DNA of 64,000 nt, from assembly GCF_014196635.1 (NCBI RefSeq), contig NZ_JACIEB010000006.1:1-64000 (forward strand), written 5' to 3'. Positions 1-64,000 of the stretch are shown piece after piece. Source of the DNA: Sphingobium fontiphilum (lineage in GTDB: Bacteria > Pseudomonadota > Alphaproteobacteria > Sphingomonadales > Sphingomonadaceae). The translations under genes and the position numbers were made by a program. Within the stretch, counting starts at the first letter, position 1. Every line of letters begins with the position of its first letter. The notes beneath the pieces are model-generated. The model made no database searches. It worked only from the letters and a program-made list of their open reading frames with translations, and was not told the DNA's origin.

Positions 1-156
1 TTCGATGCCTTCATGCCGCGCCTCCTTGCCCAGCCAAGGAAATCTGAGGCTGAAAACTCTAGCTCAAAGCGATCCAGTTTTCAGGTGGCAGAGCAGTCGC
101 CATCGGGCGGAAAACAGCCGGTTCTTCGAGGTGTCCAACTCGCACAGCCTCAATAA
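1..156 (+). CDS. 3' end of an unidentified gene cut by the window edge
   Basis: Frame 1 is open from the left edge to a TAA at 154–156 (51 codons). The residues are polar and rich in Ser, Gln and Lys with no motif I recognise. It could be the tail of an island gene transcribed toward the restriction operon, or a chance open frame. The change to strongly AT-rich DNA just after it (from about 180) fits the end of a coding unit. No function can be assigned. Confidence 0.3.
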   Translation, partial: FDAFMPRLLAQPRKSEAENSSSKRSSFQVAEQSPSGGKQPVLRGVQLAQPQ

Positions 157-559
157 ACCGCACCATCGCGGGATGGTAGCTTAAATTTTTCCGCACATAT
201 TATAAATATTTTCTCACAAATTAATAAATTTAACTTCGAAACATCGATATCTTGATCATAAAAATTGTATCAAACTTATATATTAAATTAATTTATTGGA
301 GAAAAATCTCAACTTCAAATATATATATTTTTATATTGTAAAACCCCCCCAACGTACAGAAATTTTATTTAGGTGCCGAAAATTAGCATTGCTATTGCGA
401 CGATCATATGGCGGGATTATGCATCTGCAGGCCTTTCCCTTCGGGTAAAACAGGCGAAAGGCGCATTCATGAGTGTTCCAACCCGGGATAGAATTGATAG
501 AACCATTCGAGAACGAGATTGGGGCTAGCAAGATGCGCGAGGCGATATGGTGATGAGGC
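157..559 (+). promoter_or_regulatory. AT-rich leader/promoter region of the restriction operon
   Basis: No gene is supported in these about 400 bases. From about 180 to 345 the DNA is extremely AT-rich (runs of TATA, AATTAA and TTTAAA), in sharp contrast to the GC-rich chromosome. It is the only sizeable non-coding space before the operon starting at 560. Several TATAAT-like and TTGATC-like hexamers occur, but none is uniquely convincing. Nearer the gene, GCCTTTC (431–437) and GAAAGGC (456–462) form a 7-bp inverted repeat that could be an operator or leader hairpin. The regulatory role is inferred from position and composition. Confidence 0.4.
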
Positions 560-3500
560 ATGAGTGAAGTATTTTTTCAGTCGCCAATTCTCAATTCGCC
601 ATACACCGAGCCTGATCGCCATTGGGAACTGGATGGCAATGGTCAACCAACCAGCAGCATTGTCGGGCGCCGCCGTCCGAGCGCGCTCGTTTCGCCCATC
701 CCCAAGGCCAAGAAGGTCCGGGGCAAGTCCGTGCAGCCCGACTTGCTCGCCGACGCGACGGGCCAGGAATATAATCCGACAGAAGTGATCAACGGTATTC
801 GTTCGTCAATCGAAAGCTGGCGCATATTGCCGGAGAGCCAATGGCAGGTCACGCCGACAACAGCGCGACTGCTTCGCCACTGGCGCACGCACAAGTTCGC
901 CAACCAACGCCCTTTCTTCTGCCAGGTCGAGGCCGTGGAAACGGTAATATGGCTGACCGAGGTCGCGCCACGCTCGTCATCGCAAGGCCGCCGCTTCTGG
1001 ACGCATCTTGAAGCGGCCAATGCAGCGTCGAACCCAGAATTGATGCGCATGGCGCTGAAACTTGCCACTGGTGCTGGCAAAACGACGGTTATGGCTATGT
1101 TGATAGCTTGGCAGACGCTCAATGCCGTGCGCCATCCCAACGCGAAGCGATTCTCGAGAGGTTTCCTCGTGGTCGCGCCGGGCATCACGATCAAGGATCG
1201 TCTGCGCGTACTCCAGCCCAACGACCCGGAGAGCTATTACCAGAGTCGGGAGATCGTGCCCGAAGACATGCTGCTCGACCTCGGCCGCGCCAAGATCGTC
1301 ATCACCAACTACCACACCTTCAAGAAGAAGGACGAAGTATCGCTCAACAAGGTGCAGCAGGCAGCACTGCGCACCACCCCCAAGCCGGAGAGTGACGGGG
1401 CGATGATCCGCCGCGTCGCGGGCGAGCTTATGGGGCTCAAAAATGTCGTCGTGCTCAACGACGAAGCGCACCATTGCTACCGTGAGCGCCCACTGACGGA
1501 AGAGGAGCAGAAGGCGCTGAGGGGCGACGAACTCGCCGCCGCCAAGGAGGCGAACGAAGCCGCCCGCCTTTGGATTTCCGGGATCGAGGCGGTGAAGCGC
1601 GAACTCGGCGTGTCGATGGTTTATGACCTGTCGGCTACGCCCTTCTTCCTGCGCGGCTCGGGCTATCGCGAGGGATCGCTGTTCGGCTGGGTGATGTCGG
1701 ATTTCAGCCTGATGGACGCGATCGAGTGCGGCATCGTCAAGCTGCCGCGCGTGCCGGTGATGGACAATGTCCCCGGCGGCGATACGCCGATGTTCCGGAA
1801 CCTGTGGGATCATGTCGGCAAGCAGCTGCCCAAAAAGGGTCGCGGCAGCGGCGCCGGAAAGAAAGGCGGGGGGCTCGATCCCCAGAAGCTGCCCAATGAG
1901 CTGCTGACCGCGATCGACGCCTTGTATGGCCACTACGAAAAGACCCACGCGCTGTGGCGCGAAGCGGGAGTCGGGGTCGATCCGGTCTTCATCGTGGTGT
2001 GCAACAACACCGCCACCTCGAAGCTCGTCCACGATTACATCGCCGGGTACGAGATCGCCGACGATTACGGCAACGTCACGCCGGTGACCGGCAAATGCCC
2101 GCTGTTCCGCAATTTCGATCCGGATGGCTCGGCGCTTCCGCGAATGCGCACGCTGCTGATCGACAGCATCCAGCTGGAAAGCGGCGAGGCGATCAGCGCG
2201 GATTTCCGCGACGCCGCGAGCGACGAGATCGCCCGCTTCAAGGACGAGTTGGTCCAGCGCACTGGCGACCGCGCCGCCGCCGAGAAGATCGATGACGCCG
2301 CCATCCTGCGCGAAGTGATGAACACGGTCGGTCGCAAGGGGCAGCTTGGCGAAGGCATACGCTGCGTCGTATCCGTGTCGATGCTGACCGAGGGTTGGGA
2401 CGCGAATACCGTCACCCACGTCCTCGGCATACGCGCCTTCGGCACGCAACTGCTGTGCGAGCAGGTGATCGGCCGGGCGCTGCGGCGGCAATCCTACCAG
2501 CTGCAGACCGAGGGGCCGGACGCGGGCAAGTTCAAGGTCGAGTATGCCGACGTGCTCGGCATTCCGTTCGACTTCACCGCCCAGCCGGTGATCTCAAAGC
2601 CGTCGCCGCCGGAGAATATGGAGCGCGTCCACGCGATCAGCCCGGCACGCGACATGTCCGAAATCCGCTTTCCGCGGGTGGAGGGCTATCGCACCGAACT
2701 GCCGAGCGAGCGTCTGTCAGCGTCCTTTTCCGACGATTCGACACTGGAGCTGACGCCGGAACTGGTCGGCGCCACGGAAACGATCAATTCCGGCATCATC
2801 GGCGAGTCGGCTGATCTGACGATCGAACATCTGGCCGACACCCGCGCCGCGACGATCCATCTGAAACTCGCCGAATGGATCGTGAAGCGTCGTATGACCA
2901 ACGCCGGGGATCGTCCCAATGTCGGCCTTATCATTCAGGCCAAGTCGATCGTGCGGCAGTGGATGGCGAACCATCTTGTCCTCGCTGGCGGCACGCAGCC
3001 CGCCCAGCTTCTCTATTACAATATCGCCGACCGCGTCGCCGATCGCATCATGAACGCGATCACGCGCGGTCAGGAGGGCGGCGGCCGCGTCATCGCCATG
3101 CTCGATCCCTATAATCGGGAGGGCAGCACCCGGCACGTCAGCTTCATGACCAGCAAGGACCGCTACGAGACGGGCGCGCGGTGCCATATCAACTATGCCG
3201 TGATCGACAGCGACTGGGAGGCGGAGTTCTGCCGCGTCGCGGACAGGCACCCGCGCGTGCTCGCCTGGGCCAAGAACCATAATCTGGGGTTCGAGGCGCC
3301 CTATAGCGCCGGGGGCGAAGCGCGGCGCTATCGCCCGGATTTCATCCTGCGCATCGATGACGGCCACGGGGACGAGAACCCGCTCAACCTTGTGGTCGAG
3401 ATCAAGGGGGCCCGCGACGAGGATGACAAGGACAAGGCCGAAACGATGCGCACCCTGTGGGTGCCGGGCGTCAACGCGCTGGGCGAACATGGGCGCTGGG

Positions 3501-3598
3501 GTTTCGCCGAGTTCACCGATGTGTGGACCATCGCCACCGAGTTCGCGGTGAAAGTAGAGGCATGGCTGGACGAGATGGGTGGCGGAGTCTTGAAATGA
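560..3598 (+). CDS. Restriction helicase-nuclease, type III Res-like (SF2 helicase + PD-(D/E)XK)
   Basis: This 1012-residue protein is an SF2 DEAD/DEAH translocase fused to a nuclease, probably the cleavage subunit of a restriction system. Helicase motifs are visible in order: Walker A LATGAGKT (about 168–175), Walker B DEAH (301–304), motif III SAT (358–360), and motifs V/VI from LTEGWDA through QVIGRALRR (about 606–640). A C-terminal nuclease core is suggested by YRPDF (about 923–927) and VEIKG (about 945–949). The N-terminal PILNSPYTEP stretch resembles helicases annotated as BPTD_3080-family restriction endonucleases (recalled, not searched). It overlaps the next gene by ATGA, so the two are probably translationally coupled. 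ATG 560 has a GAGG only one base upstream, so initiation may be weak. The first part of the gene is less GC-rich than the rest. Confidence 0.85.
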   Translation: MSEVFFQSPILNSPYTEPDRHWELDGNGQPTSSIVGRRRPSALVSPIPKAKKVRGKSVQPDLLADATGQEYNPTEVINGIRSSIESWRILPESQWQVTPTTARLLRHWRTHKFANQRPFFCQVEAVETVIWLTEVAPRSSSQGRRFWTHLEAANAASNPELMRMALKLATGAGKTTVMAMLIAWQTLNAVRHPNAKRFSRGFLVVAPGITIKDRLRVLQPNDPESYYQSREIVPEDMLLDLGRAKIVITNYHTFKKKDEVSLNKVQQAALRTTPKPESDGAMIRRVAGELMGLKNVVVLNDEAHHCYRERPLTEEEQKALRGDELAAAKEANEAARLWISGIEAVKRELGVSMVYDLSATPFFLRGSGYREGSLFGWVMSDFSLMDAIECGIVKLPRVPVMDNVPGGDTPMFRNLWDHVGKQLPKKGRGSGAGKKGGGLDPQKLPNELLTAIDALYGHYEKTHALWREAGVGVDPVFIVVCNNTATSKLVHDYIAGYEIADDYGNVTPVTGKCPLFRNFDPDGSALPRMRTLLIDSIQLESGEAISADFRDAASDEIARFKDELVQRTGDRAAAEKIDDAAILREVMNTVGRKGQLGEGIRCVVSVSMLTEGWDANTVTHVLGIRAFGTQLLCEQVIGRALRRQSYQLQTEGPDAGKFKVEYADVLGIPFDFTAQPVISKPSPPENMERVHAISPARDMSEIRFPRVEGYRTELPSERLSASFSDDSTLELTPELVGATETINSGIIGESADLTIEHLADTRAATIHLKLAEWIVKRRMTNAGDRPNVGLIIQAKSIVRQWMANHLVLAGGTQPAQLLYYNIADRVADRIMNAITRGQEGGGRVIAMLDPYNREGSTRHVSFMTSKDRYETGARCHINYAVIDSDWEAEFCRVADRHPRVLAWAKNHNLGFEAPYSAGGEARRYRPDFILRIDDGHGDENPLNLVVEIKGARDEDDKDKAETMRTLWVPGVNALGEHGRWGFAEFTDVWTIATEFAVKVEAWLDEMGGGVLK

Positions 3599-4662
3599 GC
3601 GAAGAATTCATCCCCACTCTCACTCACGCCACCGAGCGAGACATCGACTTGCTCATCGTGGAGGAGCTTTACGCATCTGACCACTTCGTCGGTTGGATTG
3701 CGCAACGGGCTGGAATTCAGGGCAAAATCAGCAGTTCGGTGGTGCTTCATAGCAAGCGCCGAACTCGAAATCGTCGTGAGATAGACATATTCTGCGAGCT
3801 GAAAATTAATGATGGTTCCGAGGCGGCGATTCTGATCGAGAACAAGCTTGATGCATTGGAGCAACGCGATCAGGCCGAGAGCTATCGGGAGGAGTTGGCT
3901 GTGCATGCCAACAAATATGCAAACCAAGCAATGTTGATAATCTGCCCGGCCGCATATGTTGCTCAACATCGGGTATTCACCGGTAAATTTGATGCGACCG
4001 TCACCTATGAAGAATTGGCGCAGTATTTCAGGTCGCGTGAAGAGATGTCTGACGAGCAATCACGACGATACCGCTTTCGACGCGAATTGATCGAGCAAGC
4101 TATCAACAAGGCTAGGCGTGGCTACGAGCCAGTTCCCAACCAAGTCATTGGGGACTTCAATGCCATGTATTGTTCAATGCTCGAACAAGCCGCCCCGGAA
4201 ATCATACCGGGACCGAGCATGCGAAAGCCTGCCAATCCGGATGAAAGTGTTTCCATGATATTCGACGCAGCCGCCTCATTCGCCTCGTTGCCATCTGACC
4301 TCAGGCCTCGGCGCTTTGCTCATGAACTCGGTAAAGGGCAGTCTCATCGTGCGAACTATGTGGCCGTGACATTCGCCAACTGGGGACCAGCGTTGTCAGC
4401 TTTGCGAGAACTTTTCCAAGCGGATGCGCAGGATATAGGCGCAACCTTCGCTACTAAGCCACCGTCCAAGCGGACGCCCCAGCCTGGCCTTGTCATGAGC
4501 TGCCCTACGCCTGCCGCTGATAATCAAACTGATTTTGCGGAACAGACTGCCGTAATTCTAGCCGGAATGACGGCGGCCGATACCCTGCGTCGCTGGCTGC
4601 TTGATAACCAGAATATTCTGCGAAAATGGAAAGCTGCGGTGGAGAAGGAGCTTGCACGCTAA
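3595..4662 (+). CDS. Stand-alone PD-(D/E)XK superfamily nuclease
   Basis: 355 residues. The start at 3595 is chosen because its ATG overlaps the TGA of the upstream restriction gene (ATGA). A PD-(D/E)XK core is visible: Asp64 in EIDIF, Glu82-x-Lys84 in ILIENK, and a following Gln/Tyr-bearing helix (QRDQAESY). The C-terminal two thirds have no recognisable domain. Its stop overlaps the methyltransferase start (TAATG), so it is embedded in the operon. Base composition is lower in G+C (45–55 % in the two 60-base lines I counted) than the end of the upstream gene (68 % in one line), which suggests separate acquisition. It may be an effector that cuts DNA together with, or instead of, the Res-like protein; that role is inference. 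Confidence 0.7.
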   Translation: MSEEFIPTLTHATERDIDLLIVEELYASDHFVGWIAQRAGIQGKISSSVVLHSKRRTRNRREIDIFCELKINDGSEAAILIENKLDALEQRDQAESYREELAVHANKYANQAMLIICPAAYVAQHRVFTGKFDATVTYEELAQYFRSREEMSDEQSRRYRFRRELIEQAINKARRGYEPVPNQVIGDFNAMYCSMLEQAAPEIIPGPSMRKPANPDESVSMIFDAAASFASLPSDLRPRRFAHELGKGQSHRANYVAVTFANWGPALSALRELFQADAQDIGATFATKPPSKRTPQPGLVMSCPTPAADNQTDFAEQTAVILAGMTAADTLRRWLLDNQNILRKWKAAVEKELAR

Positions 4663-7466
4663 TGGCCAAGAAGCCTCTCACCGTCGAAACGCTCACCCAT
4701 GACGAGGCGTCGCGGCGGAATGCGCCGACGGCGGAGCTGGAGGCGTTTGTGCCGCCGGATGTGAAGGCGCCGATCCGTGCCGCCTATGAACGGCGCAACC
4801 CCGATCTGGACCCGCAACTGGTGTGGCGGGGCAAGGATGTGGCCGACTGGTCCGACCTGATCGTCGAGGCGCCGCCGCTGTATATTCAGGAGAAGATCCA
4901 CCCCAAGGCGCTGGTCGAGGATCTGAAGCGCGCGAGCACGCGCAAGGCGGAACCGGAGGCCGCGCCCGACCTGTTCGCCGATTTCAACGGCATCGAACCG
5001 GATCAGCGCACCGAATTCTATGCCCATGACCAGCATTGGTCGAACCGCATGATCCTGGGCGATGGGCTCAAGGTCATGGCGTCGCTGGCGGAGCGCGAGG
5101 GGCTGAAGGGTCAGGTGCAGTGCATCTATATCGACCCGCCCTATGGCATCAAATTCAACAGCAATTTCCAGTGGAGCACCACCAGCCGCGACGTGAAGGA
5201 CGGCAAGGCCGATCATTTCAGCCGCGAGCCCGAACAGGTGAAGGCGTTCCGCGACACCTGGGCCGACGGCATCCACAGCTACCTCACCTATCTCCGCGAC
5301 CGGTTGACCGTCGCGCGCGACCTGCTGACCGAGAGCGGCAGCGTGTTCGTGCAGATCGGCGACGAGAATGTGCACCGCGTGCGGGCGCTGATGGATGAGG
5401 TGTTTGGGGACGAGAACTTTGTTTGCGCGATCTCCGCGCAAAAGACCGGGAGCCAATCGGGCAACTTCTTGCAATCCACCAGCGACGATATTCTTTGGTA
5501 TACGCGAAATAAGACTTTGGCTGAGCGCAAATTCCGCCCGTTGTTTATGAATAGGGAAGGCGATGGGTCATCGCTCTCGACGATCGAGCGCGATGATTAT
5601 GGCGCTTATCCCCTCACGTCAGACGGGGTTCGCAGCACGAGCACATGCAATTTTGAGTTTGAGGGGCGTGTTTTTCACCCCGGTAAACTCGCGCACTGGA
5701 AGGTCATACCGGATGGCTTGGACCGCGTCGGACGGGCAGGCCGGTTGATCGCTCAGAAGACCCAGATTCGCATGAAGTACTTTTTCGACGATTACCCCGT
5801 CACGCGGCTCGGTGACTATTGGAATGACGTCGGTGGTGCGACAGACAAAGTTTATGTCGTGCAAAGTTCTCCGCGGATTGTCCAACGCTGCATCCTGATG
5901 ACCACCGACCCCGGCGACCTGGTCCTCGATCCCACCTGCGGATCGGGCACCAGCGCGTTTGTCGCCGAGCAATGGGGCCGCCGCTGGATCACGATCGACA
6001 CCAGCCGGGTGGCACTGGCGCTCGCCCGCGCGCGGATCATGGGCGCGCGCTATCCCTGGTATCTGCTCGCCGACTCACGGGAAGGGCAAATGAAGGAGGG
6101 CGAGGTGACGAGGCAAGTCCCCGCCGACACGCCCACCTATGGCCGGCTGCGCCAGGGCTTTGTCTACAAGCGCGTGCCGCACATCACGCTCAAATCCATC
6201 GCCAACAATGCCGAGATCGACACGATCTGGGAAAGCTATCAGGCGAAGCTGGAGCCGCTGCGCGCGGCGCTCAACGCCGCGCTGGGCACGGCGTGGGAGG
6301 AATGGGAGATCCCGCGCGAGCTTCCTTCCCCTTCAGGGGAGGGGCCGGGGGTGGGGTCTCCCGGTTCACGCGACGCTGCGGGTGCGGCGACACCCCACCC
6401 CAACCCCTCCCCTGAAGGGGAGAGGCTATTGGCCGCGTGGTGGGACGCGCGCATCGCCCGGCAGCGCGAGATCGACGCTTCCATCGCGGCCAAGGCGGAC
6501 ACCGAATATCTCTATGACCAGCCCTATGAGGACAAGGGCCGCGTCCGTGTCGCCGGGCCGTTCACGGTCGAGAGCCTGTCGCCGCACCGCGTGCCCGCCG
6601 TCGATGTCGATGACAGCCTGTTCGACGAGCTGGAAGCCGCCGAGGGCCGCCGCCAGAAGAATGCCGCTGCGGCCGAAAGCGCCGACTTCGCCGAGATGGT
6701 GCTGGAGAACCTCAAGCGCTCCGGCGTGCAGCAGGCGCACAAGGCGGATCGGCTGGTCTTCGCCTCGCTCAAGCCCTGGCCTGGCCGCTTCATCTGTGCC
6801 GAGGGCACAGTGCGGCAAGCATCGGAGGGCGAGAGCGAGACGCTGGCCGACAGCCCGGAGCGGCGCGCCGCCATATTGGTCGGCCCGGAATATGGCACCG
6901 TCGCGCGTGCCGACCTGACCGCCGCCGCGCGGGAGGCGATGGAGGCGGGCTTCGACCTGCTGATCGCCGCCTCGTTCAATTTCGACGCCCATGCGTCCGA
7001 GTTCGACCGGATGGGCGCGCTGACCGTCTTGCAGGCGCGGATCAACCCGGACCTGCACATGCCGGACCTCGCCAACACCGGCGCGGGCAATTTGTTCACC
7101 GTCTTCGGCGAACCCGACATCCAGGTGCATGAAGAGGCAGACGGGTGCATCAGCATCGAGGTCGCCGGGATCGACATGTATAAAGGCGGCGAGATCGTCG
7201 CCAGCGACGCCGACGACATCGCCGTCTGGTTCATCGACACCGACTATAATTATGAGAGCTTCTTCGTCCGCCACGCCTATTTCCCCGGCGCGAACGACCC
7301 GTACAAGGCATTGAAGACCACGCTGAAGGCCGAGATCGACGCCGACGCCTGGGAAAGCCTGAAGCGCACCCGCTCCCGCCCGTTCCCCAAGCCCGCCAGC
7401 GGCAAGGTGGCGGTGAAAGTCATCAACCACCTCGGCGACGAGGTGATGAAGGTGGTGGGGGTGTAA
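4662..7466 (+). CDS. Beta-class site-specific DNA methyltransferase (type III Mod-like)
   Basis: 934 residues from the ATG overlapping the upstream stop (TAATG). It is predicted to transfer a methyl group from S-adenosylmethionine to an exocyclic amino group in DNA and so protect host sites. Motif IV DPPY is at about 158–161 and motif I DPTCGSGT at about 423–430. This IV-before-I order is typical of the beta class, with the target-recognition domain expected between them. That intervening DNA (about 5400–5880) is visibly lower in G+C than its flanks. Residues about 553–587 (Pro/Gly/Ser-rich) are encoded by a palindromic repeat inserted in frame. After motif I there is an unusually long C-terminal region of roughly 500 residues of unknown role. 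The context (Res-like helicase-nuclease, PD-(D/E)XK protein) supports a restriction-modification function. Confidence 0.85.
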   Translation: MAKKPLTVETLTHDEASRRNAPTAELEAFVPPDVKAPIRAAYERRNPDLDPQLVWRGKDVADWSDLIVEAPPLYIQEKIHPKALVEDLKRASTRKAEPEAAPDLFADFNGIEPDQRTEFYAHDQHWSNRMILGDGLKVMASLAEREGLKGQVQCIYIDPPYGIKFNSNFQWSTTSRDVKDGKADHFSREPEQVKAFRDTWADGIHSYLTYLRDRLTVARDLLTESGSVFVQIGDENVHRVRALMDEVFGDENFVCAISAQKTGSQSGNFLQSTSDDILWYTRNKTLAERKFRPLFMNREGDGSSLSTIERDDYGAYPLTSDGVRSTSTCNFEFEGRVFHPGKLAHWKVIPDGLDRVGRAGRLIAQKTQIRMKYFFDDYPVTRLGDYWNDVGGATDKVYVVQSSPRIVQRCILMTTDPGDLVLDPTCGSGTSAFVAEQWGRRWITIDTSRVALALARARIMGARYPWYLLADSREGQMKEGEVTRQVPADTPTYGRLRQGFVYKRVPHITLKSIANNAEIDTIWESYQAKLEPLRAALNAALGTAWEEWEIPRELPSPSGEGPGVGSPGSRDAAGAATPHPNPSPEGERLLAAWWDARIARQREIDASIAAKADTEYLYDQPYEDKGRVRVAGPFTVESLSPHRVPAVDVDDSLFDELEAAEGRRQKNAAAAESADFAEMVLENLKRSGVQQAHKADRLVFASLKPWPGRFICAEGTVRQASEGESETLADSPERRAAILVGPEYGTVARADLTAAAREAMEAGFDLLIAASFNFDAHASEFDRMGALTVLQARINPDLHMPDLANTGAGNLFTVFGEPDIQVHEEADGCISIEVAGIDMYKGGEIVASDADDIAVWFIDTDYNYESFFVRHAYFPGANDPYKALKTTLKAEIDADAWESLKRTRSRPFPKPASGKVAVKVINHLGDEVMKVVGV
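6325..6424. repeat. REP/MITE-like palindromic repeat inside the methyltransferase gene
   Basis: Two imperfect inverted arms of about 30 bases face each other. The left arm (about 6327–6356) contains CCCTTCAGGGGAGGGG and then GGTGGGG. The right arm (about 6391–6422) is its near reverse complement, CCCCACCCCAACCCCT then CCCCTGAAGGGG. The roughly 35 bases between them are not palindromic. The element reads through in frame and encodes a low-complexity peptide beginning LPSPSGEGPGVG and ending PSPEGERL. Similar GEGPGVG/PSPEGE peptides recur in unrelated proteins of alphaproteobacteria and xanthomonads (recalled), as expected for a dispersed element tolerated inside genes. Confidence 0.7.
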
Positions 7467-7895
7467 ATGGACAAGCGAAAAGCGACTGCCGCCGAAGTCA
7501 CAGACGCTCCGACCCTGGCCATATCGCTGCCCAAAAGCGCCCATGCCTCCGATCCGATCAGTTGGGGAACAACCCCGGAAATCTACTCAAGCGCAGGCCT
7601 GAAAAAGGTCGCGATTGACAAACATGCCCGGACGGACGAGTTCGAGAAGCGCCTCATGGGGATATGGTGGGCGACTGGGGAAGCACCGGTTCCCTTCTTC
7701 TTCAAGACTCGGGACGGCACACTCCGATCGCTCGACGCCGGATGCGTTGGCTTCCTTCTAAACCGTTGGCGCCCGGAGATCGAAGCGATTGAGGCAGCGG
7801 ATATGATCGTAGCGGTCATTCCAAAAGGTGATCTGCTGACACGATATGCTCCGATCAAAGAGCGGCTGATCGCACTGGTCACAGGTCAAAAATGA
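7467..7895 (+). CDS. Hypothetical protein in the restriction operon
   Basis: 142 residues; the ATG follows the methyltransferase stop with no gap, so it is very probably co-transcribed and coupled. I recognise no domain. The middle carries WWATGEAPVPFFF followed by a basic/polar stretch, and the C-terminus alternates helices and short strands (MIVAVIPKGD). There is no signal peptide or membrane segment. Its TGA overlaps an ATG (7892) that opens the frame of the downstream helicase. The position suggests an accessory or specificity protein for the system, but this is inference from context only. Confidence 0.6.
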   Translation: MDKRKATAAEVTDAPTLAISLPKSAHASDPISWGTTPEIYSSAGLKKVAIDKHARTDEFEKRLMGIWWATGEAPVPFFFKTRDGTLRSLDAGCVGFLLNRWRPEIEAIEAADMIVAVIPKGDLLTRYAPIKERLIALVTGQK

Positions 7896-7960
7896 CCCTT
7901 CTCTAAGCCTCGACCTTCACCAAAGCACTGGACCGCCTGACATCTGCCGAGCAGAAGCAG

Positions 7961-9994
7961 GTGAAGATCACCGCCTTCGACCTGGCGCAGGATGAGAGCG
8001 GCAATGGCCTGTCGCTCCACCGCGTCGAGGCGGCGCCCGGTTTCTGGACGGCCCGCGTCAGTCAGGACATTCGGATCGTCCTGCACAAGGATGGCCAGCA
8101 TACGCTGCTGGCGTGGGTTGGCCATCATGACGACGCCTATCACTGGGCAGAGCGGCGCCGGCTGGTGCCGCATGAACGCACCGGGGCGATGCAGTTGGTC
8201 GAGATCGTTGAGCGAACCGAAGAGCGTCTCGTTTACACCAACACGGTCGAGGAAGCGGCGCCTGCGCCTGTCGCGGTACCCACGGGCGCGCTGGCGCGCC
8301 CGGCTTCGCGGGGCGACCTGCCCCCGGCAGGCCGCTCGCTCCCGCTACGCCCGTTCGCACAGCTTTCCGACGATGACCTGCTGAACGTCGGCGTGCCCCG
8401 CGACTGGCTGGACGCGGTCCGGTCGGCCGACGAGGCCAGCGTCGACGGCCTGTTCAGTTCGCTCCCGGATGAAGCGGCCGAAGCGCTGCTGGACTTTGCG
8501 ACCGGCGGGCGGTTGCAGGATCACGTGGCGCTTCAGGCCAGCCCGGGCGCCGATCCGTTTGCGCATCCAGACGCGCAGCGCCGCTTCCGGGCGGTCGATG
8601 GCGTCGAGGAACTCAAGGCCGCGCTGGATGCACCCTTCGCCCAATGGGCGGTGTTCCTGCATCCCGCGCAGCGCGCTCCGGTGACGCGCGACTGGCGCGG
8701 GCCGGCCCGCGTGTCGGGATCGGCCGGCACGGGCAAGACTATCGTGGCCCTTCACCGCGCTGTCCATCTTGCGGGCCGGACGGAGGCGCAGGTGCTGCTC
8801 ACCACCTTCTCGAAGCCGCTCGCCGCCAGTCTTGCTGGCAAGGCGGAACTGATGACAGAAGCGGCGCCGGACGCCCGCGCTCGTCTGACCGTGCGGGCCA
8901 TCGATCAGGCCGCCTATGAGCTTTACGTCCGCGCTTTCGGCCAGCCGAACATGGCGACGGCCTCTCAGGTGCGGGCAACGATCAAGGCGGCTATGGATAG
9001 CGGACTGGGCGCCGGTCACAGTCCGGCCTTCCTCTATGAGGAATGGGACGAACTGGTCGATGCCTGGGGGCTGCATGATGCAGATGCCTATGCCACCGTT
9101 CCACGCATCGGCCGCCGCACACGGCTTGGGCCCAAGCAGCGGGAAAGTGCGTGGGCCGTATTCGCCTTCGTGCGCGAACGGCTGGCCGCCCGAGGCGTCG
9201 TGACGACGGCCGATGTCTATGGGCGCCTGACGCGGTGGGTCGAGGATGGCGGACGACTTCCGTTCACGCATGTCGTCGTCGATGAGGCCCAGGATCTGTC
9301 GGTGGCTCAGGCGCGCTTCCTGGCGGCGGTTGGCCGAGCGGGCATAGCGGATGCACTATTCTTCACCGGCGATCTTGGTCAGCGCATCTTCCACCTCCCA
9401 TTCTCGTGGGCGAAACTCGGTCTGGACGTGCGGGGCCGGGCGCAGGTGCTGAAGGTTTGCTATCGGACTTCGCACCAGATCCGCCGCATCGCCGATCGGC
9501 TGTTGGCGAGCGAAATCACCGATCAGGACGGGATCGAGGAGAGCCGGCGCGGCACGGTTTCCGTATTCGACGGACCCGATCCTGCGATTGGACTGTTCGA
9601 TGATGCCGTAGCAGAAGCAGCCAGTGTGTCCACATGGCTGCGTTCGAGATTGGCGGAAGGCGTAGCGGCAAACGAGTTGGTCGTACTGGTGCGCAGCGAG
9701 CAGCAACTCGACCGAGGCCACGCCGCAGTGAAAGCGACAGGTTCCGACATGCGGGTCATGACGATGCATGACGCCAAGGGGCTGGAGTTCCGCACCGTGG
9801 CGGTCATGGCACTGGATGAGGATGTCCTGCCGGATCCGGGGCGGCTCTCCGGTATCGGAGATGTCGCCGATCTCGAGGCAATTCAGGATGCAGAGCGGCA
9901 CTTGCTTTATGTGGCGGCGACCCGAGCCAGAGATCACCTGATGCTGTCGGGTGTGGCACCGGGAAGCGAGTTCCTGGATGATATAATGAAATGA
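7961..9994 (+). CDS. UvrD-like SF1 helicase with RelE/ParE-like N-terminus, 5' end interrupted
   Basis: 677 residues from GTG 7961. SF1 motifs are GSAGTGKT (about 251–258), DEAQD (about 441–445), MTMHDAKGLEF (about 599) and LLYVAATRAR (about 648). The first about 70 residues (e.g. WTARVSQDIRIVLHK, HHDDAYHWAERR) match the RelE/ParE-like module at the start of a known UvrD-like helicase group. Coding homology continues upstream of the GTG: bases 7907–7960 read ASTFTKALDRLTSAEQKQ in the same frame, and an ATG at 7892 overlaps the previous stop (ATGA). A TAA at 7904–7906 lies between them. Either the gene was truncated by a nonsense mutation and reinitiates at GTG 7961 (or a CTG), or the stop is a sequencing error. 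It probably unwinds or translocates on DNA in the defence operon. Confidence 0.75.
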   Translation: MKITAFDLAQDESGNGLSLHRVEAAPGFWTARVSQDIRIVLHKDGQHTLLAWVGHHDDAYHWAERRRLVPHERTGAMQLVEIVERTEERLVYTNTVEEAAPAPVAVPTGALARPASRGDLPPAGRSLPLRPFAQLSDDDLLNVGVPRDWLDAVRSADEASVDGLFSSLPDEAAEALLDFATGGRLQDHVALQASPGADPFAHPDAQRRFRAVDGVEELKAALDAPFAQWAVFLHPAQRAPVTRDWRGPARVSGSAGTGKTIVALHRAVHLAGRTEAQVLLTTFSKPLAASLAGKAELMTEAAPDARARLTVRAIDQAAYELYVRAFGQPNMATASQVRATIKAAMDSGLGAGHSPAFLYEEWDELVDAWGLHDADAYATVPRIGRRTRLGPKQRESAWAVFAFVRERLAARGVVTTADVYGRLTRWVEDGGRLPFTHVVVDEAQDLSVAQARFLAAVGRAGIADALFFTGDLGQRIFHLPFSWAKLGLDVRGRAQVLKVCYRTSHQIRRIADRLLASEITDQDGIEESRRGTVSVFDGPDPAIGLFDDAVAEAASVSTWLRSRLAEGVAANELVVLVRSEQQLDRGHAAVKATGSDMRVMTMHDAKGLEFRTVAVMALDEDVLPDPGRLSGIGDVADLEAIQDAERHLLYVAATRARDHLMLSGVAPGSEFLDDIMK

Positions 9995-10025
9995 TACTGC
10001 AGGCATGTTTGCAGGCCGGAGAGGC

Positions 10026-10238
10026 TACGATAAAATTGTGTCGGATGCGTGCGATGCGTGGGATAAGGCAACCGAAAATTAGATGAAACTAAGGATCGCA
10101 CTCGACCATGCCGATCGTCCAGCCTTGGCTTTGAAATTGGAGCGCATAGCGTTGGCTGATCTTCCTTCCCGCGACCCTATGATCAAGACCAGAAGCCGGA
10201 TGAAGGCGACCTTCATGAACGGCAAAGAATTCTCATGA
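10026..10238 (+). pseudogene. Decayed 5' fragment of the DUF1963-like gene found at 11,270
   Basis: In the frame of ATG 10083 this stretch reads YDKIVSDACDAWDKATEN, then TAG (10080–10082), then MKLRIALDHADRPALALKLE, then RIALADLPSRDPMI. It parallels KKLVSDVRDTWDESTAS … ELRVALDHAYRPAWDLKLQ … RVALVDLPADKPMI in the gene at 11,270–12,097. Homology stops after PMI, and the frame ends at TGA 10236–10238, which overlaps the next gene's ATG. The internal stop and short length make it a remnant rather than a working gene. A 51-residue peptide from 10083 could still be translated. Confidence 0.65.
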
Positions 10239-11044
10239 GCGAAGAGGGGGCGGAGTTTTATTTCGCGGATGGCCTCCGAGCAGCACTCGGCGATAGTGTA
10301 GAGCGGTGGCTGCCCGCCATCATCGAGCAAGGGGTTGTGATCGAGGAGCGCGACGGCGCCTTTCTCCTCGCGTGGCCGACCCAGGAACACGGTATCATCG
10401 CATATATTCGCGCGGCCAAGAATGCGAAGAGCAATGCTGAGTTTGTCGCTGCATGGCCCTTCGCCCGGACTGGTAGGGCGCTTGATATCTGCATCAGGTG
10501 GTTCGACGGAGATCATGACAATCCAGATATCGTGCTGGCCCATTGTGCGTTCGGTGACGTCGGTTTCAGCGCTTTCGACACCTTCTGCCTTGCTTCCTAT
10601 TATCAGATGAGTGTGGGGTTGATCGCCGTCCGGGCTTACGTGCATGGCTGGGCCGTAAAATTGGAGCTTCCGTCAACGCAGCCCATAGTCCTCCTGCCGG
10701 ACCAGGTAAGCGCAAGTGTGCGGGAGGCGTTTGCGGAGCGTTTTGAGCAAGATGGCAAGGTGACCATCGAGACGAAGCAAATGGCAGCCCTCCTTCCGTA
10801 TCGCAAGGAATCAACGCCTCTGCATGAGATACGGGGTGTCGTGCAGGCCGTTAGCGAAGAGAAGGAAATGCTCAGCCTGTCTTTCATCACGTTAATCGTA
10901 ACGGTAGCCCGGCAGGACGATGGGACGCCGATGGACATCGAAATCACTGTCAGCAGTGAGGTCTGGCAGGGCGAGTGGCCAAAGGTCGGCAATGCCGTGC
11001 GCGGCCTCATATGGCTGCAAGCCATATTTGATGAGCCGTCATAG
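10235..11044 (+). CDS. Hypothetical protein between two gene remnants
   Basis: 269 residues from ATG 10235, which overlaps the TGA of the upstream remnant (ATGA). I recognise no family. The N-terminal half has aromatic-rich segments (EFYFADGL, FLLAWPTQEHGIIAYI, CIRWFDGD), and the C-terminal half alternates beta strands with acidic loops. There is no signal peptide or clear membrane segment. Its TAG overlaps the GTG that opens the following helicase remnant. It sits as an insert within a duplicated helicase/DUF1963-like unit of the island; whether it is a defence component is unknown. Confidence 0.5.
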   Translation: MSEEGAEFYFADGLRAALGDSVERWLPAIIEQGVVIEERDGAFLLAWPTQEHGIIAYIRAAKNAKSNAEFVAAWPFARTGRALDICIRWFDGDHDNPDIVLAHCAFGDVGFSAFDTFCLASYYQMSVGLIAVRAYVHGWAVKLELPSTQPIVLLPDQVSASVREAFAERFEQDGKVTIETKQMAALLPYRKESTPLHEIRGVVQAVSEEKEMLSLSFITLIVTVARQDDGTPMDIEITVSSEVWQGEWPKVGNAVRGLIWLQAIFDEPS

Positions 11045-11260
11045 TGGCGCGCCGCCATGCCTCAACTTTCACCAAGGCGCTGGACCGCCTTACCGCCCTG
11101 CAGCAGAAGCAGGGGCAGATTGCCGCTGTTGATCTGACCCGGGAAGGAGATCGTCCCAATCGCGGAGTCATTGTTCTACTCCACCCCCCCGAAATCCAAG
11201 TAGAGCGGAACCGGCAAGGTCGACCTTCGGGAGTTGAACCACATTGTCAAATGTCCAGTC
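11044..11260 (+). pseudogene. Decayed 5' fragment of the UvrD-like helicase gene
   Basis: GTG 11044 overlaps the previous TAG and opens MARRHASTFTKALDRLTALQ, then QKQGQIAAVDLTREGDRPN. This parallels ASTFTKALDRLTSAEQKQ, then VKITAFDLAQDESGNG, of the helicase at 7.9 kb. After RPN the similarity degrades. A frame-shifted trace DLRELNHIVK near 11,221–11,250 resembles the DIRIVLHK strand of the intact copy. Only the start of the RelE/ParE-like module survives and no helicase motif follows. It also shows what an intact upstream start of this gene family looks like here. Confidence 0.65.
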
Positions 11261-11269
11261 AGAGCAACC

Positions 11270-12097
11270 ATGTCTAACGACCTGTCGGCAATCAAAAAGC
11301 TGGTGTCGGATGTTCGGGATACGTGGGACGAATCGACCGCTTCGATGACCAAAAATCATACCGAACTGCGCGTGGCCCTCGATCACGCCTATCGGCCTGC
11401 ATGGGATCTAAAGCTGCAGCGTGTAGCATTGGTCGATCTTCCTGCCGACAAGCCTATGATCAACGGCCCGTTGTTCACCAGCGGAAAGCATCCCTGGCCT
11501 GCGGAGGAAGGCTTGCTCGCGGTACCGATTGTTCAACTCGACCTTGCGATCCTTGGTGCCTTATATGGGATCGATCTTGGCAAAGGACTTGTGCAGTTGT
11601 GGCACGGCGAGAAACGCCTGACTGCGCGTGTCATTGCGACCGAAGATCTCAGTCCATTCGCAGCAGCCATCACACCATTGATGCCAGGTGAAGCGATGGC
11701 GGCCTATCATTTCGAGCTTGGTGCTTATGGCCTGCCGTCATTCGTCAGCAACCCGCATCGCATCATCGGCTATCATGGCCCCTATCTGTTCGGCCCAATG
11801 GAGCATGATGAAGCGTTGAATCAGATGATTGCCGCACAATCGACGTCTAAGGTACTGCAAGCACAGCTAAAACGGCTTCGGAAGACGGTTCTGTCTGGGC
11901 GAAAACAATTTGCCCAGAATAATCGCATATTCGGCTCGTTCGACGCGTTGCACGTCGCCCCGGAAGATTTGCCGCCAACCCTTTTTTCCAGCATTGACGA
12001 GAATCTTCTCAATACAGGAGATGCGGGAATAATAACCTTGCATTATTCGAAATTGGATGAACAGATCATATTTTCGGGATATTTACAAAGTTATTGA
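11270..12097 (+). CDS. DUF1963/YwqG-like protein (tentative)
   Basis: 275 residues from ATG 11270 (MSNDLSAIKKL). The segment GKHPWP … VPIVQLDLAILGAL … GLVQLWHGE has the feel of DUF1963 (YwqG) proteins, which carry a WP motif, a Q(L/I)(N/D)L strand and a short beta repeat; the assignment is weak. The C-terminal third includes a basic helix (LKRLRKTVLSGRKQ). A fragment of the same gene lies at 10,026–10,238, so this family was once duplicated here. G+C is lower than in core genes, and very AT-rich DNA follows. Function unknown; the island context allows a defence-associated role. Confidence 0.55.
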   Translation: MSNDLSAIKKLVSDVRDTWDESTASMTKNHTELRVALDHAYRPAWDLKLQRVALVDLPADKPMINGPLFTSGKHPWPAEEGLLAVPIVQLDLAILGALYGIDLGKGLVQLWHGEKRLTARVIATEDLSPFAAAITPLMPGEAMAAYHFELGAYGLPSFVSNPHRIIGYHGPYLFGPMEHDEALNQMIAAQSTSKVLQAQLKRLRKTVLSGRKQFAQNNRIFGSFDALHVAPEDLPPTLFSSIDENLLNTGDAGIITLHYSKLDEQIIFSGYLQSY

Positions 12098-12237
12098 ACC
12101 GGAATATCTCTAATATTCAGTTGGCTAAATTGCTGATATTAAACTTAATTTAATTAAAACTTCTATAAATTATTGAATAATAGACCTGTATTTATTTGGT
12201 ATATTATATAAATGCGTCTACGTGAGCGGGGCAATGG
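12098..12237 (+). promoter_or_regulatory. AT-rich intergenic region with small palindromes
   Basis: About 140 bases of very AT-rich DNA separate the DUF1963-like gene from the truncated gene at 12,238. GAATAT/ATATTC (12,102–12,118) forms a small inverted repeat just after the stop codon, and ATTATTGAATAAT is near-palindromic at about 12,168–12,180. The segment TATATTATATAAA (about 12,201–12,213) is a plausible -10 region for the next gene. No good -35 was identified. The promoter call rests on composition and position. Confidence 0.35.
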
Positions 12238-13190
12238 ATGAACAACTCGACGCCAGCGGTATCGCCGCACTGGTACAATCCCCTGATGAGTGTCGAACTT
12301 CAAATCCGGCGACGGCTTACCGCCGCCGATGCTTCTCCGTTCATTGCTCATGTCGACCTCTCAGCCGCTGACGGGGATAAAGTTCGGGTCGGACTTCGTG
12401 CATTCGCGGAGGGTCGGGCTGCGAACATCGCGCAAGCGCTGACCAAGTTTCCCGCTGCAGCTGCATGGCTGATCGCCTCAGACCTCGCGCGCCAGTATCG
12501 AAGCGACATCGCCAGTGTCGTGACCAGTCAGATATACCCTCATATTGCCGCAGCGTTCGCGACCGATCCTATTGACCAAATGCATCGGCAGGAACTGGTA
12601 GGTGCGTTCCGCCGCGCGGCCGGGCGCTTCGGCTTGGTACTTCCTCCGCGGAAAACCAATTTCCTCGCCGACTCCTATGTCTGTCAGGCCGGGGCAGCGC
12701 GATCCCAGCTACCCGCGCTAGTGCGAGCTTTCCTCAAGGCGGAGGCATCTTTCGGATCACCGCCTGACGAGGACACCCAGCGCCTCAATATGTGGGAAGT
12801 CAGGTCGGCACAGACGTTTGCTCTTGGCCTGTCACGCATTCAGAACATCATGGTCTGGGACGAGAGCGCTTTTCATGCCGGCTGCTTTGCGCGTGCACGG
12901 CGCGGTGATGTCACTTGGCCACTGGCGAAGGAGATGGCGGCCGCAATCGCCGACATCGAAGCACAGGGCGGAATCGGCGGGCGGTCGATCGACGTCAGAG
13001 CGCGCATCGCACTTGTCGATTCCATTCCAGCCATCGTAGCTCCCGAGGGTGGCTCGATTGAAGTCAAGGTTGGCACTCGAACACGGACTGTCGCAGCCGG
13101 TCGTTCTTGGGAATTGCCAGCCCCGTGGCCGGCGCGGATCTATACCTCGAACCCCGGCAACCCCGACGAAGCCGGAACTGACCTGCCTTT
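12238..13190 (+). CDS. Truncated unknown island gene (3' end lost at the integrase junction)
   Basis: The genuine coding part starts at ATG 12238 (GAGCGGGG upstream; ATG 12286 is an alternative) and runs about 317 residues to about 13,190. The same frame stays open to 14,268, but from about 13,192 on it is only the antisense of the integrase remnant. The protein is soluble-looking, with an Ala-rich helical N-terminal half, FGLVLPPRKTNF, a WDESAFHAGCFARARRG stretch and a beta-rich end (GSIEVKVGTRTRTV). I do not recognise the family. The abrupt meeting with a truncated integrase suggests a deletion fused the two. Confidence 0.5.
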
Positions 13191-13191
13191 C

Positions 13192-14172
13192 TTAGCCCAG
13201 CCGACGCAGCGCCGCGTTGATGGTGTTTTCGCTCATCGGGCGCGTGCGCGTCCGGATCGACGGAAAAACGAAGCCGGCCGGACCCGTCGCGCCACGCACC
13301 TCCATGAGCACGGCCAGCGCCTGGCGGGACAGCGGCACACGGTGCGGCTTGCGCATTTTCGTCTTTTCGGCCGGGATCGTCCACAGCGCCGCGTCAAGGT
13401 CGATCTCCTCCCATCGCGCCTGTCGCAACTCGCCCGGCCGGACGAACACATGGGGAGCCAGTTGCAGCGCGAGCTTCGTCAGCCCCTGGCCTTCGTAACC
13501 GTCGATCGCGCGCAGCAGCTCGCCGACACGCTTGGGCTCGGTAATGGCTCCATAGTGCGTGACGCTGGGCGCCGTCAGCGCGCCCTTCAGGTCGCGCGTG
13601 GGATCGGAACGCAGCCGGGCGGTGGCGACGGCATAGCGGAAAACAGCACCGGCGAGTTGCAGCGTGCGCCGGGCGCTCTCGAGCTTGCCCTTTGCCTCGA
13701 TGCGACGGATCGCGCCCAGCACATCGGCCGGTTCAATCTGGTCGATCGGCAGGCGGCCGATGGACGTGTTGAGAAGCGACAGGAGATACTCGCTACGGTT
13801 CGCGGTCCCGGCCGCCCATGCCTTCTGACCGTCACGCTTGCGTTTGTCGCAATATTCGGCCGCCAGAGCCGCAAATGTGTTTTCGACCTGGAGAAGCGAA
13901 CGCACCTTCTCGCGCTGCTTTTCGCGAGCCGGGTCCTTGCCGGACGCAATGAGCTCGCGCGCCTCGTCGCGCCGTCGACGTGCGTCGCCCAGGCTCACGC
14001 TGGGATAGGTGCCCAGCGCAAGTTTCTTCTCCTTGCCGTCGATCCGGTATTTCTACCGCCAGAGCTTGCCGCCGGATGGTTGGACCAGCAGGAACAGCCC
14101 GAACGCGTCTCCCATCTTGTAGGGCTTGGCCCGCGGCTTCGCGTTCCTGATCGCAATGTCAGTGAGGGCCAT
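13192..14172 (-). pseudogene. P4-type tyrosine recombinase (integrase), doubly inactivated
   Basis: From ATG 14172 the frame reads MALTDIAIRNAKPRAKPYKM, the typical N-terminal arm-binding domain of P4-family integrases. Codon 40 is TAG (14,053–14,055), after GGKLWR and before KYRIDGKEKK; this position is normally a sense codon. The frame then continues with SVSLGDARRRRDEARELI and a catalytic-domain start, including RPGELRQARW (first active-site Arg). It ends at NTINAALRRLG plus TAA, so the HxxR box, the later His/Trp and the nucleophilic Tyr (about 75–80 residues) are missing. It lies next to the 3' end of tRNA-Gly, the usual position for an island integrase. The island should no longer excise by itself. 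Confidence 0.85.
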
Positions 14173-14194
14173 ATTCCGCCTCCTTCCCATCCGT

Positions 14195-14255
14195 GGCCCC
14201 TTGGGAGGGGGCCAGCCAAATCGGCCTTTTGGCCCCCGGCCCCCAATATGGCCCC
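14195..14255. repeat. GGCCCC direct repeats between integrase and tRNA
   Basis: GGCCCCC occurs at 14,230–14,236, 14,237–14,243 and 14,249–14,255. GGCCCC at 14,195–14,200 also pairs with GGGGCC at 14,208–14,213. The cluster lies between the integrase start and the tRNA attachment region. Integrase arm-binding sites are usually found there, so these could be arm sites or part of the integrase promoter. This is inferred from position; the repeats are short and GC-rich. Confidence 0.35.
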
Positions 14256-14370
14256 CGTCGATCTTTGAATGACCGCGAACGCGCGCGAACGCAATCGGCC
14301 GTCGAGTACCGGATTATCGCGCTTTTCGGTGGGCTGTAAAGACGCCTGCGAACGCCGTCGGAGAGGCAAG

Positions 14371-14444
14371 TGGAGCGGGTGAGGGGAATCGAACCCCCGT
14401 CGTCAGCTTGGGAAGCTGCTGCTCTACCATTGAGCTACACCCGC
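14371..14444 (-). tRNA. tRNA-Gly (anticodon CCC), CCA encoded
   Basis: The reverse complement folds as a cloverleaf. The acceptor GCGGGTG pairs with CACCCGC; the D-arm is GCTC/GAGC; the anticodon loop TTCCCAA gives anticodon CCC; the T-arm is GGGGG–TTCGATT–CCCCT; discriminator T is followed by an encoded CCA at 14,373–14,371. There is one mismatch at the base of the anticodon stem (G27/A43). Its 3' half is the presumed integration site of the island to the left, because the integrase remnant lies on that side. Confidence 0.93.
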
Positions 14445-14534
14445 GCGCAGTCCCCTTCGCACGGAAAGCGTCCGGCGGTCAATATCGCCGGTGGGGCCGG
14501 TGCGGGCGTGCGAAAGGCATGTGTAAACGGGCCG

Positions 14535-15314
14535 CTAGTCGAGGAAGACCGGCTTTCGTCCCTCGCGCGCGGCCAGCAATGTTTCGGCGTGGTCCGGCCC
14601 GGCCAGCAGCGTCCGTTGCTCGTCGGATTCGGCGATCAGGATCGCGCCGGCATCCTGATCCGCCGGTTCGTTGAACAGGCGCTTTGCCGCCCGCACCGCA
14701 CGAGGGCTGTTGGCGGCGATCATTCGCGCCAGAGCCGTGGCCTCCGCCAGCGGGTCGGCGGCGATCCGGGTGACGACGCCCAGCGCCACGGCTTCCTCAG
14801 CCGCGATGATCCGTCCGCTAAAGGTGAGGTCGCGCATCACATCGTCGCGGATGACGCCGCGGTAAAGCGCCATGCCGCCCAGATCGGGCACCAGTCCCCA
14901 GCGCGCCTCCATCACCGAAAGCCGCGCATCGGGCGCGGCAATGCGGATGTCGGCGGCCAGCGCGATCTGAAAACCCGCGCCCAGCGCCACGCCGCTGATC
15001 GCGGCGATCACCGGCACGGGCAGTGTGCGCCAGCCCCAGGCCGCCTGTTGCAGGGCGTTGGCCGGGCCATGGCTGCGCGCCATCAGGTCGGGCGCCTGCC
15101 CGCCCGCCAGCATGGCGAGGTCGATCCCCGCGCAGAAGTCGCCCCCCGCCCCCGACAGCACGACACAGCGCAAACCGGGCATGGCCGCCAGATCGTCGAT
15201 CGCCGCGCGAATGGCGACGAAAGCCTCCGCGTCCAGCGCATTCTTGCGGTCCGGGCGGTTCAGCCGAACGTCGGCGACGCCATCGGCCAACACAACGGTG
15301 ATGCGGTCGCTCAT
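14535..15314 (-). CDS. Enoyl-CoA hydratase/isomerase (crotonase) family protein
   Basis: 259 residues. ATG 15314 overlaps the stop of the upstream nitronate monooxygenase gene (ATGA). The crotonase fold is shown by LNRPDRKNALD near the N-terminus, the oxyanion-hole segment LSGAGGDFCAGIDL, and ISGVALGAGFQIALAADIRI. At the second catalytic position the sequence is MEARWGLVPDLGG, with Asp where many hydratases have Glu or Gly, so hydratase, isomerase or another crotonase activity cannot be decided. It probably acts on an acyl-CoA in cytosolic degradation, coupled to the flavoprotein. Confidence 0.85.
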   Translation of the reverse strand: MSDRITVVLADGVADVRLNRPDRKNALDAEAFVAIRAAIDDLAAMPGLRCVVLSGAGGDFCAGIDLAMLAGGQAPDLMARSHGPANALQQAAWGWRTLPVPVIAAISGVALGAGFQIALAADIRIAAPDARLSVMEARWGLVPDLGGMALYRGVIRDDVMRDLTFSGRIIAAEEAVALGVVTRIAADPLAEATALARMIAANSPRAVRAAKRLFNEPADQDAGAILIAESDEQRTLLAGPDHAETLLAAREGRKPVFLD

Positions 15315-16255
15315 GCCCTGCCCGCGCACAGCCGGTCCAGCGCCTCCCCATATTCGCGCTTCAGCCGCGCAATGACCGTTGCCGCAGGTTCAACGGCGTG
15401 GATCGCCCCAATGCCCTGCCCGCATCCCCAAATGTCGCGCCACGCCTTCTTGTCGGCTGCAATGGCGGCGAAATCCATCTTGCTGGGGTCCGATTGCGGC
15501 AGATTGTCGGGGTCCAGCCCCGCCGCCACGATCGACGGACGCATATAATTGCCATGCACTCCGGTAAACAGGTTGGAATAGACGATGTCATCGGCGCTGC
15601 AGTCGACTATCGCCTGCTTATAGGCGGGTGCGGCATTCGCTTCCTGCGTCGCGATGAACAACGACCCGGCATAGCCCAGATCAGCGCCCAGGGCGCGGGC
15701 CGCGGCGATCGAGCGGCCATGGGCGATGGCCCCCGACAAGGCCAGCGGACCGTCGAACCACTCGCGAATTTCCTGAATCAGCGCAAAGGGCGATTGCACG
15801 CCCGCATGGCCCCCCGCGCCCGCCGCCACCGCGATCAGGCCGTCCGCGCCCTTTTCGATCGCCTTGCGCGCGAAGCGATTGTTGATGACATCGTGCAGGA
15901 CGATGCCGCCATAGGAGTGAATGGCGGCGTTGACGTCCTCTCGCGCGCCCAGCGATGTGATGACGATGGGCGCCCGGTGCGCCACGCACAGGGCCAGATC
16001 CTCATCCAGCCGGGCGTTCGAGCGGTGCACGATAAGGTTGACGGCAAAGGGCGCATCCTGTTCGGTCAACTCGGACCCTAGCCGATGCAGCCATTCATCC
16101 AGCACGCCCGATGGACGGGCGTTGAGCGCCGGGAAAGCGCCGACGATGCCGGCCCGGCATTGCGCGATCACCAGTTCGGGCTGCGATATGATGAACATCG
16201 GCGCACCGATCAGCGGCAGCGACAGGCGCGACTGCAACAATGTTGGCAGAGCCAT
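15311..16255 (-). CDS. Nitronate monooxygenase family flavoprotein
   Basis: 314 residues. Start ATG 16255 is chosen for the AGGGAG ribosome-binding site just upstream. NMO/2-nitropropane dioxygenase features are PLIGAPMFIIS at the N-terminus, the FMN-binding GGHAG segment in AAGAGGHAGVQSPF, and ALSGAIAHGRSIAAARALGADLGYAG. These enzymes oxidise alkyl nitronates with FMN; class II-like bacterial members often have other substrates. Overlap with the crotonase gene by ATGA suggests a shared operon, perhaps for catabolism of an organic acid or nitro compound (inference). Confidence 0.88.
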   Translation of the reverse strand: MALPTLLQSRLSLPLIGAPMFIISQPELVIAQCRAGIVGAFPALNARPSGVLDEWLHRLGSELTEQDAPFAVNLIVHRSNARLDEDLALCVAHRAPIVITSLGAREDVNAAIHSYGGIVLHDVINNRFARKAIEKGADGLIAVAAGAGGHAGVQSPFALIQEIREWFDGPLALSGAIAHGRSIAAARALGADLGYAGSLFIATQEANAAPAYKQAIVDCSADDIVYSNLFTGVHGNYMRPSIVAAGLDPDNLPQSDPSKMDFAAIAADKKAWRDIWGCGQGIGAIHAVEPAATVIARLKREYGEALDRLCAGRA

Positions 16256-16358
16256 GCATCTCCCTCTCTTAACCCTTTGTCGTTCTGACACGGGGATCGC
16301 TAACACCGGCAACCCGGGCTGGCGAGCATCAAAATGCGGGATCGGAGGCTCCCACTGG

Positions 16359-16380
16359 CTGTATTGCCCGTACAATACAG
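16359..16380. promoter_or_regulatory. 8-bp inverted repeat between divergent genes (possible operator)
   Basis: CTGTATTG (16,359–16,366) and CAATACAG (16,373–16,380) are perfect inverted arms separated by six bases. They lie in the 163-bp gap between the divergently transcribed nitronate monooxygenase and DUF2157 genes, 38 bases before the latter. TTGCCC at 16,364–16,369 and TACCCT at 16,387–16,392 are spaced 17 bp, so the repeat could overlap a promoter toward the DUF2157 gene. The regulator is unknown. Confidence 0.4.
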
Positions 16381-16418
16381 TTGTGTTACCCTTGTCCCAT
16401 AGTGGCGATTCAAGGAAT

Positions 16419-17480
16419 ATGGCGATGTATAGCGAAGGCGACCTGCAAGACGCCGTAGCGGCGGGGGCGATTTCGGCGGAGGCGGCTGATGCGCTGCGCG
16501 CCCATGTCGCGACCCTGCGCGCCAGCCCGGTGGTGGATGAAGAACATTTCCGCCTGCTGACCGGCTTCAACGATATTTTCGTCGGCATCGCCGCAATCAT
16601 CCTGTTGGTCGCCGTCGCATGGCTGGGCAACAGCATGCGACTCGGCGCGTCGACGCATGCGCCCTCGATCATGTCCGGCCTGCTGGTGGCGGGGGCCAGT
16701 TGGGGGCTTGCCGAATATTTCACCCGCGAACGGCGCATGGCGTTGCCCAGCATCATCCTGCTGCTGGGTTTCACCGGCGGCGTCGCTTTTGGACTGGCTG
16801 CGCTGGTGGGACAGATCTTCCCCCATGCCGGGGACCGGCTGGCCGCTTTGCTGGCGGCGGGCATCGCGGCGCTGACGGCCGGGGCGACATGGCTGCACTG
16901 GCGGCGTTTCATGGTGCCCATCACCGTGGCGGCGGGCGCGGCGGCCGCCGCTGGCGTTGGCGGCGGCCTTATCCTGGCCGCAGTGCCCGCGATGGAGGAT
17001 CATGTCTTCTGGCTGGTGCTGGCCGCCGGGATCGCCATCTTCACGCTCGCCATGCGATGGGACATGAGCGACCGGGGCCGCACGACGCGGCGATCCGACG
17101 TCGCCTTCTGGCTGCACCTGACGGCCGCGCCGATGATCGCCCATTCGATGTTCCAGTTGCTGGGCGTGTTCCAGGGCGACATCGGCACCGGCAGGGCGGT
17201 GATGATCATCGCCCTCTATATCGCCTTTGGTCTGGTGGCTCTGGCGGTCGACCGGCGGGCGTTGCTGGTGTCGAGCCTCGCCTATGTGCTCTATGCGCTT
17301 TATGCCCTGTTCCGGCAGGCTGGCGCGGTGGAATTGTCCTGGGCCTTCACGGCGCTGGTCATCGGTTCGGCGCTGCTGCTGCTCTCGGCCTTCTGGCACC
17401 GCGCCCGCGCCATGGTGATCGGCGGATTGCCCGACGGCATCATCGGGCGGCTGCCCTATCTGGATCGCGCGGCGGCCTGA
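16419..17480 (+). CDS. DUF2157 domain multi-pass membrane protein
   Basis: 353 residues from ATG 16419, but an AAGGA at 16,412–16,416 is better spaced for the second in-frame ATG at 16425. The cytosolic N-terminal about 45 residues (SEGDLQDAVAAGAISAEAADAL) are followed by about 9–10 hydrophobic segments, beginning IFVGIAAIILLVAVAWLG. The layout matches DUF2157 proteins, whose function is not established. It is divergent from the nitronate monooxygenase operon and convergent with the CysQ-like gene (7-base gap). Confidence 0.75.
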   Translation: MAMYSEGDLQDAVAAGAISAEAADALRAHVATLRASPVVDEEHFRLLTGFNDIFVGIAAIILLVAVAWLGNSMRLGASTHAPSIMSGLLVAGASWGLAEYFTRERRMALPSIILLLGFTGGVAFGLAALVGQIFPHAGDRLAALLAAGIAALTAGATWLHWRRFMVPITVAAGAAAAAGVGGGLILAAVPAMEDHVFWLVLAAGIAIFTLAMRWDMSDRGRTTRRSDVAFWLHLTAAPMIAHSMFQLLGVFQGDIGTGRAVMIIALYIAFGLVALAVDRRALLVSSLAYVLYALYALFRQAGAVELSWAFTALVIGSALLLLSAFWHRARAMVIGGLPDGIIGRLPYLDRAAA

Positions 17481-17487
17481 CGGGTTT

Positions 17488-18285
17488 TCAGCCGCCGCCC
17501 AAAATGTCGCGGGCGCGCACGGACAGCCGGTCGACGGCGGCGGCGTGGATGCCCGGCGCGCAGCACAGCACGCCAAAGGCGGTGGGCCGGGGCCGGTTGA
17601 ACTGCAATGGCTGGCCCAGCGCGTCGCTGACCGCCGCCCCCGCCTCGCTGGCGATCAGGGCGGCGGCGGCGATGTCCCATTCATTGCCCCAACGCACGGT
17701 GGCGACCAGATCGGCCTCATCCGCCGCCACCATCGCCATGCGCAGGGCAATGCTGTTGGGCTTTTCCACCATGGTCAGATCCTGATCGACGCGGGGCAGA
17801 TGGTCGGCGGGTACGCGCGCGCCTTGCAACATCGTCCGGCGTCCCGCCGCCAGATTCTGTCCGTTGCGTATCGCCCCCTGCCCCGCGACCGCGATCCAGG
17901 TTTCATTGCGCGCGGGGGCAGCCAATATGCCCAGCCGCACCACGCCATGTTCGACGAGCGCCACCGAAACCGCCCAGCCGGTGCGACCGCGCAGATAATC
18001 GCGCGTGCCATCGATCGGATCGACCACCCACACGCGGGCGAGGTCCAGCCGATGCACCGTGTCCGCCGTCTCCTCCGACAGCCAGCCTGCGGACGGATCT
18101 ATGGCGGACAGGCTGTCGCGCAGCATGGCGTCGAGCGCCAGATCGGCCTCGCACACAGGCTCGCCCGGCTTCTTTTCCCACTGGCGCACCCGCGTGTCGC
18201 CGCCCGCCCACAGGGCAAGGGCATGGTCGGCCGCATCGGCCACGGCGGCGGCGACCGCCCGGATGGGAATATCAGGCGCCTGCAA
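17488..18285 (-). CDS. cysQ: 3'(2'),5'-bisphosphate nucleotidase CysQ-like / IMPase-family phosphatase
   Basis: 265 residues of the lithium-sensitive Mg-dependent phosphatase fold. The metal-binding motif is WVVDPIDGTRDY (about residues 86–97), preceded by LSEE and followed by the C-terminal WDIAAAALIASEAGA. Family members hydrolyse PAP or inositol phosphates; in alphaproteobacteria this type is usually named CysQ, but substrate choice cannot be read from the sequence. Its start lies 14 bases inside pmbA, so it is the second gene of that operon. Confidence 0.8.
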   Translation of the reverse strand: MQAPDIPIRAVAAAVADAADHALALWAGGDTRVRQWEKKPGEPVCEADLALDAMLRDSLSAIDPSAGWLSEETADTVHRLDLARVWVVDPIDGTRDYLRGRTGWAVSVALVEHGVVRLGILAAPARNETWIAVAGQGAIRNGQNLAAGRRTMLQGARVPADHLPRVDQDLTMVEKPNSIALRMAMVAADEADLVATVRWGNEWDIAAAALIASEAGAAVSDALGQPLQFNRPRPTAFGVLCCAPGIHAAAVDRLSVRARDILGGG

Positions 18286-19618
18286 CGGTCATCCCGTCCA
18301 CCCGCAGCGTCGGCACATTGACGGCATAGCGGAAATGAAGGTCGTTGGCCGGCGTCAGCGCGCGGAACATGTCGCGCAAATGCCCGGCGATGGTGATTTC
18401 AGACACGGCCTGAACCACCACCCCATTTTCGATCAGAAAGCCAGACGCGCCACGGCTGTAATCGCCGGTCACGGTGTTGACGCCCATGCCGATCAGTTCC
18501 GTGACGTAAAGGCCGCGCTTCACATCGGCCATCAATTCGCCAGCGGTAGCCGTTCCCGGCTCCATATGCACATTGCTGACGCCCGCGCCCGGCGATCCGC
18601 CTGCGCCACGACTGGCGTGGCCGGTGGGTTCCAGCCCCAGTTGCCGCGCCGACGCGCTGTCGAGCAGCCAGCCGGTCAGCACGCCATGGTCGATGATCGC
18701 GCGCCGCGCCGTGGGCAATCCTTCGCCATCGAAGGGACGCGAACGAAGCCCGCGCGGCCGCAACGGATCGTCGACGATGCTGACCCCGGCGTCGAACAAG
18801 GCCTCGCCCAGCGCATCGAGCAGGAAGCTCGACCGGCGGGCGATGGCCGGGCCGACAATGCCGCTCATCAGATGGCCGATAAGGCTGGACCCGATGCGCG
18901 GATCGAAGATGATCGGCATCACCCCGCTTTCGATGCGGATCGGGTTCAGCCGTGCGACCGCCCGCTGGCCGGCGCGGCCGCCAATGGCATGGGCGGCGTC
19001 CAGGTCGGCCAGGTGGCGCACCGAATGGCTGGCATGATCGCGCTGCATCCCCGCGCCCTCGCCCGCCAGCACGCTGGCCCAGGTCGAATGCGACGTCGCG
19101 CCATAGGCGCCCGCGAAACCATGGCTGGTGACGAGCGCGACCTGGCTGCGCCCGGTGGAGGCGCCACCGCCTTCCGAATTGGTGACGCCCGGCACGGCGC
19201 GGGCCGCGTCCTCCGCCTCCAGCGCGCGTTCGCGCAGGGTGGCGGGTTCCGGCTCCTGCGTGTCGATCAGGTCGAGCGATGGCGGGCGCTTGCGCAGCAG
19301 CCGGTCTTCGGGCGCCAGGCCCGCCCAGGGATCTTCGGGCGCTTCGCGGGCCATGGCGACGCAACGGTCGACCAGCGTGGCCAGCGTCGCCGGGTTCATG
19401 TCCGACGCGGAAATGGTGGCCGACCGTTGCCCGACGAACAGGCGCAGGCCGATCTCTTCCCCTTCGGAGCTTTCCACATCCTCCAGCGCGCCCATGCGCA
19501 CCGCCACTGTGGTGGAGGCGTTGCAGGCATAAAGCGCGTCCGCCGCATCCGCCCCCGCCTTGCGCGCCGCCTTCACCAGATCTTCGGCGCGGGTCTGGGC
19601 TTCATCCAGGCTGAGCAT
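18272..19618 (-). CDS. pmbA: TldD/PmbA family metalloprotease-like protein
   Basis: 448 residues, the usual length for PmbA. Family signatures include the N-terminal ADAADALYACN and GLRLFVGQRSATIS segments, and the C-terminal GVLTGWLLDS, HASRGAGGSPGAGVSNVHME and GDYSRGASGFLIENG. TldD/PmbA pairs act in the cytosol in processing of modified peptides and in antitoxin degradation. No TldD partner is in this window. It heads an operon with the CysQ-like gene (14-base overlap). Confidence 0.9.
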   Translation of the reverse strand: MLSLDEAQTRAEDLVKAARKAGADAADALYACNASTTVAVRMGALEDVESSEGEEIGLRLFVGQRSATISASDMNPATLATLVDRCVAMAREAPEDPWAGLAPEDRLLRKRPPSLDLIDTQEPEPATLRERALEAEDAARAVPGVTNSEGGGASTGRSQVALVTSHGFAGAYGATSHSTWASVLAGEGAGMQRDHASHSVRHLADLDAAHAIGGRAGQRAVARLNPIRIESGVMPIIFDPRIGSSLIGHLMSGIVGPAIARRSSFLLDALGEALFDAGVSIVDDPLRPRGLRSRPFDGEGLPTARRAIIDHGVLTGWLLDSASARQLGLEPTGHASRGAGGSPGAGVSNVHMEPGTATAGELMADVKRGLYVTELIGMGVNTVTGDYSRGASGFLIENGVVVQAVSEITIAGHLRDMFRALTPANDLHFRYAVNVPTLRVDGMTVAGA

Positions 19619-19709
19619 GGGACGGCGTTGTTCCTTTCGCGGTTGAAGTCCCCGGCCTTACGCGCTTGCGGCAGGGGGCGCAATGGAGGGGCGATCCGAG
19701 CCTGGGGGG

Positions 19710-20603
19710 TCAGGCGGAGGCGTCCTGCCGGGCCAGCCAATGAACCAGCAAGTGACGGGCGACAGCCATGGGCGGCGGCGCAATAAAGGGCGCGCCCGCC
19801 TCCCCCGCGAGCGCCGCGCGCACCCCGGCCGCGTCGCACCAGAAGGCATGTTCGATCTCGCTTTCGTCCAGCGTCAGCCGGTCGTCGCGGGCCTGCGCGA
19901 TGCAGGCGATCATCAGCGATGCGGGGAAAGGCCAGGGCTGGCTCATCACATAGCGGACCTGATCGACCCTGATCCCGGCCTCCTCCCATAATTCGCGGGC
20001 GACCGCTTCCTCGATCGTCTCGCCCGGCTCGACGAACCCGGCGAGCGCGGAATAGCGGCCGGGCGGAAAACGATGCTGGCGGCCCAGCAATATCCGCCCG
20101 CGATGTTCGGCCAGCATGATCGTCACCGGGTCGACGCGCGGGAAATGTTCGGCTCCACATGATCCGCAAAGCCGCGCCCAGCCGCCCTTTTCCGGCCGGG
20201 TTTCATGGCCGCAGCGGGCGCAGAAGGGATGGCGCGCATGCCAGTCGATCAGGCTGCGCGCCGCGCCGTAAAGCGCCAGTTGATCGGGTGCGAGAACGCC
20301 CGCCAATTCCCACACGGCTGGCGCAAAAACGGCGCCATGCGGAATGTCGCGCGCCAGAGGCGCGAACAGCGGACCGTCATCATCCACGCCCAGCAAAACA
20401 TGTTCCGCCAGCGCCGCGCGGCGGGGGATCGGTTCGCAGGCCAGTCGCTCGCCATCCGCCACCGGGTCCAACCCGTCGAGCACCAGCCGTCGGGCGGATC
20501 GCTGCGCAAAGGCTTCAGCCAGCTTTTCCGGGCTCGTCCGTATCTGGTCGGCGCGATCCAGCGTGCCGCCGACAAAGCCGGGCATTGACAGGTCAGCGGG
20601 CAT
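19710..20603 (-). CDS. nudC: NAD(+)/NADH pyrophosphatase NudC
   Basis: 297 residues. A zinc ribbon (CxxC at 128/131 and 146/149) precedes a complete Nudix box at 189–211 (GFVEPGE … RELWEEAGI), and SQPWPFPASLM is the NudC-type signature. It cleaves NADH or NAD to NMN(H) and AMP, and homologues also remove NAD caps from RNA. Its start overlaps the end of mutY by 11 bases, so both form one operon. The N-terminal about 120 residues are the variable NudC N-domain. Confidence 0.92.
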   Translation of the reverse strand: MPADLSMPGFVGGTLDRADQIRTSPEKLAEAFAQRSARRLVLDGLDPVADGERLACEPIPRRAALAEHVLLGVDDDGPLFAPLARDIPHGAVFAPAVWELAGVLAPDQLALYGAARSLIDWHARHPFCARCGHETRPEKGGWARLCGSCGAEHFPRVDPVTIMLAEHRGRILLGRQHRFPPGRYSALAGFVEPGETIEEAVARELWEEAGIRVDQVRYVMSQPWPFPASLMIACIAQARDDRLTLDESEIEHAFWCDAAGVRAALAGEAGAPFIAPPPMAVARHLLVHWLARQDASA

Positions 20604-21672
20604 CTTGATCCTTTCGGTCGATCATCGCGACGTCGGCCGCGCGGGCGAATAATGTCGGCAGGCCTGCTTCACCGATACGGTCGATCGGCCACCATTCGCC
20701 CTCTCCGGGCGGCTCGCCATCCCATGCGGCGCGGTGCACGGTCAGCGCAAGCGAGAAATGGGTGAAGACATGGGTGACCGGCGGATCCAGTCTCCGCCAA
20801 GGGGCATCGACCGGCGGCGTGGCATCGGGCGCATCGCTCCAGTCGGAGGTGGGCAGCGCCCGCATCCCGCCCAGCATCCCGCGCCCCGGCCGCCGGACGA
20901 GCCACACATGGCCAGCCCGTTCGATCCACCAGCCATGGCCCAGCCGGTGCGGCCGCGCCTTTTTGGGCGCCTTGACCGGGAAGGCGGCCGGATCGCCGCC
21001 GCGGAAAGCGGCGCAATCTTTCCGCAGCGGGCAAATGCCGCAGGCGGGGTTGCGCGCGGTGCAGATGGTCGCGCCCATATCCATCATCGCCTGCGCGAAG
21101 TCGCCCGCGCGCGCCTCGGGCGTGATCGCGTCGGCGGCGGCGCGGATGGCGGCGCGCGCGGCCGGCAGAGGCTGCGCAATGGCGAACAGGCGGGCGACGA
21201 CACGCTCGACATTGGCGTCCACCACTACCGCCCGGCGACCAAAGGCGATGGCGGCGATGGCGGCCCCGGTATAAGCGCCGATGCCCGGCAGGGCGCGCAA
21301 CGCCTCCTCCGTATCGGGGAAAGCGCCGCCATGCTCACGCGCCACGACCCGCGCGCAGGCCAGAAGGTTGCGGGCGCGGGCATAATAGCCAAGGCCCGCC
21401 CAGGCGGCCATCACATCGGCGTCATCCGCCCCCGCCAGCGCCTCCACCGCCGGCCAGCGGGCAGTGAAACGATCAAAATAGGGAATCACCGCCGCCACGG
21501 TCGTTTGCTGGAGCATCACTTCCGACAGCCAGACGCGATAGGGATCGGTCGCATTGCTGCCCGGCGGCGCGCGCCAGGGCAGGCGACGGGCATGAACCTC
21601 ATAATGCGCCAGCAAGTCGCGCGCGATGGTGGCGGGGGCAGCGATTTTCGTAACGGACGGCTCGACGGGCAT
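20593..21672 (-). CDS. mutY: A/G-specific adenine DNA glycosylase MutY
   Basis: 359 residues. It removes adenine mispaired with 8-oxoguanine. Visible features: catalytic Glu51 in SEVMLQQTTV, helix-hairpin-helix LPGIGAYTG (128–136), catalytic Asp152 in VVVDANVERV, and the [4Fe-4S] loop C204-x6-C211-x2-C214-x5-C220. The C-terminal Nudix-like domain contains THVFTHFSL. It is divergent from dciA with only 26 bases between the starts, so their promoters must overlap or lie inside the neighbour gene. Confidence 0.95.
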   Translation of the reverse strand: MPVEPSVTKIAAPATIARDLLAHYEVHARRLPWRAPPGSNATDPYRVWLSEVMLQQTTVAAVIPYFDRFTARWPAVEALAGADDADVMAAWAGLGYYARARNLLACARVVAREHGGAFPDTEEALRALPGIGAYTGAAIAAIAFGRRAVVVDANVERVVARLFAIAQPLPAARAAIRAAADAITPEARAGDFAQAMMDMGATICTARNPACGICPLRKDCAAFRGGDPAAFPVKAPKKARPHRLGHGWWIERAGHVWLVRRPGRGMLGGMRALPTSDWSDAPDATPPVDAPWRRLDPPVTHVFTHFSLALTVHRAAWDGEPPGEGEWWPIDRIGEAGLPTLFARAADVAMIDRKDQDAR

Positions 21673-21698
21673 GACCGCCCTATGCCATTAAGCAGCGC

Positions 21699-22229
21699 AT
21701 GAAGGAACGCCCGCCCAAGCCGGAGAAGGAAAAGGCCGCTGACCGTGCGCGCACCGGCGGGCCGCGCGCCATTGCCGACCTGATGCCCGAAATCGGCCGC
21801 GCGGCGTTCCGCAAATTCGGCTTCGTGCAGGCGAGCATCGTGACCCGCTGGCCCGACATTGTCGGCCCCCATTATGCCGACATCACCATGCCCGATTTCA
21901 TCCGCTTTCCCGTGGGCCAAAAATCGGGCGGCACATTGCAGATGACGGTCGAGGGCGGCCACGCGCCAATGGTGCAGCACGCCATTCCCGACATTGTGGA
22001 ACGGGTGAACCGCTTTTTCGGCTATGGCGCGATCGCCAGGGTGACGATGAAACAGGGCCGGATCACACCCGCCCGAGCCGAAACCCGGCCGCCGCCCGCC
22101 AATCTGAAACCCGTGCCCCTCGACCTGGGCGATTCGCTGCGCGGCATTGGCGATCCGGAATTGCGCGCGGTGCTCGAATCGCTGGCGCAGGGTATCGCCA
22201 ACAGCAGCGGCGTGCCCAAAATCGGATGA
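21699..22229 (+). CDS. dciA: DUF721/DciA family protein
   Basis: 176 residues. The core RKFGFVQASIVTRWPDIVGP … HYADITMPDFIRFP … LQMTVEGGHAPMVQHAIPDIVERVNRFFGYGAIARVTMKQ is the DUF721 fold (shown here in pieces with gaps), in front of a Pro-rich, probably disordered tail. DUF721 proteins include DciA, which helps load the replicative helicase DnaB in bacteria lacking DnaC. Its place upstream of the DsbA-like genes and smc is a common sphingomonad arrangement (recalled). Assignment to DciA function is by family. Confidence 0.8.
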   Translation: MKERPPKPEKEKAADRARTGGPRAIADLMPEIGRAAFRKFGFVQASIVTRWPDIVGPHYADITMPDFIRFPVGQKSGGTLQMTVEGGHAPMVQHAIPDIVERVNRFFGYGAIARVTMKQGRITPARAETRPPPANLKPVPLDLGDSLRGIGDPELRAVLESLAQGIANSSGVPKIG

Positions 22230-22237
22230 TCAACCCG

Positions 22238-22262
22238 CCGTTCCGCCCCGGTTCAGGAACGG
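22238..22262 (+). other. Small intercistronic hairpin
   Basis: CCGTTCC (22,238–22,244) and GGAACGG (22,256–22,262) form a 7-bp inverted repeat with an 11-base loop in the gap between dciA and the first DsbA-like gene. No T-run follows, so it is not a canonical terminator. It could be a processing or attenuation hairpin in a shared transcript. Confidence 0.3.
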
Positions 22263-22281
22263 GCGACCAGATGGATAGCCC

Positions 22282-22965
22282 ATGATGACGCGATTCGTGC
22301 CCTTTGCCCTTCTGGCCCTTGCGGCCGCCGCCCCCGCCATGCTGAGCGCCGCGCCCGCGCCCAAATGGACGGCGCAAGTCGCATTTTCGCCCGTGGGCGG
22401 CCATGTGATGGGCAATCCCGCCGCCCCCACCAAGCTGGTCGAATATGTCAGCTACACATGCAGCCATTGCGCCCATTTCGTGGCGGAATCGGCCGGCCCG
22501 CTGCGCACCGGCTATGTTTCGACCGGCAAGGTCAGCGTAGAGGTGCGCAACGCGGTGCGCGACAAATATGACCTGACCGCCGCACTGATCGCTCGATGCG
22601 GCGGCAAGGCGCGCTTCATGGGCAATCATGAGGCGATTTTCGCCAATCAGGATGCGTGGATGCCGAAAATCATCGCCTATGACGGCGACAGCGCGGCAAA
22701 GCCGACCGATCAGGTCGCCGCCATGCGCGACATCGGGCAGAAAACCGGCCTCTATGCGCTGATGGCGAAACGCGGCTTCACGCCCAAACAGCTCGACGCC
22801 TGCGTCGCCGATCCCGCCGCGCTCAAACAGGTGCTGGCCATGACCAACCATGCCTGGCGCGAGCTGAAGATCAGCGGAACGCCCGCCTTCACCGTCAACG
22901 ACAAGATGGTGGGCGGCCCGACATGGGACGCCGTGCGCGCCGCATTGCCCGCTGCCGCCAACTGA
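22282..22965 (+). CDS. Periplasmic DsbA-like thiol:disulfide oxidoreductase
   Basis: 227 residues. A Sec signal peptide (FVPFALLALAAAAPAMLSA) precedes a thioredoxin-fold domain with active-site C60-S-H-C63 in VSYTCSHCAHF and the cis-Pro loop ISGTPAFTVN. It should oxidise or isomerise protein thiols in the periplasm. A second, lipoprotein-anchored paralogue follows 55 bases downstream with the same CSHC and VMGNPxAxxK motifs, so the two likely arose by duplication and are co-transcribed. Confidence 0.88.
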   Translation: MMTRFVPFALLALAAAAPAMLSAAPAPKWTAQVAFSPVGGHVMGNPAAPTKLVEYVSYTCSHCAHFVAESAGPLRTGYVSTGKVSVEVRNAVRDKYDLTAALIARCGGKARFMGNHEAIFANQDAWMPKIIAYDGDSAAKPTDQVAAMRDIGQKTGLYALMAKRGFTPKQLDACVADPAALKQVLAMTNHAWRELKISGTPAFTVNDKMVGGPTWDAVRAALPAAAN

Positions 22966-23020
22966 TCTAGACCACCCCCCGATCCCTCGCTTTCACCCGT
23001 TCAGGAGCCGCGTAATCCCC

Positions 23021-23755
23021 ATGAAGCGTCTGTACAGCATCGCCGTCCTGGCCCTGTCCCTCTCGCTCGTCGCCTGCGGCAAGGAGGAGGGCAATGGATC
23101 GACGCCTTCGGGCGATCCGGTGGCCGCTGTCGCCGCGCCCGCCGGCACAAGCTGGGCCGACACGATCAACCAGACGCCCGAGGGGCATTTCGTAATGGGC
23201 AATCCCAATGCGGCGGTGAAAGTGGTGGAATTCGGTTCCTACACCTGTTCGCACTGCGCAGAGTTCAGCAAGGAAGCGAGCGAGGAAATCCGGGAGCTGG
23301 TAAACACCGGCAAGATGAACTTCGAATTCCGCCCCTTCCTGCGCGATCCCATTGACCTCACCTCCGCCCTGCTGGCGCGCTGCGGCGGCAAGGATGTGTT
23401 CTTCCCCATGACCGAACAGTTGATGGCCAATCAGCAGGCCATGTTCGAAACGCTCCAGTCCAATGAAAATGCGCTGAAGGCCGCCGAAACCGCGGCCCCG
23501 GCGCAGCGTTTCGGCATCATCGCCAGCGCCCTTGGCTTCATCGAATTCGCGCAGCAGCGCGGCATTTCCGAAAGCCAGGCCAGACAGTGCCTGGCCGATA
23601 GCGCCACCGCCGAAAAACTGGCGGCCGATGTTCAGAAGGTGAGCGAGGAATATGATATCCAGGGCACGCCCAGCTTCGTCATCAATGGCGCGCTTCAGGA
23701 AAACACATCCAACTGGGCGACGCTGCGCGCAAAGCTGCGCGAAGCGGGCATCTGA
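23021..23755 (+). CDS. DsbA-like thiol oxidoreductase, predicted lipoprotein
   Basis: 244 residues. The N-terminus is a type II signal peptide with lipobox LVAC (Cys19), so it is predicted to be membrane-anchored and to face the periplasm. The DsbA domain carries GSYTCSHCAEF (Cys76, Cys79) and a cis-Pro loop QGTPSFVIN. Relative to the preceding paralogue it has an extra Ser/Gly/Pro linker after the lipid anchor. The gap to smc is 59 bases, so read-through into smc is possible. Confidence 0.88.
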   Translation: MKRLYSIAVLALSLSLVACGKEEGNGSTPSGDPVAAVAAPAGTSWADTINQTPEGHFVMGNPNAAVKVVEFGSYTCSHCAEFSKEASEEIRELVNTGKMNFEFRPFLRDPIDLTSALLARCGGKDVFFPMTEQLMANQQAMFETLQSNENALKAAETAAPAQRFGIIASALGFIEFAQQRGISESQARQCLADSATAEKLAADVQKVSEEYDIQGTPSFVINGALQENTSNWATLRAKLREAGI

Positions 23756-23814
23756 TTGGAAAAAGGGGGGCGTCCTTCCTGCCTGACTGATCCCGCCGGG
23801 CGCGGAGCGCGGCG

Positions 23815-26800
23815 ATGGAAATAAGACGCCTCAAGCTTTCCGGCTTCAAGAGCTTCGTCGACGCGACGGAATTGCGGATCGAGCCGGGCCTGACGGGCAT
23901 CGTCGGCCCCAATGGCTGCGGCAAATCCAACCTGTTGGAGGCGATCCGGTGGGTGATGGGCGAATCGAGCGCCAAATCCATGCGCGGCGGCGGCATGGAG
24001 GATGTGATCTTCGCGGGCACCGCCAGCCGCGCCCGCCGCGATTTCGCGGAAGTATCGCTTCTCGCCATTCAGGAACAGGGCGACCTGTTCTCCTCCGCGC
24101 CGGTGGGCGCCGACGGCGAACTGGAGGTGATGCGCCGCATCGAACGCGGCGCGGGCAGCGCCTATCGCGCCAACGGCCAGGACGTGCGCGCCAAGGACGT
24201 CGCGCTGATCTTCGCCGACGCCGCCACCGGCCCGCATAGCCCGGCGCTGGTCAGCCAGGGCAAGATCGCCGCCGTCATCGCCGCACGTCCGCAGGAGCGG
24301 CGCGCGATGCTGGAGGAGGCGGCGGGAATCGCCGGCCTGCACGTTCGCCGCCGCGACGCCGAACAGAAATTGCGCGCGACCGAGGCGAATCTGGCGCGGC
24401 TGGACGAAGTGCTGGCGGACATGGACAATCGCGCCAACGCCCTGCGGCGGCAGGCGCGGGCGGCCGAACGCTATATCCGCCTGTCCGAGGAGATACGCGT
24501 TGCCGAGGCGCGGCTGATCTTTGCGCGCTGGCGCGAGGCGGCGGCGGCGGCGGACGCAGCGCGGGCCGAAGCGAAGGCGGCGGCGGACGCGGTGATCGCC
24601 GCGCAAGAGGCGCAAATGGCCGCCGCCGCCCATACCGAAGCCGCCGTGACCACGCTTTCCGAGCGGCGGGCGGCGGCGCAGGCCAGCCGGGAGGCCGTGT
24701 CGGACATCCAGAACCGCTTGCACATCATGACGGCCGACCGCGACCGGGCTGTGGCGCGATCATCGGAACTCAGGGCGCTGGCCGACCGGCTGGAGGAGGA
24801 CCGGGCGCGCGAGGGATCGCTGGCCCATGACGCGGCGGCGGCGATCGAGCGGCTGGCGCTCGAAGGCGCGGCGCTGAAGGAACGGATCGCCGAGACGCAG
24901 GCAGCCCTGCCCGCCCTATCCGCCCGGCTGGCCGAACTGGAGCGTGCGGCGCGCGATGCGGAGGTTGATCTTGCCCGTGCGGTTGCGCGGCAGGCGACCG
25001 AACAAGCCGAATTGCGCGTGGCCGACGCGGCATTGGCGGGCGCGCAGGCGCGACTGGACCGCGCGAACAGGTCCGTCGCGCAACTGGACGCGGACAGCCG
25101 CGCCCTGCCCGACCTCGCGCCGCTCGAAGCACAACGCGCGCAGGCCGAACAGAGCCAGCGACAGGCGGCGCAGCATCGCGCCGACGCCGAAGCCGCCATT
25201 GCGCAGGCACAGGCAGCGCGGCAGGCCGCAGCCGAGGAACGCGGCTTAGCGCAGGCCGCCCTTGCCAGTGCGCGGGCGACGCTGGCCGCGCTGGACAGCG
25301 AAGCGGCGGCCCTGCGCCGCGCGGTCGACAGCGGCGGCGGCGGGTCGGCGCGGGCGCTTGACCGGGTGAAGGCGGCGCCGGGATATGAACGCGCTCTGGC
25401 TGCCGCGCTGGGCGACGATCTGGAAGCGCCCATCGGGGCGGAAGGCAAGCGGCGCTGGTCCGGCGCCAGCGCGATGCCAGACGACCCTGCTTTACCGCCC
25501 GGCGCCAGCCCGCTGGCCGCCCATGTCGACGCCCCCGCCGAACTGGCCCGACGACTGGCGCAGGTGGCTGTCGCGGACAGCGACGAAGGCCAGCCGCTGG
25601 CAGTAGGGCAACGGCTGGTGACGCGGGCTGGCCTGCTGCGCCGCTGGGACGGCTATGTTGCGAGCGAAAGCGGCGCGGCGGCGGCCGAGCGGCTCATCCG
25701 CATAAACCGGCTGGCCGAAATCGAGGCGCAAAGGGCGCCGGCGGCAGTCGCAATGGAAGAGGCGCAGGGCCAACTCGCCCTCGTAACGGCAACCGAACAG
25801 TCCGCCGTCGCCGCCGAGGATGCTGGACGCGCGGCGCTGAAGCTCGCCGAACAAAAGCTGCGCGACGCGATCCGCGCCGGCGACGAGGCGACCACCGCGA
25901 TCGAACGGCTGGCCGGGCGACGCGAGGCCGTTGAGGAACGACTGATCGAAGCGCGGCGGGAGCAGACGGCGGCGCAAGAGGACGTCGAACGCGCGCGGAC
26001 AGCGCGGGCCGCCGTGCCGGATGGAGCAGAAACCAGGGCGCTGGTGACGGCGCTGACCCAGGCCAATGAAGCCGCCCGCGCCGCCGTGGCCCAGATCGGC
26101 ACGCAACAGGCCATGGCCGAACGGGCCATCGCCCATGACCGCGAGCGGCTTTCCGTCAGCGAGGCTGACGCGAAAGGCTGGCGCGCGCGCGCCGGGGAAG
26201 CGGCCAGGCGGATCGCCGCCATGGCGGGTCGCGCCGAAGCGATTGAAACGGAAAGCCTGGCGATTGCCGGCGAGCCGGAGCGGCTGGCCCTAGAGATCGC
26301 CGCCCTTAATGCCCAACGCCAGGCGCTGGATGCCACTGCCGCCGAGGCCCGAACCGCCGAGGCGGAGGCGGAAGCCGCGTTGAGGCAGGCCGAGGCGCGC
26401 GCGCGGGAAGCCGGCGAGGCGCTGGCCAATGCGCGCGAGGCGCGGGCCGGGGCGACCGCGCGCGCCGATGGCGCCGACGAACGCCGGGTGGAAATGAACC
26501 GCCTTTCGGGTGAACGCTTCGAATGCCCGCCGCCGCTGCTGCCCGAACGCATCGGTTTCGACAGCGCCGCCATCCGTATCGCCCAGACGGAACTCGCCGA
26601 ACATGACCGGGTCCATGCGGAACGCGAACGGATTGGCCCGGTCAATCTGGTCGCCGCCCAGGAACTGGACGAACTGGAAACCACCCAGGCGAAGAGCCGG
26701 GTCGAGAGCGAGGAACTGACCGTTGCGATCAACCGCCTGCGCGGCTCCATCGGCAGCCTCAATCGGGAAGGGCGGCAACGGCTGCTGGCCGCGTTCGAGG

Positions 26801-27261
26801 CGGTCGACGGCCATTTCCGGCGACTGTTCACCACCCTGTTCAACGGCGGACAGGCGCATCTGGAACTGATCGACAGCGACGATCCGCTGGAGGCGGGGCT
26901 GGAGATCATGGCCCAGCCGCCGGGCAAGAAGCTGGCGGCGCTGACATTGTTGTCGGGCGGGGAACAGGCGCTGACCGCCGTCGCTCTCATCTTCGGCCTG
27001 TTCCTGACCAATCCGGCGCCAATCTGTGTGCTGGATGAAGTCGACGCGCCGCTGGACGACGCCAATGTCGAACGCTTTTGCGACCTGCTCGACGCGATGG
27101 TGGGGCAGACGCGCACCCGTTATCTGATCGTCACCCATAATGCCGTCACCATGGCGCGGATGCACCGATTGTTCGGCGTGACGATGGTCGAACCGGGGGT
27201 CAGCCGTCTGGTGTCGGTCGATCTGGGCGGCGCAGAGGCGCTGCTGGGCGCAGCAGGGTAA
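23815..27261 (+). CDS. smc: Chromosome segregation protein SMC
   Basis: 1148 residues. The N-terminal ATPase lobe has LKLSGFKSF and Walker A GPNGCGKSN (about 31–39). Long Ala/Glu/Arg-rich coiled coils surround a hinge at roughly 500–650. The C-terminal lobe has the signature LSGGEQALTAVAL (about 1047) and Walker B VLDEVDAPLDD. SMC dimers with ScpA/ScpB compact and segregate the chromosome. The coiled-coil codons are extremely GC-rich, which creates many long false frames on both strands. It is convergent with the GGDEF gene, with four bases between. Confidence 0.95.
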   Translation: MEIRRLKLSGFKSFVDATELRIEPGLTGIVGPNGCGKSNLLEAIRWVMGESSAKSMRGGGMEDVIFAGTASRARRDFAEVSLLAIQEQGDLFSSAPVGADGELEVMRRIERGAGSAYRANGQDVRAKDVALIFADAATGPHSPALVSQGKIAAVIAARPQERRAMLEEAAGIAGLHVRRRDAEQKLRATEANLARLDEVLADMDNRANALRRQARAAERYIRLSEEIRVAEARLIFARWREAAAAADAARAEAKAAADAVIAAQEAQMAAAAHTEAAVTTLSERRAAAQASREAVSDIQNRLHIMTADRDRAVARSSELRALADRLEEDRAREGSLAHDAAAAIERLALEGAALKERIAETQAALPALSARLAELERAARDAEVDLARAVARQATEQAELRVADAALAGAQARLDRANRSVAQLDADSRALPDLAPLEAQRAQAEQSQRQAAQHRADAEAAIAQAQAARQAAAEERGLAQAALASARATLAALDSEAAALRRAVDSGGGGSARALDRVKAAPGYERALAAALGDDLEAPIGAEGKRRWSGASAMPDDPALPPGASPLAAHVDAPAELARRLAQVAVADSDEGQPLAVGQRLVTRAGLLRRWDGYVASESGAAAAERLIRINRLAEIEAQRAPAAVAMEEAQGQLALVTATEQSAVAAEDAGRAALKLAEQKLRDAIRAGDEATTAIERLAGRREAVEERLIEARREQTAAQEDVERARTARAAVPDGAETRALVTALTQANEAARAAVAQIGTQQAMAERAIAHDRERLSVSEADAKGWRARAGEAARRIAAMAGRAEAIETESLAIAGEPERLALEIAALNAQRQALDATAAEARTAEAEAEAALRQAEARAREAGEALANAREARAGATARADGADERRVEMNRLSGERFECPPPLLPERIGFDSAAIRIAQTELAEHDRVHAERERIGPVNLVAAQELDELETTQAKSRVESEELTVAINRLRGSIGSLNREGRQRLLAAFEAVDGHFRRLFTTLFNGGQAHLELIDSDDPLEAGLEIMAQPPGKKLAALTLLSGGEQALTAVALIFGLFLTNPAPICVLDEVDAPLDDANVERFCDLLDAMVGQTRTRYLIVTHNAVTMARMHRLFGVTMVEPGVSRLVSVDLGGAEALLGAAG

Positions 27262-27265
27262 GCGC

Positions 27266-28450
27266 TCAGCCGCGCTGGGCGAAGGCGAGGCGCACCGGCT
27301 GCGCCGCATCGCCGCCTTCATGGATGCACACCCGGTCGCGGCCGAGCGATTTAGCGTCATACATGGCCTTGTCGGCGTGGGCGATGGCGGCGCTCAGGTC
27401 GCCGTCAGCGCCCATCGCGGCGATACCGAAGCTGGCGGTCACCCGCCCGCCATCGGGCAGGATCGCCAGGTCGCGCAGCGCGCGGCGAATCTGCTCCGCC
27501 AGCGCGCGGGCGGCATGGATGTCGGTGCGGCCGAGCATCAGGGCGAACTCCTCCCCGCCCATGCGCCCGAACAGATGATCGCCGCGCAAATGCCGCCGAA
27601 CGCACGCCGCGACCGCGCGCAGCACGTCGTCGCCGCAACCATGGCCGAACAGGTCGTTGATCCGCTTGAAATGGTCGAGATCGATGAGGACGATGGAGGC
27701 CGCCTGCGCCCGGCCCCGGCGGCGCAGAGCATCGGCGCAGTCCTCTTCAAAACCGCGCCGATTGAGCGCCTTCGTCAACGGATCGGTGCGCGCGGCGATC
27801 CGCAACTGCCGAGCCAGATCGCCCGCCAGCAGCAACACGATGACGATGCCCGTCCCCATGAACAGCACCGGCAGGCCGGTCAGCAACACGGCCCGCCCGG
27901 CGTTGGTCTCGCACCCGCAATCGGTAAGCCGGAAAAAGCCCACGACCGCGCTGAAAATGGCGAAGCCCAGCAGGACGATGATCGCCATGATTTCGGTTCC
28001 GCTGCTGCGTCGCTCGCGCCCGACCAGCGTCAGGGCGGCAAGCGGCAGGAAGAGCGCGCGCACGAATTGCGGCACAGCCAGCGCATAATGGGCCTGCCCC
28101 AGCCAGTAAGTCACACCGACCAGAACCGCCGTCGCCGCCATGATCCCGACCAGCAGCGCCCATCGCCGGGGCGCGCCGATCCGTTCGCGAAAACCCATGA
28201 ACAGCAGGATGGAAACCGCCCCGCCCGCCCATGTCGACCCGATGAAGGTCGGTGCGGTTTCAGGCAGGAAGCTGTTATAGCCGCCAATGATCGCCCATTG
28301 CACGGCGGCCAGACCAAAGGCCCCCGACCAGATGAGCGCATGGCGAACGCCGCCCAAAGCCCGCCACGACACCAGCAATCCTGCGCACAAGATCATGCTG
28401 ACGAGCGAGAGCCCGAACATGATTGCAGCGTCGGAGGTGAAGGACATCAT
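27266..28450 (-). CDS. Membrane-anchored diguanylate cyclase (GGDEF)
   Basis: 394 residues from ATG 28450 (a second ATG follows at once). About seven hydrophobic segments in the first about 200 residues form a membrane sensor. A GGDEF domain follows, starting DPLTKALNRRGF, with active site GGEEF at about 298–302 and downstream ASFGIA and ADKAMYDAKSLGR. It should make cyclic di-GMP from two GTP. The inhibitory I-site pattern RxxD is not intact (RGDH in the expected place), so product inhibition may be absent. The sensory input is unknown. Confidence 0.88.
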   Translation of the reverse strand: MMSFTSDAAIMFGLSLVSMILCAGLLVSWRALGGVRHALIWSGAFGLAAVQWAIIGGYNSFLPETAPTFIGSTWAGGAVSILLFMGFRERIGAPRRWALLVGIMAATAVLVGVTYWLGQAHYALAVPQFVRALFLPLAALTLVGRERRSSGTEIMAIIVLLGFAIFSAVVGFFRLTDCGCETNAGRAVLLTGLPVLFMGTGIVIVLLLAGDLARQLRIAARTDPLTKALNRRGFEEDCADALRRRGRAQAASIVLIDLDHFKRINDLFGHGCGDDVLRAVAACVRRHLRGDHLFGRMGGEEFALMLGRTDIHAARALAEQIRRALRDLAILPDGGRVTASFGIAAMGADGDLSAAIAHADKAMYDAKSLGRDRVCIHEGGDAAQPVRLAFAQRG

Positions 28451-28612
28451 CGGGCGCTTATCGGGAAAACTGATTACCAACTGGTAAGGCCGGATTTTTC
28501 GGCGATCATCCCCCGGCATTGACGGGCAGGCCAATTTTCCCGGGGCGGTCATTGGCGCGGAACGGCTCATCGACCATGAAGGTTCGCTATCGTTCCGGAG
28601 ACGCGCGCCGCC

Positions 28613-29719
28613 ATGCACCTGCCCCCCTTTCGCCTCGACAACTGGTTGTCGGCACACGACTTTGCCGACCCTCCGATCGCATGGAATCTCGCGTCCAGCA
28701 CTGGCCCGCGCTGGACCGTCGGCGCATTGTGCGCCCTTGGCGAAGAACCGCTCGACCTGTCCACGACCGTGATGAGTTATGCCCCGCCCCAGGGTAGCCC
28801 GGCACTGCGCACGGCGGTGGCGGATTTTCATGGGGTCGATGCCGGGCAGGTGTTGATATCCACCGGCGCGTCAGAGGCCCTGTCGGCGCTCTTCTGCCTG
28901 CTGGCGCGGCCCGGCGCCCATGTGCTGATGCCCGATCCCGGCTATCCCGCCTATGCGGCCATGGCGGGGGCCTGGGGCATGGAGGCGCGGCTTTACCGCC
29001 TCGACCGCGCTGATGGCTTTGCCCAGCGGGCCGATGCGATCCGCGCGATGGTGGACGACGATACGGCCGCAGTAATCGTCAACACGCCACACAACCCCAC
29101 CGGGTCGGTCATGCCCCGCGCGGAAATAGCCGCGCTCGCCGCCGACCTTGAACACACGCAAGCGCCGCTGCTGGTCGACGAGGTCTATCATCCGCTCTAT
29201 TTCGACCCGCCACAGGCGTCGGCGGCGGGCATCGCCAACACCATTGTGATGAGCGACATGTCGAAGGCGCTGTCGCTGCCGGGTCTGCGGATCGGCTGGA
29301 TGGTGGTGGACGACCCGGTCTTGCGCGAACGGCTGGTCGACGCGCGCAGCTATTTCACCATCAGCGGCTCGCCCCTGACCGAAGCGCTGGCGACGCAGGC
29401 CCTGCGCCATCGCGGGGCCATCATCGACCGGCTGGAGGGAGTGGCCCGCGCCAATATCGCAACGCTCGACCAGTTGATCGCCGGTTCGGACGACCGGCTG
29501 CGCTGGGTGCGGCCACAAGGCGGCACGACATGCTATCCATGGATAGCGGACGGGCGCGACAGCCGGGCGCTATGCGAAAGGCTGGCGGCGCGCGGCGTGC
29601 TGCTGGCGCCGGGCGATTGTTTTGGACAGCCGGATCATATGCGCCTGGGCTTCACCCAGCAGGAGGATGGCTTCGCACAGGCCTGCGCCATCATCGCGGA
29701 AGAGGTCGCCCGGCTTTAG
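28613..29719 (+). CDS. PLP-dependent class I/II aminotransferase
   Basis: 368 residues. Fold-type I features are YAPPQGSPALRTAVADFHG, the phosphate-side GASEALSALF, NTPHNPTGSV, and the PLP-binding Lys218 in SDMSKALSLPGLRIGW. The substrate cannot be read from the sequence; similar enzymes act on aromatic, branched-chain or capreomycidine-like substrates. It is divergent from the GGDEF gene and convergent with the phospholipase D-like gene (four-base gap). Confidence 0.87.
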   Translation: MHLPPFRLDNWLSAHDFADPPIAWNLASSTGPRWTVGALCALGEEPLDLSTTVMSYAPPQGSPALRTAVADFHGVDAGQVLISTGASEALSALFCLLARPGAHVLMPDPGYPAYAAMAGAWGMEARLYRLDRADGFAQRADAIRAMVDDDTAAVIVNTPHNPTGSVMPRAEIAALAADLEHTQAPLLVDEVYHPLYFDPPQASAAGIANTIVMSDMSKALSLPGLRIGWMVVDDPVLRERLVDARSYFTISGSPLTEALATQALRHRGAIIDRLEGVARANIATLDQLIAGSDDRLRWVRPQGGTTCYPWIADGRDSRALCERLAARGVLLAPGDCFGQPDHMRLGFTQQEDGFAQACAIIAEEVARL

Positions 29720-29723
29720 CGCC

Positions 29724-31199
29724 TCAGCCGCGCTTGCGGCGTTGGAACAGGCGCATATGCCGCAACCGGCGGAACAGGCCGCGCTGGTGCAGCGGTTCGA
29801 ACATTTCCTGCGGCCCCTCGGGGTCCAGCACTTCATGATCGGCCAGCCATTGCTGCACATCATTGAGGTTCGGCGTGACATAGGGGCGCAACGTCCGCCC
29901 CGCCTTGTGCCGTAGTTCCTCGATCGCCGCGATCAGGCCGCGTTCGGCCATTACGGCGGCGACGCGTTCGACCGGCAGATCCAGATGCTCCGCGATCAGG
30001 CCATCGCGGATTTGCACGATCCTGTCCTGCGCACCGGCGTTAGCGGGAAGTGCGCCGTCGATAGTCACATCGCATTCCGTATCCAGCCGCATGGACCGGT
30101 TGTTCATGTTCGACGACCCCACCCGGATCGAACGGCCGTCGACGATCATCACCTTGGCATGAACATAGATGGGAACGCCGCGCGCCGTGAACGGGTGATA
30201 GATGCGCAGACGATCATGGATGTCGCGCGCCTTCAGCGCTTCGAACAGGCGCGCGCGCGCGGTGTCCATCGCCTGCTGCTCCAGCCAGCCATCGGCCTGC
30301 TGAGGATTGATAATCACAATTTCCGGGCCATCCGGCTCCACCAGCCGCGCGGCGATCGCCTCCGCCACCTTGCGGGATGCGAAATACTGGCTTTCGGCAT
30401 AAATATGTCGGCGCGCCGACGCGATCTGGCGGATATAGAGCTGTTCGATCTCGGTGCAGGGCTGCTGATCGTCCAATTCCGGCGCGGTCCTGGCGATGGC
30501 GACATCGACATCGTGAAAATCGACGGCCAATGCTTCGGGCCAGCAATCATGCGCGCCCTCGACCGGTTGCAGGGGCTTGCCGCCCGCCGCGATCCAGCGG
30601 TCGCGGCCATGTTCGCCCAGCACGGCTGCGACCGGCCCCTGCAAGGCGGTTGTCGCATCGTGCCAGGGGCCATAGGGCGTGCCGTCGGGATGTTTGCGCC
30701 CCGGCTCGTCATCGCGGTGCAGGCGCGTGTCCCACCGATCGCCGGTCATGTCGATGCCGCCGCAAAAGGCCAGGCAATCGTCGATCACCACGATCTTCTG
30801 GTGATGGGACGCCGCCGGGGGATGGTGCCCATCCAGCTTCACCGTGATGCGCCGGTGCGCCATCCAGCGCCAGGTGGTGGCCAATGTCCGCGGTCGCACC
30901 ATCGACTTGATCGCGCCGACATCCCAGCGGAGCAGGAATATTTCCAGATCGGGCCGGTTTCGGACCAGCCAGAGGATGAAATCGCCGATGATCGGCGGCG
31001 CGTCATCGCGGGCCTCCTGCTGCCGGATCATGGTGATGCCGGGGTCGAAATCCCAACCGATCAGCATGATCCGTTTCCTGGCGCGCAGCATCGCAGCGCG
31101 GGCGTGGCGGAAATAATCCTGCGCGTCGATGATGACGCTGGCCCGGTCGGCGCGGGCGATGCGCCAGCAATCCTCCCCCTCTTGCGGCCCCGCGTTCAT
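29724..31199 (-). CDS. Phospholipase D superfamily protein (two HKD motifs)
   Basis: 491 residues. ATG 31199 overlaps the ubiA stop (ATGA). Two HKD motifs are present: HHQKIVVIDD (near residue 131, followed by CGGID) and VHAKVMIVDGRSIRVGSSN (near residue 347). Together they make one active site for phosphatidyl transfer or phosphodiester hydrolysis. There is no clear signal peptide or transmembrane hairpin, unlike ClsA. It may be a phospholipase D or a cardiolipin synthase-like enzyme at the membrane surface. Coupling to ubiA suggests shared transcription rather than shared function. Confidence 0.87.
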   Translation of the reverse strand: MNAGPQEGEDCWRIARADRASVIIDAQDYFRHARAAMLRARKRIMLIGWDFDPGITMIRQQEARDDAPPIIGDFILWLVRNRPDLEIFLLRWDVGAIKSMVRPRTLATTWRWMAHRRITVKLDGHHPPAASHHQKIVVIDDCLAFCGGIDMTGDRWDTRLHRDDEPGRKHPDGTPYGPWHDATTALQGPVAAVLGEHGRDRWIAAGGKPLQPVEGAHDCWPEALAVDFHDVDVAIARTAPELDDQQPCTEIEQLYIRQIASARRHIYAESQYFASRKVAEAIAARLVEPDGPEIVIINPQQADGWLEQQAMDTARARLFEALKARDIHDRLRIYHPFTARGVPIYVHAKVMIVDGRSIRVGSSNMNNRSMRLDTECDVTIDGALPANAGAQDRIVQIRDGLIAEHLDLPVERVAAVMAERGLIAAIEELRHKAGRTLRPYVTPNLNDVQQWLADHEVLDPEGPQEMFEPLHQRGLFRRLRHMRLFQRRKRG

Positions 31200-32098
31200 G
31201 CGCTGCCGATGACAAGGCAGGCGAGCAGCATCACAAATCCGGCAAAACGATTGGATCGGAACTTGGCCAGCGGATCGACCCCATCCTCCTTGAGCGTCGC
31301 CACCTGCCACAGGAGATGCGCCGCCATCGGCAACAGGGCGAGCAGCGCCAGCGCCTGTGGCCGCACCTGCCAAAGCGCTGCGGCCCAAAGCGCCAGCGCC
31401 GCCGCATAACAAAGAGTGACCCCCGAACGCACATGCCGACCCATCGACAGGGCGCTCGACCCGATGCCAATCAATGCGTCGTCCTCCCGGTCCTGAAGCG
31501 CGTAGATGGTGTCATAACCCACGACCCAGAAAATGGTGCCGCCATAAAGGAGCAGGCCCGGCAGAGTCAGTGCCCCCGCCGCCGCCGCCCAGCCGACCAG
31601 CGCCGCCCAGGAAAAGACGAGACCCAGCCATATCTGTGGCCAGCCCGTGATCCGCTTCATAAAGGGGTACGCCGCAACCAGCGCCAGCGAGGCGAGCGCC
31701 ACGATCTGCGCATAAAGCCGCAGTTGGAGCAGCACGACCAGCCCGATGAGGCAGAGGACCAGCAGCCACGCCCAGGCCAGTTTGAGCGACACGGCCCCGC
31801 TCGCCAGCGGCCGGGCGGCGGTGCGCGCGACCTGCCGGTCGAGATCGCGGTCGACAATGTCGTTGAACACGCAGCCCGCGCCGCGCATGGCGATGCTGCC
31901 GATCAGGAACCACAGGATGAGCGGCCAACGCGCGACCGCTTCGCCCGCCAGCGCGATGGCCCATGCGCCCGGCCAGAACAGCAGCCACCAGCCGATCGGC
32001 CGGTCAAGCCGCGCCAGCAAGACCAGCGCGCGCGGCGTTGCGGGCAGTCGCGCGACAAGGCCGCGCGTTTCGCTGTCGGGAACAATGGTATGATTCAC
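31196..32098 (-). CDS. ubiA: 4-hydroxybenzoate polyprenyltransferase UbiA
   Basis: 300 residues with about 8–9 membrane segments. The two Asp-rich prenyl-diphosphate motifs are visible: NDIVDRDLD (79–87) and YDTIYALQDREDD (about 197–209). UbiA prenylates 4-hydroxybenzoate, an early membrane step of ubiquinone synthesis. It is divergent from rsmE across a 94-base gap and overlaps the phospholipase D-like gene downstream. Confidence 0.93.
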   Translation of the reverse strand: MNHTIVPDSETRGLVARLPATPRALVLLARLDRPIGWWLLFWPGAWAIALAGEAVARWPLILWFLIGSIAMRGAGCVFNDIVDRDLDRQVARTAARPLASGAVSLKLAWAWLLVLCLIGLVVLLQLRLYAQIVALASLALVAAYPFMKRITGWPQIWLGLVFSWAALVGWAAAAGALTLPGLLLYGGTIFWVVGYDTIYALQDREDDALIGIGSSALSMGRHVRSGVTLCYAAALALWAAALWQVRPQALALLALLPMAAHLLWQVATLKEDGVDPLAKFRSNRFAGFVMLLACLVIGSA

Positions 32099-32192
32099 GG
32101 CCGCTCCGTTCGGGCGCGCTTGTCGCCGCCCCGATCTTCCTTAAAGAGGGGCGTGGCCTTTCGACAAGCTCGGGGCGAAGGAAAGAGACAAA

Positions 32193-32939
32193 ATGACCGC
32201 AACCCCCGCATGGCCGCCGCAAAGCGCGCCGCGCCTGTTTGTTGCAAGGCCGCTGGGCGAAGGGGTGGCCGTACCGGTTGACGGCAATGGCGCCCATTAT
32301 CTGATCAGCGTGATGCGGGTGAAGGCCGACGACATCGTGCTGCTGTTCGACGGACAATCGGGCGAATGGGCGGCGCGGGCGCGCGACATTCGCAAGCGCG
32401 ACCTGTTGCTGGTCTGCGAAACGCGAACGAAGCCGCCGGAAACAGCGCCTGATTTCTGGCTGTGCTGCGCGCCGATCAGGAAGGGGCGGATCGACCTGAT
32501 CGCGGAAAAGGCGTGCGAACTGGGCGTCGCCCGGCTGCAACCGGTGCTGACCCGGCGGGCGGTGGTGGACAAGTTGAACCTTGACCGGTTGCACGCCCAT
32601 CTGGTGGAGGCGGCCGAGCAATGCGGGCGCACCGCGCTGCCAGCCCTGTCGCCCATGGTGAAGCTCGACGCGTTGCTGCGCGACTGGCCCGCCGACCGCA
32701 CGCTGTTCTTCGCCGATGAGACGGGCGGCCCGCCGATGGCGCAGGCCTTTGCCGATCATCCGGGGCCTGCCGCGCTGCTGATCGGGCCGGAGGGCGGCTT
32801 CGATCCGGCGGAGCGCGACGCCATTCGCGCGCACCCGGCCGCCGTCGCCATGTCGCTGGGACCGCGGATATTAAGGGCGGAGACCGCCGCCATCGCCGCC
32901 ACCGCCGCCTGGATGACGATCAACGGCGACTGGCGCTGA
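32193..32939 (+). CDS. rsmE: 16S rRNA (uracil1498-N3)-methyltransferase RsmE
   Basis: 248 residues. The SPOUT-type knot is recognised by LLIGPEGGFDPAERD (near residue 196) and SLGPRILRAETA near the C-terminus. An N-terminal PUA-like domain contains HYLISVMRVKADD. The enzyme methylates U1498 in the small-subunit decoding centre. The 111 bases that follow, before gshA, contain no other gene. Confidence 0.93.
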   Translation: MTATPAWPPQSAPRLFVARPLGEGVAVPVDGNGAHYLISVMRVKADDIVLLFDGQSGEWAARARDIRKRDLLLVCETRTKPPETAPDFWLCCAPIRKGRIDLIAEKACELGVARLQPVLTRRAVVDKLNLDRLHAHLVEAAEQCGRTALPALSPMVKLDALLRDWPADRTLFFADETGGPPMAQAFADHPGPAALLIGPEGGFDPAERDAIRAHPAAVAMSLGPRILRAETAAIAATAAWMTINGDWR

Positions 32940-33050
32940 AACAGAAAAACAGTTTCAATTCGAAATGAGATTGAAGCCATGATAGACGCGCCTTATGTAG
33001 CGCAAGCCGCGCTTGTTTGACGCGCGCAGGGGAAGGATTAAGGCCGGGGC

Positions 33051-34424
33051 ATGAGCACCAGAACCGACTCAGGGGGGAATGATCCCGTCATCGAGAGCCG
33101 CGACCAGTTGATCGCGGCCTTTTCCAGAGGCGAAAAGCCCAAGGATCGCTGGCGGATCGGCACCGAGCATGAGAAATTCGTCTATGCGCGCAAGGACCAT
33201 CACGCCCCTTCCTATGAGGAAAAGGGCGGCATTCACACGCTGCTCATCGGCCTGACCCGCTATGACTGGAAGCCGATTTTCGAGGGCGAGAATATCATCG
33301 CGCTCGCCGGGCCGGACGGCACGATCAGCCTGGAACCGGCCGGACAGCTTGAATTGTCGGGCGCCCCGCTCGACAATCTGCATCAGACCTGCGCGGAAAC
33401 CGGGCGTCACCTGGAGCAGGTGAAATATGTCGGCGACATGCTGGGCCTGGGCTTTCTCGGCCTTGGCATGTGGCCTGACAAGAGCCGCGACGAACTGCCC
33501 ATCATGCCCAAGGGGCGTTATGGCATCATGCTCAATCATATGCCGCGCGTCGGGTCGCTGGGCCTCGACATGATGCTGCGCACCTGCACCATCCAGACCA
33601 ACCTCGATTATGGCAGCGAGGCGGACATGGCGCAGAAATTCCGCGTGTCGCTGGCGCTGCAACCGCTGGCGACCGCGCTGTTCGCCAATTCGCCCTTCAC
33701 CGACGGAAAACCCAATGGTTATCTGTCCTATCGCAGCCACATCTGGTCGGACACCGACCCGGGCCGCACCGGCATGTTGCCCTTCGTGTTCGAAGACGGC
33801 TTCGGCTATGAACGCTATGCCGATTATGCGCTCGACGTGCCGATGTATTTCGTGTTCCGCGACGGCCAATATATCGACGCCGCGGGCCAGAGCTTCCGCG
33901 ATTTTCTTGACGGGCGCTTGCCCGCCTTGCCGGGCGAAAAGCCGACGGAAAAGGACTGGGAGGATCACCTCTCCACCGCCTTCCCCGAAGTGCGGATGAA
34001 GAGTTTTCTGGAAATGCGCGGCGCCGACGGCGGTCCGTGGGGCCGCATCTGCGCCCTTCCCGCCCTGTGGGTCGGACTGCTCTACGACCAGGGCGCGCTC
34101 GACGCGGCGTGGGACGTGGTCAAGGACTGGACCATGGAGGAGCGGCAGACACTGCGCGATTCCGTGCCGAAACTGGGCCTCGACGCCCCCATTGGCGGCG
34201 GGCGGAAACTGCGCGACATTGCCGGGCAGGTGCTCGACATCGCGCGGTCGGGTCTTGCCGCACGCGCCCGGCTCAACAGCGCGGGCGACAATGAAACCGG
34301 CTATCTGGCCGCGCTGGACGAAGTGGTCGCATCGGGCAAGACCCATGCCGAACGGCTGCTCGACCGCTATCGCGGCGAATGGGCGGGCGACCTGTCGCGC
34401 GTCTATGCCGAGGAAAGTTTTTAG
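33051..34424 (+). CDS. gshA: Glutamate-cysteine ligase, plant/alphaproteobacterial type
   Basis: 457 residues. The GCS2-type ligase is recognised by WRIGTEHEKFVY near residue 45, ITLEPAGQ-like ISLEPAGQLELSGAP, and the later LPALWVGLLYDQGALDAAWD and YLAALDEVVASGKTHAERLL. It catalyses the first step of glutathione synthesis in the cytosol. Length and motif order fit the plant-like family common in alphaproteobacteria rather than the E. coli type. It is convergent with the ICMT-like gene (six-base gap). Confidence 0.92.
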   Translation: MSTRTDSGGNDPVIESRDQLIAAFSRGEKPKDRWRIGTEHEKFVYARKDHHAPSYEEKGGIHTLLIGLTRYDWKPIFEGENIIALAGPDGTISLEPAGQLELSGAPLDNLHQTCAETGRHLEQVKYVGDMLGLGFLGLGMWPDKSRDELPIMPKGRYGIMLNHMPRVGSLGLDMMLRTCTIQTNLDYGSEADMAQKFRVSLALQPLATALFANSPFTDGKPNGYLSYRSHIWSDTDPGRTGMLPFVFEDGFGYERYADYALDVPMYFVFRDGQYIDAAGQSFRDFLDGRLPALPGEKPTEKDWEDHLSTAFPEVRMKSFLEMRGADGGPWGRICALPALWVGLLYDQGALDAAWDVVKDWTMEERQTLRDSVPKLGLDAPIGGGRKLRDIAGQVLDIARSGLAARARLNSAGDNETGYLAALDEVVASGKTHAERLLDRYRGEWAGDLSRVYAEESF

Positions 34425-34430
34425 GACGCC

Positions 34431-35732
34431 CTATTCGGCCGGGTGCAGCCCGGCCCTTGCGCCTGATCGCTTGCCCGTCACCCAGGCAAAGAAGCGCGGC
34501 GCCGGACCGTTGCGTTCCATCCATTCGCTATAGGCGCGATAGTCGGGATCGGCGGACAGATGCTTTTCCTCGGTCTTCGCGCGCCAAAAATAGACCGCGT
34601 TGGTCGCGGCCAGCATCGCGCAATTGCGGGCGATGTCGGCGATGCTGCCCGACACCGCCAGGAACGGCATGCTGGAAAACCACCAGAAGAGATTCTTGGA
34701 AAGATAGGCCGGGTGCCGGGTCCAGCGATAGGGACCGTGGGTCAATATGCCGCGATGGGTGAGGTTCGAAAAGCGCAGGCCAAAGGCGACCGTCGCCCAG
34801 GCGTAAAGGCCCGTCAACACCACCAGCCAGCCGCCCAGCAGCCATTGCAGAGGCGTGTTCCCCTGCGTCCACACAAACCATTCAGCGCCACCCGCATGAT
34901 AATCCAGCGGCCCGCCGCCGCCCATCAGCACGAAGGGCGGATAGCAGATCAGCGCCGCCAGCCAGCCCGCCAGATAGGGATTGGCGGTGCGGATATGCGC
35001 GTCGAGCGGCTTCATGGTCAGCACATAGCCGACGGTCGCCATCACCACGTCGATCATGAACATGACCGCAATCAGGAACAGCGCCAGATCGACCGGATTG
35101 CTGATCGCGCGGCCGATGCTCCAGCCGACGACGTCGGCGAAATTGCCCGGCACGATCGACACCATGAAGGCGAGGAAAAAGCCCTTCACCGCCCAGGCGC
35201 GGGCATGATGGGCGACCTGCGCCATGTCGGGCGCGCCCGCCGCCCCGCCGATCACCCATTGGCCAAAGGCGTATGTCGCGTCGCGCGGCTCCCTCAGGCG
35301 GCGGTCAAGCCATGTCACATAGGGGATGGACAGCAGCACAAGGCCAGGCGCCGACCAGGCGAACAGGTCCATGGCGAAATGATAATTGCCCTGCCAGTAC
35401 CACCGCGCCAGACAATAGAAGATGGCGATGGCAAGCCAGGTCGCCCATAATCCGGCAATCTTGACCAGCGCAGTATCGAAGGCTGACCGCCATGGCCGTG
35501 GCGCCATGTCCCAGTCGATTCCCGTCGATGCATTGCGATGCACCCGGTCGACCAGCAGCGACCACAGCACCATGGGCAGCGCGCAGGCGGCGACCGCCGC
35601 GAAACCGGCATTCGGCCCGTTCATGCCATAATGGCGGGCGACCAGCGTCCAAAGGCCCAGGCCCACGAGTCCGGCAAGGCCGACGCCATGGCTGACCGCC
35701 GATTTCGGGCAAGGATCGGATGAAGGCTCCAT
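34431..35732 (-). CDS. ICMT/PEMT-like membrane methyltransferase family protein
   Basis: 433 residues from ATG 35732 (a TTG at 35750 would add six). About nine hydrophobic segments are present. The C-terminal part carries the isoprenylcysteine methyltransferase-like signature THGPYRWTRHPAYLSKNLFWW and a final EEKHLSADPDYRAYSEW, the SAM-binding region of this family. The long N-terminal membrane region is unusual for a minimal ICMT. The acceptor (lipid, isoprenoid or another small molecule) cannot be predicted. Confidence 0.75.
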   Translation of the reverse strand: MEPSSDPCPKSAVSHGVGLAGLVGLGLWTLVARHYGMNGPNAGFAAVAACALPMVLWSLLVDRVHRNASTGIDWDMAPRPWRSAFDTALVKIAGLWATWLAIAIFYCLARWYWQGNYHFAMDLFAWSAPGLVLLSIPYVTWLDRRLREPRDATYAFGQWVIGGAAGAPDMAQVAHHARAWAVKGFFLAFMVSIVPGNFADVVGWSIGRAISNPVDLALFLIAVMFMIDVVMATVGYVLTMKPLDAHIRTANPYLAGWLAALICYPPFVLMGGGGPLDYHAGGAEWFVWTQGNTPLQWLLGGWLVVLTGLYAWATVAFGLRFSNLTHRGILTHGPYRWTRHPAYLSKNLFWWFSSMPFLAVSGSIADIARNCAMLAATNAVYFWRAKTEEKHLSADPDYRAYSEWMERNGPAPRFFAWVTGKRSGARAGLHPAE

Positions 35733-35783
35733 CCCGCCTGCCTTAGCCAAAAATGGTAAGCAAGCGATGAAGGGCGGGCGGGA

Positions 35784-36437
35784 TCATCGCGCGATCAGTC
35801 GACGGGCGCTGCCGGTTGCGGCCTGGGTGTCGACGGCCAGCTTCTTCACCTCCGCCGCGACCACGGCAAAGCCATGGCCGGCATGGCCCGCGCGCGCCGC
35901 CTCTATGGATGCATTGAGCGCCAGCAAATTGGTCTGGCGGGCGATGGTGTCGATGGTTTCGACGATGTCGGCAACCTTGCCCAGCACATCCTCGACCACG
36001 GTGCGCCGGTCTTCTTCCTGCATGAGCAGCGATCGTTCGGCATCGACGCGCGCGGCGATGGCGCGCTTTTCTAAACTGATGTCGTGGGCGAACTTGATGA
36101 TGCCGGTCTGACGGCCATCGGCGTCGAACACCGGATTGTAACTGCCGCGAATCCAGACTTCCTCGCCCTGCTTGTTGCGCCGGGCATATTCGCCGGTATC
36201 GAAACGGCCTGACTGCAACCTGTCCCAGAAGTGGCGATAATTGGCCGTGCGCACATAGTCTGCATCGCAGAACAACCGGTGGTGACGCCCCGCAATCTCC
36301 TCAAAGCGATAGCTGAAAAGGTCAAGAAAGCGGTCATTGGCGGCTGTCACGTGGCCGGTCATGTCGAAGCTGATGATGGCTGTCGACCGATCCATGGCGC
36401 GGCACATTTCCAGGGGATCAATCGCAAGCCCGTGCAT
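35784..36437 (-). CDS. Soluble PAS–methyl-accepting chemotaxis-type protein
   Basis: 217 residues from ATG 36437, five bases after a strong GGAGG; ATG 36440 or 36449 would be too close. A single PAS domain ([19 protein letters not shown] … [22 protein letters not shown], in pieces) is followed by a short helical region with the chemoreceptor tip signature [17 protein letters not shown] and [13 protein letters not shown]. There is no membrane segment, no HAMP domain, and most of the usual methylation helices are absent. It is probably a cytoplasmic sensor that feeds a CheA or a related pathway. No che genes are in the window. Confidence 0.82.
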
Positions 36438-36538
36438 CATTACCTCCAAACTTGGGCCGCTTTGGAGGAAACAGGCCTAAAGAAACATTAACTTTGAAAT
36501 TTTTGCTGGAAAAACAGATGAATGGCAGCGATTCTCCG

Positions 36539-37294
36539 CTATCCGGCCAGGCCGTCAAACACCAGCTTGCCGCCCAGCAGCACCAGCAGCACATTCACCA
36601 GGGTATAGAAAATCCGGCCATTGACCCGCCGGACCAACCACACGCCGCCAAAGGTCGACAGGATCGCAACCGGCATCAGCATAGCCGAAACATGCAGGTT
36701 GGCGGCGGAGAACTGCCCCAGCGCCCAATAGGCCGGGACCTTGGCCCAGTTGATGATGGCGAAAAGGATGGCGTTGGTGCCGGCAAATTCCAGATGCGGC
36801 AGCTTTTTGGGCGTCACCCACATCTGGAACGGAGGGCCGCCAGCATGGGCGACCTGGCTGGTGAAACCAGTCAACACGCCAAAGAGCGTGCCGACCCAGC
36901 CGGGCGACGTGGACGCCGCCACCCTGCGCCCGCCCCGCTCGATCCAAAGCCGCCACAGGCCGAACAGCATCGATATGCCGCCGACCACCGCCAATATCGC
37001 GCCGACCGGCAGTTTTTCCGCGAACAGCCAGCCAAGCGCGATGCCGATAATCGCGCCGGGCAACATGACCGCAACGATATGGCGGTTCCAGTGGCGGCGG
37101 AATGCCCAAACGCCCACCGCATCCTGCACGATCAGAATCGGCAGCAATATGGCGGCGGCCGTCACCGGCGACATCACCAGCGCCAGGATGGGCATGGGCA
37201 AGGCGCCGACGCCGACAAAGCCGCCCTTTGCGAAACCGACGATGATCGTCGCGACAATGACCAGCGCGATGACGGGGGCGGACCAGTCGATCAT
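36539..37294 (-). CDS. TSUP-family (TauE/SafE) membrane transporter
   Basis: 251 residues with about 8 hydrophobic segments. The N-terminal ATIIVGFAKGGFVGVGALPMPIL is the TauE/SafE repeat motif, and a second related half starts near VLTGFTSQVAHAGGPPFQMW. Family members export sulfite, sulfoacetate or other organosulfur anions; the substrate here is not known. It lies upstream of the PAS protein (101-base gap) and 30 bases downstream of argG on the same strand. Confidence 0.85.
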   Translation of the reverse strand: MIDWSAPVIALVIVATIIVGFAKGGFVGVGALPMPILALVMSPVTAAAILLPILIVQDAVGVWAFRRHWNRHIVAVMLPGAIIGIALGWLFAEKLPVGAILAVVGGISMLFGLWRLWIERGGRRVAASTSPGWVGTLFGVLTGFTSQVAHAGGPPFQMWVTPKKLPHLEFAGTNAILFAIINWAKVPAYWALGQFSAANLHVSAMLMPVAILSTFGGVWLVRRVNGRIFYTLVNVLLVLLGGKLVFDGLAG

Positions 37295-37324
37295 CGGCCA
37301 GCCGCCCGCGTCAATGAGGGACGA

Positions 37325-38542
37325 TCAGCGATCGCGACGCCCCAGCAAGCGCAGGCGCAGGGCATTGAGCTTGATGAAGCCCGCCGCATCGCGCTGGTCA
37401 TAGGCGCCCGCATCATCCTCGAACGTCACGACCTTCTCGCTGTAGAGCGAATAGGGCGACTTGCGGCCAACAACGTAGACGCCGCCCTTGTAGAGCTTCA
37501 GGCGAACCGTGCCGGTCACCTTCTGCTGGCTGTAATCGACGGCGGCCTGCAGCATCTCACGCTCCGGCGAGAACCAGAAGCCGTTATAGATGAGTTCGGC
37601 ATATTTGGGGGCGAGTTCGTCCTTGAGGTGGGCCGCGCCGCGATCCAGCGTGATCTGTTCGATACCGCGATGGGCGAGGTGATAGATGGCGCCGCCCGGC
37701 GTTTCATACATGCCCCGCGACTTCATGCCGACGAACCGGTTTTCGACAAGGTCCAAGCGGCCGATGCCATGTTTGCGGCCATAGTCGTTGAGGGTTTCGA
37801 GCAGGGTGGCGGGCGACATGCCCACCCCATTGATGGCGACGCCGTCACCCTGCTCGAAATCAATGGTGATATATTCCGGCGCGTCGGGCGCATCCTCCGG
37901 ATTGACCGTGCGCGAATAGACGAAATCGGGGGTCTCCTCCCACGGATCCTCCAGCACTTTCCCTTCCGAAGAGGTGTGCAGCATGTTCGCGTCGGTCGAG
38001 AAGGGGCTTTCGCCGCGCTTGTCGCGAGGAATCGGAATCTGGTGCTTTTCGGCGAATTCGATCAGCCTGGTGCGGCTGGTCAGATCCCATTCGCGCCAGG
38101 GCGCAATCACCTTCACGTCGGGCGACAGGGCATAATAGCCCAGTTCGAAGCGGACCTGATCGTTGCCCTTGCCGGTTGCGCCGTGCGATACGGCATCCGC
38201 GCCGACCATTTTCGCGATCTCGATCTGGCGCTTGGCGATCAGCGGACGGGCGATGGAGGTGCCCAGCAGATAGAGCCCCTCATACAGCGCGTTCGCGCGC
38301 ATCATCGGAAAGACATAATCCTTCACGAATTCCTCGCGCAGGTCGTCGATGAAGATATGTTCTTCCTTGACGCCCATCAGCCGGGCCTTGGCGCGGGCGG
38401 GTTCCAGTTCCTCGCCCTGCCCCAGATCGGCGGTGAAGGTCACGACTTCGCAACCATAGGTCTGTTGCAGCCATTTCAGGATCACGCTGGTGTCGAGACC
38501 GCCCGAAAAGGCGAGAACGATGCGGTTGATCTTGTCGGACAT
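37325..38542 (-). CDS. argG: Argininosuccinate synthase ArgG
   Basis: 405 residues from ATG 38542, matching the family length. The ATP-pyrophosphatase loop is [18 protein letters not shown] at the N-terminus. [13 protein letters not shown] and [16 protein letters not shown] are the other signature blocks. It condenses citrulline and aspartate to argininosuccinate in arginine synthesis. It stands apart from other arginine genes. Confidence 0.96.
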
Positions 38543-38638
38543 GTACGGGGCGACCCTTCCTGAAATGGCGCGATTTACCGGCGCGCCGGTATCAGGCGCG
38601 GCGGCGAAGCGCAACGGAAAGAACGCCTTTGCGCCGCG

Positions 38639-39301
38639 TCAGGCGCGCGCCAGCACCGCGTCGGCGACATAGGGATTGGTGCGCCGTTCGATGGCGAAAT
38701 TGCTCATTTCGCCATGGCCGGGGACAAAGGCGGTGTCGCCGCCCAGCGGCCAGAGCTTGTGCGTGATCGAGTCGATCAGATCCTGATGATTGCCACGGGG
38801 GAAATCGGTGCGGCCGATGGACCCCTTGAACAACACGTCGCCGACGATGGCCAGCTTGCTGGGCGCGTGGTGAAAAATCACATGGCCCGGCGTATGGCCG
38901 GGGCAATGGATGACGTCCAGCACCAGTTCGCCCACCTGCACCTGATCGCCATCCTTCAGCCAGCGATCCGGCTCGAAAGCCTCGCCCGGCAGGCCCCAGC
39001 GCACGCCATCCTGCGGCAGGCGGTCGATCCAGAAACGGTCGTCCTCATGCGGCCCTTCGATCGGCACGCCCAGGTCGCGGGCGAGCACCCCGGTCTGCCC
39101 GCAATGGTCGATATGGCCATGGGTGACCAGCAGCTTCTCGACCGTCACGCCATGCTGCTGCGCTGCGGCCTTCAACCGATCAATATCGCCGCCCGCATCG
39201 ACAAAGGCGCCCTTCATCGTCTTCGTGCACCAGAACAGCGTGCAATTCTGTTGCAAGGGGGTGACGGGAATCAGCACGGCTTTGAGCGGGGGCGTGGTCA
39301 T
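38639..39301 (-). CDS. Glyoxalase II-like metallo-beta-lactamase fold hydrolase
   Basis: 220 residues from ATG 39301. The metal site is seen in THGHIDHCG (His61, His63, Asp65, His66), CPGHTPGH (about 134–141), VGDVLFKGSIGRTDFP and the final VPGHGEMS. The short length and lack of a C-terminal glutathione-binding domain point to YcbL-type hydrolases rather than classical GloB. It may hydrolyse a thioester such as a glutathione adduct. The Rrf2 gene lies just upstream on the same strand. Confidence 0.85.
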   Translation of the reverse strand: MTTPPLKAVLIPVTPLQQNCTLFWCTKTMKGAFVDAGGDIDRLKAAAQQHGVTVEKLLVTHGHIDHCGQTGVLARDLGVPIEGPHEDDRFWIDRLPQDGVRWGLPGEAFEPDRWLKDGDQVQVGELVLDVIHCPGHTPGHVIFHHAPSKLAIVGDVLFKGSIGRTDFPRGNHQDLIDSITHKLWPLGGDTAFVPGHGEMSNFAIERRTNPYVADAVLARA

Positions 39302-39342
39302 ACGCCCGATGTGGCGAAGGCGCGAGGCCGTGACAACCCCCT

Positions 39343-39759
39343 CTATGCAGCGGGGAAAGGCTCCGCCAGGCTGATGCCGTCGAGCACCTTGGCCGTTTCG
39401 TCGCGCACGCGCAGCATCACACGATGCAGGCGACATTCCGATTCGGGCAGGCAATTGGTGCAGCTTTCATGGGCGAAGCGGCTGGCGCAGGGGGTCAGCG
39501 CCAGCGATCCGCGCGTCAGGCGGACGATGTCGCCATAGCTGATGTCGACGGGCGACAGCGCCAGCCAGTAGCCGCCGTCACGCCCGCGCTGGGTCGATAC
39601 CAGCCCTTCGCGCGACAATTCGGACAGGATCACCGTCAGGAACTTGGCCGGGATGTTCTGACGGCTGGCGATCTCGGTCAGCGGCACCGGCCCCTGTCGA
39701 TAACGGTCGGCAAGATGTTGCAGGGCGCGGATGGCGTAACGGGTCTTCTGCGACAACAT
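39343..39759 (-). CDS. Rrf2-family transcriptional regulator with four cysteines
   Basis: 138 residues. The winged helix is recognised by YAIRALQHLAD, LTEIASRQNIPAKFLTVILSEL and the wing VSTQRGRDGGYWLA. Cysteines at 91, 100, 103 and 109 (C-x8-C-x2-C-x5-C) could bind an Fe-S cluster as in IscR or NsrR; the spacing differs from classic IscR. It probably senses iron-sulfur, redox or cysteine status. Its start is followed upstream by an 87-base gap containing TAATAT (minus strand), a possible -10. Confidence 0.85.
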   Translation of the reverse strand: MLSQKTRYAIRALQHLADRYRQGPVPLTEIASRQNIPAKFLTVILSELSREGLVSTQRGRDGGYWLALSPVDISYGDIVRLTRGSLALTPCASRFAHESCTNCLPESECRLHRVMLRVRDETAKVLDGISLAEPFPAA

Positions 39760-39846
39760 GACCTATCCATCGCCCGCCCCGCCCCATATTACAAGGGAAA
39801 CAGAAGACAAATCGTGCGACGAAGACATTTTGCCTCGACCGCCCGG

Positions 39847-40884
39847 TCAGGGCGCCAGAGCGGCGCGCGCCTGACCCGGAAAATCGCTGAAAATGGCGTC
39901 GACGCCGGTTTGCACGACGGAGCGCACATAGCCCGCGAAATCGCCCCGCCCTTCCCGGTCATCCAGCCGCTGGAAGGGCGGCGGCAGGAAGGCGTTTTCC
40001 ATCCGCAGCGTCCACACATGCACCTGGAGCCCGGCGGTATGCGCGTCGCTGACCAGCATGGTTGCGCCCTGCGGCGTCCACACCATCGACGCGGCCGGGC
40101 CGATGCCGTCGGCATAGGCGGCGATGTCCGCCAGCCCCTGGGGCGTCAGCATGTCGGCATAGCGGGTCGCGGGCAGGTCGGCCGGACCGCCCTCCGCATC
40201 GACAAGCTGGATGAGGCGCAGGCGCGACATCGCGCGAATGGCGCGCAGATTGCCGACCTCGAACGACTGGATGAAGACCGGGTCGACTTCCGTCATGTAC
40301 CCGAACCGGTTCAGCAATTCGAGGAGCGGCCCCTGATGCGGCAGGCCGATGCCCGCGAAATAGCTGGGATGCTTGGTTTCAGGATAGATGCCGATGCGCC
40401 GCCCGGCTTCCGCCTCCTTGGCGCGGACCAGCTTCAATATCTCTTCGAATGTCGGAATGAGATAGAGGTCGTCGAAGCGCACATTGGTCGGCCGTAATTG
40501 CGGCAGACGCTCGCGCGCGCGCAGCGTCCGCAGTTCGGTGAGGGTGAAATCCTCCGTAAACCACCCCGTCATCATCTGGCCGTCGATGGTCTTTGTCGTC
40601 TTGCGATCGGCAAATTCAGGATGGTCGGCGACGTCGGTGGTGCCGCCAATCTCATTCTCATGCCGGGCGACCAGCACGCCATCGCGGGTCAGCACCAGAT
40701 CGGGCTCGATATAGTCGGCGCCCTGGTCGATGGCCCGTTCATAGGCGGCCAGCGTATGTTCGGGCCGTTCGCCGCTGGCGCCGCGATGGGCGATGATCAG
40801 CGGTTCGGCAAAGGCGGTCGCCTGCGTCATGCCAAGCGCCATAATGGCGATCAGGGCGCGACGGAAGAGCGCCCGGCCGATCAC
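39847..40884 (-). CDS. glpQ: Glycerophosphodiester phosphodiesterase, secreted (GlpQ-like)
   Basis: 345 residues. A signal peptide (ALIAIMALGMTQATAFA) precedes the GDPD TIM barrel, with catalytic HRGASGERPEHTL, the metal ligands in IEPDLVLTRDG, and GIYPETKHPSYF. It hydrolyses deacylated phospholipids to glycerol 3-phosphate and an alcohol in the periplasm. The start overlaps the stop of the ArsC-family gene (ATGA). The barrel's usual late Asp/Trp motif (LQVHVWTL) is present. Confidence 0.9.
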   Translation of the reverse strand: MIGRALFRRALIAIMALGMTQATAFAEPLIIAHRGASGERPEHTLAAYERAIDQGADYIEPDLVLTRDGVLVARHENEIGGTTDVADHPEFADRKTTKTIDGQMMTGWFTEDFTLTELRTLRARERLPQLRPTNVRFDDLYLIPTFEEILKLVRAKEAEAGRRIGIYPETKHPSYFAGIGLPHQGPLLELLNRFGYMTEVDPVFIQSFEVGNLRAIRAMSRLRLIQLVDAEGGPADLPATRYADMLTPQGLADIAAYADGIGPAASMVWTPQGATMLVSDAHTAGLQVHVWTLRMENAFLPPPFQRLDDREGRGDFAGYVRSVVQTGVDAIFSDFPGQARAALAP

Positions 40885-41237
40885 GCGGTCGCGCGCCCCA
40901 GCGCGGCTTCATAGGTCGACGCCTTGAACCCAACGATGGACCTGTCGCCCACTTCCAGGATCGGGCGCTTGATCATCGACGGGTTGGCCATCATCAGCAT
41001 CACCGCCTTGTCAGCGTCGATATGCGCCTTGTCGCCCGCATCGAGCGCGCGGAACGTGGTGCCCGACCGGTTGAGAATGGTTTCCCAGCCATGTTCGACG
41101 ATCCAGCCGCGCAGCTTCTGCTCGTCGACGCCCGACACCTTGTAATCGTGGAAACTGTAGGAGGCGCGCGCGCCGTCGAGGAAGTTGCGCGCCTTCTTGA
41201 TGGTGTCGCAATTCTTGATGCCGAACATGGTGATCAT
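40881..41237 (-). CDS. ArsC-family (YffB/Spx-type) thioredoxin-fold protein
   Basis: 118 residues. GIKNCDTIKKARNFLD holds the single active-site Cys10, and NPSMIKRPIL carries the conserved cis-Pro/Arg segment. The second half of a CxxC is absent, as in YffB and arsenate reductase-like proteins. It probably works as a glutathione-dependent reductase or regulator; arsenate reduction is not implied. It is flanked by RidA (three-base gap) and overlaps glpQ. Confidence 0.85.
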   Translation of the reverse strand: MITMFGIKNCDTIKKARNFLDGARASYSFHDYKVSGVDEQKLRGWIVEHGWETILNRSGTTFRALDAGDKAHIDADKAVMLMMANPSMIKRPILEVGDRSIVGFKASTYEAALGRATA

Positions 41238-41240
41238 GGC

Positions 41241-41621
41241 TTATCCCCGGAAAGCGGTGACTTCGATTTCAATCTTCATCTCCGGCTTGATGAGGCCGGC
41301 GACGACGCAGGTGGCGGCGGGGCGAATATCGCCGAACACAGCGCCGAGCGGCGCGGCGATCGCATCCCAATAGGAAGGATCGGTGATGTAATAGGTGGCG
41401 CGGACCACATCGGCGAAGGAAAATCCGCCCTGCTCCAGCGCCGCGCCAATGGTTTTCAGCGCATTGGCCGCCTGGTCCGCCACGCCTTCGGGCATGGTTT
41501 TGGTTTCAGGGTCAGTCCCGGTGGTGCCGGCGACGAAGCACCAGTCGCCCTGAACGACGGCGCGCGAATAGCCGACCTGCGCCTCGAAAGGCGAACCGGA
41601 AGATATGAGAGTGCGGGGCAT
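41241..41621 (-). CDS. RidA/YjgF family protein
   Basis: 126 residues. The active-site residues of the family are present: Arg100 and Cys105 in IRPAATCVVA and Glu120 near the C-terminus (KIEIEV). RidA proteins hydrolyse reactive enamines/imines made by PLP enzymes. The sequence may belong to a RidA subgroup rather than the archetype. It heads a three-gene run with the ArsC-family gene and glpQ; the 154-base gap upstream of it (41,622–41,775) contains no other gene. Confidence 0.88.
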   Translation of the reverse strand: MPRTLISSGSPFEAQVGYSRAVVQGDWCFVAGTTGTDPETKTMPEGVADQAANALKTIGAALEQGGFSFADVVRATYYITDPSYWDAIAAPLGAVFGDIRPAATCVVAGLIKPEMKIEIEVTAFRG

Positions 41622-41775
41622 GATTTTCCCTTGAGTCTGTCTGTCGTGGGATCGGGGCGGCTTGTGCCGGGGGCAGGCCGCGCTGTCCAGCCATTTTACC
41701 GCACCGCACCAGATCGGAGGAAAAGGCGGACAGGGTTTAAGACATGGTTGGGAATTGAGCGGCTAGAAATACGCC

Positions 41776-42369
41776 ATGGCCAGCCGCTATCCCCGCAACC
41801 GTCGCAGAACAGGAAAAGACGCCGTGCGCCTCGCCTGGGTCAATGAAACCCGCGCAACGGGACATAGCCGTTTCAAAAAGCCGTTGCCAAAGCACCGGCT
41901 CCGGCTGCCCGGCATTGGCGCCATGCCATGGCTGCTGGGCATCGTTCTGGCGGCGCTGTGGTTCGCCCCCACCCTGCCTGACTGGATGGAGGAGCAGGTC
42001 GACCGGCCCGCGCCGGACGCGCTGTCCGCCGAGTTCGCCCTTTGCCACAGCGGCGGCGGCGCAAATTGCGTGGTCGATGGCGACACATTCTGGCTGGCGG
42101 GCGAGAAATACCGGATCGCCGACATCGACACCCCCGAAACCCATCCGCCGCGCTGTGAGAGCGAGGCGGAATTGGGTGCGCGCGCGACCGAGCGATTGCA
42201 GGCTTTGCTGAACGACGGCCCTTTTTCGCTGGAAAGCGGCGAGCGCGAAACGGATCGCTATGGCCGCAATTTGCGCATCGTGACCCGCGACGGCCAATCC
42301 ATCGGCGCGATGCTGGTCAGCGAGGGGCTGGCGCGGCCATGGGAAGGCAGCCGCCGCCCCTGGTGCTGA
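41776..42369 (+). CDS. Membrane-anchored staphylococcal nuclease-like (thermonuclease) protein
   Basis: 197 residues. A basic N-terminus (RYPRNRRRTGK) leads to one membrane helix (LLGIVLAALWFAP), then an SNase domain starting CVVDGDTFWL. The catalytic set is visible: Asp101, Arg113, Asp116/118 with Glu121 in RIADIDTPE, and Arg in DRYGRNLR. The domain should face the periplasm and cut DNA or RNA with calcium. Convergent with the BASS transporter (four-base gap). Confidence 0.83.
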   Translation: MASRYPRNRRRTGKDAVRLAWVNETRATGHSRFKKPLPKHRLRLPGIGAMPWLLGIVLAALWFAPTLPDWMEEQVDRPAPDALSAEFALCHSGGGANCVVDGDTFWLAGEKYRIADIDTPETHPPRCESEAELGARATERLQALLNDGPFSLESGERETDRYGRNLRIVTRDGQSIGAMLVSEGLARPWEGSRRPWC

Positions 42370-42373
42370 CGGC

Positions 42374-43342
42374 TCAGCCCTGCGCCGCTTCTTTGCCTTG
42401 GGCATAATGGCGGGCGATCATGGCGCAGGCGATCAACTGGATCTGATGGAACAGCATCAACGGCAACAGCATCGGCCCGACGCTGGCCGCCGGGAACAGC
42501 ACGCCCGCCATCGGCACGCCGGACGCCAGGCTCTTCTTGGACCCGCAAAATTGCAGCACGATGGCGTCGACGCGCGGCAGGCCGAGCACCCGGCCGAGCA
42601 GCCATGTCGCCGTCAGCACCGCCGCCAGCAGGCCTATGCACAGCGCCAGGATCAGCGCCAGTTCGCCGCCGCTCAAACGCCGCCACAATCCTTCGACCAC
42701 CGCCGCGCTGAAGGCGGAATAGACGATCAGCAGGATCGAACCCCGGTCGACCCGGCCCAGCCAGTCCTTGTTGCGGGCGACGAAATCGCCGATCCACGGG
42801 CGCAGCATATGCCCCAGGGCAAAGGGCAGCAACAATTGCAGCAGGATCGCTTCGACCGCCTGCAATGACGGCCCGCCGCCCACCTTGCCCATGAACAGCG
42901 CGACCAGCAGCGGCGTCAGCACGATGCCGATCAGGTTGGAAAAGGAGGCGCTGACCACCGCAGCCGCGACATTGCCGCCCGCAATGGCGGTAAAGGCGAT
43001 GGAGGACTGCACGGTCGAGGGCAGCAAGGTCAGGAACAGCAGCCCCATGCCGACCAGCGGCGGAACACCCGGCAGCATGGCGATGCCCAGCCCCAGCAAC
43101 GGGAATAACGCATAGGTGCTGCCGAGCGTCGCGAGGTGCAGCTTCCAAGCCTTCGCCCCGCTCAATACCGCCTGCCGCGACAAGCGGGCGCCGTGCAGGA
43201 AGAACAGCAGCACGATGCCTGCGTCGGCCACCACGCCGATAAAGGAGGCGAAAGCATCCCGCGCCGGCAGCAGTGAGGCGAGCGCAACCGTCGTCAGCAG
43301 CGCCAGCAGGAAGGGATCAAGGAAAACGCGCAGCCGGTTCAT
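42374..43342 (-). CDS. Bile acid:sodium symporter (BASS/YfeH-like) family transporter
   Basis: 322 residues, about 10 membrane segments. ATG 43342 overlaps the stop of the lipoprotein gene (ATGA). The pattern PLLGLGIAMLPGVPPLVGMGLLFLTLLPSTVQSS and NLIGIVLTPLL (in separate stretches) fits the SBF-like P7TM subfamily (YfeH). Substrate unknown. It is the last gene of a three-gene string of overlapping genes (EI24 protein, lipoprotein, transporter). Confidence 0.85.
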   Translation of the reverse strand: MNRLRVFLDPFLLALLTTVALASLLPARDAFASFIGVVADAGIVLLFFLHGARLSRQAVLSGAKAWKLHLATLGSTYALFPLLGLGIAMLPGVPPLVGMGLLFLTLLPSTVQSSIAFTAIAGGNVAAAVVSASFSNLIGIVLTPLLVALFMGKVGGGPSLQAVEAILLQLLLPFALGHMLRPWIGDFVARNKDWLGRVDRGSILLIVYSAFSAAVVEGLWRRLSGGELALILALCIGLLAAVLTATWLLGRVLGLPRVDAIVLQFCGSKKSLASGVPMAGVLFPAASVGPMLLPLMLFHQIQLIACAMIARHYAQGKEAAQG

Positions 43343-43713
43343 CGCGCCTGCAATGCTGCCGTACACGTCGCAATGTCGGTATCGACCCCGGCGGGCGTGC
43401 GGGCGTCGACATGGGTCACCACCTGATCCTTGCCCTTTGCCGGGGCATAGAGATAGGCGTCGAGCACGCAGCGGCCATTGGCAAATTGCAGCTTGCGCCC
43501 GGTCAGTTCCCGAATGTCGAGCCGAGGCGTTCCGAACATCTGCGTCAAATGGCGCGCGTCCAGCCCCTTGAGTGGACCGGATTGGGCGAAGGCGCTGGCC
43601 GGCGGCCCCGGCGGCGCGACGGTTCCGGGCGATTGCGGCGGCACGATCGCGCCGCCACAGGCGGCGAGCGCCATGGGCGCGGCGGCGGCGATCAGCCTGC
43701 GAACGAACATCAT
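43339..43713 (-). CDS. Small predicted lipoprotein
   Basis: 124 residues from ATG 43713 (a second ATG follows). The N-terminus is a type II signal with lipobox ALAAC (Cys19), followed by a Pro-rich linker and a small domain containing LTQMFGTPRLDIRELTGRKLQ and a Cys pair (FANGRCVLDAYLY … DIATCTAAL). It overlaps both neighbours by ATGA. It is likely tethered in the envelope; function unknown. Confidence 0.8.
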   Translation of the reverse strand: MMFVRRLIAAAAPMALAACGGAIVPPQSPGTVAPPGPPASAFAQSGPLKGLDARHLTQMFGTPRLDIRELTGRKLQFANGRCVLDAYLYAPAKGKDQVVTHVDARTPAGVDTDIATCTAALQAR

Positions 43714-44384
43714 GGGCGGCGTTTCCGGTTGGCTTGCAGCATGTGGACGGCCATAGCCGCGCTCCACACCGGCGCAAACAGGTTTGCGACCGGGATCAGG
43801 AAGAGGAGCGTGCCCGCCAGGCCCATCAGCCAGCGCGCCGCGCCGCCGATGGGCGGCAGGTCGGGATGGCGCGGTTCCACCATGTCGGCCAGATCGCGCC
43901 CCAGCAGATAGGCGTTGAGCGCCAGGAACAGAGCGGCCGTGCCGACCCCTGTCACCAGCAAAGCGATATAGAGCGGCAGGGCAAGGACGTTCCAACCGAT
44001 CATCCGCAGGACAGACCGGACGGCAAAGCGCATCCCCTGCCCCGCGCCCACGGGACGGGCTGTCACCGCCGCCGCCGGATAGGATCGCTGCTCGACCGCG
44101 ACGACGATTTCGTCCGCGAAGAAGCCCAATATCGCCATCGCCACCGCCCGAAACAGCAACCAGAAAGCGAACAAAGCGATCAACGTGGCGGCGGCCGCGC
44201 CCGCAAGGCCCGCCTGTTCCCCCGATCCCATCCATGCGACCAGCGCCCGGATCGCCCACCACAGACCGACCCCCAGCAGCGCAAACAGGCCGATCGTCAG
44301 CAACAGACTGCGGATCAGCACCGCGCGCGCGGCGGGCAGGAAGATGTCGGGAAAGGCGCGGAACAGGGCAAGGGGAACCATCAT
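43710..44384 (-). CDS. EI24-domain (CysZ-like) membrane protein
   Basis: 224 residues from ATG 44384. About 4–6 hydrophobic segments are present, with FFADEIVVAVEQRSYP and VEPRHPDLPPI typical of the EI24/CysZ family; some members transport sulfate. First gene of an overlapping three-gene string ending in the BASS transporter, so a joint transport role is possible. It is divergent from the PfkB kinase. Confidence 0.75.
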   Translation of the reverse strand: MMVPLALFRAFPDIFLPAARAVLIRSLLLTIGLFALLGVGLWWAIRALVAWMGSGEQAGLAGAAAATLIALFAFWLLFRAVAMAILGFFADEIVVAVEQRSYPAAAVTARPVGAGQGMRFAVRSVLRMIGWNVLALPLYIALLVTGVGTAALFLALNAYLLGRDLADMVEPRHPDLPPIGGAARWLMGLAGTLLFLIPVANLFAPVWSAAMAVHMLQANRKRRP

Positions 44385-44503
44385 GCCGCTATCCGCCCGG
44401 CCGCGACCGCCGTCAACCGGCGCGGTTGCGCCGGTCGGCGCGCGCGGATAGAGGAGCGGGCGATATCCCAACACGGCCAAAGGACTTCTGCTTGACCGCC
44501 ACC

Positions 44504-45496
44504 ATGCCCGCCACGTTCGACATCGTCGCCATCGGCAATGCCATCGTCGACGTCATCGCCCGCACCGACGACGCTTTCCTGGCCGAACATGCGCTGACCA
44601 AGGGCGCGATGCAGCTGATCGACACGGCGATGGCCGAAAGCCTGTATGCCGACATGCCCGCCGCGATGGAAATCAGCGGCGGTTCGGCCGCCAACACGCT
44701 GGCGGGCATGGCCGCGCTGGGCAATCAATGCGGTTTCATCGGGCAGGTGGCGGACGATCAACTGGGCAAGGTATTCGCCCATGACGTGCGCGCGCTCGGC
44801 GTTCATTTCACCACCCCCGTCCGCGCGCAGGAGCCGCCAACGGCCCGCTGCCTCATCATGGTGACGCCCGATGCGCAGCGGACGATGAACACCTTCCTTG
44901 GCGCGTCGCAGTTTTTGCCGAAAGAGGCGCTGGACCGCGACCTGATCGCCTCGGCGAAAATCCTCTATCTGGAAGGCTATCTGTGGGATCCTGAACAGCC
45001 GCGCGCGGCGATGCGGGCGGCGATCGACACGGCGCGGAGCGCGGGGCGCCAGGTCGCCTTCACCCTGTCGGACAGCTTCGTCATCGACCGCCATCGCGCC
45101 GATTTCCTGAAGCTGATCGAGGAAGGGCTGATCGACATCCTCTTTTCCAACGAGAATGAGATTAAGTCGCTGGCCGGGGTGGACGATTTCGAAGAGGCCA
45201 TCGCCGCCTTTGCAGGCAAGCTGCCTGTGCTGGTGTCGACGCGCAGCGAGCATGGCGCGATCGCCGTGGTCGACGGCGAGCGGTATAGCGCGCCGGCCGC
45301 GCCGGTTGCGCAGGTGGTCGACACCACGGGCGCGGGCGACCTGTTCGCCGCCGGGTTCCTGTCGGCGCTGCTGGACGAACGCGGGATCGAAGATTGCCTG
45401 AAACTGGGCGCGGCGGCGGCGGCGGAAGTCATTTCCCACTATGGCGCGCGGCCCGAAGCCGACCTCAGCGTCATCCGCGACGCGCTGTTCGCCTGA
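44504..45496 (+). CDS. PfkB-family sugar/adenosine kinase
   Basis: 330 residues from ATG 44504. PfkB features are FDIVAIGNAIVDV at the start, GGSAANTLAGMAALG (first signature) and DTTGAGDLFAAGFL (second signature, with the catalytic Asp). It phosphorylates adenosine or a related sugar/nucleoside; orthologues in sphingomonads are annotated as adenosine kinase (recalled). An AAAGGA at 44,479–44,484 is well spaced for an in-frame TTG at 44492, so translation may really begin there, adding four residues. Confidence 0.88.
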   Translation: MPATFDIVAIGNAIVDVIARTDDAFLAEHALTKGAMQLIDTAMAESLYADMPAAMEISGGSAANTLAGMAALGNQCGFIGQVADDQLGKVFAHDVRALGVHFTTPVRAQEPPTARCLIMVTPDAQRTMNTFLGASQFLPKEALDRDLIASAKILYLEGYLWDPEQPRAAMRAAIDTARSAGRQVAFTLSDSFVIDRHRADFLKLIEEGLIDILFSNENEIKSLAGVDDFEEAIAAFAGKLPVLVSTRSEHGAIAVVDGERYSAPAAPVAQVVDTTGAGDLFAAGFLSALLDERGIEDCLKLGAAAAAEVISHYGARPEADLSVIRDALFA

Positions 45497-45511
45497 TCGC
45501 TGGCCGGGGCG

Positions 45512-47002
45512 CTATCCCTTGCGGAACAGCGCCCGGTCTTCCTTGCCGAACCCCCAGCGCCAGATGATGACCGCATAGGCGCCAAGGATAGAGAATATGC
45601 CGAAGACCAGTTGCACCCATTCATAATGGGGCGGCAGGGCCATGAAGCCCGCGCCGACAAGGGTCGCCGCCGCCGCCGCCCATAGCAGCGGCCAGCGCCA
45701 GGCGTTGATCGGCGCGCCCAGCAGGCGCGACAGAAGCCGCGCCTTCACAATCGCCCCCAGCCCCAGCGCCAGACACAGGCCCAGTGCGGGCGCAGCGGCC
45801 AGCACCATGTCGCCATAGCCCATTTTTTTCGCCGCCATGATCAGCGCGAAGCTGACCAGCGCCTGCGCCGCGATCATGCCGAGCGAGATCATCAGATTGC
45901 GGTGCCGGGCGATATAGACCAGCGCGGATTCGCTGACGACCGCGGTCGCCGCCACCACTTCGGCCAGCAGCAGGAAACCGAGCGCCAGCGCGCCGCCTGC
46001 GAATTGGGGGCCGACAAGGCCCATCACCGCCACCCCCGGAATGCCCAGCGCCAGCGCAATGCCCGCCTGCGCGGCGATGATCCAGAAGCCGACCTGGCTC
46101 ACCTGCCGCGCGATGGCGGCCAGATTGCCTTCGGCGAGGTTGCGGGTGATGACCGGGCCCAATATCGGGTCGAAACTCGTCTTGAGCTTTTGCGGCAGCG
46201 AAGCGACCTGCTGCGCCACATAATAGATGCCGACCAGCGCCGGGCTGACGAACAGGCCGAGGATCGCCATGTCCAGCCTGCGCGAACCCCATTCCACCCC
46301 GTCCGCCGCCGCCAGCGGCAGGTTGCGCCGCGCCAGCCGCCACAATCGCCCGGCATCGGGCCGCCAGCCATGGGGGACGCCATAATGACGCGCCATCGGG
46401 ATGATCGAGGCGGCCAGCGCCGCGACCATCGACAGGACATAGGAGAGGATCAGGCCGTCGCGGGTGGAATAGAACGCAAACACGAAGGCCCCGATGCTGA
46501 TCGCCCAGGGTTCGATGATGGAGCGCGCCCGCACCGTCGCGCCGATGTCATAGCGATAGGCGCAGGCGGCGAGCGCCACATCGGACCCGGCGACCGCGAT
46601 GACGATCAGGGCCAGAAGCCGGTCAAGCCCGTTGATGCCGCTGTTGGGGAACATCGCCTGCGGAAAGGCGATCAGCGCGCCCGCCGCCGCCAGCGACGCC
46701 AGCAGCGTGACGACCATGGCGTCGGTCACCACATGATTATGGGGCCGCTGCGTCTGCGCCAGCGCCCCGGCCAGCCCGCGTTTCAACCCCAGCGTCGCAA
46801 GCTGCGCGGCAAACTCCACCACCAGCACGGCATAGGCGAACCTGCCCAGCGTGTCCGCGCCATACCAGCGCCCGGCAATGAACAGGAAAGGCAGACGCGC
46901 GGCCAGACGCAGCAGGAAACCGAACACATTGGCCCGCCCGCCACGCGCCAGAGCGGCGATGTCGCGGCCATCGTCGTCCACAGTCTGGGCGTCAGTCGCC
47001 AA
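45512..47002 (-). CDS. Wzx-like polysaccharide flippase / MATE-fold membrane protein
   Basis: 496 residues with about 12–14 hydrophobic segments. The N-terminal RGGRANVFGFLLRLAARLPFL and the mid-protein KTSFDPILGPVITR-like segments are typical of lipopolysaccharide O-unit flippases (MOP superfamily). It starts at TTG 47002 with GGAGAG upstream; GTG 46978 is an alternative. It may move lipid-linked sugars across the inner membrane. No glycosyltransferase cluster is nearby. The 69-base gap to gpsA is free of genes. Confidence 0.8.
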   Translation of the reverse strand: MATDAQTVDDDGRDIAALARGGRANVFGFLLRLAARLPFLFIAGRWYGADTLGRFAYAVLVVEFAAQLATLGLKRGLAGALAQTQRPHNHVVTDAMVVTLLASLAAAGALIAFPQAMFPNSGINGLDRLLALIVIAVAGSDVALAACAYRYDIGATVRARSIIEPWAISIGAFVFAFYSTRDGLILSYVLSMVAALAASIIPMARHYGVPHGWRPDAGRLWRLARRNLPLAAADGVEWGSRRLDMAILGLFVSPALVGIYYVAQQVASLPQKLKTSFDPILGPVITRNLAEGNLAAIARQVSQVGFWIIAAQAGIALALGIPGVAVMGLVGPQFAGGALALGFLLLAEVVAATAVVSESALVYIARHRNLMISLGMIAAQALVSFALIMAAKKMGYGDMVLAAAPALGLCLALGLGAIVKARLLSRLLGAPINAWRWPLLWAAAAATLVGAGFMALPPHYEWVQLVFGIFSILGAYAVIIWRWGFGKEDRALFRKG

Positions 47003-47071
47003 AGGAATCGCTCTCCGCTCTCACCCCGATGGCGACCATATTTAGGGGATAATCGAGGGGCACGGGCAAAT

Positions 47072-48043
47072 TTATTCGGGCCGCAACGGACGCGACAGCA
47101 GCGCGCCGACAATATCGGCCACCGGCGCGCGTCCTTCCAGCAGGGCGCAGACGGCTTCGGCCACCGGCATTTCCACGCCCGCCGACCGCGCCGCGTCGCG
47201 CAGCACCGGCGCGGTGAAGGCCCCTTCGGCCACGGTGCGGCGATTGGCCAGCAGATCGACTGCCGACCGCCCCTCGCCCAGGCCCTTGCCCAGCGAGAAG
47301 TTGCGCGAATTGGTCGAGGAGCAAGTCAACACCAGATCGCCCAGCCCGGAAAGGCCGCTGAGCGTCTCGGCCCGCGCCCCGCGCGCCAGGCCGAAGCGCG
47401 TCATTTCGGCAAAGCCCCGGCTGATGAGCGAGGCGCGGGCATTGAGACCCAGCCCCGCCCCCTCGGCAATGCCGCAGGCGATGGCCAGCACATTCTTGAC
47501 CGCGCCGCCGATTTCCGCGCCGATCACATCGTCGCTGACATAGGGGCGGAATGCCGGGCGGGCGATACGCGCGGCCAGCGTGCGCGCCAGATCCGCGTCG
47601 GAGCAGGCGAGCGTGATCGCCGTGGGCAGGCCCTGCGCCACTTCATGCGCGAAGGTGGGGCCAGACAGCACCGCCAGCGGCGCGTCTGGGCGGACTTCGG
47701 CCACCACTTCCGACATCAGCAACCCCGTGCCCGCCTCGATCCCCTTGGAACAGAGGACCAGGGGGGTGCACGCGGGCGTCTGCGCCACCATGGCGCGCAG
47801 ATGCTGGGCCGGGCAAACGATCAGCAGCATGTCGCAATCGGCCATGTCCGCCATCACGCCGGTAGCGATGATCGTCGGATTGAGCGCGACGCCGGGCAGA
47901 TAAGCGCTATTGGCATGGTCGCCGTTGATCGCGGCCACGACATCGGCCTCCAGCGCCCACAGGCGCACCGCTTCCCCGTCCATGCTGAGCGTATGGGCCA
48001 GCGCCGTGCCCCATGCGCCCGCGCCGATTACGCCAGCCTTCAT
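47072..48043 (-). CDS. gpsA: Glycerol-3-phosphate dehydrogenase [NAD(P)+] GpsA
   Basis: 323 residues. The Rossmann motif [13 protein letters not shown] is at the N-terminus, and the catalytic block [20 protein letters not shown] and [12 protein letters not shown] identify GpsA. It reduces dihydroxyacetone phosphate to sn-glycerol 3-phosphate for phospholipid synthesis. Its start overlaps the stop of tsaD (ATGA). Confidence 0.95.
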
Positions 48044-49074
48044 GCCTTCACTCCCGCTCCGCGCGCCTTTTCAGCGTCCGGGTCCAGCGGCCATCGCGGT
48101 CGCGCCGGAACGCTCATATCGTCGACCAGCCCGACGGCATAGCGTTCCGCCCCCGCCCAGGCGATCATCGCCGCATTGTCGGTGCACAGCCACAGCGGCG
48201 GCGCGACGAAGGGGACGCCATGGTCGGCGGCGAGGTTCTCCAATGCCGCGCGGATCGCCTGGTTGGCGGCGACGCCCCCCGCCACGACCAGCGCGCCCGC
48301 GGGATGCCCGGCCGACAATTGCCGCCGGGTGCGGTCGACCAGACAGTCGATCACCGCCTGCTGAAAGGAGGCGGCGATGTCGTCCGCGCCGTATTGGCCG
48401 GACTGCGCCGCACGCATGACTGCGCTTTTGAGGCCCGCGAAGGAAAAATGCGGTTCGGCCGTGCCGACCAGCGGGCGCGGCAGGGGCACCGCCTTCGCGT
48501 TGCCCCGCGCCGCCGCTTGCTCGACTCTGGGACCGCCGGGATAGCCAAGGCCCAAAAGCTTGGCGGTCTTGTCGAACGCCTCGCCCGCCGCATCGTCGAT
48601 GGTGGTGGCAAGCCGCGCATAGTCGCCCGGCCCCCGCACATGGAGCAACTGGCAATGGCCGCCCGAAACGAGCAACAGCATGTAGGGGAATTGGAGCGAG
48701 CGGTCGGCCAGCCGCGGCGAGAGCGCATGGCCCTCCAGATGATTGACCGCGATCAGCGGCTTGCCGGTCGCATGGGCGAGCGCCTTGCCGGTGACAAGGC
48801 CGACCATCACTCCGCCGATCAGGCCGGGGCCAGCGGTCGCGGCGATCACGTCGACATCGTCCAGCGTCATCTTTGCGTCGGCCAGCGCGGCTTCGATCAA
48901 CGGCGTCAGCACCTCGACATGAGCGCGCGCCGCCAGTTCGGGCACGACGCCGCCATAGGGGCGATGTTCTTCCTCCTGCGTGGCGAGCCGGTGCGCCAAA
49001 ATCCGCCCGTCGGCGCTCACCAGGGCCGCCGCGGTTTCATCGCAACTCGATTCAAGGCCAAGGATGATGGTCAT
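48040..49074 (-). CDS. tsaD: tRNA N6-threonylcarbamoyladenosine transferase TsaD
   Basis: 344 residues. [14 protein letters not shown] at the start, the metal-binding [10 protein letters not shown] (His pair about 110/114), SGGHCQL and GGVAANQ are diagnostic. TsaD completes t6A37 on tRNAs reading ANN codons. AGAGGGA lies upstream of its ATG, and part of that ribosome-binding site is inside the 24-bp palindrome shared with hemC. It leads an operon with gpsA. Confidence 0.95.
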
Positions 49075-49084
49075 TGCCGCTTCC

Positions 49085-49108
49085 CTCTAATGCCCATGGG
49101 CATTAGAG
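49085..49108. promoter_or_regulatory. 24-bp perfect palindrome centred between tsaD and hemC
   Basis: CTCTAATGCCCA is followed directly by its reverse complement TGGGCATTAGAG. Ten bases separate each end from the adjacent start codon (tsaD 49074, hemC 49119), so its centre coincides with the centre of the 44-bp gap. Each arm end carries an AGAG that overlaps the ribosome-binding site of one gene. It could be a dimer-binding operator or a leader hairpin that hides ribosome-binding sites. The function is inferred. Confidence 0.6.
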
Positions 49109-49118
49109 CAAGCCGCAT

Positions 49119-50045
49119 ATGACGATAGCCGACCGACCGTTGCGCCTTGGCACCAGAGGCTCCCCGCTTGCACTGGCGCAGGCGACCATGACCGCGCAGG
49201 CGCTGTGCGCCGCTCATGGCTGGGCGCAGGGCGCCATAGAGATCGTGATCGTCCAGACCAGCGGCGACCGGATTCAGGACCGGGCGCTGGCCGAAATCGG
49301 GGGCAAGGCGCTGTGGACGAAGGAGCTGGACCGGGTTCTGTTGGAAGGTGAAATCGACTTTGCCGTCCATTCGATGAAGGATGTCGAAACCATCCGCCCC
49401 GACGCCATCACCATCGCCGCCATGCTGCCCCGCGCCGATGTGCGCGACCGGCTGATCGGCGCGGAAAGCCTGTCCGCCCTGCCGCCCGGCGCGGTGGTGG
49501 GCACCAGTTCCCCCCGGCGCAGCGCGCAGGTGCGCCGCGCACGGCCTGACCTGTCGATCACCCTGTTTCGCGGCAATGTCGCCACGCGACTTGGCAAGCT
49601 GGACGCGGGCGAAGCCGACGCAACGCTGCTGGCGGCGGCGGGGCTGGACCGGCTGGGCCAGGGCGACATCGGCTGCGCCATTCCGGTCGACGCCATGCTC
49701 CCCGCCCCCGCGCAGGGCGCGGTGGGGATAGAGACGCTGACCGAAAACCGGGCGATGCGCGACCTGCTCGCCGCGATCAGCCATGCCGACACCTTCGATT
49801 GCGTGATGGCGGAACGCGCGGTGCTGCGTGGGCTGAACGGCACATGCCATTCGCCCATCGCCGCACTGGCGCAAATCGCGGGCGAAGCGATACGGATCGA
49901 GGCGGAGATATTGTCCGCCGATGGCGCGGAATGCGTGCGCGGCGAGGCCGGTATCGCACGCGGCGACGACGCCGGGGCGATGGCGCTGGGCCGGTCGCTG
50001 CTCGATCGCGCCAGCCCGGCGCTGCGGGCGCTGTTCGAGGCGTGA
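49119..50045 (+). CDS. hemC: Porphobilinogen deaminase HemC
   Basis: 308 residues. Diagnostic segments: LGTRGSPLALAQA, IVQTSGDRI, KELDRVLLEGEIDFAVHSMKD, and GTSSPRRSAQVRRARPD (one family of conserved Arg residues). Cys in LNGTCHSPIAALA holds the dipyrromethane cofactor. It makes hydroxymethylbilane in heme synthesis. The stop overlaps the hemD start (GTGA). Confidence 0.95.
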   Translation: MTIADRPLRLGTRGSPLALAQATMTAQALCAAHGWAQGAIEIVIVQTSGDRIQDRALAEIGGKALWTKELDRVLLEGEIDFAVHSMKDVETIRPDAITIAAMLPRADVRDRLIGAESLSALPPGAVVGTSSPRRSAQVRRARPDLSITLFRGNVATRLGKLDAGEADATLLAAAGLDRLGQGDIGCAIPVDAMLPAPAQGAVGIETLTENRAMRDLLAAISHADTFDCVMAERAVLRGLNGTCHSPIAALAQIAGEAIRIEAEILSADGAECVRGEAGIARGDDAGAMALGRSLLDRASPALRALFEA

Positions 50046-50713
50046 GCCGACTGTTGGTGCTCCGGCCCGAACCGGGCGCCGGCGCCACCATGCGCCGCGC
50101 GGCCGCAATGGGGATCGAGGCCCTGAGCTATCCTCTCTTCGCCATCGATCCGGTTGCCTGGACGCCGCCTGATCCCGCCGGCTTCGACGCCCTGATGCTG
50201 ACCAGCGCCAACGCCGTGCGCATGGCGGGCGACGCTCTTGCTCAATATCGCAATCTTCCCGCCTATGCCGTGGGCCAGTGCACCGCCGATGCGCTGGCGC
50301 AGGCGGGTTTCGACCGGATCGAGACGGGCGAAGCCGACGGCAGCGCGGTCGCGCGGAAAATGGCCGAGGACGGCCGCCGCCATGTGCTGCACCTTCGGGG
50401 ACAGGACGGCGCCCCGATTGACCCCGGACCGCTGCGAATCACGCCAGCCATCGTCTATGCCGCCTGCGAACGAGGCGATGCGACCGGGCTGGCCGCGATG
50501 CTCCAACCGGGCATAACGGCCCTTGTCCATTCGGCGCGCGCCGGGCGCAGGCTGGCGGCGCTAACGGACGATCGCCAGCGCCCCGGCATTTCCATCGTGG
50601 CGATCAGCGCGGCGGCGCAAACGGCCTGCGGCGAAGGCTGGCGCGCCATCGCCGCGGCGGCGCGACCCACGGACGAAGCGATGCTGGCCCTCGCCCGCCG
50701 TTTGTGCGATTGA
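50042..50713 (+). CDS. hemD: Uroporphyrinogen-III synthase HemD
   Basis: 223 residues from GTG 50042, which overlaps the hemC stop. The weakly conserved HemD fold is seen in LLVLRPEPGAGATMRRA, FDALMLTSANAVR, YAVGQCTADALAQAGF and the late IVAISAAAQTA. It closes hydroxymethylbilane into uroporphyrinogen III. Identification relies on synteny with hemC plus these motifs. Confidence 0.9.
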   Translation: MSRLLVLRPEPGAGATMRRAAAMGIEALSYPLFAIDPVAWTPPDPAGFDALMLTSANAVRMAGDALAQYRNLPAYAVGQCTADALAQAGFDRIETGEADGSAVARKMAEDGRRHVLHLRGQDGAPIDPGPLRITPAIVYAACERGDATGLAAMLQPGITALVHSARAGRRLAALTDDRQRPGISIVAISAAAQTACGEGWRAIAAAARPTDEAMLALARRLCD

Positions 50714-50722
50714 AGTCCACGC

Positions 50723-51610
50723 ATGGACGAAACAGCCACCACGGACAACAGCCCGCCGCCCGCGCCCATTCCCCCGGCCCGCGCCCGGCCCCGTTCGCTT
50801 ATTCGCTCGCTGGGCCTGCCGATTCTGGGCTTTGCCCTGGGGGTCGGCCTGACCCTCTGGGCGCTGCCGCAGTTGGAACGTCTCTGGCAGTCGCAGCCCG
50901 CGCCCCTCACTCCCGCCGCGACGACTCAACAGACGCTGCCCATGGTCGCCAGCCCGGGCGCGGCGCGTCCGGCCGCCATACCCGACCAGATGCTCGACGC
51001 GCGGGTGCAGCAAATGGAGGAAAGGCTGACCCGAATCACGGTGGAGGCGCAGGGCGCATCCGCCAACGCCGCCCGGGCGGAAGGGCTGCTCGTCGCCTTC
51101 GCCGCTCGCCGTGCGCTCGATAGCGGCGCGCCGCTCGGCTATGTCGAGGGGCAGTTGCGCCTGCGCTTTGGCCAGGCTCAGCCCCGCGCCGTCGCCACCA
51201 TCATCAACGCCTCGCGCCAGCCGTTGACCCTTGTCGACCTGCGCGGCGGATTGCTGGACATAGCGGAAGGGCTGACCGCTGCGGCCGAGCGCGACTGGTG
51301 GAGCGCCATGGAACAAGAGGCGAAGGCGCTTGTCACCTTCCGCCGATCGACAACGCCTTCGCCCCGGCCGCAGGCCGCGCTGGATCGCGCCTTGCGCTAT
51401 ATCGACGCTGGTCGCGTGTCCGCCGCGCTGGCGGAAGTGGACGCGATGCCCGGAAAGGGGGTCGCCGCCCGTTGGGTGCAATCGGCCCGCCGTTATCTCG
51501 ACGCGCGCCGGGCGCTCGACCTCATCGAAACCGCCGCCATATTGGAACCGCGCCAGTTGCGCGCATCCGACGGGGCGACCGTGCAGACCACTTCACCACT
51601 GGCACCCTAA
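50723..51610 (+). CDS. Mitofilin/HemX-like membrane-anchored protein
   Basis: 295 residues. A Pro-rich cytosolic start is followed by one membrane helix (SLGLPILGFALGVGLTLWAL), then a Pro/Ala linker, a short coiled coil (QMEERLTRITVEAQ) and a helical domain. Proteins of this layout (COG4223, mitofilin-related) often follow hemD in alphaproteobacteria. Nine bases separate it from hemD. It probably sits in the inner membrane facing the periplasm; function uncertain. Confidence 0.7.
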   Translation: MDETATTDNSPPPAPIPPARARPRSLIRSLGLPILGFALGVGLTLWALPQLERLWQSQPAPLTPAATTQQTLPMVASPGAARPAAIPDQMLDARVQQMEERLTRITVEAQGASANAARAEGLLVAFAARRALDSGAPLGYVEGQLRLRFGQAQPRAVATIINASRQPLTLVDLRGGLLDIAEGLTAAAERDWWSAMEQEAKALVTFRRSTTPSPRPQAALDRALRYIDAGRVSAALAEVDAMPGKGVAARWVQSARRYLDARRALDLIETAAILEPRQLRASDGATVQTTSPLAP

Positions 51611-51719
51611 AGCCGATTATCGCCCAGCCGTTTCAAAGACGCGATGAAACCTGTGGACGATTGCAGCGTTTGTCACGACATTGTCATCTTTGCCGCAAGC
51701 GCAAGGGAGTGTCGTTGCC

Positions 51720-52457
51720 GTGCCGTTGTCCATCCCCCAATTGTCCGCGCGCAGCGCTCGTACGAAGGGCGCCATTGCACGGCCGGGGCTGTCGCATCTC
51801 ATCGGCAATTTTGCGCTCCCCTATGATATCTGGCGCACAGGCCGGTCGCTGGATCTGCTGGCGTCCACCATGGCGCGCGGCGACGGCCGCCCGGTGATGC
51901 TGATTCCCGGCCTGCTGGCGTCGGGCCGCCGGATGGAGGCGATGCGCGATGTCCTGTCCCGCGCAGGCTATGAGGCGCATGACTGGGGCCTGGGCCGCAA
52001 TTGCGGGCCGCGCACCGACATATTGGACCGGATCGACGCCAGCATCAGCGCCATCAAGCGCGACAATGGCGCGCCCGTCACGCTGGTCGGGTGGAGCCTG
52101 GGCGGCCTTTATGCGCGCGAATATGCCAAGGCGATGCCGCACCGGGTGCGCGGCGTCGTCACCATGGGCACGCCCTTTTCGGGCGACCCGCGCGCCAATC
52201 ATGCCTGGCGGATTTATGAGAGGGTAGCGGGCTTTCCGGTCGACGCGCCGCCCTTCCCCTGTCGCCGCGAGGAAAAGCCGCCGGTGCCGACCATTGCCCT
52301 GTGGTCGCGGCGTGACGGGGTCATCCAGCCCGATTGCGCCGCCGGACGTTCGGGCGAGCGCGACCGCGCGATCGAGGTGGATTGCACCCATATGGGCTTT
52401 GCAGCCGCGCCCGAAGGCATAGCGGCGGTCGGCCGGGCTCTCGCCCTGCTGCCATAA
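51720..52457 (+). CDS. Alpha/beta hydrolase
   Basis: 245 residues from GTG 51720, which has GGGAG 10 bases upstream; TTG 51681 is an alternative. The nucleophile elbow GWSLGG, an upstream strand PVMLIPGLLASGRRM (oxyanion region), an acid near WSRRDGVI and a terminal His in CTHMGFA form the catalytic set. It may be an esterase or lipase-like enzyme; substrate unknown. A strong terminator follows its stop. Confidence 0.78.
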   Translation: MPLSIPQLSARSARTKGAIARPGLSHLIGNFALPYDIWRTGRSLDLLASTMARGDGRPVMLIPGLLASGRRMEAMRDVLSRAGYEAHDWGLGRNCGPRTDILDRIDASISAIKRDNGAPVTLVGWSLGGLYAREYAKAMPHRVRGVVTMGTPFSGDPRANHAWRIYERVAGFPVDAPPFPCRREEKPPVPTIALWSRRDGVIQPDCAAGRSGERDRAIEVDCTHMGFAAAPEGIAAVGRALALLP

Positions 52458-52460
52458 GGT

Positions 52461-52503
52461 CGTTCCGGTTTTGACTGGACCGGAACGAACCGTATTTTTT
52501 GTT
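52461..52503 (+). terminator. Rho-independent terminator after the alpha/beta hydrolase gene
   Basis: CGTTCCGGT (52,461–52,469) and ACCGGAACG (52,479–52,487) are perfect 9-bp inverted arms with a nine-base loop. An AACCGTA stretch and a run of T residues (from 52,495) follow. It lies four bases after the hydrolase stop codon and ahead of the convergent TIGR01244 gene. Confidence 0.8.
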
Positions 52504-52556
52504 TGTTTCCCGTGATTTCCGCGTCGGCAGCTGTTTACACCTGCCTCGAAATCACT

Positions 52557-52985
52557 CTAACCGGCAGCCAGCGCGTCCATGATCTGGCGAACCGGGCTGA
52601 TGTCATAGCCCGCCGCCGCCGCCTGCGCGCTCAGCACATCGGGATGTTCGCCCGCCCGCGCGCGGGTGAGCGACCACAGGAGCGTGCTGCGCGTGCCCGA
52701 CCGGCAATAGGCCAGCGCCTTGCCCGTTCCCGCCTGCTCCAGCGCGGCGGCCATGCCGTCGAGCTGCCAGGGGGCAAAGCCGCCATGCGATACCGGCACG
52801 GCGGCATAACCAAGGCCCGCAGCCTTCGCCGCCGCCTCGACCTCTGCCCCGTTGACCTGTCCGGGTTCCTCGTCATCGGGGCGATTGTTGATGATCATCG
52901 TCACGCCCATGGCCCTGGCCTCCTCCACCTGATCGACGCTGATCTGCGGCGAAACATACATGTTGTCGGTCAATCGGCGGAACAT
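52557..52985 (-). CDS. TIGR01244 / DUF442 family phosphatase-like protein
   Basis: 142 residues. The dual-specificity phosphatase-like fold carries the Cys loop AYCRSGTRSTLLW (Cys94) and an upstream INNRPDDEEPGQ that is characteristic of the Blh/TIGR01244 group. Members are linked to sulfide-responsive operons and are called beta-lactamase hydrolase-like. No such operon is visible here. Sulfur-transfer or phosphatase activity remains open. Confidence 0.82.
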   Translation of the reverse strand: MFRRLTDNMYVSPQISVDQVEEARAMGVTMIINNRPDDEEPGQVNGAEVEAAAKAAGLGYAAVPVSHGGFAPWQLDGMAAALEQAGTGKALAYCRSGTRSTLLWSLTRARAGEHPDVLSAQAAAAGYDISPVRQIMDALAAG

Positions 52986-53048
52986 CGGCGTCTCCTCTAA
53001 TCTGCCCTGTCCATGCGCCCACGCAAGGCGGGTTTCAAGCCCCGCGCT

Positions 53049-54818
53049 TCAGGCAAAGGGCCGGATCGCGGCCAGGAATGCGTCGCCATAGGCGTCGAGC
53101 TTGCGCTGGCCGATGCCGCTGATCGTCGCCAGTTCGGACAGGCTGGTCGGCCGCTGCTCCGCCATTTCGCGCAGGGTCGAATCGTGGAAGATGACATAGG
53201 GCGGCACACCCGCCTCCTGCGCCAGTTCGCGGCGGCAGGCGCGCAGCGCATCAAACAGCGGATCGCCAACCGGATTGGCCGCGCCCGCCCCGCGCGCATT
53301 GCGGCGACGCTGGCGCTTGGGCGGCAGGATGACCCGCACCTCCTCTTCCCCGCGCAGGATCGGCCGGGCGTTGGGGCCCAGCTTCAGGCCGCCATGCTCG
53401 GTCGTTTCCAGCGCGTCGCGCACCAGCAAGGCGCGGGAGACGGGGCGCAGCAACGCCCCCTCGTCCCCCGCGACGATGCCGTGAACGGAAATGCGATCAT
53501 GCCCGCGCTCGCGAATCCGGTCGGTGACGGCGCCGGTCAGCACCTGTTCGATATGGCCCAGGCCAAAACTCTGCCCGGTGCGGTAGACGGCGGACAGCAA
53601 TTTGCGCGCGGTTTCCGTGGCGTCGATGCTGTCGGGTGGCGACAGGCAATTGTCGCAATTGCCGCAGCGTTCGGGCGGGCTTTCGCCAAAGTGGCGCAGC
53701 AGGATCGCGCGGCGGCATGTGCCCGTTTCCACCAGCGCGCCCAGCGCCGCGATCCGCGCCCGCTCGCCGGGCTGGCGCGCGGGCTCCAGTTCCATGATCC
53801 GCATTCGGGCGCGGGCAAAATCCTCCGCCCCCCAGAACAGATGCGCGACCGCCGGTTCGCCGTCGCGGCCCGCGCGGCCCGATTCCTGATAATAGCCCTC
53901 AATCGACTTGGGCAGGCCGGCATGGGCGACGAAGCGCACATCGGGCTTGTCGATGCCCATGCCAAAGGCGACGGTGGCGACCATCACCATATCCTCGCTG
54001 GCGATGAAGGCGGCCTGGTTGGCGGCGCGCACGTCGGGCGACAGCCCGGCATGATAGGCGCGCACCGGCCGCCCCGCCCGGCCCAGCGTCTCGGCCAGCT
54101 TTTCGGTCGCGGCGCGGGTCTGGGCATAGACGATGCCGGGGCCGCGCTCGGCGGCGAGCAGGTCGGTCAATTGCCGGGTCAGCCCATCGCGCGGCCCGAC
54201 CGCATAGCGGATATTGGGTCGGTCAAAGCCCGAAATGATCATCCCATCGCGCGGGATGCCGAGCTGCACCAATATATCCTCGCGCGTATGCGCGTCGGCG
54301 GTGGCGGTCAGCGCAAGGCGCGGCACATCGCCAAATTCGTCCAGCATCGGCCGCAACAGGCGATAATCGGGACGGAAATCATGCCCCCATTCGGACACGC
54401 AATGCGCTTCGTCGATGGCGAACAGGGCGATGCGCGCCGACCGCAGCAAGGCCCGGAACCCCTCCGTCGTTGCCCGTTCCGGCGCGACATAAAGCAGGTC
54501 CAGCTCCCCGGCGCGCAGCCTGTCCTGCGTTTCGCGCCAGTCATTGTCGACGCTGGTCAGGCTGGCGGCGCGGATGCCCACCGCCTGCGCCGCGCGCAAC
54601 TGATCGTGCATCAGCGCGATCAGCGGCGACACGACCACGCAACACCCGTCCAGCGCCACCGAGGGCAATTGATAGCAGAGCGACTTGCCCGCGCCGGTCG
54701 GCATGATCGCCAGCGTCGCCCGGCCCGCCATCACCCGGTCGACCACCTGCCGCTGCACCCCGCGAAAGGCGGGAAAGCCGAAAACATCATGCAGCAGGGT
54801 GGAAAGATCGCCCGCCAT
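53049..54818 (-). CDS. recQ: ATP-dependent DNA helicase RecQ
   Basis: 589 residues from ATG 54818, chosen because it lies four bases after the hisN stop; upstream in-frame ATGs lie within hisN. Motifs: IMPTGAGKSLCYQLP (Walker A), FAIDEAHCVSEWGHDFRPDY (Walker B, split here), ALTATA, then ESGRAGRD. A zinc-binding region follows (CRRAILLRHF … CGNCDNC) and a C-terminal HRDC domain ends the protein. It unwinds DNA 3' to 5' in recombination repair. Confidence 0.93.
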   Translation of the reverse strand: MAGDLSTLLHDVFGFPAFRGVQRQVVDRVMAGRATLAIMPTGAGKSLCYQLPSVALDGCCVVVSPLIALMHDQLRAAQAVGIRAASLTSVDNDWRETQDRLRAGELDLLYVAPERATTEGFRALLRSARIALFAIDEAHCVSEWGHDFRPDYRLLRPMLDEFGDVPRLALTATADAHTREDILVQLGIPRDGMIISGFDRPNIRYAVGPRDGLTRQLTDLLAAERGPGIVYAQTRAATEKLAETLGRAGRPVRAYHAGLSPDVRAANQAAFIASEDMVMVATVAFGMGIDKPDVRFVAHAGLPKSIEGYYQESGRAGRDGEPAVAHLFWGAEDFARARMRIMELEPARQPGERARIAALGALVETGTCRRAILLRHFGESPPERCGNCDNCLSPPDSIDATETARKLLSAVYRTGQSFGLGHIEQVLTGAVTDRIRERGHDRISVHGIVAGDEGALLRPVSRALLVRDALETTEHGGLKLGPNARPILRGEEEVRVILPPKRQRRRNARGAGAANPVGDPLFDALRACRRELAQEAGVPPYVIFHDSTLREMAEQRPTSLSELATISGIGQRKLDAYGDAFLAAIRPFA

Positions 54819-54822
54819 CCGA

Positions 54823-55617
54823 TCAGCCGTGATGATGGCCGTCATGGTCCTGCGAAAGCGCCTCCAGCACATCATCCAGCCGCGCCGGATCGCCCAGCGC
54901 AATGACATTGCCGTCGCTGTCGGCGGTCAGCGGATCGCCCGACCAGTCGCACATCTGCCCGCCCGCGCCCTCGACCACCGGCACCAGTGCGGCCAGATCG
55001 TGCAGTTTCAGCCCCGCTTCGACGACAATGTCGACATGGCCCGACGCGACCAGCCCGTAATTATAGCAATCGCCGCCCCACACCGTGTCGCGGCACTGAC
55101 CCGCCAGGCGCGAGAAATGCTCGGCGGTGCAGCCGGGGAAGGCCTGCGGCGCGGTGGTCGCGACGATGGCGTGGTCCAGGTCGCGGCAGGCGCGGCTGCG
55201 CACCGGGCGGCCGTTGAACATCGTGGGCTGCCCGGTCATCCCCGCCCAGCGTTCGCGCCCGATGGGCTGGTCGATGATCCCCACCGTCGGCCAGCCCGCC
55301 TGCGTCAGCGCGATCAGCGTGCCGAATATCGGCCGACCGGCGATGAAGCTGCGGGTGCCGTCGATCGGATCCAATATCCATACCCGCTCGGCATCCTCGC
55401 GGGTCGCGCCATATTCCTCGCCGATAATGCCGTCGCCGGGGCGTTCCTTCTCCAAAATCGCGCGGATCGCGGCCTCGGCGGCGCGGTCGGCCTCCGTCAC
55501 CGGCGATTTGTCCGATTTGAACTCGGTGTCGTAGCGTGCGCGAAAAAAGGGGCGGATGGCGTCGCCCGCCGCATCGGCAAGGCGGTGGGCCAGGGCAAGA
55601 TCGTCCAATGTCGTCAT
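54823..55617 (-). CDS. hisN: Histidinol-phosphatase, IMPase-type (HisN)
   Basis: 264 residues. Metal-binding motifs IGEEYG, VWILDPIDGTRSF and the C-terminal LHDLAALVPVVEGAGG define the IMPase superfamily, and the set PIFGTLIAL and GGDCYNYGLVA resembles HisN. It probably removes phosphate from histidinol phosphate in histidine synthesis. It ends with a His/Asp-rich tail (DHDGHHHG). recQ follows in the same operon. A second IMPase-family gene occurs at 17.5 kb. Confidence 0.85.
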   Translation of the reverse strand: MTTLDDLALAHRLADAAGDAIRPFFRARYDTEFKSDKSPVTEADRAAEAAIRAILEKERPGDGIIGEEYGATREDAERVWILDPIDGTRSFIAGRPIFGTLIALTQAGWPTVGIIDQPIGRERWAGMTGQPTMFNGRPVRSRACRDLDHAIVATTAPQAFPGCTAEHFSRLAGQCRDTVWGGDCYNYGLVASGHVDIVVEAGLKLHDLAALVPVVEGAGGQMCDWSGDPLTADSDGNVIALGDPARLDDVLEALSQDHDGHHHG

Positions 55618-55689
55618 GCCCCCCGCCTAGCCGCTCGAACGCCGCTAGGCTAGACTGGCCGCACCCGATTCCGGAAAGGGAGAGGAAAG

Positions 55690-56115
55690 ATGCCCGGTTC
55701 CCCGATGATCCCATGCCTGCGCTATGCCGACGCGCCCGCCGCCATCGCCTTTTTGTGCGAGGCTTTCGGCTTTGAGCCCCACGCCGTCTATGCCGATGAT
55801 GCCGACCCGGCCATCGTCCACCACGCCCAACTGGTGCTGGGCGACGGGATGGTCATGCTGGGCAGCGCGCGCGGGGAGGATGGCGAATCGCTCTACCGCT
55901 GGTCGACGGTGCGCGATCTGGGCGGGGTGACGGGCTGCATCTATGTGGTCGTGCCCGATCCCGACGCGCATTGCCGCCATGCCCGCGACAGGGGCGCGGT
56001 GGTGGTGCAGGAACCGGCCGATAATGACGGCTATCCGGGGCGCGGCTACACCGCGCTCGATGGCGAGGGCAATGTCTGGAGCTTTGGCAGCTACGACCCC
56101 TGGGCGGCCGATTAA
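55690..56115 (+). CDS. VOC-family (glyoxalase/bleomycin-resistance fold) protein
   Basis: 141 residues. The PhnB-like VOC layout starts MIPCLRYADAPAAIAFLCEAFGF and ends GEGNVWSFGSYDPW. The metal-ligand pattern is not obvious, so enzymatic activity is uncertain. It follows a divergent gap after hisN (72 bases) with GGGAGAGGAAAG as a good ribosome-binding site. Confidence 0.83.
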   Translation: MPGSPMIPCLRYADAPAAIAFLCEAFGFEPHAVYADDADPAIVHHAQLVLGDGMVMLGSARGEDGESLYRWSTVRDLGGVTGCIYVVVPDPDAHCRHARDRGAVVVQEPADNDGYPGRGYTALDGEGNVWSFGSYDPWAAD

Positions 56116-56151
56116 GCCTTCCGCAACGCAAGCGCGTTAAGCTTTGCGATC

Positions 56152-56388
56152 ATGGCCGCCATCGGATGGATTTTCAGCCTGATCGCCCTCCTGGGCGGAC
56201 TGACGCTGCTGCAGGACATGCCGATGGGCGGTTCGCCCATCATCGCGATCGGGTTGTTCCTTCTGGCGCTGCTCGCCTGCCCGCTGCTCTGGCGCGAACT
56301 GCCGCTGGGCGTGACGCGCGGCCAGCGCATCATCGCCGCACTGGCGCTGATCCTGTCGCTGCCTCTGGTGCTGCTGCCCGCCGCCTGA
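56152..56388 (+). CDS. Small hypothetical membrane protein
   Basis: 78 residues, almost entirely three hydrophobic helices (IGWIFSLIALLGGLTLL, SPIIAIGLFLLALLACPLL, IIAALALILSLPLVLL). It lies in the 289-base gap between the VOC gene and prs on the opposite strand. Its hydrophobic periodicity argues that it is coding, although no family is recognised. Confidence 0.55.
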   Translation: MAAIGWIFSLIALLGGLTLLQDMPMGGSPIIAIGLFLLALLACPLLWRELPLGVTRGQRIIAALALILSLPLVLLPAA

Positions 56389-56404
56389 GCGACGAGGCCA
56401 GCCA

Positions 56405-57340
56405 TCAATCAAACAGGCTGGAAACCGAGCTTTCGTCAGCGATGCGCTTGATCGCTTCGCCCAGCAACGGGGCGATGGGCAACTGGCGGATGCGGTTTGA
56501 CTGGGCCACCGCGTCGGTCGCCTGGATCGAGTCGGTGATGACCAGTTCGTGCAGTTCCGACGCATCGACGCGCGCGACCGCGCCGCCCGACAGCACGCCA
56601 TGGGTGACATAGGCGACCACGCCCTCGGCGCCCGCCGCCTTCAGCGCGGCGGCGGCGTTGCACAGCGTGCCGGCCGAATCGACGATATCGTCGATCAGCA
56701 CGCAGAAACGGCCCGAGACGTCGCCGATGATGTTCATCACTTCCGATTCGCCCGCCCGTTCGCGGCGTTTGTCGACGATGGCGAGCGGGGCGTTGTCGAG
56801 CCGCTTGGCGAGCGCCCGGGCGCGCACCACGCCGCCCACGTCGGGCGACACGACCATGATATTCTTCTCGCCGAAACGCGCCTGAATATCGGCCGACATC
56901 ACCGGCGCGCCGAACAGGTTATCGGTCGGAATGTCGAAAAAGCCCTGGATCTGCCCGGCGTGCAGATCGACCGACAGCACCCGGTCGGCGCCCGCCGTGG
57001 TGATGAGGTTGGCGACCAGCTTGGCGGAGATCGGCGTGCGCGGGCCGGGCTTGCGATCCTGCCGGGCATAACCGAAATAGGGAACGACCGCCGTGATCCG
57101 CTTGGCCGACGCGCGTTTGAGCGCGTCGATCATGATCAGCAACTCCATCAGATTGTCGTTGCAGGGGTAGCTGGTCGACTGGAGCACGAACACATCCTCG
57201 CCCCGGACATTTTCATGGATTTCCACGAAAACCTCTTCATCGGCAAAGCGGCGGACGCTGGCGTTGGTCAGCGGGATTTCGACATAGTCGGCAATAGCGC
57301 CGGCCAGCGGCTTGTTGGAGTTGCCAGTCAGCAATTTCAT
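56405..57340 (-). CDS. prs: Ribose-phosphate pyrophosphokinase Prs
   Basis: 311 residues, normal length. Class I signatures are [10 protein letters not shown] at the start, [24 protein letters not shown] and the PRPP loop [18 protein letters not shown]. It makes PRPP for nucleotide, histidine and NAD synthesis. Nearby nadE (divergent, 119-base gap) also uses nucleotide intermediates. Confidence 0.96.
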
Positions 57341-57459
57341 GTGCCCGAATCCCCGTGACAGATCGGTTACGTTGGCGAAGTCGCCGCCCCTTTAGCGGCG
57401 CGACCCCCCGCTGGAAAGGCGCTTTTGCGTGGCGCGGCAAAATGCTTTAGGGGGCCGCC

Positions 57460-59121
57460 ATGACCGCCAAACTCGTGATCGCCCTTGCCCAGATGACCCA
57501 GTCGGTGGGCGACCTTGCCGCCAATGCCGACGCGATGCTGGAATGGCGCGCCCGCGCGACCGGCGCGGACCTGATCGTCTATCCCGAATTGCAGTTGATC
57601 GGATACCCGCCAGAAGATCTGGTGCTGAAACCCGCGCTGATCGAGCGCGCCGACCATGAACTGGACCGGCTGGCGCAGGCGACGGCCGATGGCGGCCCGG
57701 CGATGCTGGTCGGCACGGTGGCGGCGGCGCAGGGCGTGCTGTTCAACGTCGTCGCCCTGCTGGAAAATGGCGCGGTGACGCAGATCAGGCAGAAGCGCGA
57801 ACTGCCCAATTACGGCACGTTCGACGAAAAGCGGCTGTTCGCGCCCGGCCCCCTGCCCGCGCCCATCGACTTTCGCGGCGTGAAGATCGGCGTTCCCATC
57901 TGCGAGGATATCTGGTTCGCCTTCGTCACCGCCCATCTGAAGGCGCAGGGCGCCGACATCCTCATCAGCCCCAATGGCAGCCCCTATGAAGTGGACAAGG
58001 ACGAACGCCGCCTCAATGGCGTGGCGGGCACGCGGGTGCGCGAAACCGGCCTGCCGCTCGTTTACCTCAACCGGGTCGGCGGGCAGGACGAACTGGTGTT
58101 CGACGGCGCATCCTTCGTGATGAACGCCGACCTTTCCATCGCGGCGCAGATGCCCGACTGGGAAGAGGCGCTGGCGATCACGACATGGGAAAAGCGCGAG
58201 GGGGCGTGGACGTGCCTGCCCGGCGATGTCCACCAGCTGGATGAGCGGCCTGCCGATATCTATAATGCTATGGTTCTGGGCCTGCGCGATTATGTAAACC
58301 GCAACCGCTTCCCCGGCGTGGTGCTGGGCCTGTCGGGCGGTATCGATTCGGCTTTGTCGGCGGCGGTAGCGGTCGACGCGCTGGGGCCGGACCGGGTGTG
58401 GTGCGTGATGATGCCCTCGCGCTTCACCAGTCAGGACAGTCTGGACGACGCCATCGAATGTGCGCGCCTGCTGGGCGTGCGTTATGACAACATCCCCATC
58501 GAACCGGCGGTGGGCGCGTTCGACGCGATGCTGGCGGATGTGTTTTCGGGCCGCAATCGCGACCTGACCGAGGAAAATATCCAGTCGCGCATCCGCGGCG
58601 TCACGCTGATGGCCCTTTCCAACAAGTTCGGCCACATGCTGCTGACCACGGGCAACAAGAGCGAGATGTCGGTGGGTTACGCCACCATCTATGGCGACAT
58701 GGCGGGCGGCTATTCGGTGCTGAAGGACGCCTACAAGACCACGGTGTTCGACCTGTCGCGCTGGCGCAACGCGAACATGCCTTCGCTGGGCGTCGGCTTT
58801 GGCCCGCAGGGTCCGGTGATGCCCGAACGCGTCATCACCAAGCCGCCCACGGCCGAACTGCGCGACAATCAGAAGGATGAGGACAGTCTGCCCCCCTATG
58901 AGGTGCTGGACCCGATCCTTTATGGTCTGGTCGAGGAGGAATTATCGGTCGCCCAACTGGTTGCGCGCGGTTTCGATCAGGACATTGTCGCGCGGATCGA
59001 GCGGCTGCTCTACATCGCGGAATATAAGCGCCGCCAGTCGCCGCCGGGGGTCAAGATCGGCAGCCGCAATTTCGGCCGCGACCGCCGCTATCCCATCACC
59101 AACGCCTTTCGTTCGATCTGA
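57460..59121 (+). CDS. nadE: Glutamine-dependent NAD(+) synthetase
   Basis: 553 residues. The N-terminal nitrilase-type amidase has Glu in YPELQLIGYPPEDL, Lys in KRELPNYGTFDEKRLF and Cys in GVPICEDIWF. The C-terminal synthetase has the ATP-PPase loop LGLSGGIDSALS and LLTTGNKSEMSVGYAT. It amidates nicotinic acid adenine dinucleotide to NAD using glutamine ammonia. The gap to gltX is three bases, so both are co-transcribed. Confidence 0.96.
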   Translation: MTAKLVIALAQMTQSVGDLAANADAMLEWRARATGADLIVYPELQLIGYPPEDLVLKPALIERADHELDRLAQATADGGPAMLVGTVAAAQGVLFNVVALLENGAVTQIRQKRELPNYGTFDEKRLFAPGPLPAPIDFRGVKIGVPICEDIWFAFVTAHLKAQGADILISPNGSPYEVDKDERRLNGVAGTRVRETGLPLVYLNRVGGQDELVFDGASFVMNADLSIAAQMPDWEEALAITTWEKREGAWTCLPGDVHQLDERPADIYNAMVLGLRDYVNRNRFPGVVLGLSGGIDSALSAAVAVDALGPDRVWCVMMPSRFTSQDSLDDAIECARLLGVRYDNIPIEPAVGAFDAMLADVFSGRNRDLTEENIQSRIRGVTLMALSNKFGHMLLTTGNKSEMSVGYATIYGDMAGGYSVLKDAYKTTVFDLSRWRNANMPSLGVGFGPQGPVMPERVITKPPTAELRDNQKDEDSLPPYEVLDPILYGLVEEELSVAQLVARGFDQDIVARIERLLYIAEYKRRQSPPGVKIGSRNFGRDRRYPITNAFRSI

Positions 59122-59124
59122 TCC

Positions 59125-60456
59125 ATGGCCGTCGTCACCCGTTTCGCGCCGTCGCCGACCGGCCATCTGCATGTCGGCAATATCCGCGCCGCGCTTCACA
59201 ACTGGCTGTGGGCGCGCAAGAGCGGCGGGCGCTTCCTGCTGCGGCTGGACGACACCGATCTGGAGCGGTCGCGCGAAGACTATGCCGACGCCATCCGCGC
59301 CGACCTGCAATGGCTGGGCCTCCAATGGGACGCGGAGGAAAAGCAGTCGCAGCGCTTTGCGCTTTATGAGGAAAAGTTCGCCGCCCTGCGCGCGGCGGGC
59401 CGGGTCTATCCCTGTTACGAAACGCCGCAGGAACTGGAATTGCGGCGCAAGATATTGCTCGGCCGGGGCCTGCCCCCGGTCTATGATCGCGCCGCGCTGA
59501 CCCTGACCGCCGATCAGGTCGCGACCTATGAAGCGGAGGGGCGCAAACCCCATTGGCGGTTCAGGCTGGACCATGACCGGCCGATCGTCTGGACCGACCT
59601 GATCCGTGGCGATCAGCATTTCGACCCGAAATTGCTGTCCGATCCGGTTGTCCGCCGCAGCGACGGGTCGTGGCTCTATCTGTTGCCCTCGGTCATCGAC
59701 GACGCCGACATGGGCGTCACCCATGTGCTGCGCGGCGAGGATCATGTGTCCAACACCGCGACCCAGATCCAGATGTTCGAGGCGCTGGGCGCGCCCCTGC
59801 CCGCCTTCGCGCATGAGGCGCTGCTGACCGGGTCGGAAGGCAAGCTGTCGAAACGGCTCGGCTCGCTGGGCGTCGCCCATTTCCGCGAGATGGGGCTGGA
59901 GCCGATGGCGGTGATATCGCTGCTGGCGCGATTGGGGTCGAGCCAGCCGGTCGAACCCTTCACCGATCCCGCGCCCTTGATCGACAGTTTCGACTTCGCC
60001 CATTTCGGCCGCGCGCCCGCCCGCTTCGACGAAGCCGAAATGGCCGCGCTCAACCACAAGATCGTGCACCAATTGCCCTATGCCGCCGTCGCCGACCGCC
60101 TGCCCGACGGCGTCGGTGAAGCGGGTTGGGAGGCGATTCGCCCCAATCTGGAAACGGTGGATCAGGCGGCCGACTGGTGGCGGATCGTCACCGGGCCGGT
60201 CAAAGCCCCGGCGGCGGAAGAGGAGGATGCCGCCTATCTGGCGCAGGCCGCCGCCACGCTCGCAACCCTGCCCTTCGATGCCGGCATATGGAAGGCGCTG
60301 ACCGAGGCGTTGAAGGCGCAGACGGGGCGCAAGGGCAAGGCGCTGTACCTGCCGCTGCGCCGGGCGCTGACAGGGCTGGACCATGGCCCGGACATGGCCG
60401 CGCTGTTGCCGCTGATTGGCCGGGACGCGGCGCTCGCGCGGCTCAAGGGCGGCTGA
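59125..60456 (+). CDS. gltX: Glutamyl-tRNA synthetase GltX
   Basis: 443 residues. The HIGH-type motif is FAPSPTGHLHVGN at the N-terminus and the KMSKS-type motif is GKLSKRLGS. It is a shorter GluRS than the about 470-residue type, which fits the second GluRS found in many alphaproteobacteria together with GatCAB; this subtype call is inference. It forms a translation-coupled pair with nadE. Stop is directly adjacent to the convergent TetR stop. Confidence 0.93.
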   Translation: MAVVTRFAPSPTGHLHVGNIRAALHNWLWARKSGGRFLLRLDDTDLERSREDYADAIRADLQWLGLQWDAEEKQSQRFALYEEKFAALRAAGRVYPCYETPQELELRRKILLGRGLPPVYDRAALTLTADQVATYEAEGRKPHWRFRLDHDRPIVWTDLIRGDQHFDPKLLSDPVVRRSDGSWLYLLPSVIDDADMGVTHVLRGEDHVSNTATQIQMFEALGAPLPAFAHEALLTGSEGKLSKRLGSLGVAHFREMGLEPMAVISLLARLGSSQPVEPFTDPAPLIDSFDFAHFGRAPARFDEAEMAALNHKIVHQLPYAAVADRLPDGVGEAGWEAIRPNLETVDQAADWWRIVTGPVKAPAAEEEDAAYLAQAAATLATLPFDAGIWKALTEALKAQTGRKGKALYLPLRRALTGLDHGPDMAALLPLIGRDAALARLKGG

Positions 60457-61071
60457 TCACGCCTTGCGCGCGATGCCGTTGGCGACCAGCGCGTTGGCAA
60501 TGGCCGCCACTTCCTGCGGATCGCGGCTGTCGTCCCACACGCCATAGCGCAGGCCCAGAAACACGTTCATGCCCATGATCGCCCAGGCGTGAACCTCGTC
60601 CACGTCATCGCTCAATTCCCCTCGCTCCGCCGCCTTGCGCAGACGAGCGGCCATGCGCGAGGCGGTCGTTTCATAATGGGCGCGATAGGCCGCATGATCG
60701 ACGAATTCCGCTTCGTCGATGATGCGATAGATCTCCTTGTGCTCGCGCGCGAATTCCAGAAAGCTCAATAAACCGATCCGTTCGGCGTCGATCCCGTCCC
60801 TAGCATCCGGCAGGCGCAGCGCGACATGGTCTCGCACCTGGCCTGACATATCGGCCACCAGCGCACGGAAAATATCGTCCTTGCTGGCGAAATAGGTGTA
60901 GAAACTGCCCAGCGCACAGCCCGCCCGGCGGGTGATGCCGCTGATCGATCCTTCATGGAATCCCTTTTCGCCGAACTCATCGGCCGCCGCCCGCAACAAG
61001 GCCCGGCGGGTGCGCTCGCCGCGCGCGGTGCGAGGCGTCTTGTCGTCCCGCGCGCTCGCCGATTCGGTCAT
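60457..61071 (-). CDS. TetR/AcrR family transcriptional regulator
   Basis: 204 residues from ATG 61071, chosen for GGGAG six bases upstream. The helix-turn-helix is FHEGSISGITRRAGCALGSFYTYFASKDDIF; the ligand-binding half follows (EIYRIIDEAEFVDHAAYRAHY). It is divergent from the TonB-dependent receptor, and a perfect operator-like inverted repeat lies between them. It probably represses the receptor and itself in response to a small molecule. Confidence 0.88.
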   Translation of the reverse strand: MTESASARDDKTPRTARGERTRRALLRAAADEFGEKGFHEGSISGITRRAGCALGSFYTYFASKDDIFRALVADMSGQVRDHVALRLPDARDGIDAERIGLLSFLEFAREHKEIYRIIDEAEFVDHAAYRAHYETTASRMAARLRKAAERGELSDDVDEVHAWAIMGMNVFLGLRYGVWDDSRDPQEVAAIANALVANGIARKA

Positions 61072-61097
61072 GCCTGCTCCCATAGCTGTGTTGTTTT

Positions 61098-61118
61098 TGT
61101 CGCAGCATTACTGCGACA
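61098..61118. promoter_or_regulatory. TetR-type operator between the regulator and TonB receptor genes
   Basis: TGTCGCAG (61,098–61,105) and CTGCGACA (61,111–61,118) are perfect 8-bp arms with a five-base spacer. A likely -10 for the receptor, TATATT, is at 61,133–61,138, so the operator overlaps the matching -35 region. The site is 26 bases from the regulator start on the other side. Direct repression of both genes is inferred. Confidence 0.65.
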
Positions 61119-61233
61119 TTGGTAGGGGCTCCTATATTTGAAGTTGAAAGCCGGTTCAACTTTCATTATCCAATCATTCAAAGCAATCCGGCAGCCCGGT
61201 GGACCGGGCGCCGCCATCAGGAGAGGAACCGCC

Positions 61234-63588
61234 ATGGCCGTTCGCAGCACCGCCCTAAACACCTTTCGAATCCTCGCCCTTTCCAGCGCCGCCTGGGGCG
61301 GTTGCGTCACTCTGCCCGCTCTCGCGCAAGAAGGCGCCAGCGCCCCGTCCGACGATGAAGGCGCGATCGTCGTCACCGCGCGCCGCCGCGAGGAAACGCT
61401 GGTCGCCGTGCCCATCGCCGTCAGCGCCTTTTCCGGCGACAAGCTGGAATCGCAGGGCGCGCTCGACATCACCGACATCGCCAACGTCGTCCCCAACACC
61501 ACGCTGGAGGCGTCGCGCGGCACCAATTCGACGCTGACCGCCTTCATCCGCGGCGTGGGCCAGCAGGATCCCGTTTCCGGTTTCGAACAGGGCGTCGGCA
61601 TCTATCTCGACGACGTCTATCTCAACCGTCCGCAGGGCAGCCTCCTCGACATTTACGATGTGGAGCGGATCGAAGTGCTGCGCGGTCCGCAGGGCACGCT
61701 CTATGGCCGCAACACCATTGGCGGCGCGGTCAAATATGTGACCAAGATGCTGCCGCAGGAATTCGCGCTGAAGCTCAAGGGTTCGTTCGGCACCTATGAC
61801 CAGGCCGATGGCGTGCTGACCGTGTCGGCCCCGATCAGCGACCTGATCCGCGTCGGCGGCGCCGTGGCCCGCCTGTCGCGCGGCGGTTTTGGCAAGAACC
61901 TGACCACCGGCGAGGATAATTACAACAAGGACGTCTGGGCGGCGCGCGCCACATTTGAAATGGGCGGCTATGGCGAACCGGTGCTGATGCGCATCACCGG
62001 CGATTATACCAAGGACAACAGCAATGCGCGCGGCGGCCACCGCCTGATGCCGGGCCAGCTTTCGGGCACGCCGATGCTCAAGGACGTGTTCGACACGCAG
62101 GGCGGCCTCACCGATCCCAAGCAATATGTGAAGTCCTATGGCCTGTCGATGAACATCAGCGCCGAACTGTCGGACAGCGTCACGCTGCGTTCGATCAGCG
62201 CCTGGCGCAAGGATGACAGCGCGTCGCCGATCGACTTCGACGCCCTGCCCGCCATCGACGTCGACGTTCCCGCCTATTATTTCAACGAGCAGCTGAGCCA
62301 GGAATTCCAGCTTCTCTATGACAATGGCCCGCTGAAGGGCATGGTCGGCTTCTATTATCTCGACGCCAGGGCCGACACCCTGTTCGACGTGCGCCTGTTC
62401 ACCACCCTCGCTGGCCTGACCGCCTTTACCCAGGCCAATGTCGACACCGAAACCTATGCCATTTTCGGCGACTTCACCTTTGACGTGACGGACCAGATCA
62501 GCCTGTCGGCCGGTGGCCGTTACACATGGGACAAGCGCCGGGCCGACATTTTGCGCCAGAATTATCTGGGCGGCGGCTCGCCCGTGTTCGACGGCGCGGG
62601 CGTTCCCTTCGGCGCGCCCGGCACCGATTTCAACGGCGAGCGCGAATATAAGAAGTTCACCCCGCGCTTTTCGGTCAGTTACAAGCCGAACCGCGACCAC
62701 AATGTTTACGCCAGCTATTCGAAGGGCTTCAAGGGCGGCGGTTTCGACCCGCGCGGCGTGGGCGTGAACGCGCCCGACCTCAACCAGGACGGCATTCGTC
62801 AGGACAGCGAAGTCGCCGCCTTCCTCAGCTTCGCGCCGGAACAGGTCGACAGCTATGAAGTCGGCTACAAGGGCAACTTCATGGGCGGCGCGCTTTATGT
62901 CGCGGTCGCGGGCTTCTATGCCGATTACAAGGATGTGCAGATCCCCGGCTCGGTGGCATGCAGCGTCGGCGGCATCGCCTCCTTCTGCGGCATCGTGTCC
63001 AACGCGGGCAAGGCGACGTTCAAGGGGCTGGAGTTTGAGAGCAACGCGCGCCTTGGCCGTGATGTGCTGACCGGCGGCGACCGCATCAACCTGTCGACCG
63101 CCATCGGCTATATCGACGCGAAATATAAGGAATATATCTCCAATATCGGCGGCGTTCCGACCGATGTCGCCGATTTCCGCAAGGTGCAGAACACCCCCAA
63201 ATGGACCGCCAGCGGCACGCTGAGCTATACCGCGCCGGTCGGCGAGGGCAGCATCTATGTCGGCAGCACCCTGTCCTGGCGTTCCAAGACCTATCAGTTC
63301 GAAATCCCCAACCCCTATATCGACCAGAAGGGTTTTGCGCTGTGGGACGCCAGCATCGTTTACACCGCGCCCGACGACCGCTGGAGCCTCGGGCTCCATG
63401 GCAAGAACCTGCTGGACAAGGAATATAAGACCTCCGGCTACACCTTCGTCGCGGCCAACCCCACGACCGGCGCGATCATCAACAACGCGGCGGGTTTTCC
63501 GACCCCATCGCTGGGCAAGGAAGGCACGCTGACCGCCTTCTACGGCAATCCGCGCCAGGTTTTCGTGACCGGCACGCTGAAGTTCTGA
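61234..63588 (+). CDS. TonB-dependent outer-membrane receptor
   Basis: 784 residues from ATG 61234 with AGGAGAGG upstream. A Sec signal peptide (LALSSAAWGGCVTLPALAQ) and a TonB-box-like region before the plug (EGAIVVTARRREE) are visible. The plug contains VERIEVLRGPQGTLYGRNTIGGAVKY; the barrel ends in an aromatic C-terminus (VFVTGTLKF). It imports an unknown ligand using TonB energy. An MFS transporter gene follows, suggesting a two-membrane uptake path. Confidence 0.93.
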   Translation: MAVRSTALNTFRILALSSAAWGGCVTLPALAQEGASAPSDDEGAIVVTARRREETLVAVPIAVSAFSGDKLESQGALDITDIANVVPNTTLEASRGTNSTLTAFIRGVGQQDPVSGFEQGVGIYLDDVYLNRPQGSLLDIYDVERIEVLRGPQGTLYGRNTIGGAVKYVTKMLPQEFALKLKGSFGTYDQADGVLTVSAPISDLIRVGGAVARLSRGGFGKNLTTGEDNYNKDVWAARATFEMGGYGEPVLMRITGDYTKDNSNARGGHRLMPGQLSGTPMLKDVFDTQGGLTDPKQYVKSYGLSMNISAELSDSVTLRSISAWRKDDSASPIDFDALPAIDVDVPAYYFNEQLSQEFQLLYDNGPLKGMVGFYYLDARADTLFDVRLFTTLAGLTAFTQANVDTETYAIFGDFTFDVTDQISLSAGGRYTWDKRRADILRQNYLGGGSPVFDGAGVPFGAPGTDFNGEREYKKFTPRFSVSYKPNRDHNVYASYSKGFKGGGFDPRGVGVNAPDLNQDGIRQDSEVAAFLSFAPEQVDSYEVGYKGNFMGGALYVAVAGFYADYKDVQIPGSVACSVGGIASFCGIVSNAGKATFKGLEFESNARLGRDVLTGGDRINLSTAIGYIDAKYKEYISNIGGVPTDVADFRKVQNTPKWTASGTLSYTAPVGEGSIYVGSTLSWRSKTYQFEIPNPYIDQKGFALWDASIVYTAPDDRWSLGLHGKNLLDKEYKTSGYTFVAANPTTGAIINNAAGFPTPSLGKEGTLTAFYGNPRQVFVTGTLKF

Positions 63589-63616
63589 TCCGGCAGAGTC
63601 CCCCTCTTACCCCCGA

Positions 63617-63647
63617 CGCCGCCCTTGCCCTTTGGACAGGGGCGGCG
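63617..63647 (+). other. Intercistronic hairpin between receptor and MFS genes
   Basis: CGCCGCCC (63,617–63,624) and GGGCGGCG (63,640–63,647) form an 8-bp stem with a 15-base loop in the 71-base gap. No T-run follows, so read-through into the MFS gene is likely. It could stabilise the upstream message. Confidence 0.4.
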
Positions 63648-63659
63648 CACGGAGATTGC

Positions 63660-64000
63660 ATGACCCAGGCATCGTCCCCCGCCCCCGCCCGAAACAACCC
63701 TGTCTATTCGGGCGTGGTGCTGGCGATGCTGTTGCTGGTCTATACCTTCAACTTCCTTGACCGGCAGATCCTCGGCATCCTCGCCGGCCCCATAAAGGCC
63801 GAACTGGAACTGACCGATACCCAGTTGGGGGCGTTGGGCGGCATCGCTTTCGCGCTGCTCTATTCCACCCTCGCCATCCCGCTGGCGCTGCTGGCGGACC
63901 GCACCAGCCGCACCTGGGTCATCACCGTGTCCCTCGCCATCTGGAGCGGCTTCACCGCGCTGTGCGGCCTGGCGGGCAATTTCATGCAGATGTTCCTGTG
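63660..64000 (+). CDS. MFS transporter, cut by the window edge
   Basis: The frame from ATG 63660 (GGAG upstream) is open to the right edge (113 codons). The first membrane helix (VVLAMLLLVYTFNFLDRQILG) and the MFS-typical loop LLADRTSRTWV with the following SLAIWSGFTALCG are visible. It probably shares a transcript with the TonB receptor and imports the same substrate across the inner membrane (inference). Confidence 0.87.
   Translation, partial: MTQASSPAPARNNPVYSGVVLAMLLLVYTFNFLDRQILGILAGPIKAELELTDTQLGALGGIAFALLYSTLAIPLALLADRTSRTWVITVSLAIWSGFTALCGLAGNFMQMFL

Follow-up and report, generated by a model that had tools for sequence, protein, structure and literature searches.

A perfect palindrome between the divergent tsaD and hemC genes of Sphingobium fontiphilum as a candidate trace of two overlapping sigma-A promoters

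Results

A perfect palindrome occupies the center of the tsaD–hemC gap

The short gap that separates the divergent tsaD and hemC genes of Sphingobium fontiphilum contains a perfect 24-bp palindrome, which on balance we read as the trace of two overlapping, divergent sigma-A core promoters. Comparison with related loci revealed conserved boxes at a fixed 17-bp spacing, a variable center between them and no second copy of the site beyond control levels. The window – the 64,000 nucleotides analyzed here – is the first 64 kb of its contig, in a genome of 3.41 Mb. The locus is organized as follows:

48040 to 49074, minus strand: tsaD (NCBIfam TIGR03723, 411.9 bits against a cut-off of 296.1)
49119 to 50045, plus strand: hemC (NCBIfam TIGR00212, 307.3 bits against a cut-off of 164)
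49075 to 49118, no strand: 44-bp gap between the divergent tsaD and hemC, from the ORF coordinates
49085 to 49108, no strand: palindrome CTCTAATGCCCATGGGCATTAGAG, the longest perfect palindrome in 464 kb of the genome
49093 to 49100, no strand: variable center of the palindrome, within both putative promoter spacers, from genus column frequencies

As the initial annotation had reported, the palindrome is identical to its own reverse complement and lies exactly at the middle of the gap, with 10 bp on either side (10 + 24 + 10); a sequence check confirmed both points. The second-longest perfect palindromes measure 18 bp in the 64-kb window and 20 bp across the 464 kb of genomic sequence examined. 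Base composition predicts 0.011 palindromes of 24 bp per window, 0.59 per 3.41-Mb genome and 4e-6 per 44-bp gap; on these expectations, the palindrome as a whole is not a chance occurrence.

Downstream of hemC, an ORF at 50105–50710 (plus strand) matched uroporphyrinogen-III synthase models below their cut-off (best score 68.5 bits against 223) and may encode a divergent HemD-like protein. Two long ORFs nearby, at 50723–51610 (plus strand) and 45512–47002 (minus strand), matched no NCBIfam family at an E value of 0.001.

The arms are conserved in Sphingobium and the center drifts

We examined 179 loci, made up of 30 (the window's own included), 29, 40 and 80 named loci. A TsaD motif was present upstream of hemC in 164 of these, which gave 144 distinct sequences; the 15 loci without the motif were dropped. 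HemC is 70–78% identical to its counterparts in relatives titled Sphingobium. Anchoring on CTTCC aligned 40 of the 41 distinct genus sequences without gaps, L056 being the exception, and CTTCC.TCTA occurs in 40 of 41, a count that partly reflects the anchor itself.

Across the 40 aligned genus sequences, TCTA (49086–49089) and TAG (49104–49106) are invariant, and each column of the right-arm box TTAGAGCAAGC (49103–49113) is 93–100% conserved. All 40 carry the left TA as well as TTCCNT, in which the TT of a TTGNNN -35 element is kept and its G is not, and CAA – TTG on the minus strand – is retained in 37. Between the arms, the majority base at positions 49093–49100 reaches a frequency of just 0.50–0.80 per column, except at 49098, where G stands at 0.95. 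The number of complementary pairs per sequence ranges from 4 to 12 of 12, with 8 or 9 in 32 of the 40 sequences and 12 in one; that one, the sole perfectly symmetric sequence, is this genome. Conservation among relatives, on which the initial annotation had staked its interpretation, was therefore found for the arms but not for perfect symmetry.

The symmetric middle is probably incidental, a spacer that matches by luck, because genus column frequencies predict 0.94 sequences in 40 with all five central pairs matching and one was observed. Central pairing in the 40 Sphingobium-type sequences likewise equals the permutation level (2.77 against 2.74 of 5 pairs). The arms hardly vary in this set, which makes arm permutation uninformative there.

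Symmetry can also grow by quasipalindrome correction, that is, template switching between imperfect arms. Under this account the symmetry itself would have no role, only the promoter parts would, which makes it compatible with overlapping promoters; we nonetheless consider such an origin improbable. It would fit the occurrence of perfect symmetry in 1 of 40 genus sequences and the A found at 49085 in 36 of 40, where this genome has C. That C is, however, present in 4 of 40 sequences (this genome and three others, including L013 and L123), and L013 and L123 are adjacent to this genome in tree order, so the C may be old. Roughly one perfect center in 40 is expected anyway.

Spacing between the boxes is fixed in much of the family

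We searched the 144 distinct family sequences for the two boxes with separate patterns that left the spacing free: TTYYM no more than 15 nt from the tsaD start on the left, and NTASNRCMA on the right. Both boxes were found in 94 sequences, and 50 failed the separate patterns. From the hexamer that begins with the first TT to the right TA, the spacer is 17 bp in 93 of the 94 and 39 bp in the remaining one; outside Sphingobium it is 17 bp in 56 of 57. The first TT was chosen after the spacer had been counted from the last TT, which gave 15 bp in 3 sequences, 16 in 12, 17 in 78 and 39 in the remaining one; additional T's in the box account for the difference between the counts.

Distances outside the boxes vary. 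The left box lies 3–7 nt from the tsaD ATG in the 94 sequences, and the right box lies 4–13 nt from the first downstream ATG in 92, the pick having failed in the other two. Indels thus appear to be tolerated outside the boxes and hardly at all between them. Fixed spacing between boxes combined with variable outer distances is how a -35/-10 pair behaves, though a fixed spacing would also be expected of two half-sites of one protein, so that spacing by itself does not decide against an operator.

The architecture has exceptions. As scored, it was failed by 44 of the 144 sequences; in some of these (e.g., L084, L093, L096, and L158), similar boxes seem to be visible by eye. Part of the family, with sequences of the TGAAC and TGCCAC types, has no left TA. 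Of 31 family representatives, 20 retain the left T and 25 the left A, which indicates that the putative tsaD promoter is not conserved family-wide. A second set, of 100 aligned sequences, was picked partly on TT and TA, which makes column counts circular there – unlike the set of 94, for which each box was searched with its own pattern.

Within 95 nt downstream of the TsaD motif, 24 of the 144 distinct sequences also contain a recurrent TTGTCGAA element, in many cases as CTTGTCGAAG. Its carriers, which include L147, L150, L153, and L175, have it between tsaD and hemC, and those that are named are mostly titled Sphingomonas.

The boxes fit two back-to-back promoters

The candidate expression signals in the gap are listed below.

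49081 to 49086, plus strand: putative hemC -35 element TTCCCT, followed by a 17-bp spacer to the right TA in 93 of 94 family sequences
49104 to 49109, plus strand: putative hemC -10 element TAGAGC, with TAG in 40 of 40 genus sequences; fits the Zymomonas sigma-A form TANNNN (PMC7566282)
49116, plus strand: predicted hemC transcription start, after a 6-nt discriminator and 3 nt before the ATG
49106 to 49111, minus strand: putative tsaD -35 element TTGCTC, with minus-strand TTG in 37 of 40 genus sequences
49084 to 49089, minus strand: putative tsaD -10 element TAGAGG, 16 bp from TTGCTC; left TA in 40 of 40 genus sequences, absent in part of the family
49077, minus strand: predicted tsaD transcription start, 3 nt before the ATG; alternatively near 49093 should the right-arm TA work in both directions
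49080 to 49087, minus strand: Shine-Dalgarno-like GAGGGAAG of tsaD, -6.3 kcal/mol, with 76% of 164 rough gene starts equal or weaker

In the arrangement we favor, RNA polymerase would read hemC from TTCCCT (49081–49086), a 17-bp spacer and TAGAGC (49104–49109), and would start about 3 nt before the ATG to produce a leaderless or nearly leaderless mRNA. It would read tsaD from TTGCTC (49111–49106, minus strand), 16 bp and TAGAGG (49089–49084, minus strand), again starting about 3 nt before the ATG. Each arm would provide the -10 element of one promoter and overlap the -35 element of the other, an overlap that would keep two polymerases from ever being on the site together, and the symmetric center would be spacer sequence that matches by accident in this genome. 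From the sequence comparisons we infer that the boxes act as promoter elements, where transcription starts, that the mRNAs are leaderless and that polymerases exclude each other.

The initial annotation had named overlap of promoters with the palindrome as one of two options, and our results agree with it: a sigma-A promoter for hemC is consistent with the two boxes and their 17-bp spacing, their mirror image fits one for tsaD, and the two -10 hexamers occupy exact mirror positions about the palindrome center. The hemC half of this proposal is the firmer. Its -10 element has the form TANNNN, with TA in all 40 aligned genus sequences, and its -35 and -10 elements are about 17 bp apart at a conserved spacing (15–17 bp in 93 of 94 sequences by the last TT); TTCCCT lacks the G of TTG, which we count against the promoter reading. 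On the tsaD side, the window contains TTGCTC-16-TAGAGG, which agrees with TTGNNN and TANNNN separated by 16–18 bp. Scans of 48900–49300 found no terminator and, under strict E. coli-type criteria, no promoter; the latter also counts against the promoter reading.

Zymomonas belongs to the same order as Sphingobium. In Zymomonas mobilis, sigma-A promoters consist of TTGNNN, a spacer of 17, TANNNN with no required final T and a discriminator of 6, and leaders of 5 nt or less count as leaderless (119 of 2,675 start-gene pairs; PMC7566282). The hemC promoter proposed here shares with these the TT, the 17-bp spacer and a TANNNN element without a required final T, and leaderless transcripts are known there (PMC7566282); it differs in having TTC in place of TTG, and its start is a predicted one.

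Twenty order-level relatives were viewed by eye, and a cleaner hemC promoter was seen in at least two, both of genus g16: TTGACC-17-TACCAG-7-ATG in L197 and TTGACC-17-TACCAC-7-GTG in L195. These near-consensus sequences suggest that a leaderless hemC may be old. A -10 form with a final C is known from Caulobacter. A text search found no hemC in the main text of one Caulobacter paper (PMC4287350), a literature search on leaderless Novosphingobium promoters and transcription start sites returned no match, and one for hemC together with tsaD returned a single paper, on EVE domains. Transcription start sites of Novosphingobium aromaticivorans are reported to have been mapped (PMC12710314).

Shine-Dalgarno strength and a shared -10 element

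The initial annotation had placed AGAG over both ribosome-binding sites. This holds on the tsaD side, where GAGGGAAG is strong (-6.3 kcal/mol), and does not on the hemC side, where the Shine-Dalgarno sequence is weak (-2.1 kcal/mol, with 22% of the 164 rough gene starts equal or weaker). Median values across 94 family sequences are -2.1 for hemC against -4.6 for tsaD. The weakness on the hemC side, in this genome and in the family, favors the predicted leaderless hemC start. Because a 3-nt leader would exclude the strong Shine-Dalgarno sequence of tsaD, transcription of this gene may start further upstream. Alternatively, since the 17-bp spacing is fixed, the comparisons suggest that the same bases may be kept as the hemC -35 element instead. 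A search for a TA peak upstream of weak-Shine-Dalgarno genes proved too noisy for use (57 weak against 73 strong genes, with uncertain starts).

The main rival to two separate promoters is a single -10 element used in both directions. Here the right-arm TA (49104–49105) would belong to a -10 element in either direction – TAGAGC in the case of hemC and TAATGC in that of tsaD – and the left arm would combine the hemC -35 element with the tsaD ribosome site. Starts would fall at about 49116 and 49093, and tsaD would have a 19-nt leader that includes its Shine-Dalgarno sequence. This arrangement, which we judge possible though unlikely, would make use of the strong tsaD Shine-Dalgarno sequence and would also work in sequences that lack the left TA. 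It offers no minus-strand TTG 16–18 bp upstream, however, and leaves unexplained why CAA (minus-strand TTG) is retained in 37 of 40 genus sequences.

The two arrangements also differ in the distance between their predicted divergent starts, 39 bp in our preferred reading and 23 bp with a shared -10 element. For E. coli bidirectional promoters, starts 18 bp apart are reported as most common, with 10 and 23 bp also common (PMC12825309), and a shared -10 element would thus fit that class. Like the tsaD–hemC gap, those promoters are pseudo-symmetric with divergent transcription, and binding of one polymerase blocks the other there; they have one shared -10 element, whereas our preferred reading gives each direction its own and sets the starts 39 bp apart (PMC12825309).

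Arm symmetry beyond Sphingobium, and the operator and hairpin alternatives

Arm symmetry extends outside the genus type. Among 60 sequences that are not of the Sphingobium type, the two arms agree at 3.80 of 7 pairs against 3.44 when shuffled (1/5000), and in 31 representatives less than 75% identical, 126 matches compare with 110 shuffled (1/5000). These representatives show their best symmetry at the palindrome center, where 46% of pairs are complementary against 17–37% at 12 other centers. Permutation of all 100 aligned sequences also gave a strong arm dyad signal (0/5000), inflated by relatedness. Two promoters would explain only part of this better-than-shuffled match. We read the signal as probable shared ancestry of two like elements, as opposed to strong pairing; because of it, an operator and a hairpin each retain a low probability.

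Operators of dimeric regulators between divergent genes typically combine an inverted repeat with fixed spacing. Both features are found here, and the initial annotation had proposed one dimeric regulator coupling t6A and heme synthesis through the palindrome. The 24-bp symmetry, the arms conserved at fixed spacing and a dyad that exceeds shuffles around one common center, in the 60 non-Sphingobium sequences and the 31 family representatives alike, would all suit an operator that controls tsaD and hemC jointly. Center symmetry within Sphingobium is nevertheless at the permutation level, and, unlike for known dimeric operators, the center is unconserved, no second site exceeded controls and no recognized regulator was found among the scanned ORFs. 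Taken together, we view joint control through an operator as rather improbable.

We searched for such second sites directly, the initial annotation having proposed to look for the same palindrome elsewhere in the genome. TCTAAT-N10-ATTAGA with no mismatch occurs in this genome only at the tsaD–hemC gap. Allowing up to two mismatches gave 7 matches here where the control gave 12, and allowing up to one gave 102 against 77 across 94 genus genomes, with any match in 81 of the 94 and exactly one in 62. Among the genomes in which matches were compared with hemC positions, the zero-mismatch match adjoins hemC in G006, G022, and G034. Among the matches listed, that of G203 sits far from its hemC, which shows that not all represent the tsaD–hemC site. 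The right-arm box TTAGAGCAAGC, searched in this genome on both strands with up to one mismatch, gave 9 matches, fewer than the 43 of its control. An NCBIfam scan of six ORFs, tsaD and hemC included, recognized no regulator, two of the six having no family. A dimeric operator is disfavored on these two grounds: the site neither recurs beyond controls nor adjoins a recognized regulator gene among the six ORFs, and the proposed coupling of t6A and heme synthesis went without support.

The initial annotation had further suggested an RNA hairpin that masks initiation; such a block on the translation of either gene, or of both, appears very unlikely. The whole gap, if transcribed, would fold at -22.6 kcal/mol (plus strand) or -25.8 kcal/mol (minus strand), with z near -5, and the corresponding sequence of the relative L005 also folds (-16.2, z -3.2; L018, whose locus was not oriented, was left out of this comparison). 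Any perfect DNA palindrome, however, will fold on both strands irrespective of its function, and the predicted starts leave this one outside both mRNAs. On a tree of 100 sequences built from at most the first 75 codons of tsaD, double changes on one branch occurred 8 times at the seven arm pairs – two of them fixed on one side by TA anchoring – against an expectation of 4.4; three of the eight left the bases complementary, two of these at a single pair. In favor of a hairpin, that pair was double-changed on the same branch twice with complementary outcomes both times, against 0.33 such branches expected. Center pairs in Sphingobium are at the permutation level. No Rfam element reached the gathering score at the palindrome; a tRNA at 14374–14444 gave the sole match anywhere in the window.

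Discussion

Overall, the interpretation offered in the initial annotation is borne out in part. Overlapping divergent sigma-A promoters are a known kind of arrangement, and the most likely meaning of the palindrome is fairly ordinary gene control. A more tentative idea, which we consider doubtful, is that only one polymerase fires at a time, so that each firing would express either tsaD (t6A) or hemC (heme) and not both; the gap would give rise to two leaderless housekeeping mRNAs, and much of the family would share this layout. This idea is weakened by findings in E. coli, where all five bidirectional promoters tested reportedly had basal activity too low for polymerases to compete (PMC12825309).

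The analysis provides a testable map of how a very short gap may drive two housekeeping genes in an alphaproteobacterium of high GC content, and it carries a warning: what looks like an operator, a perfect palindrome in a short gap, can be promoter anatomy plus luck. Should hemC mRNA be leaderless in much of the family, heme synthesis there would depend on leaderless translation.
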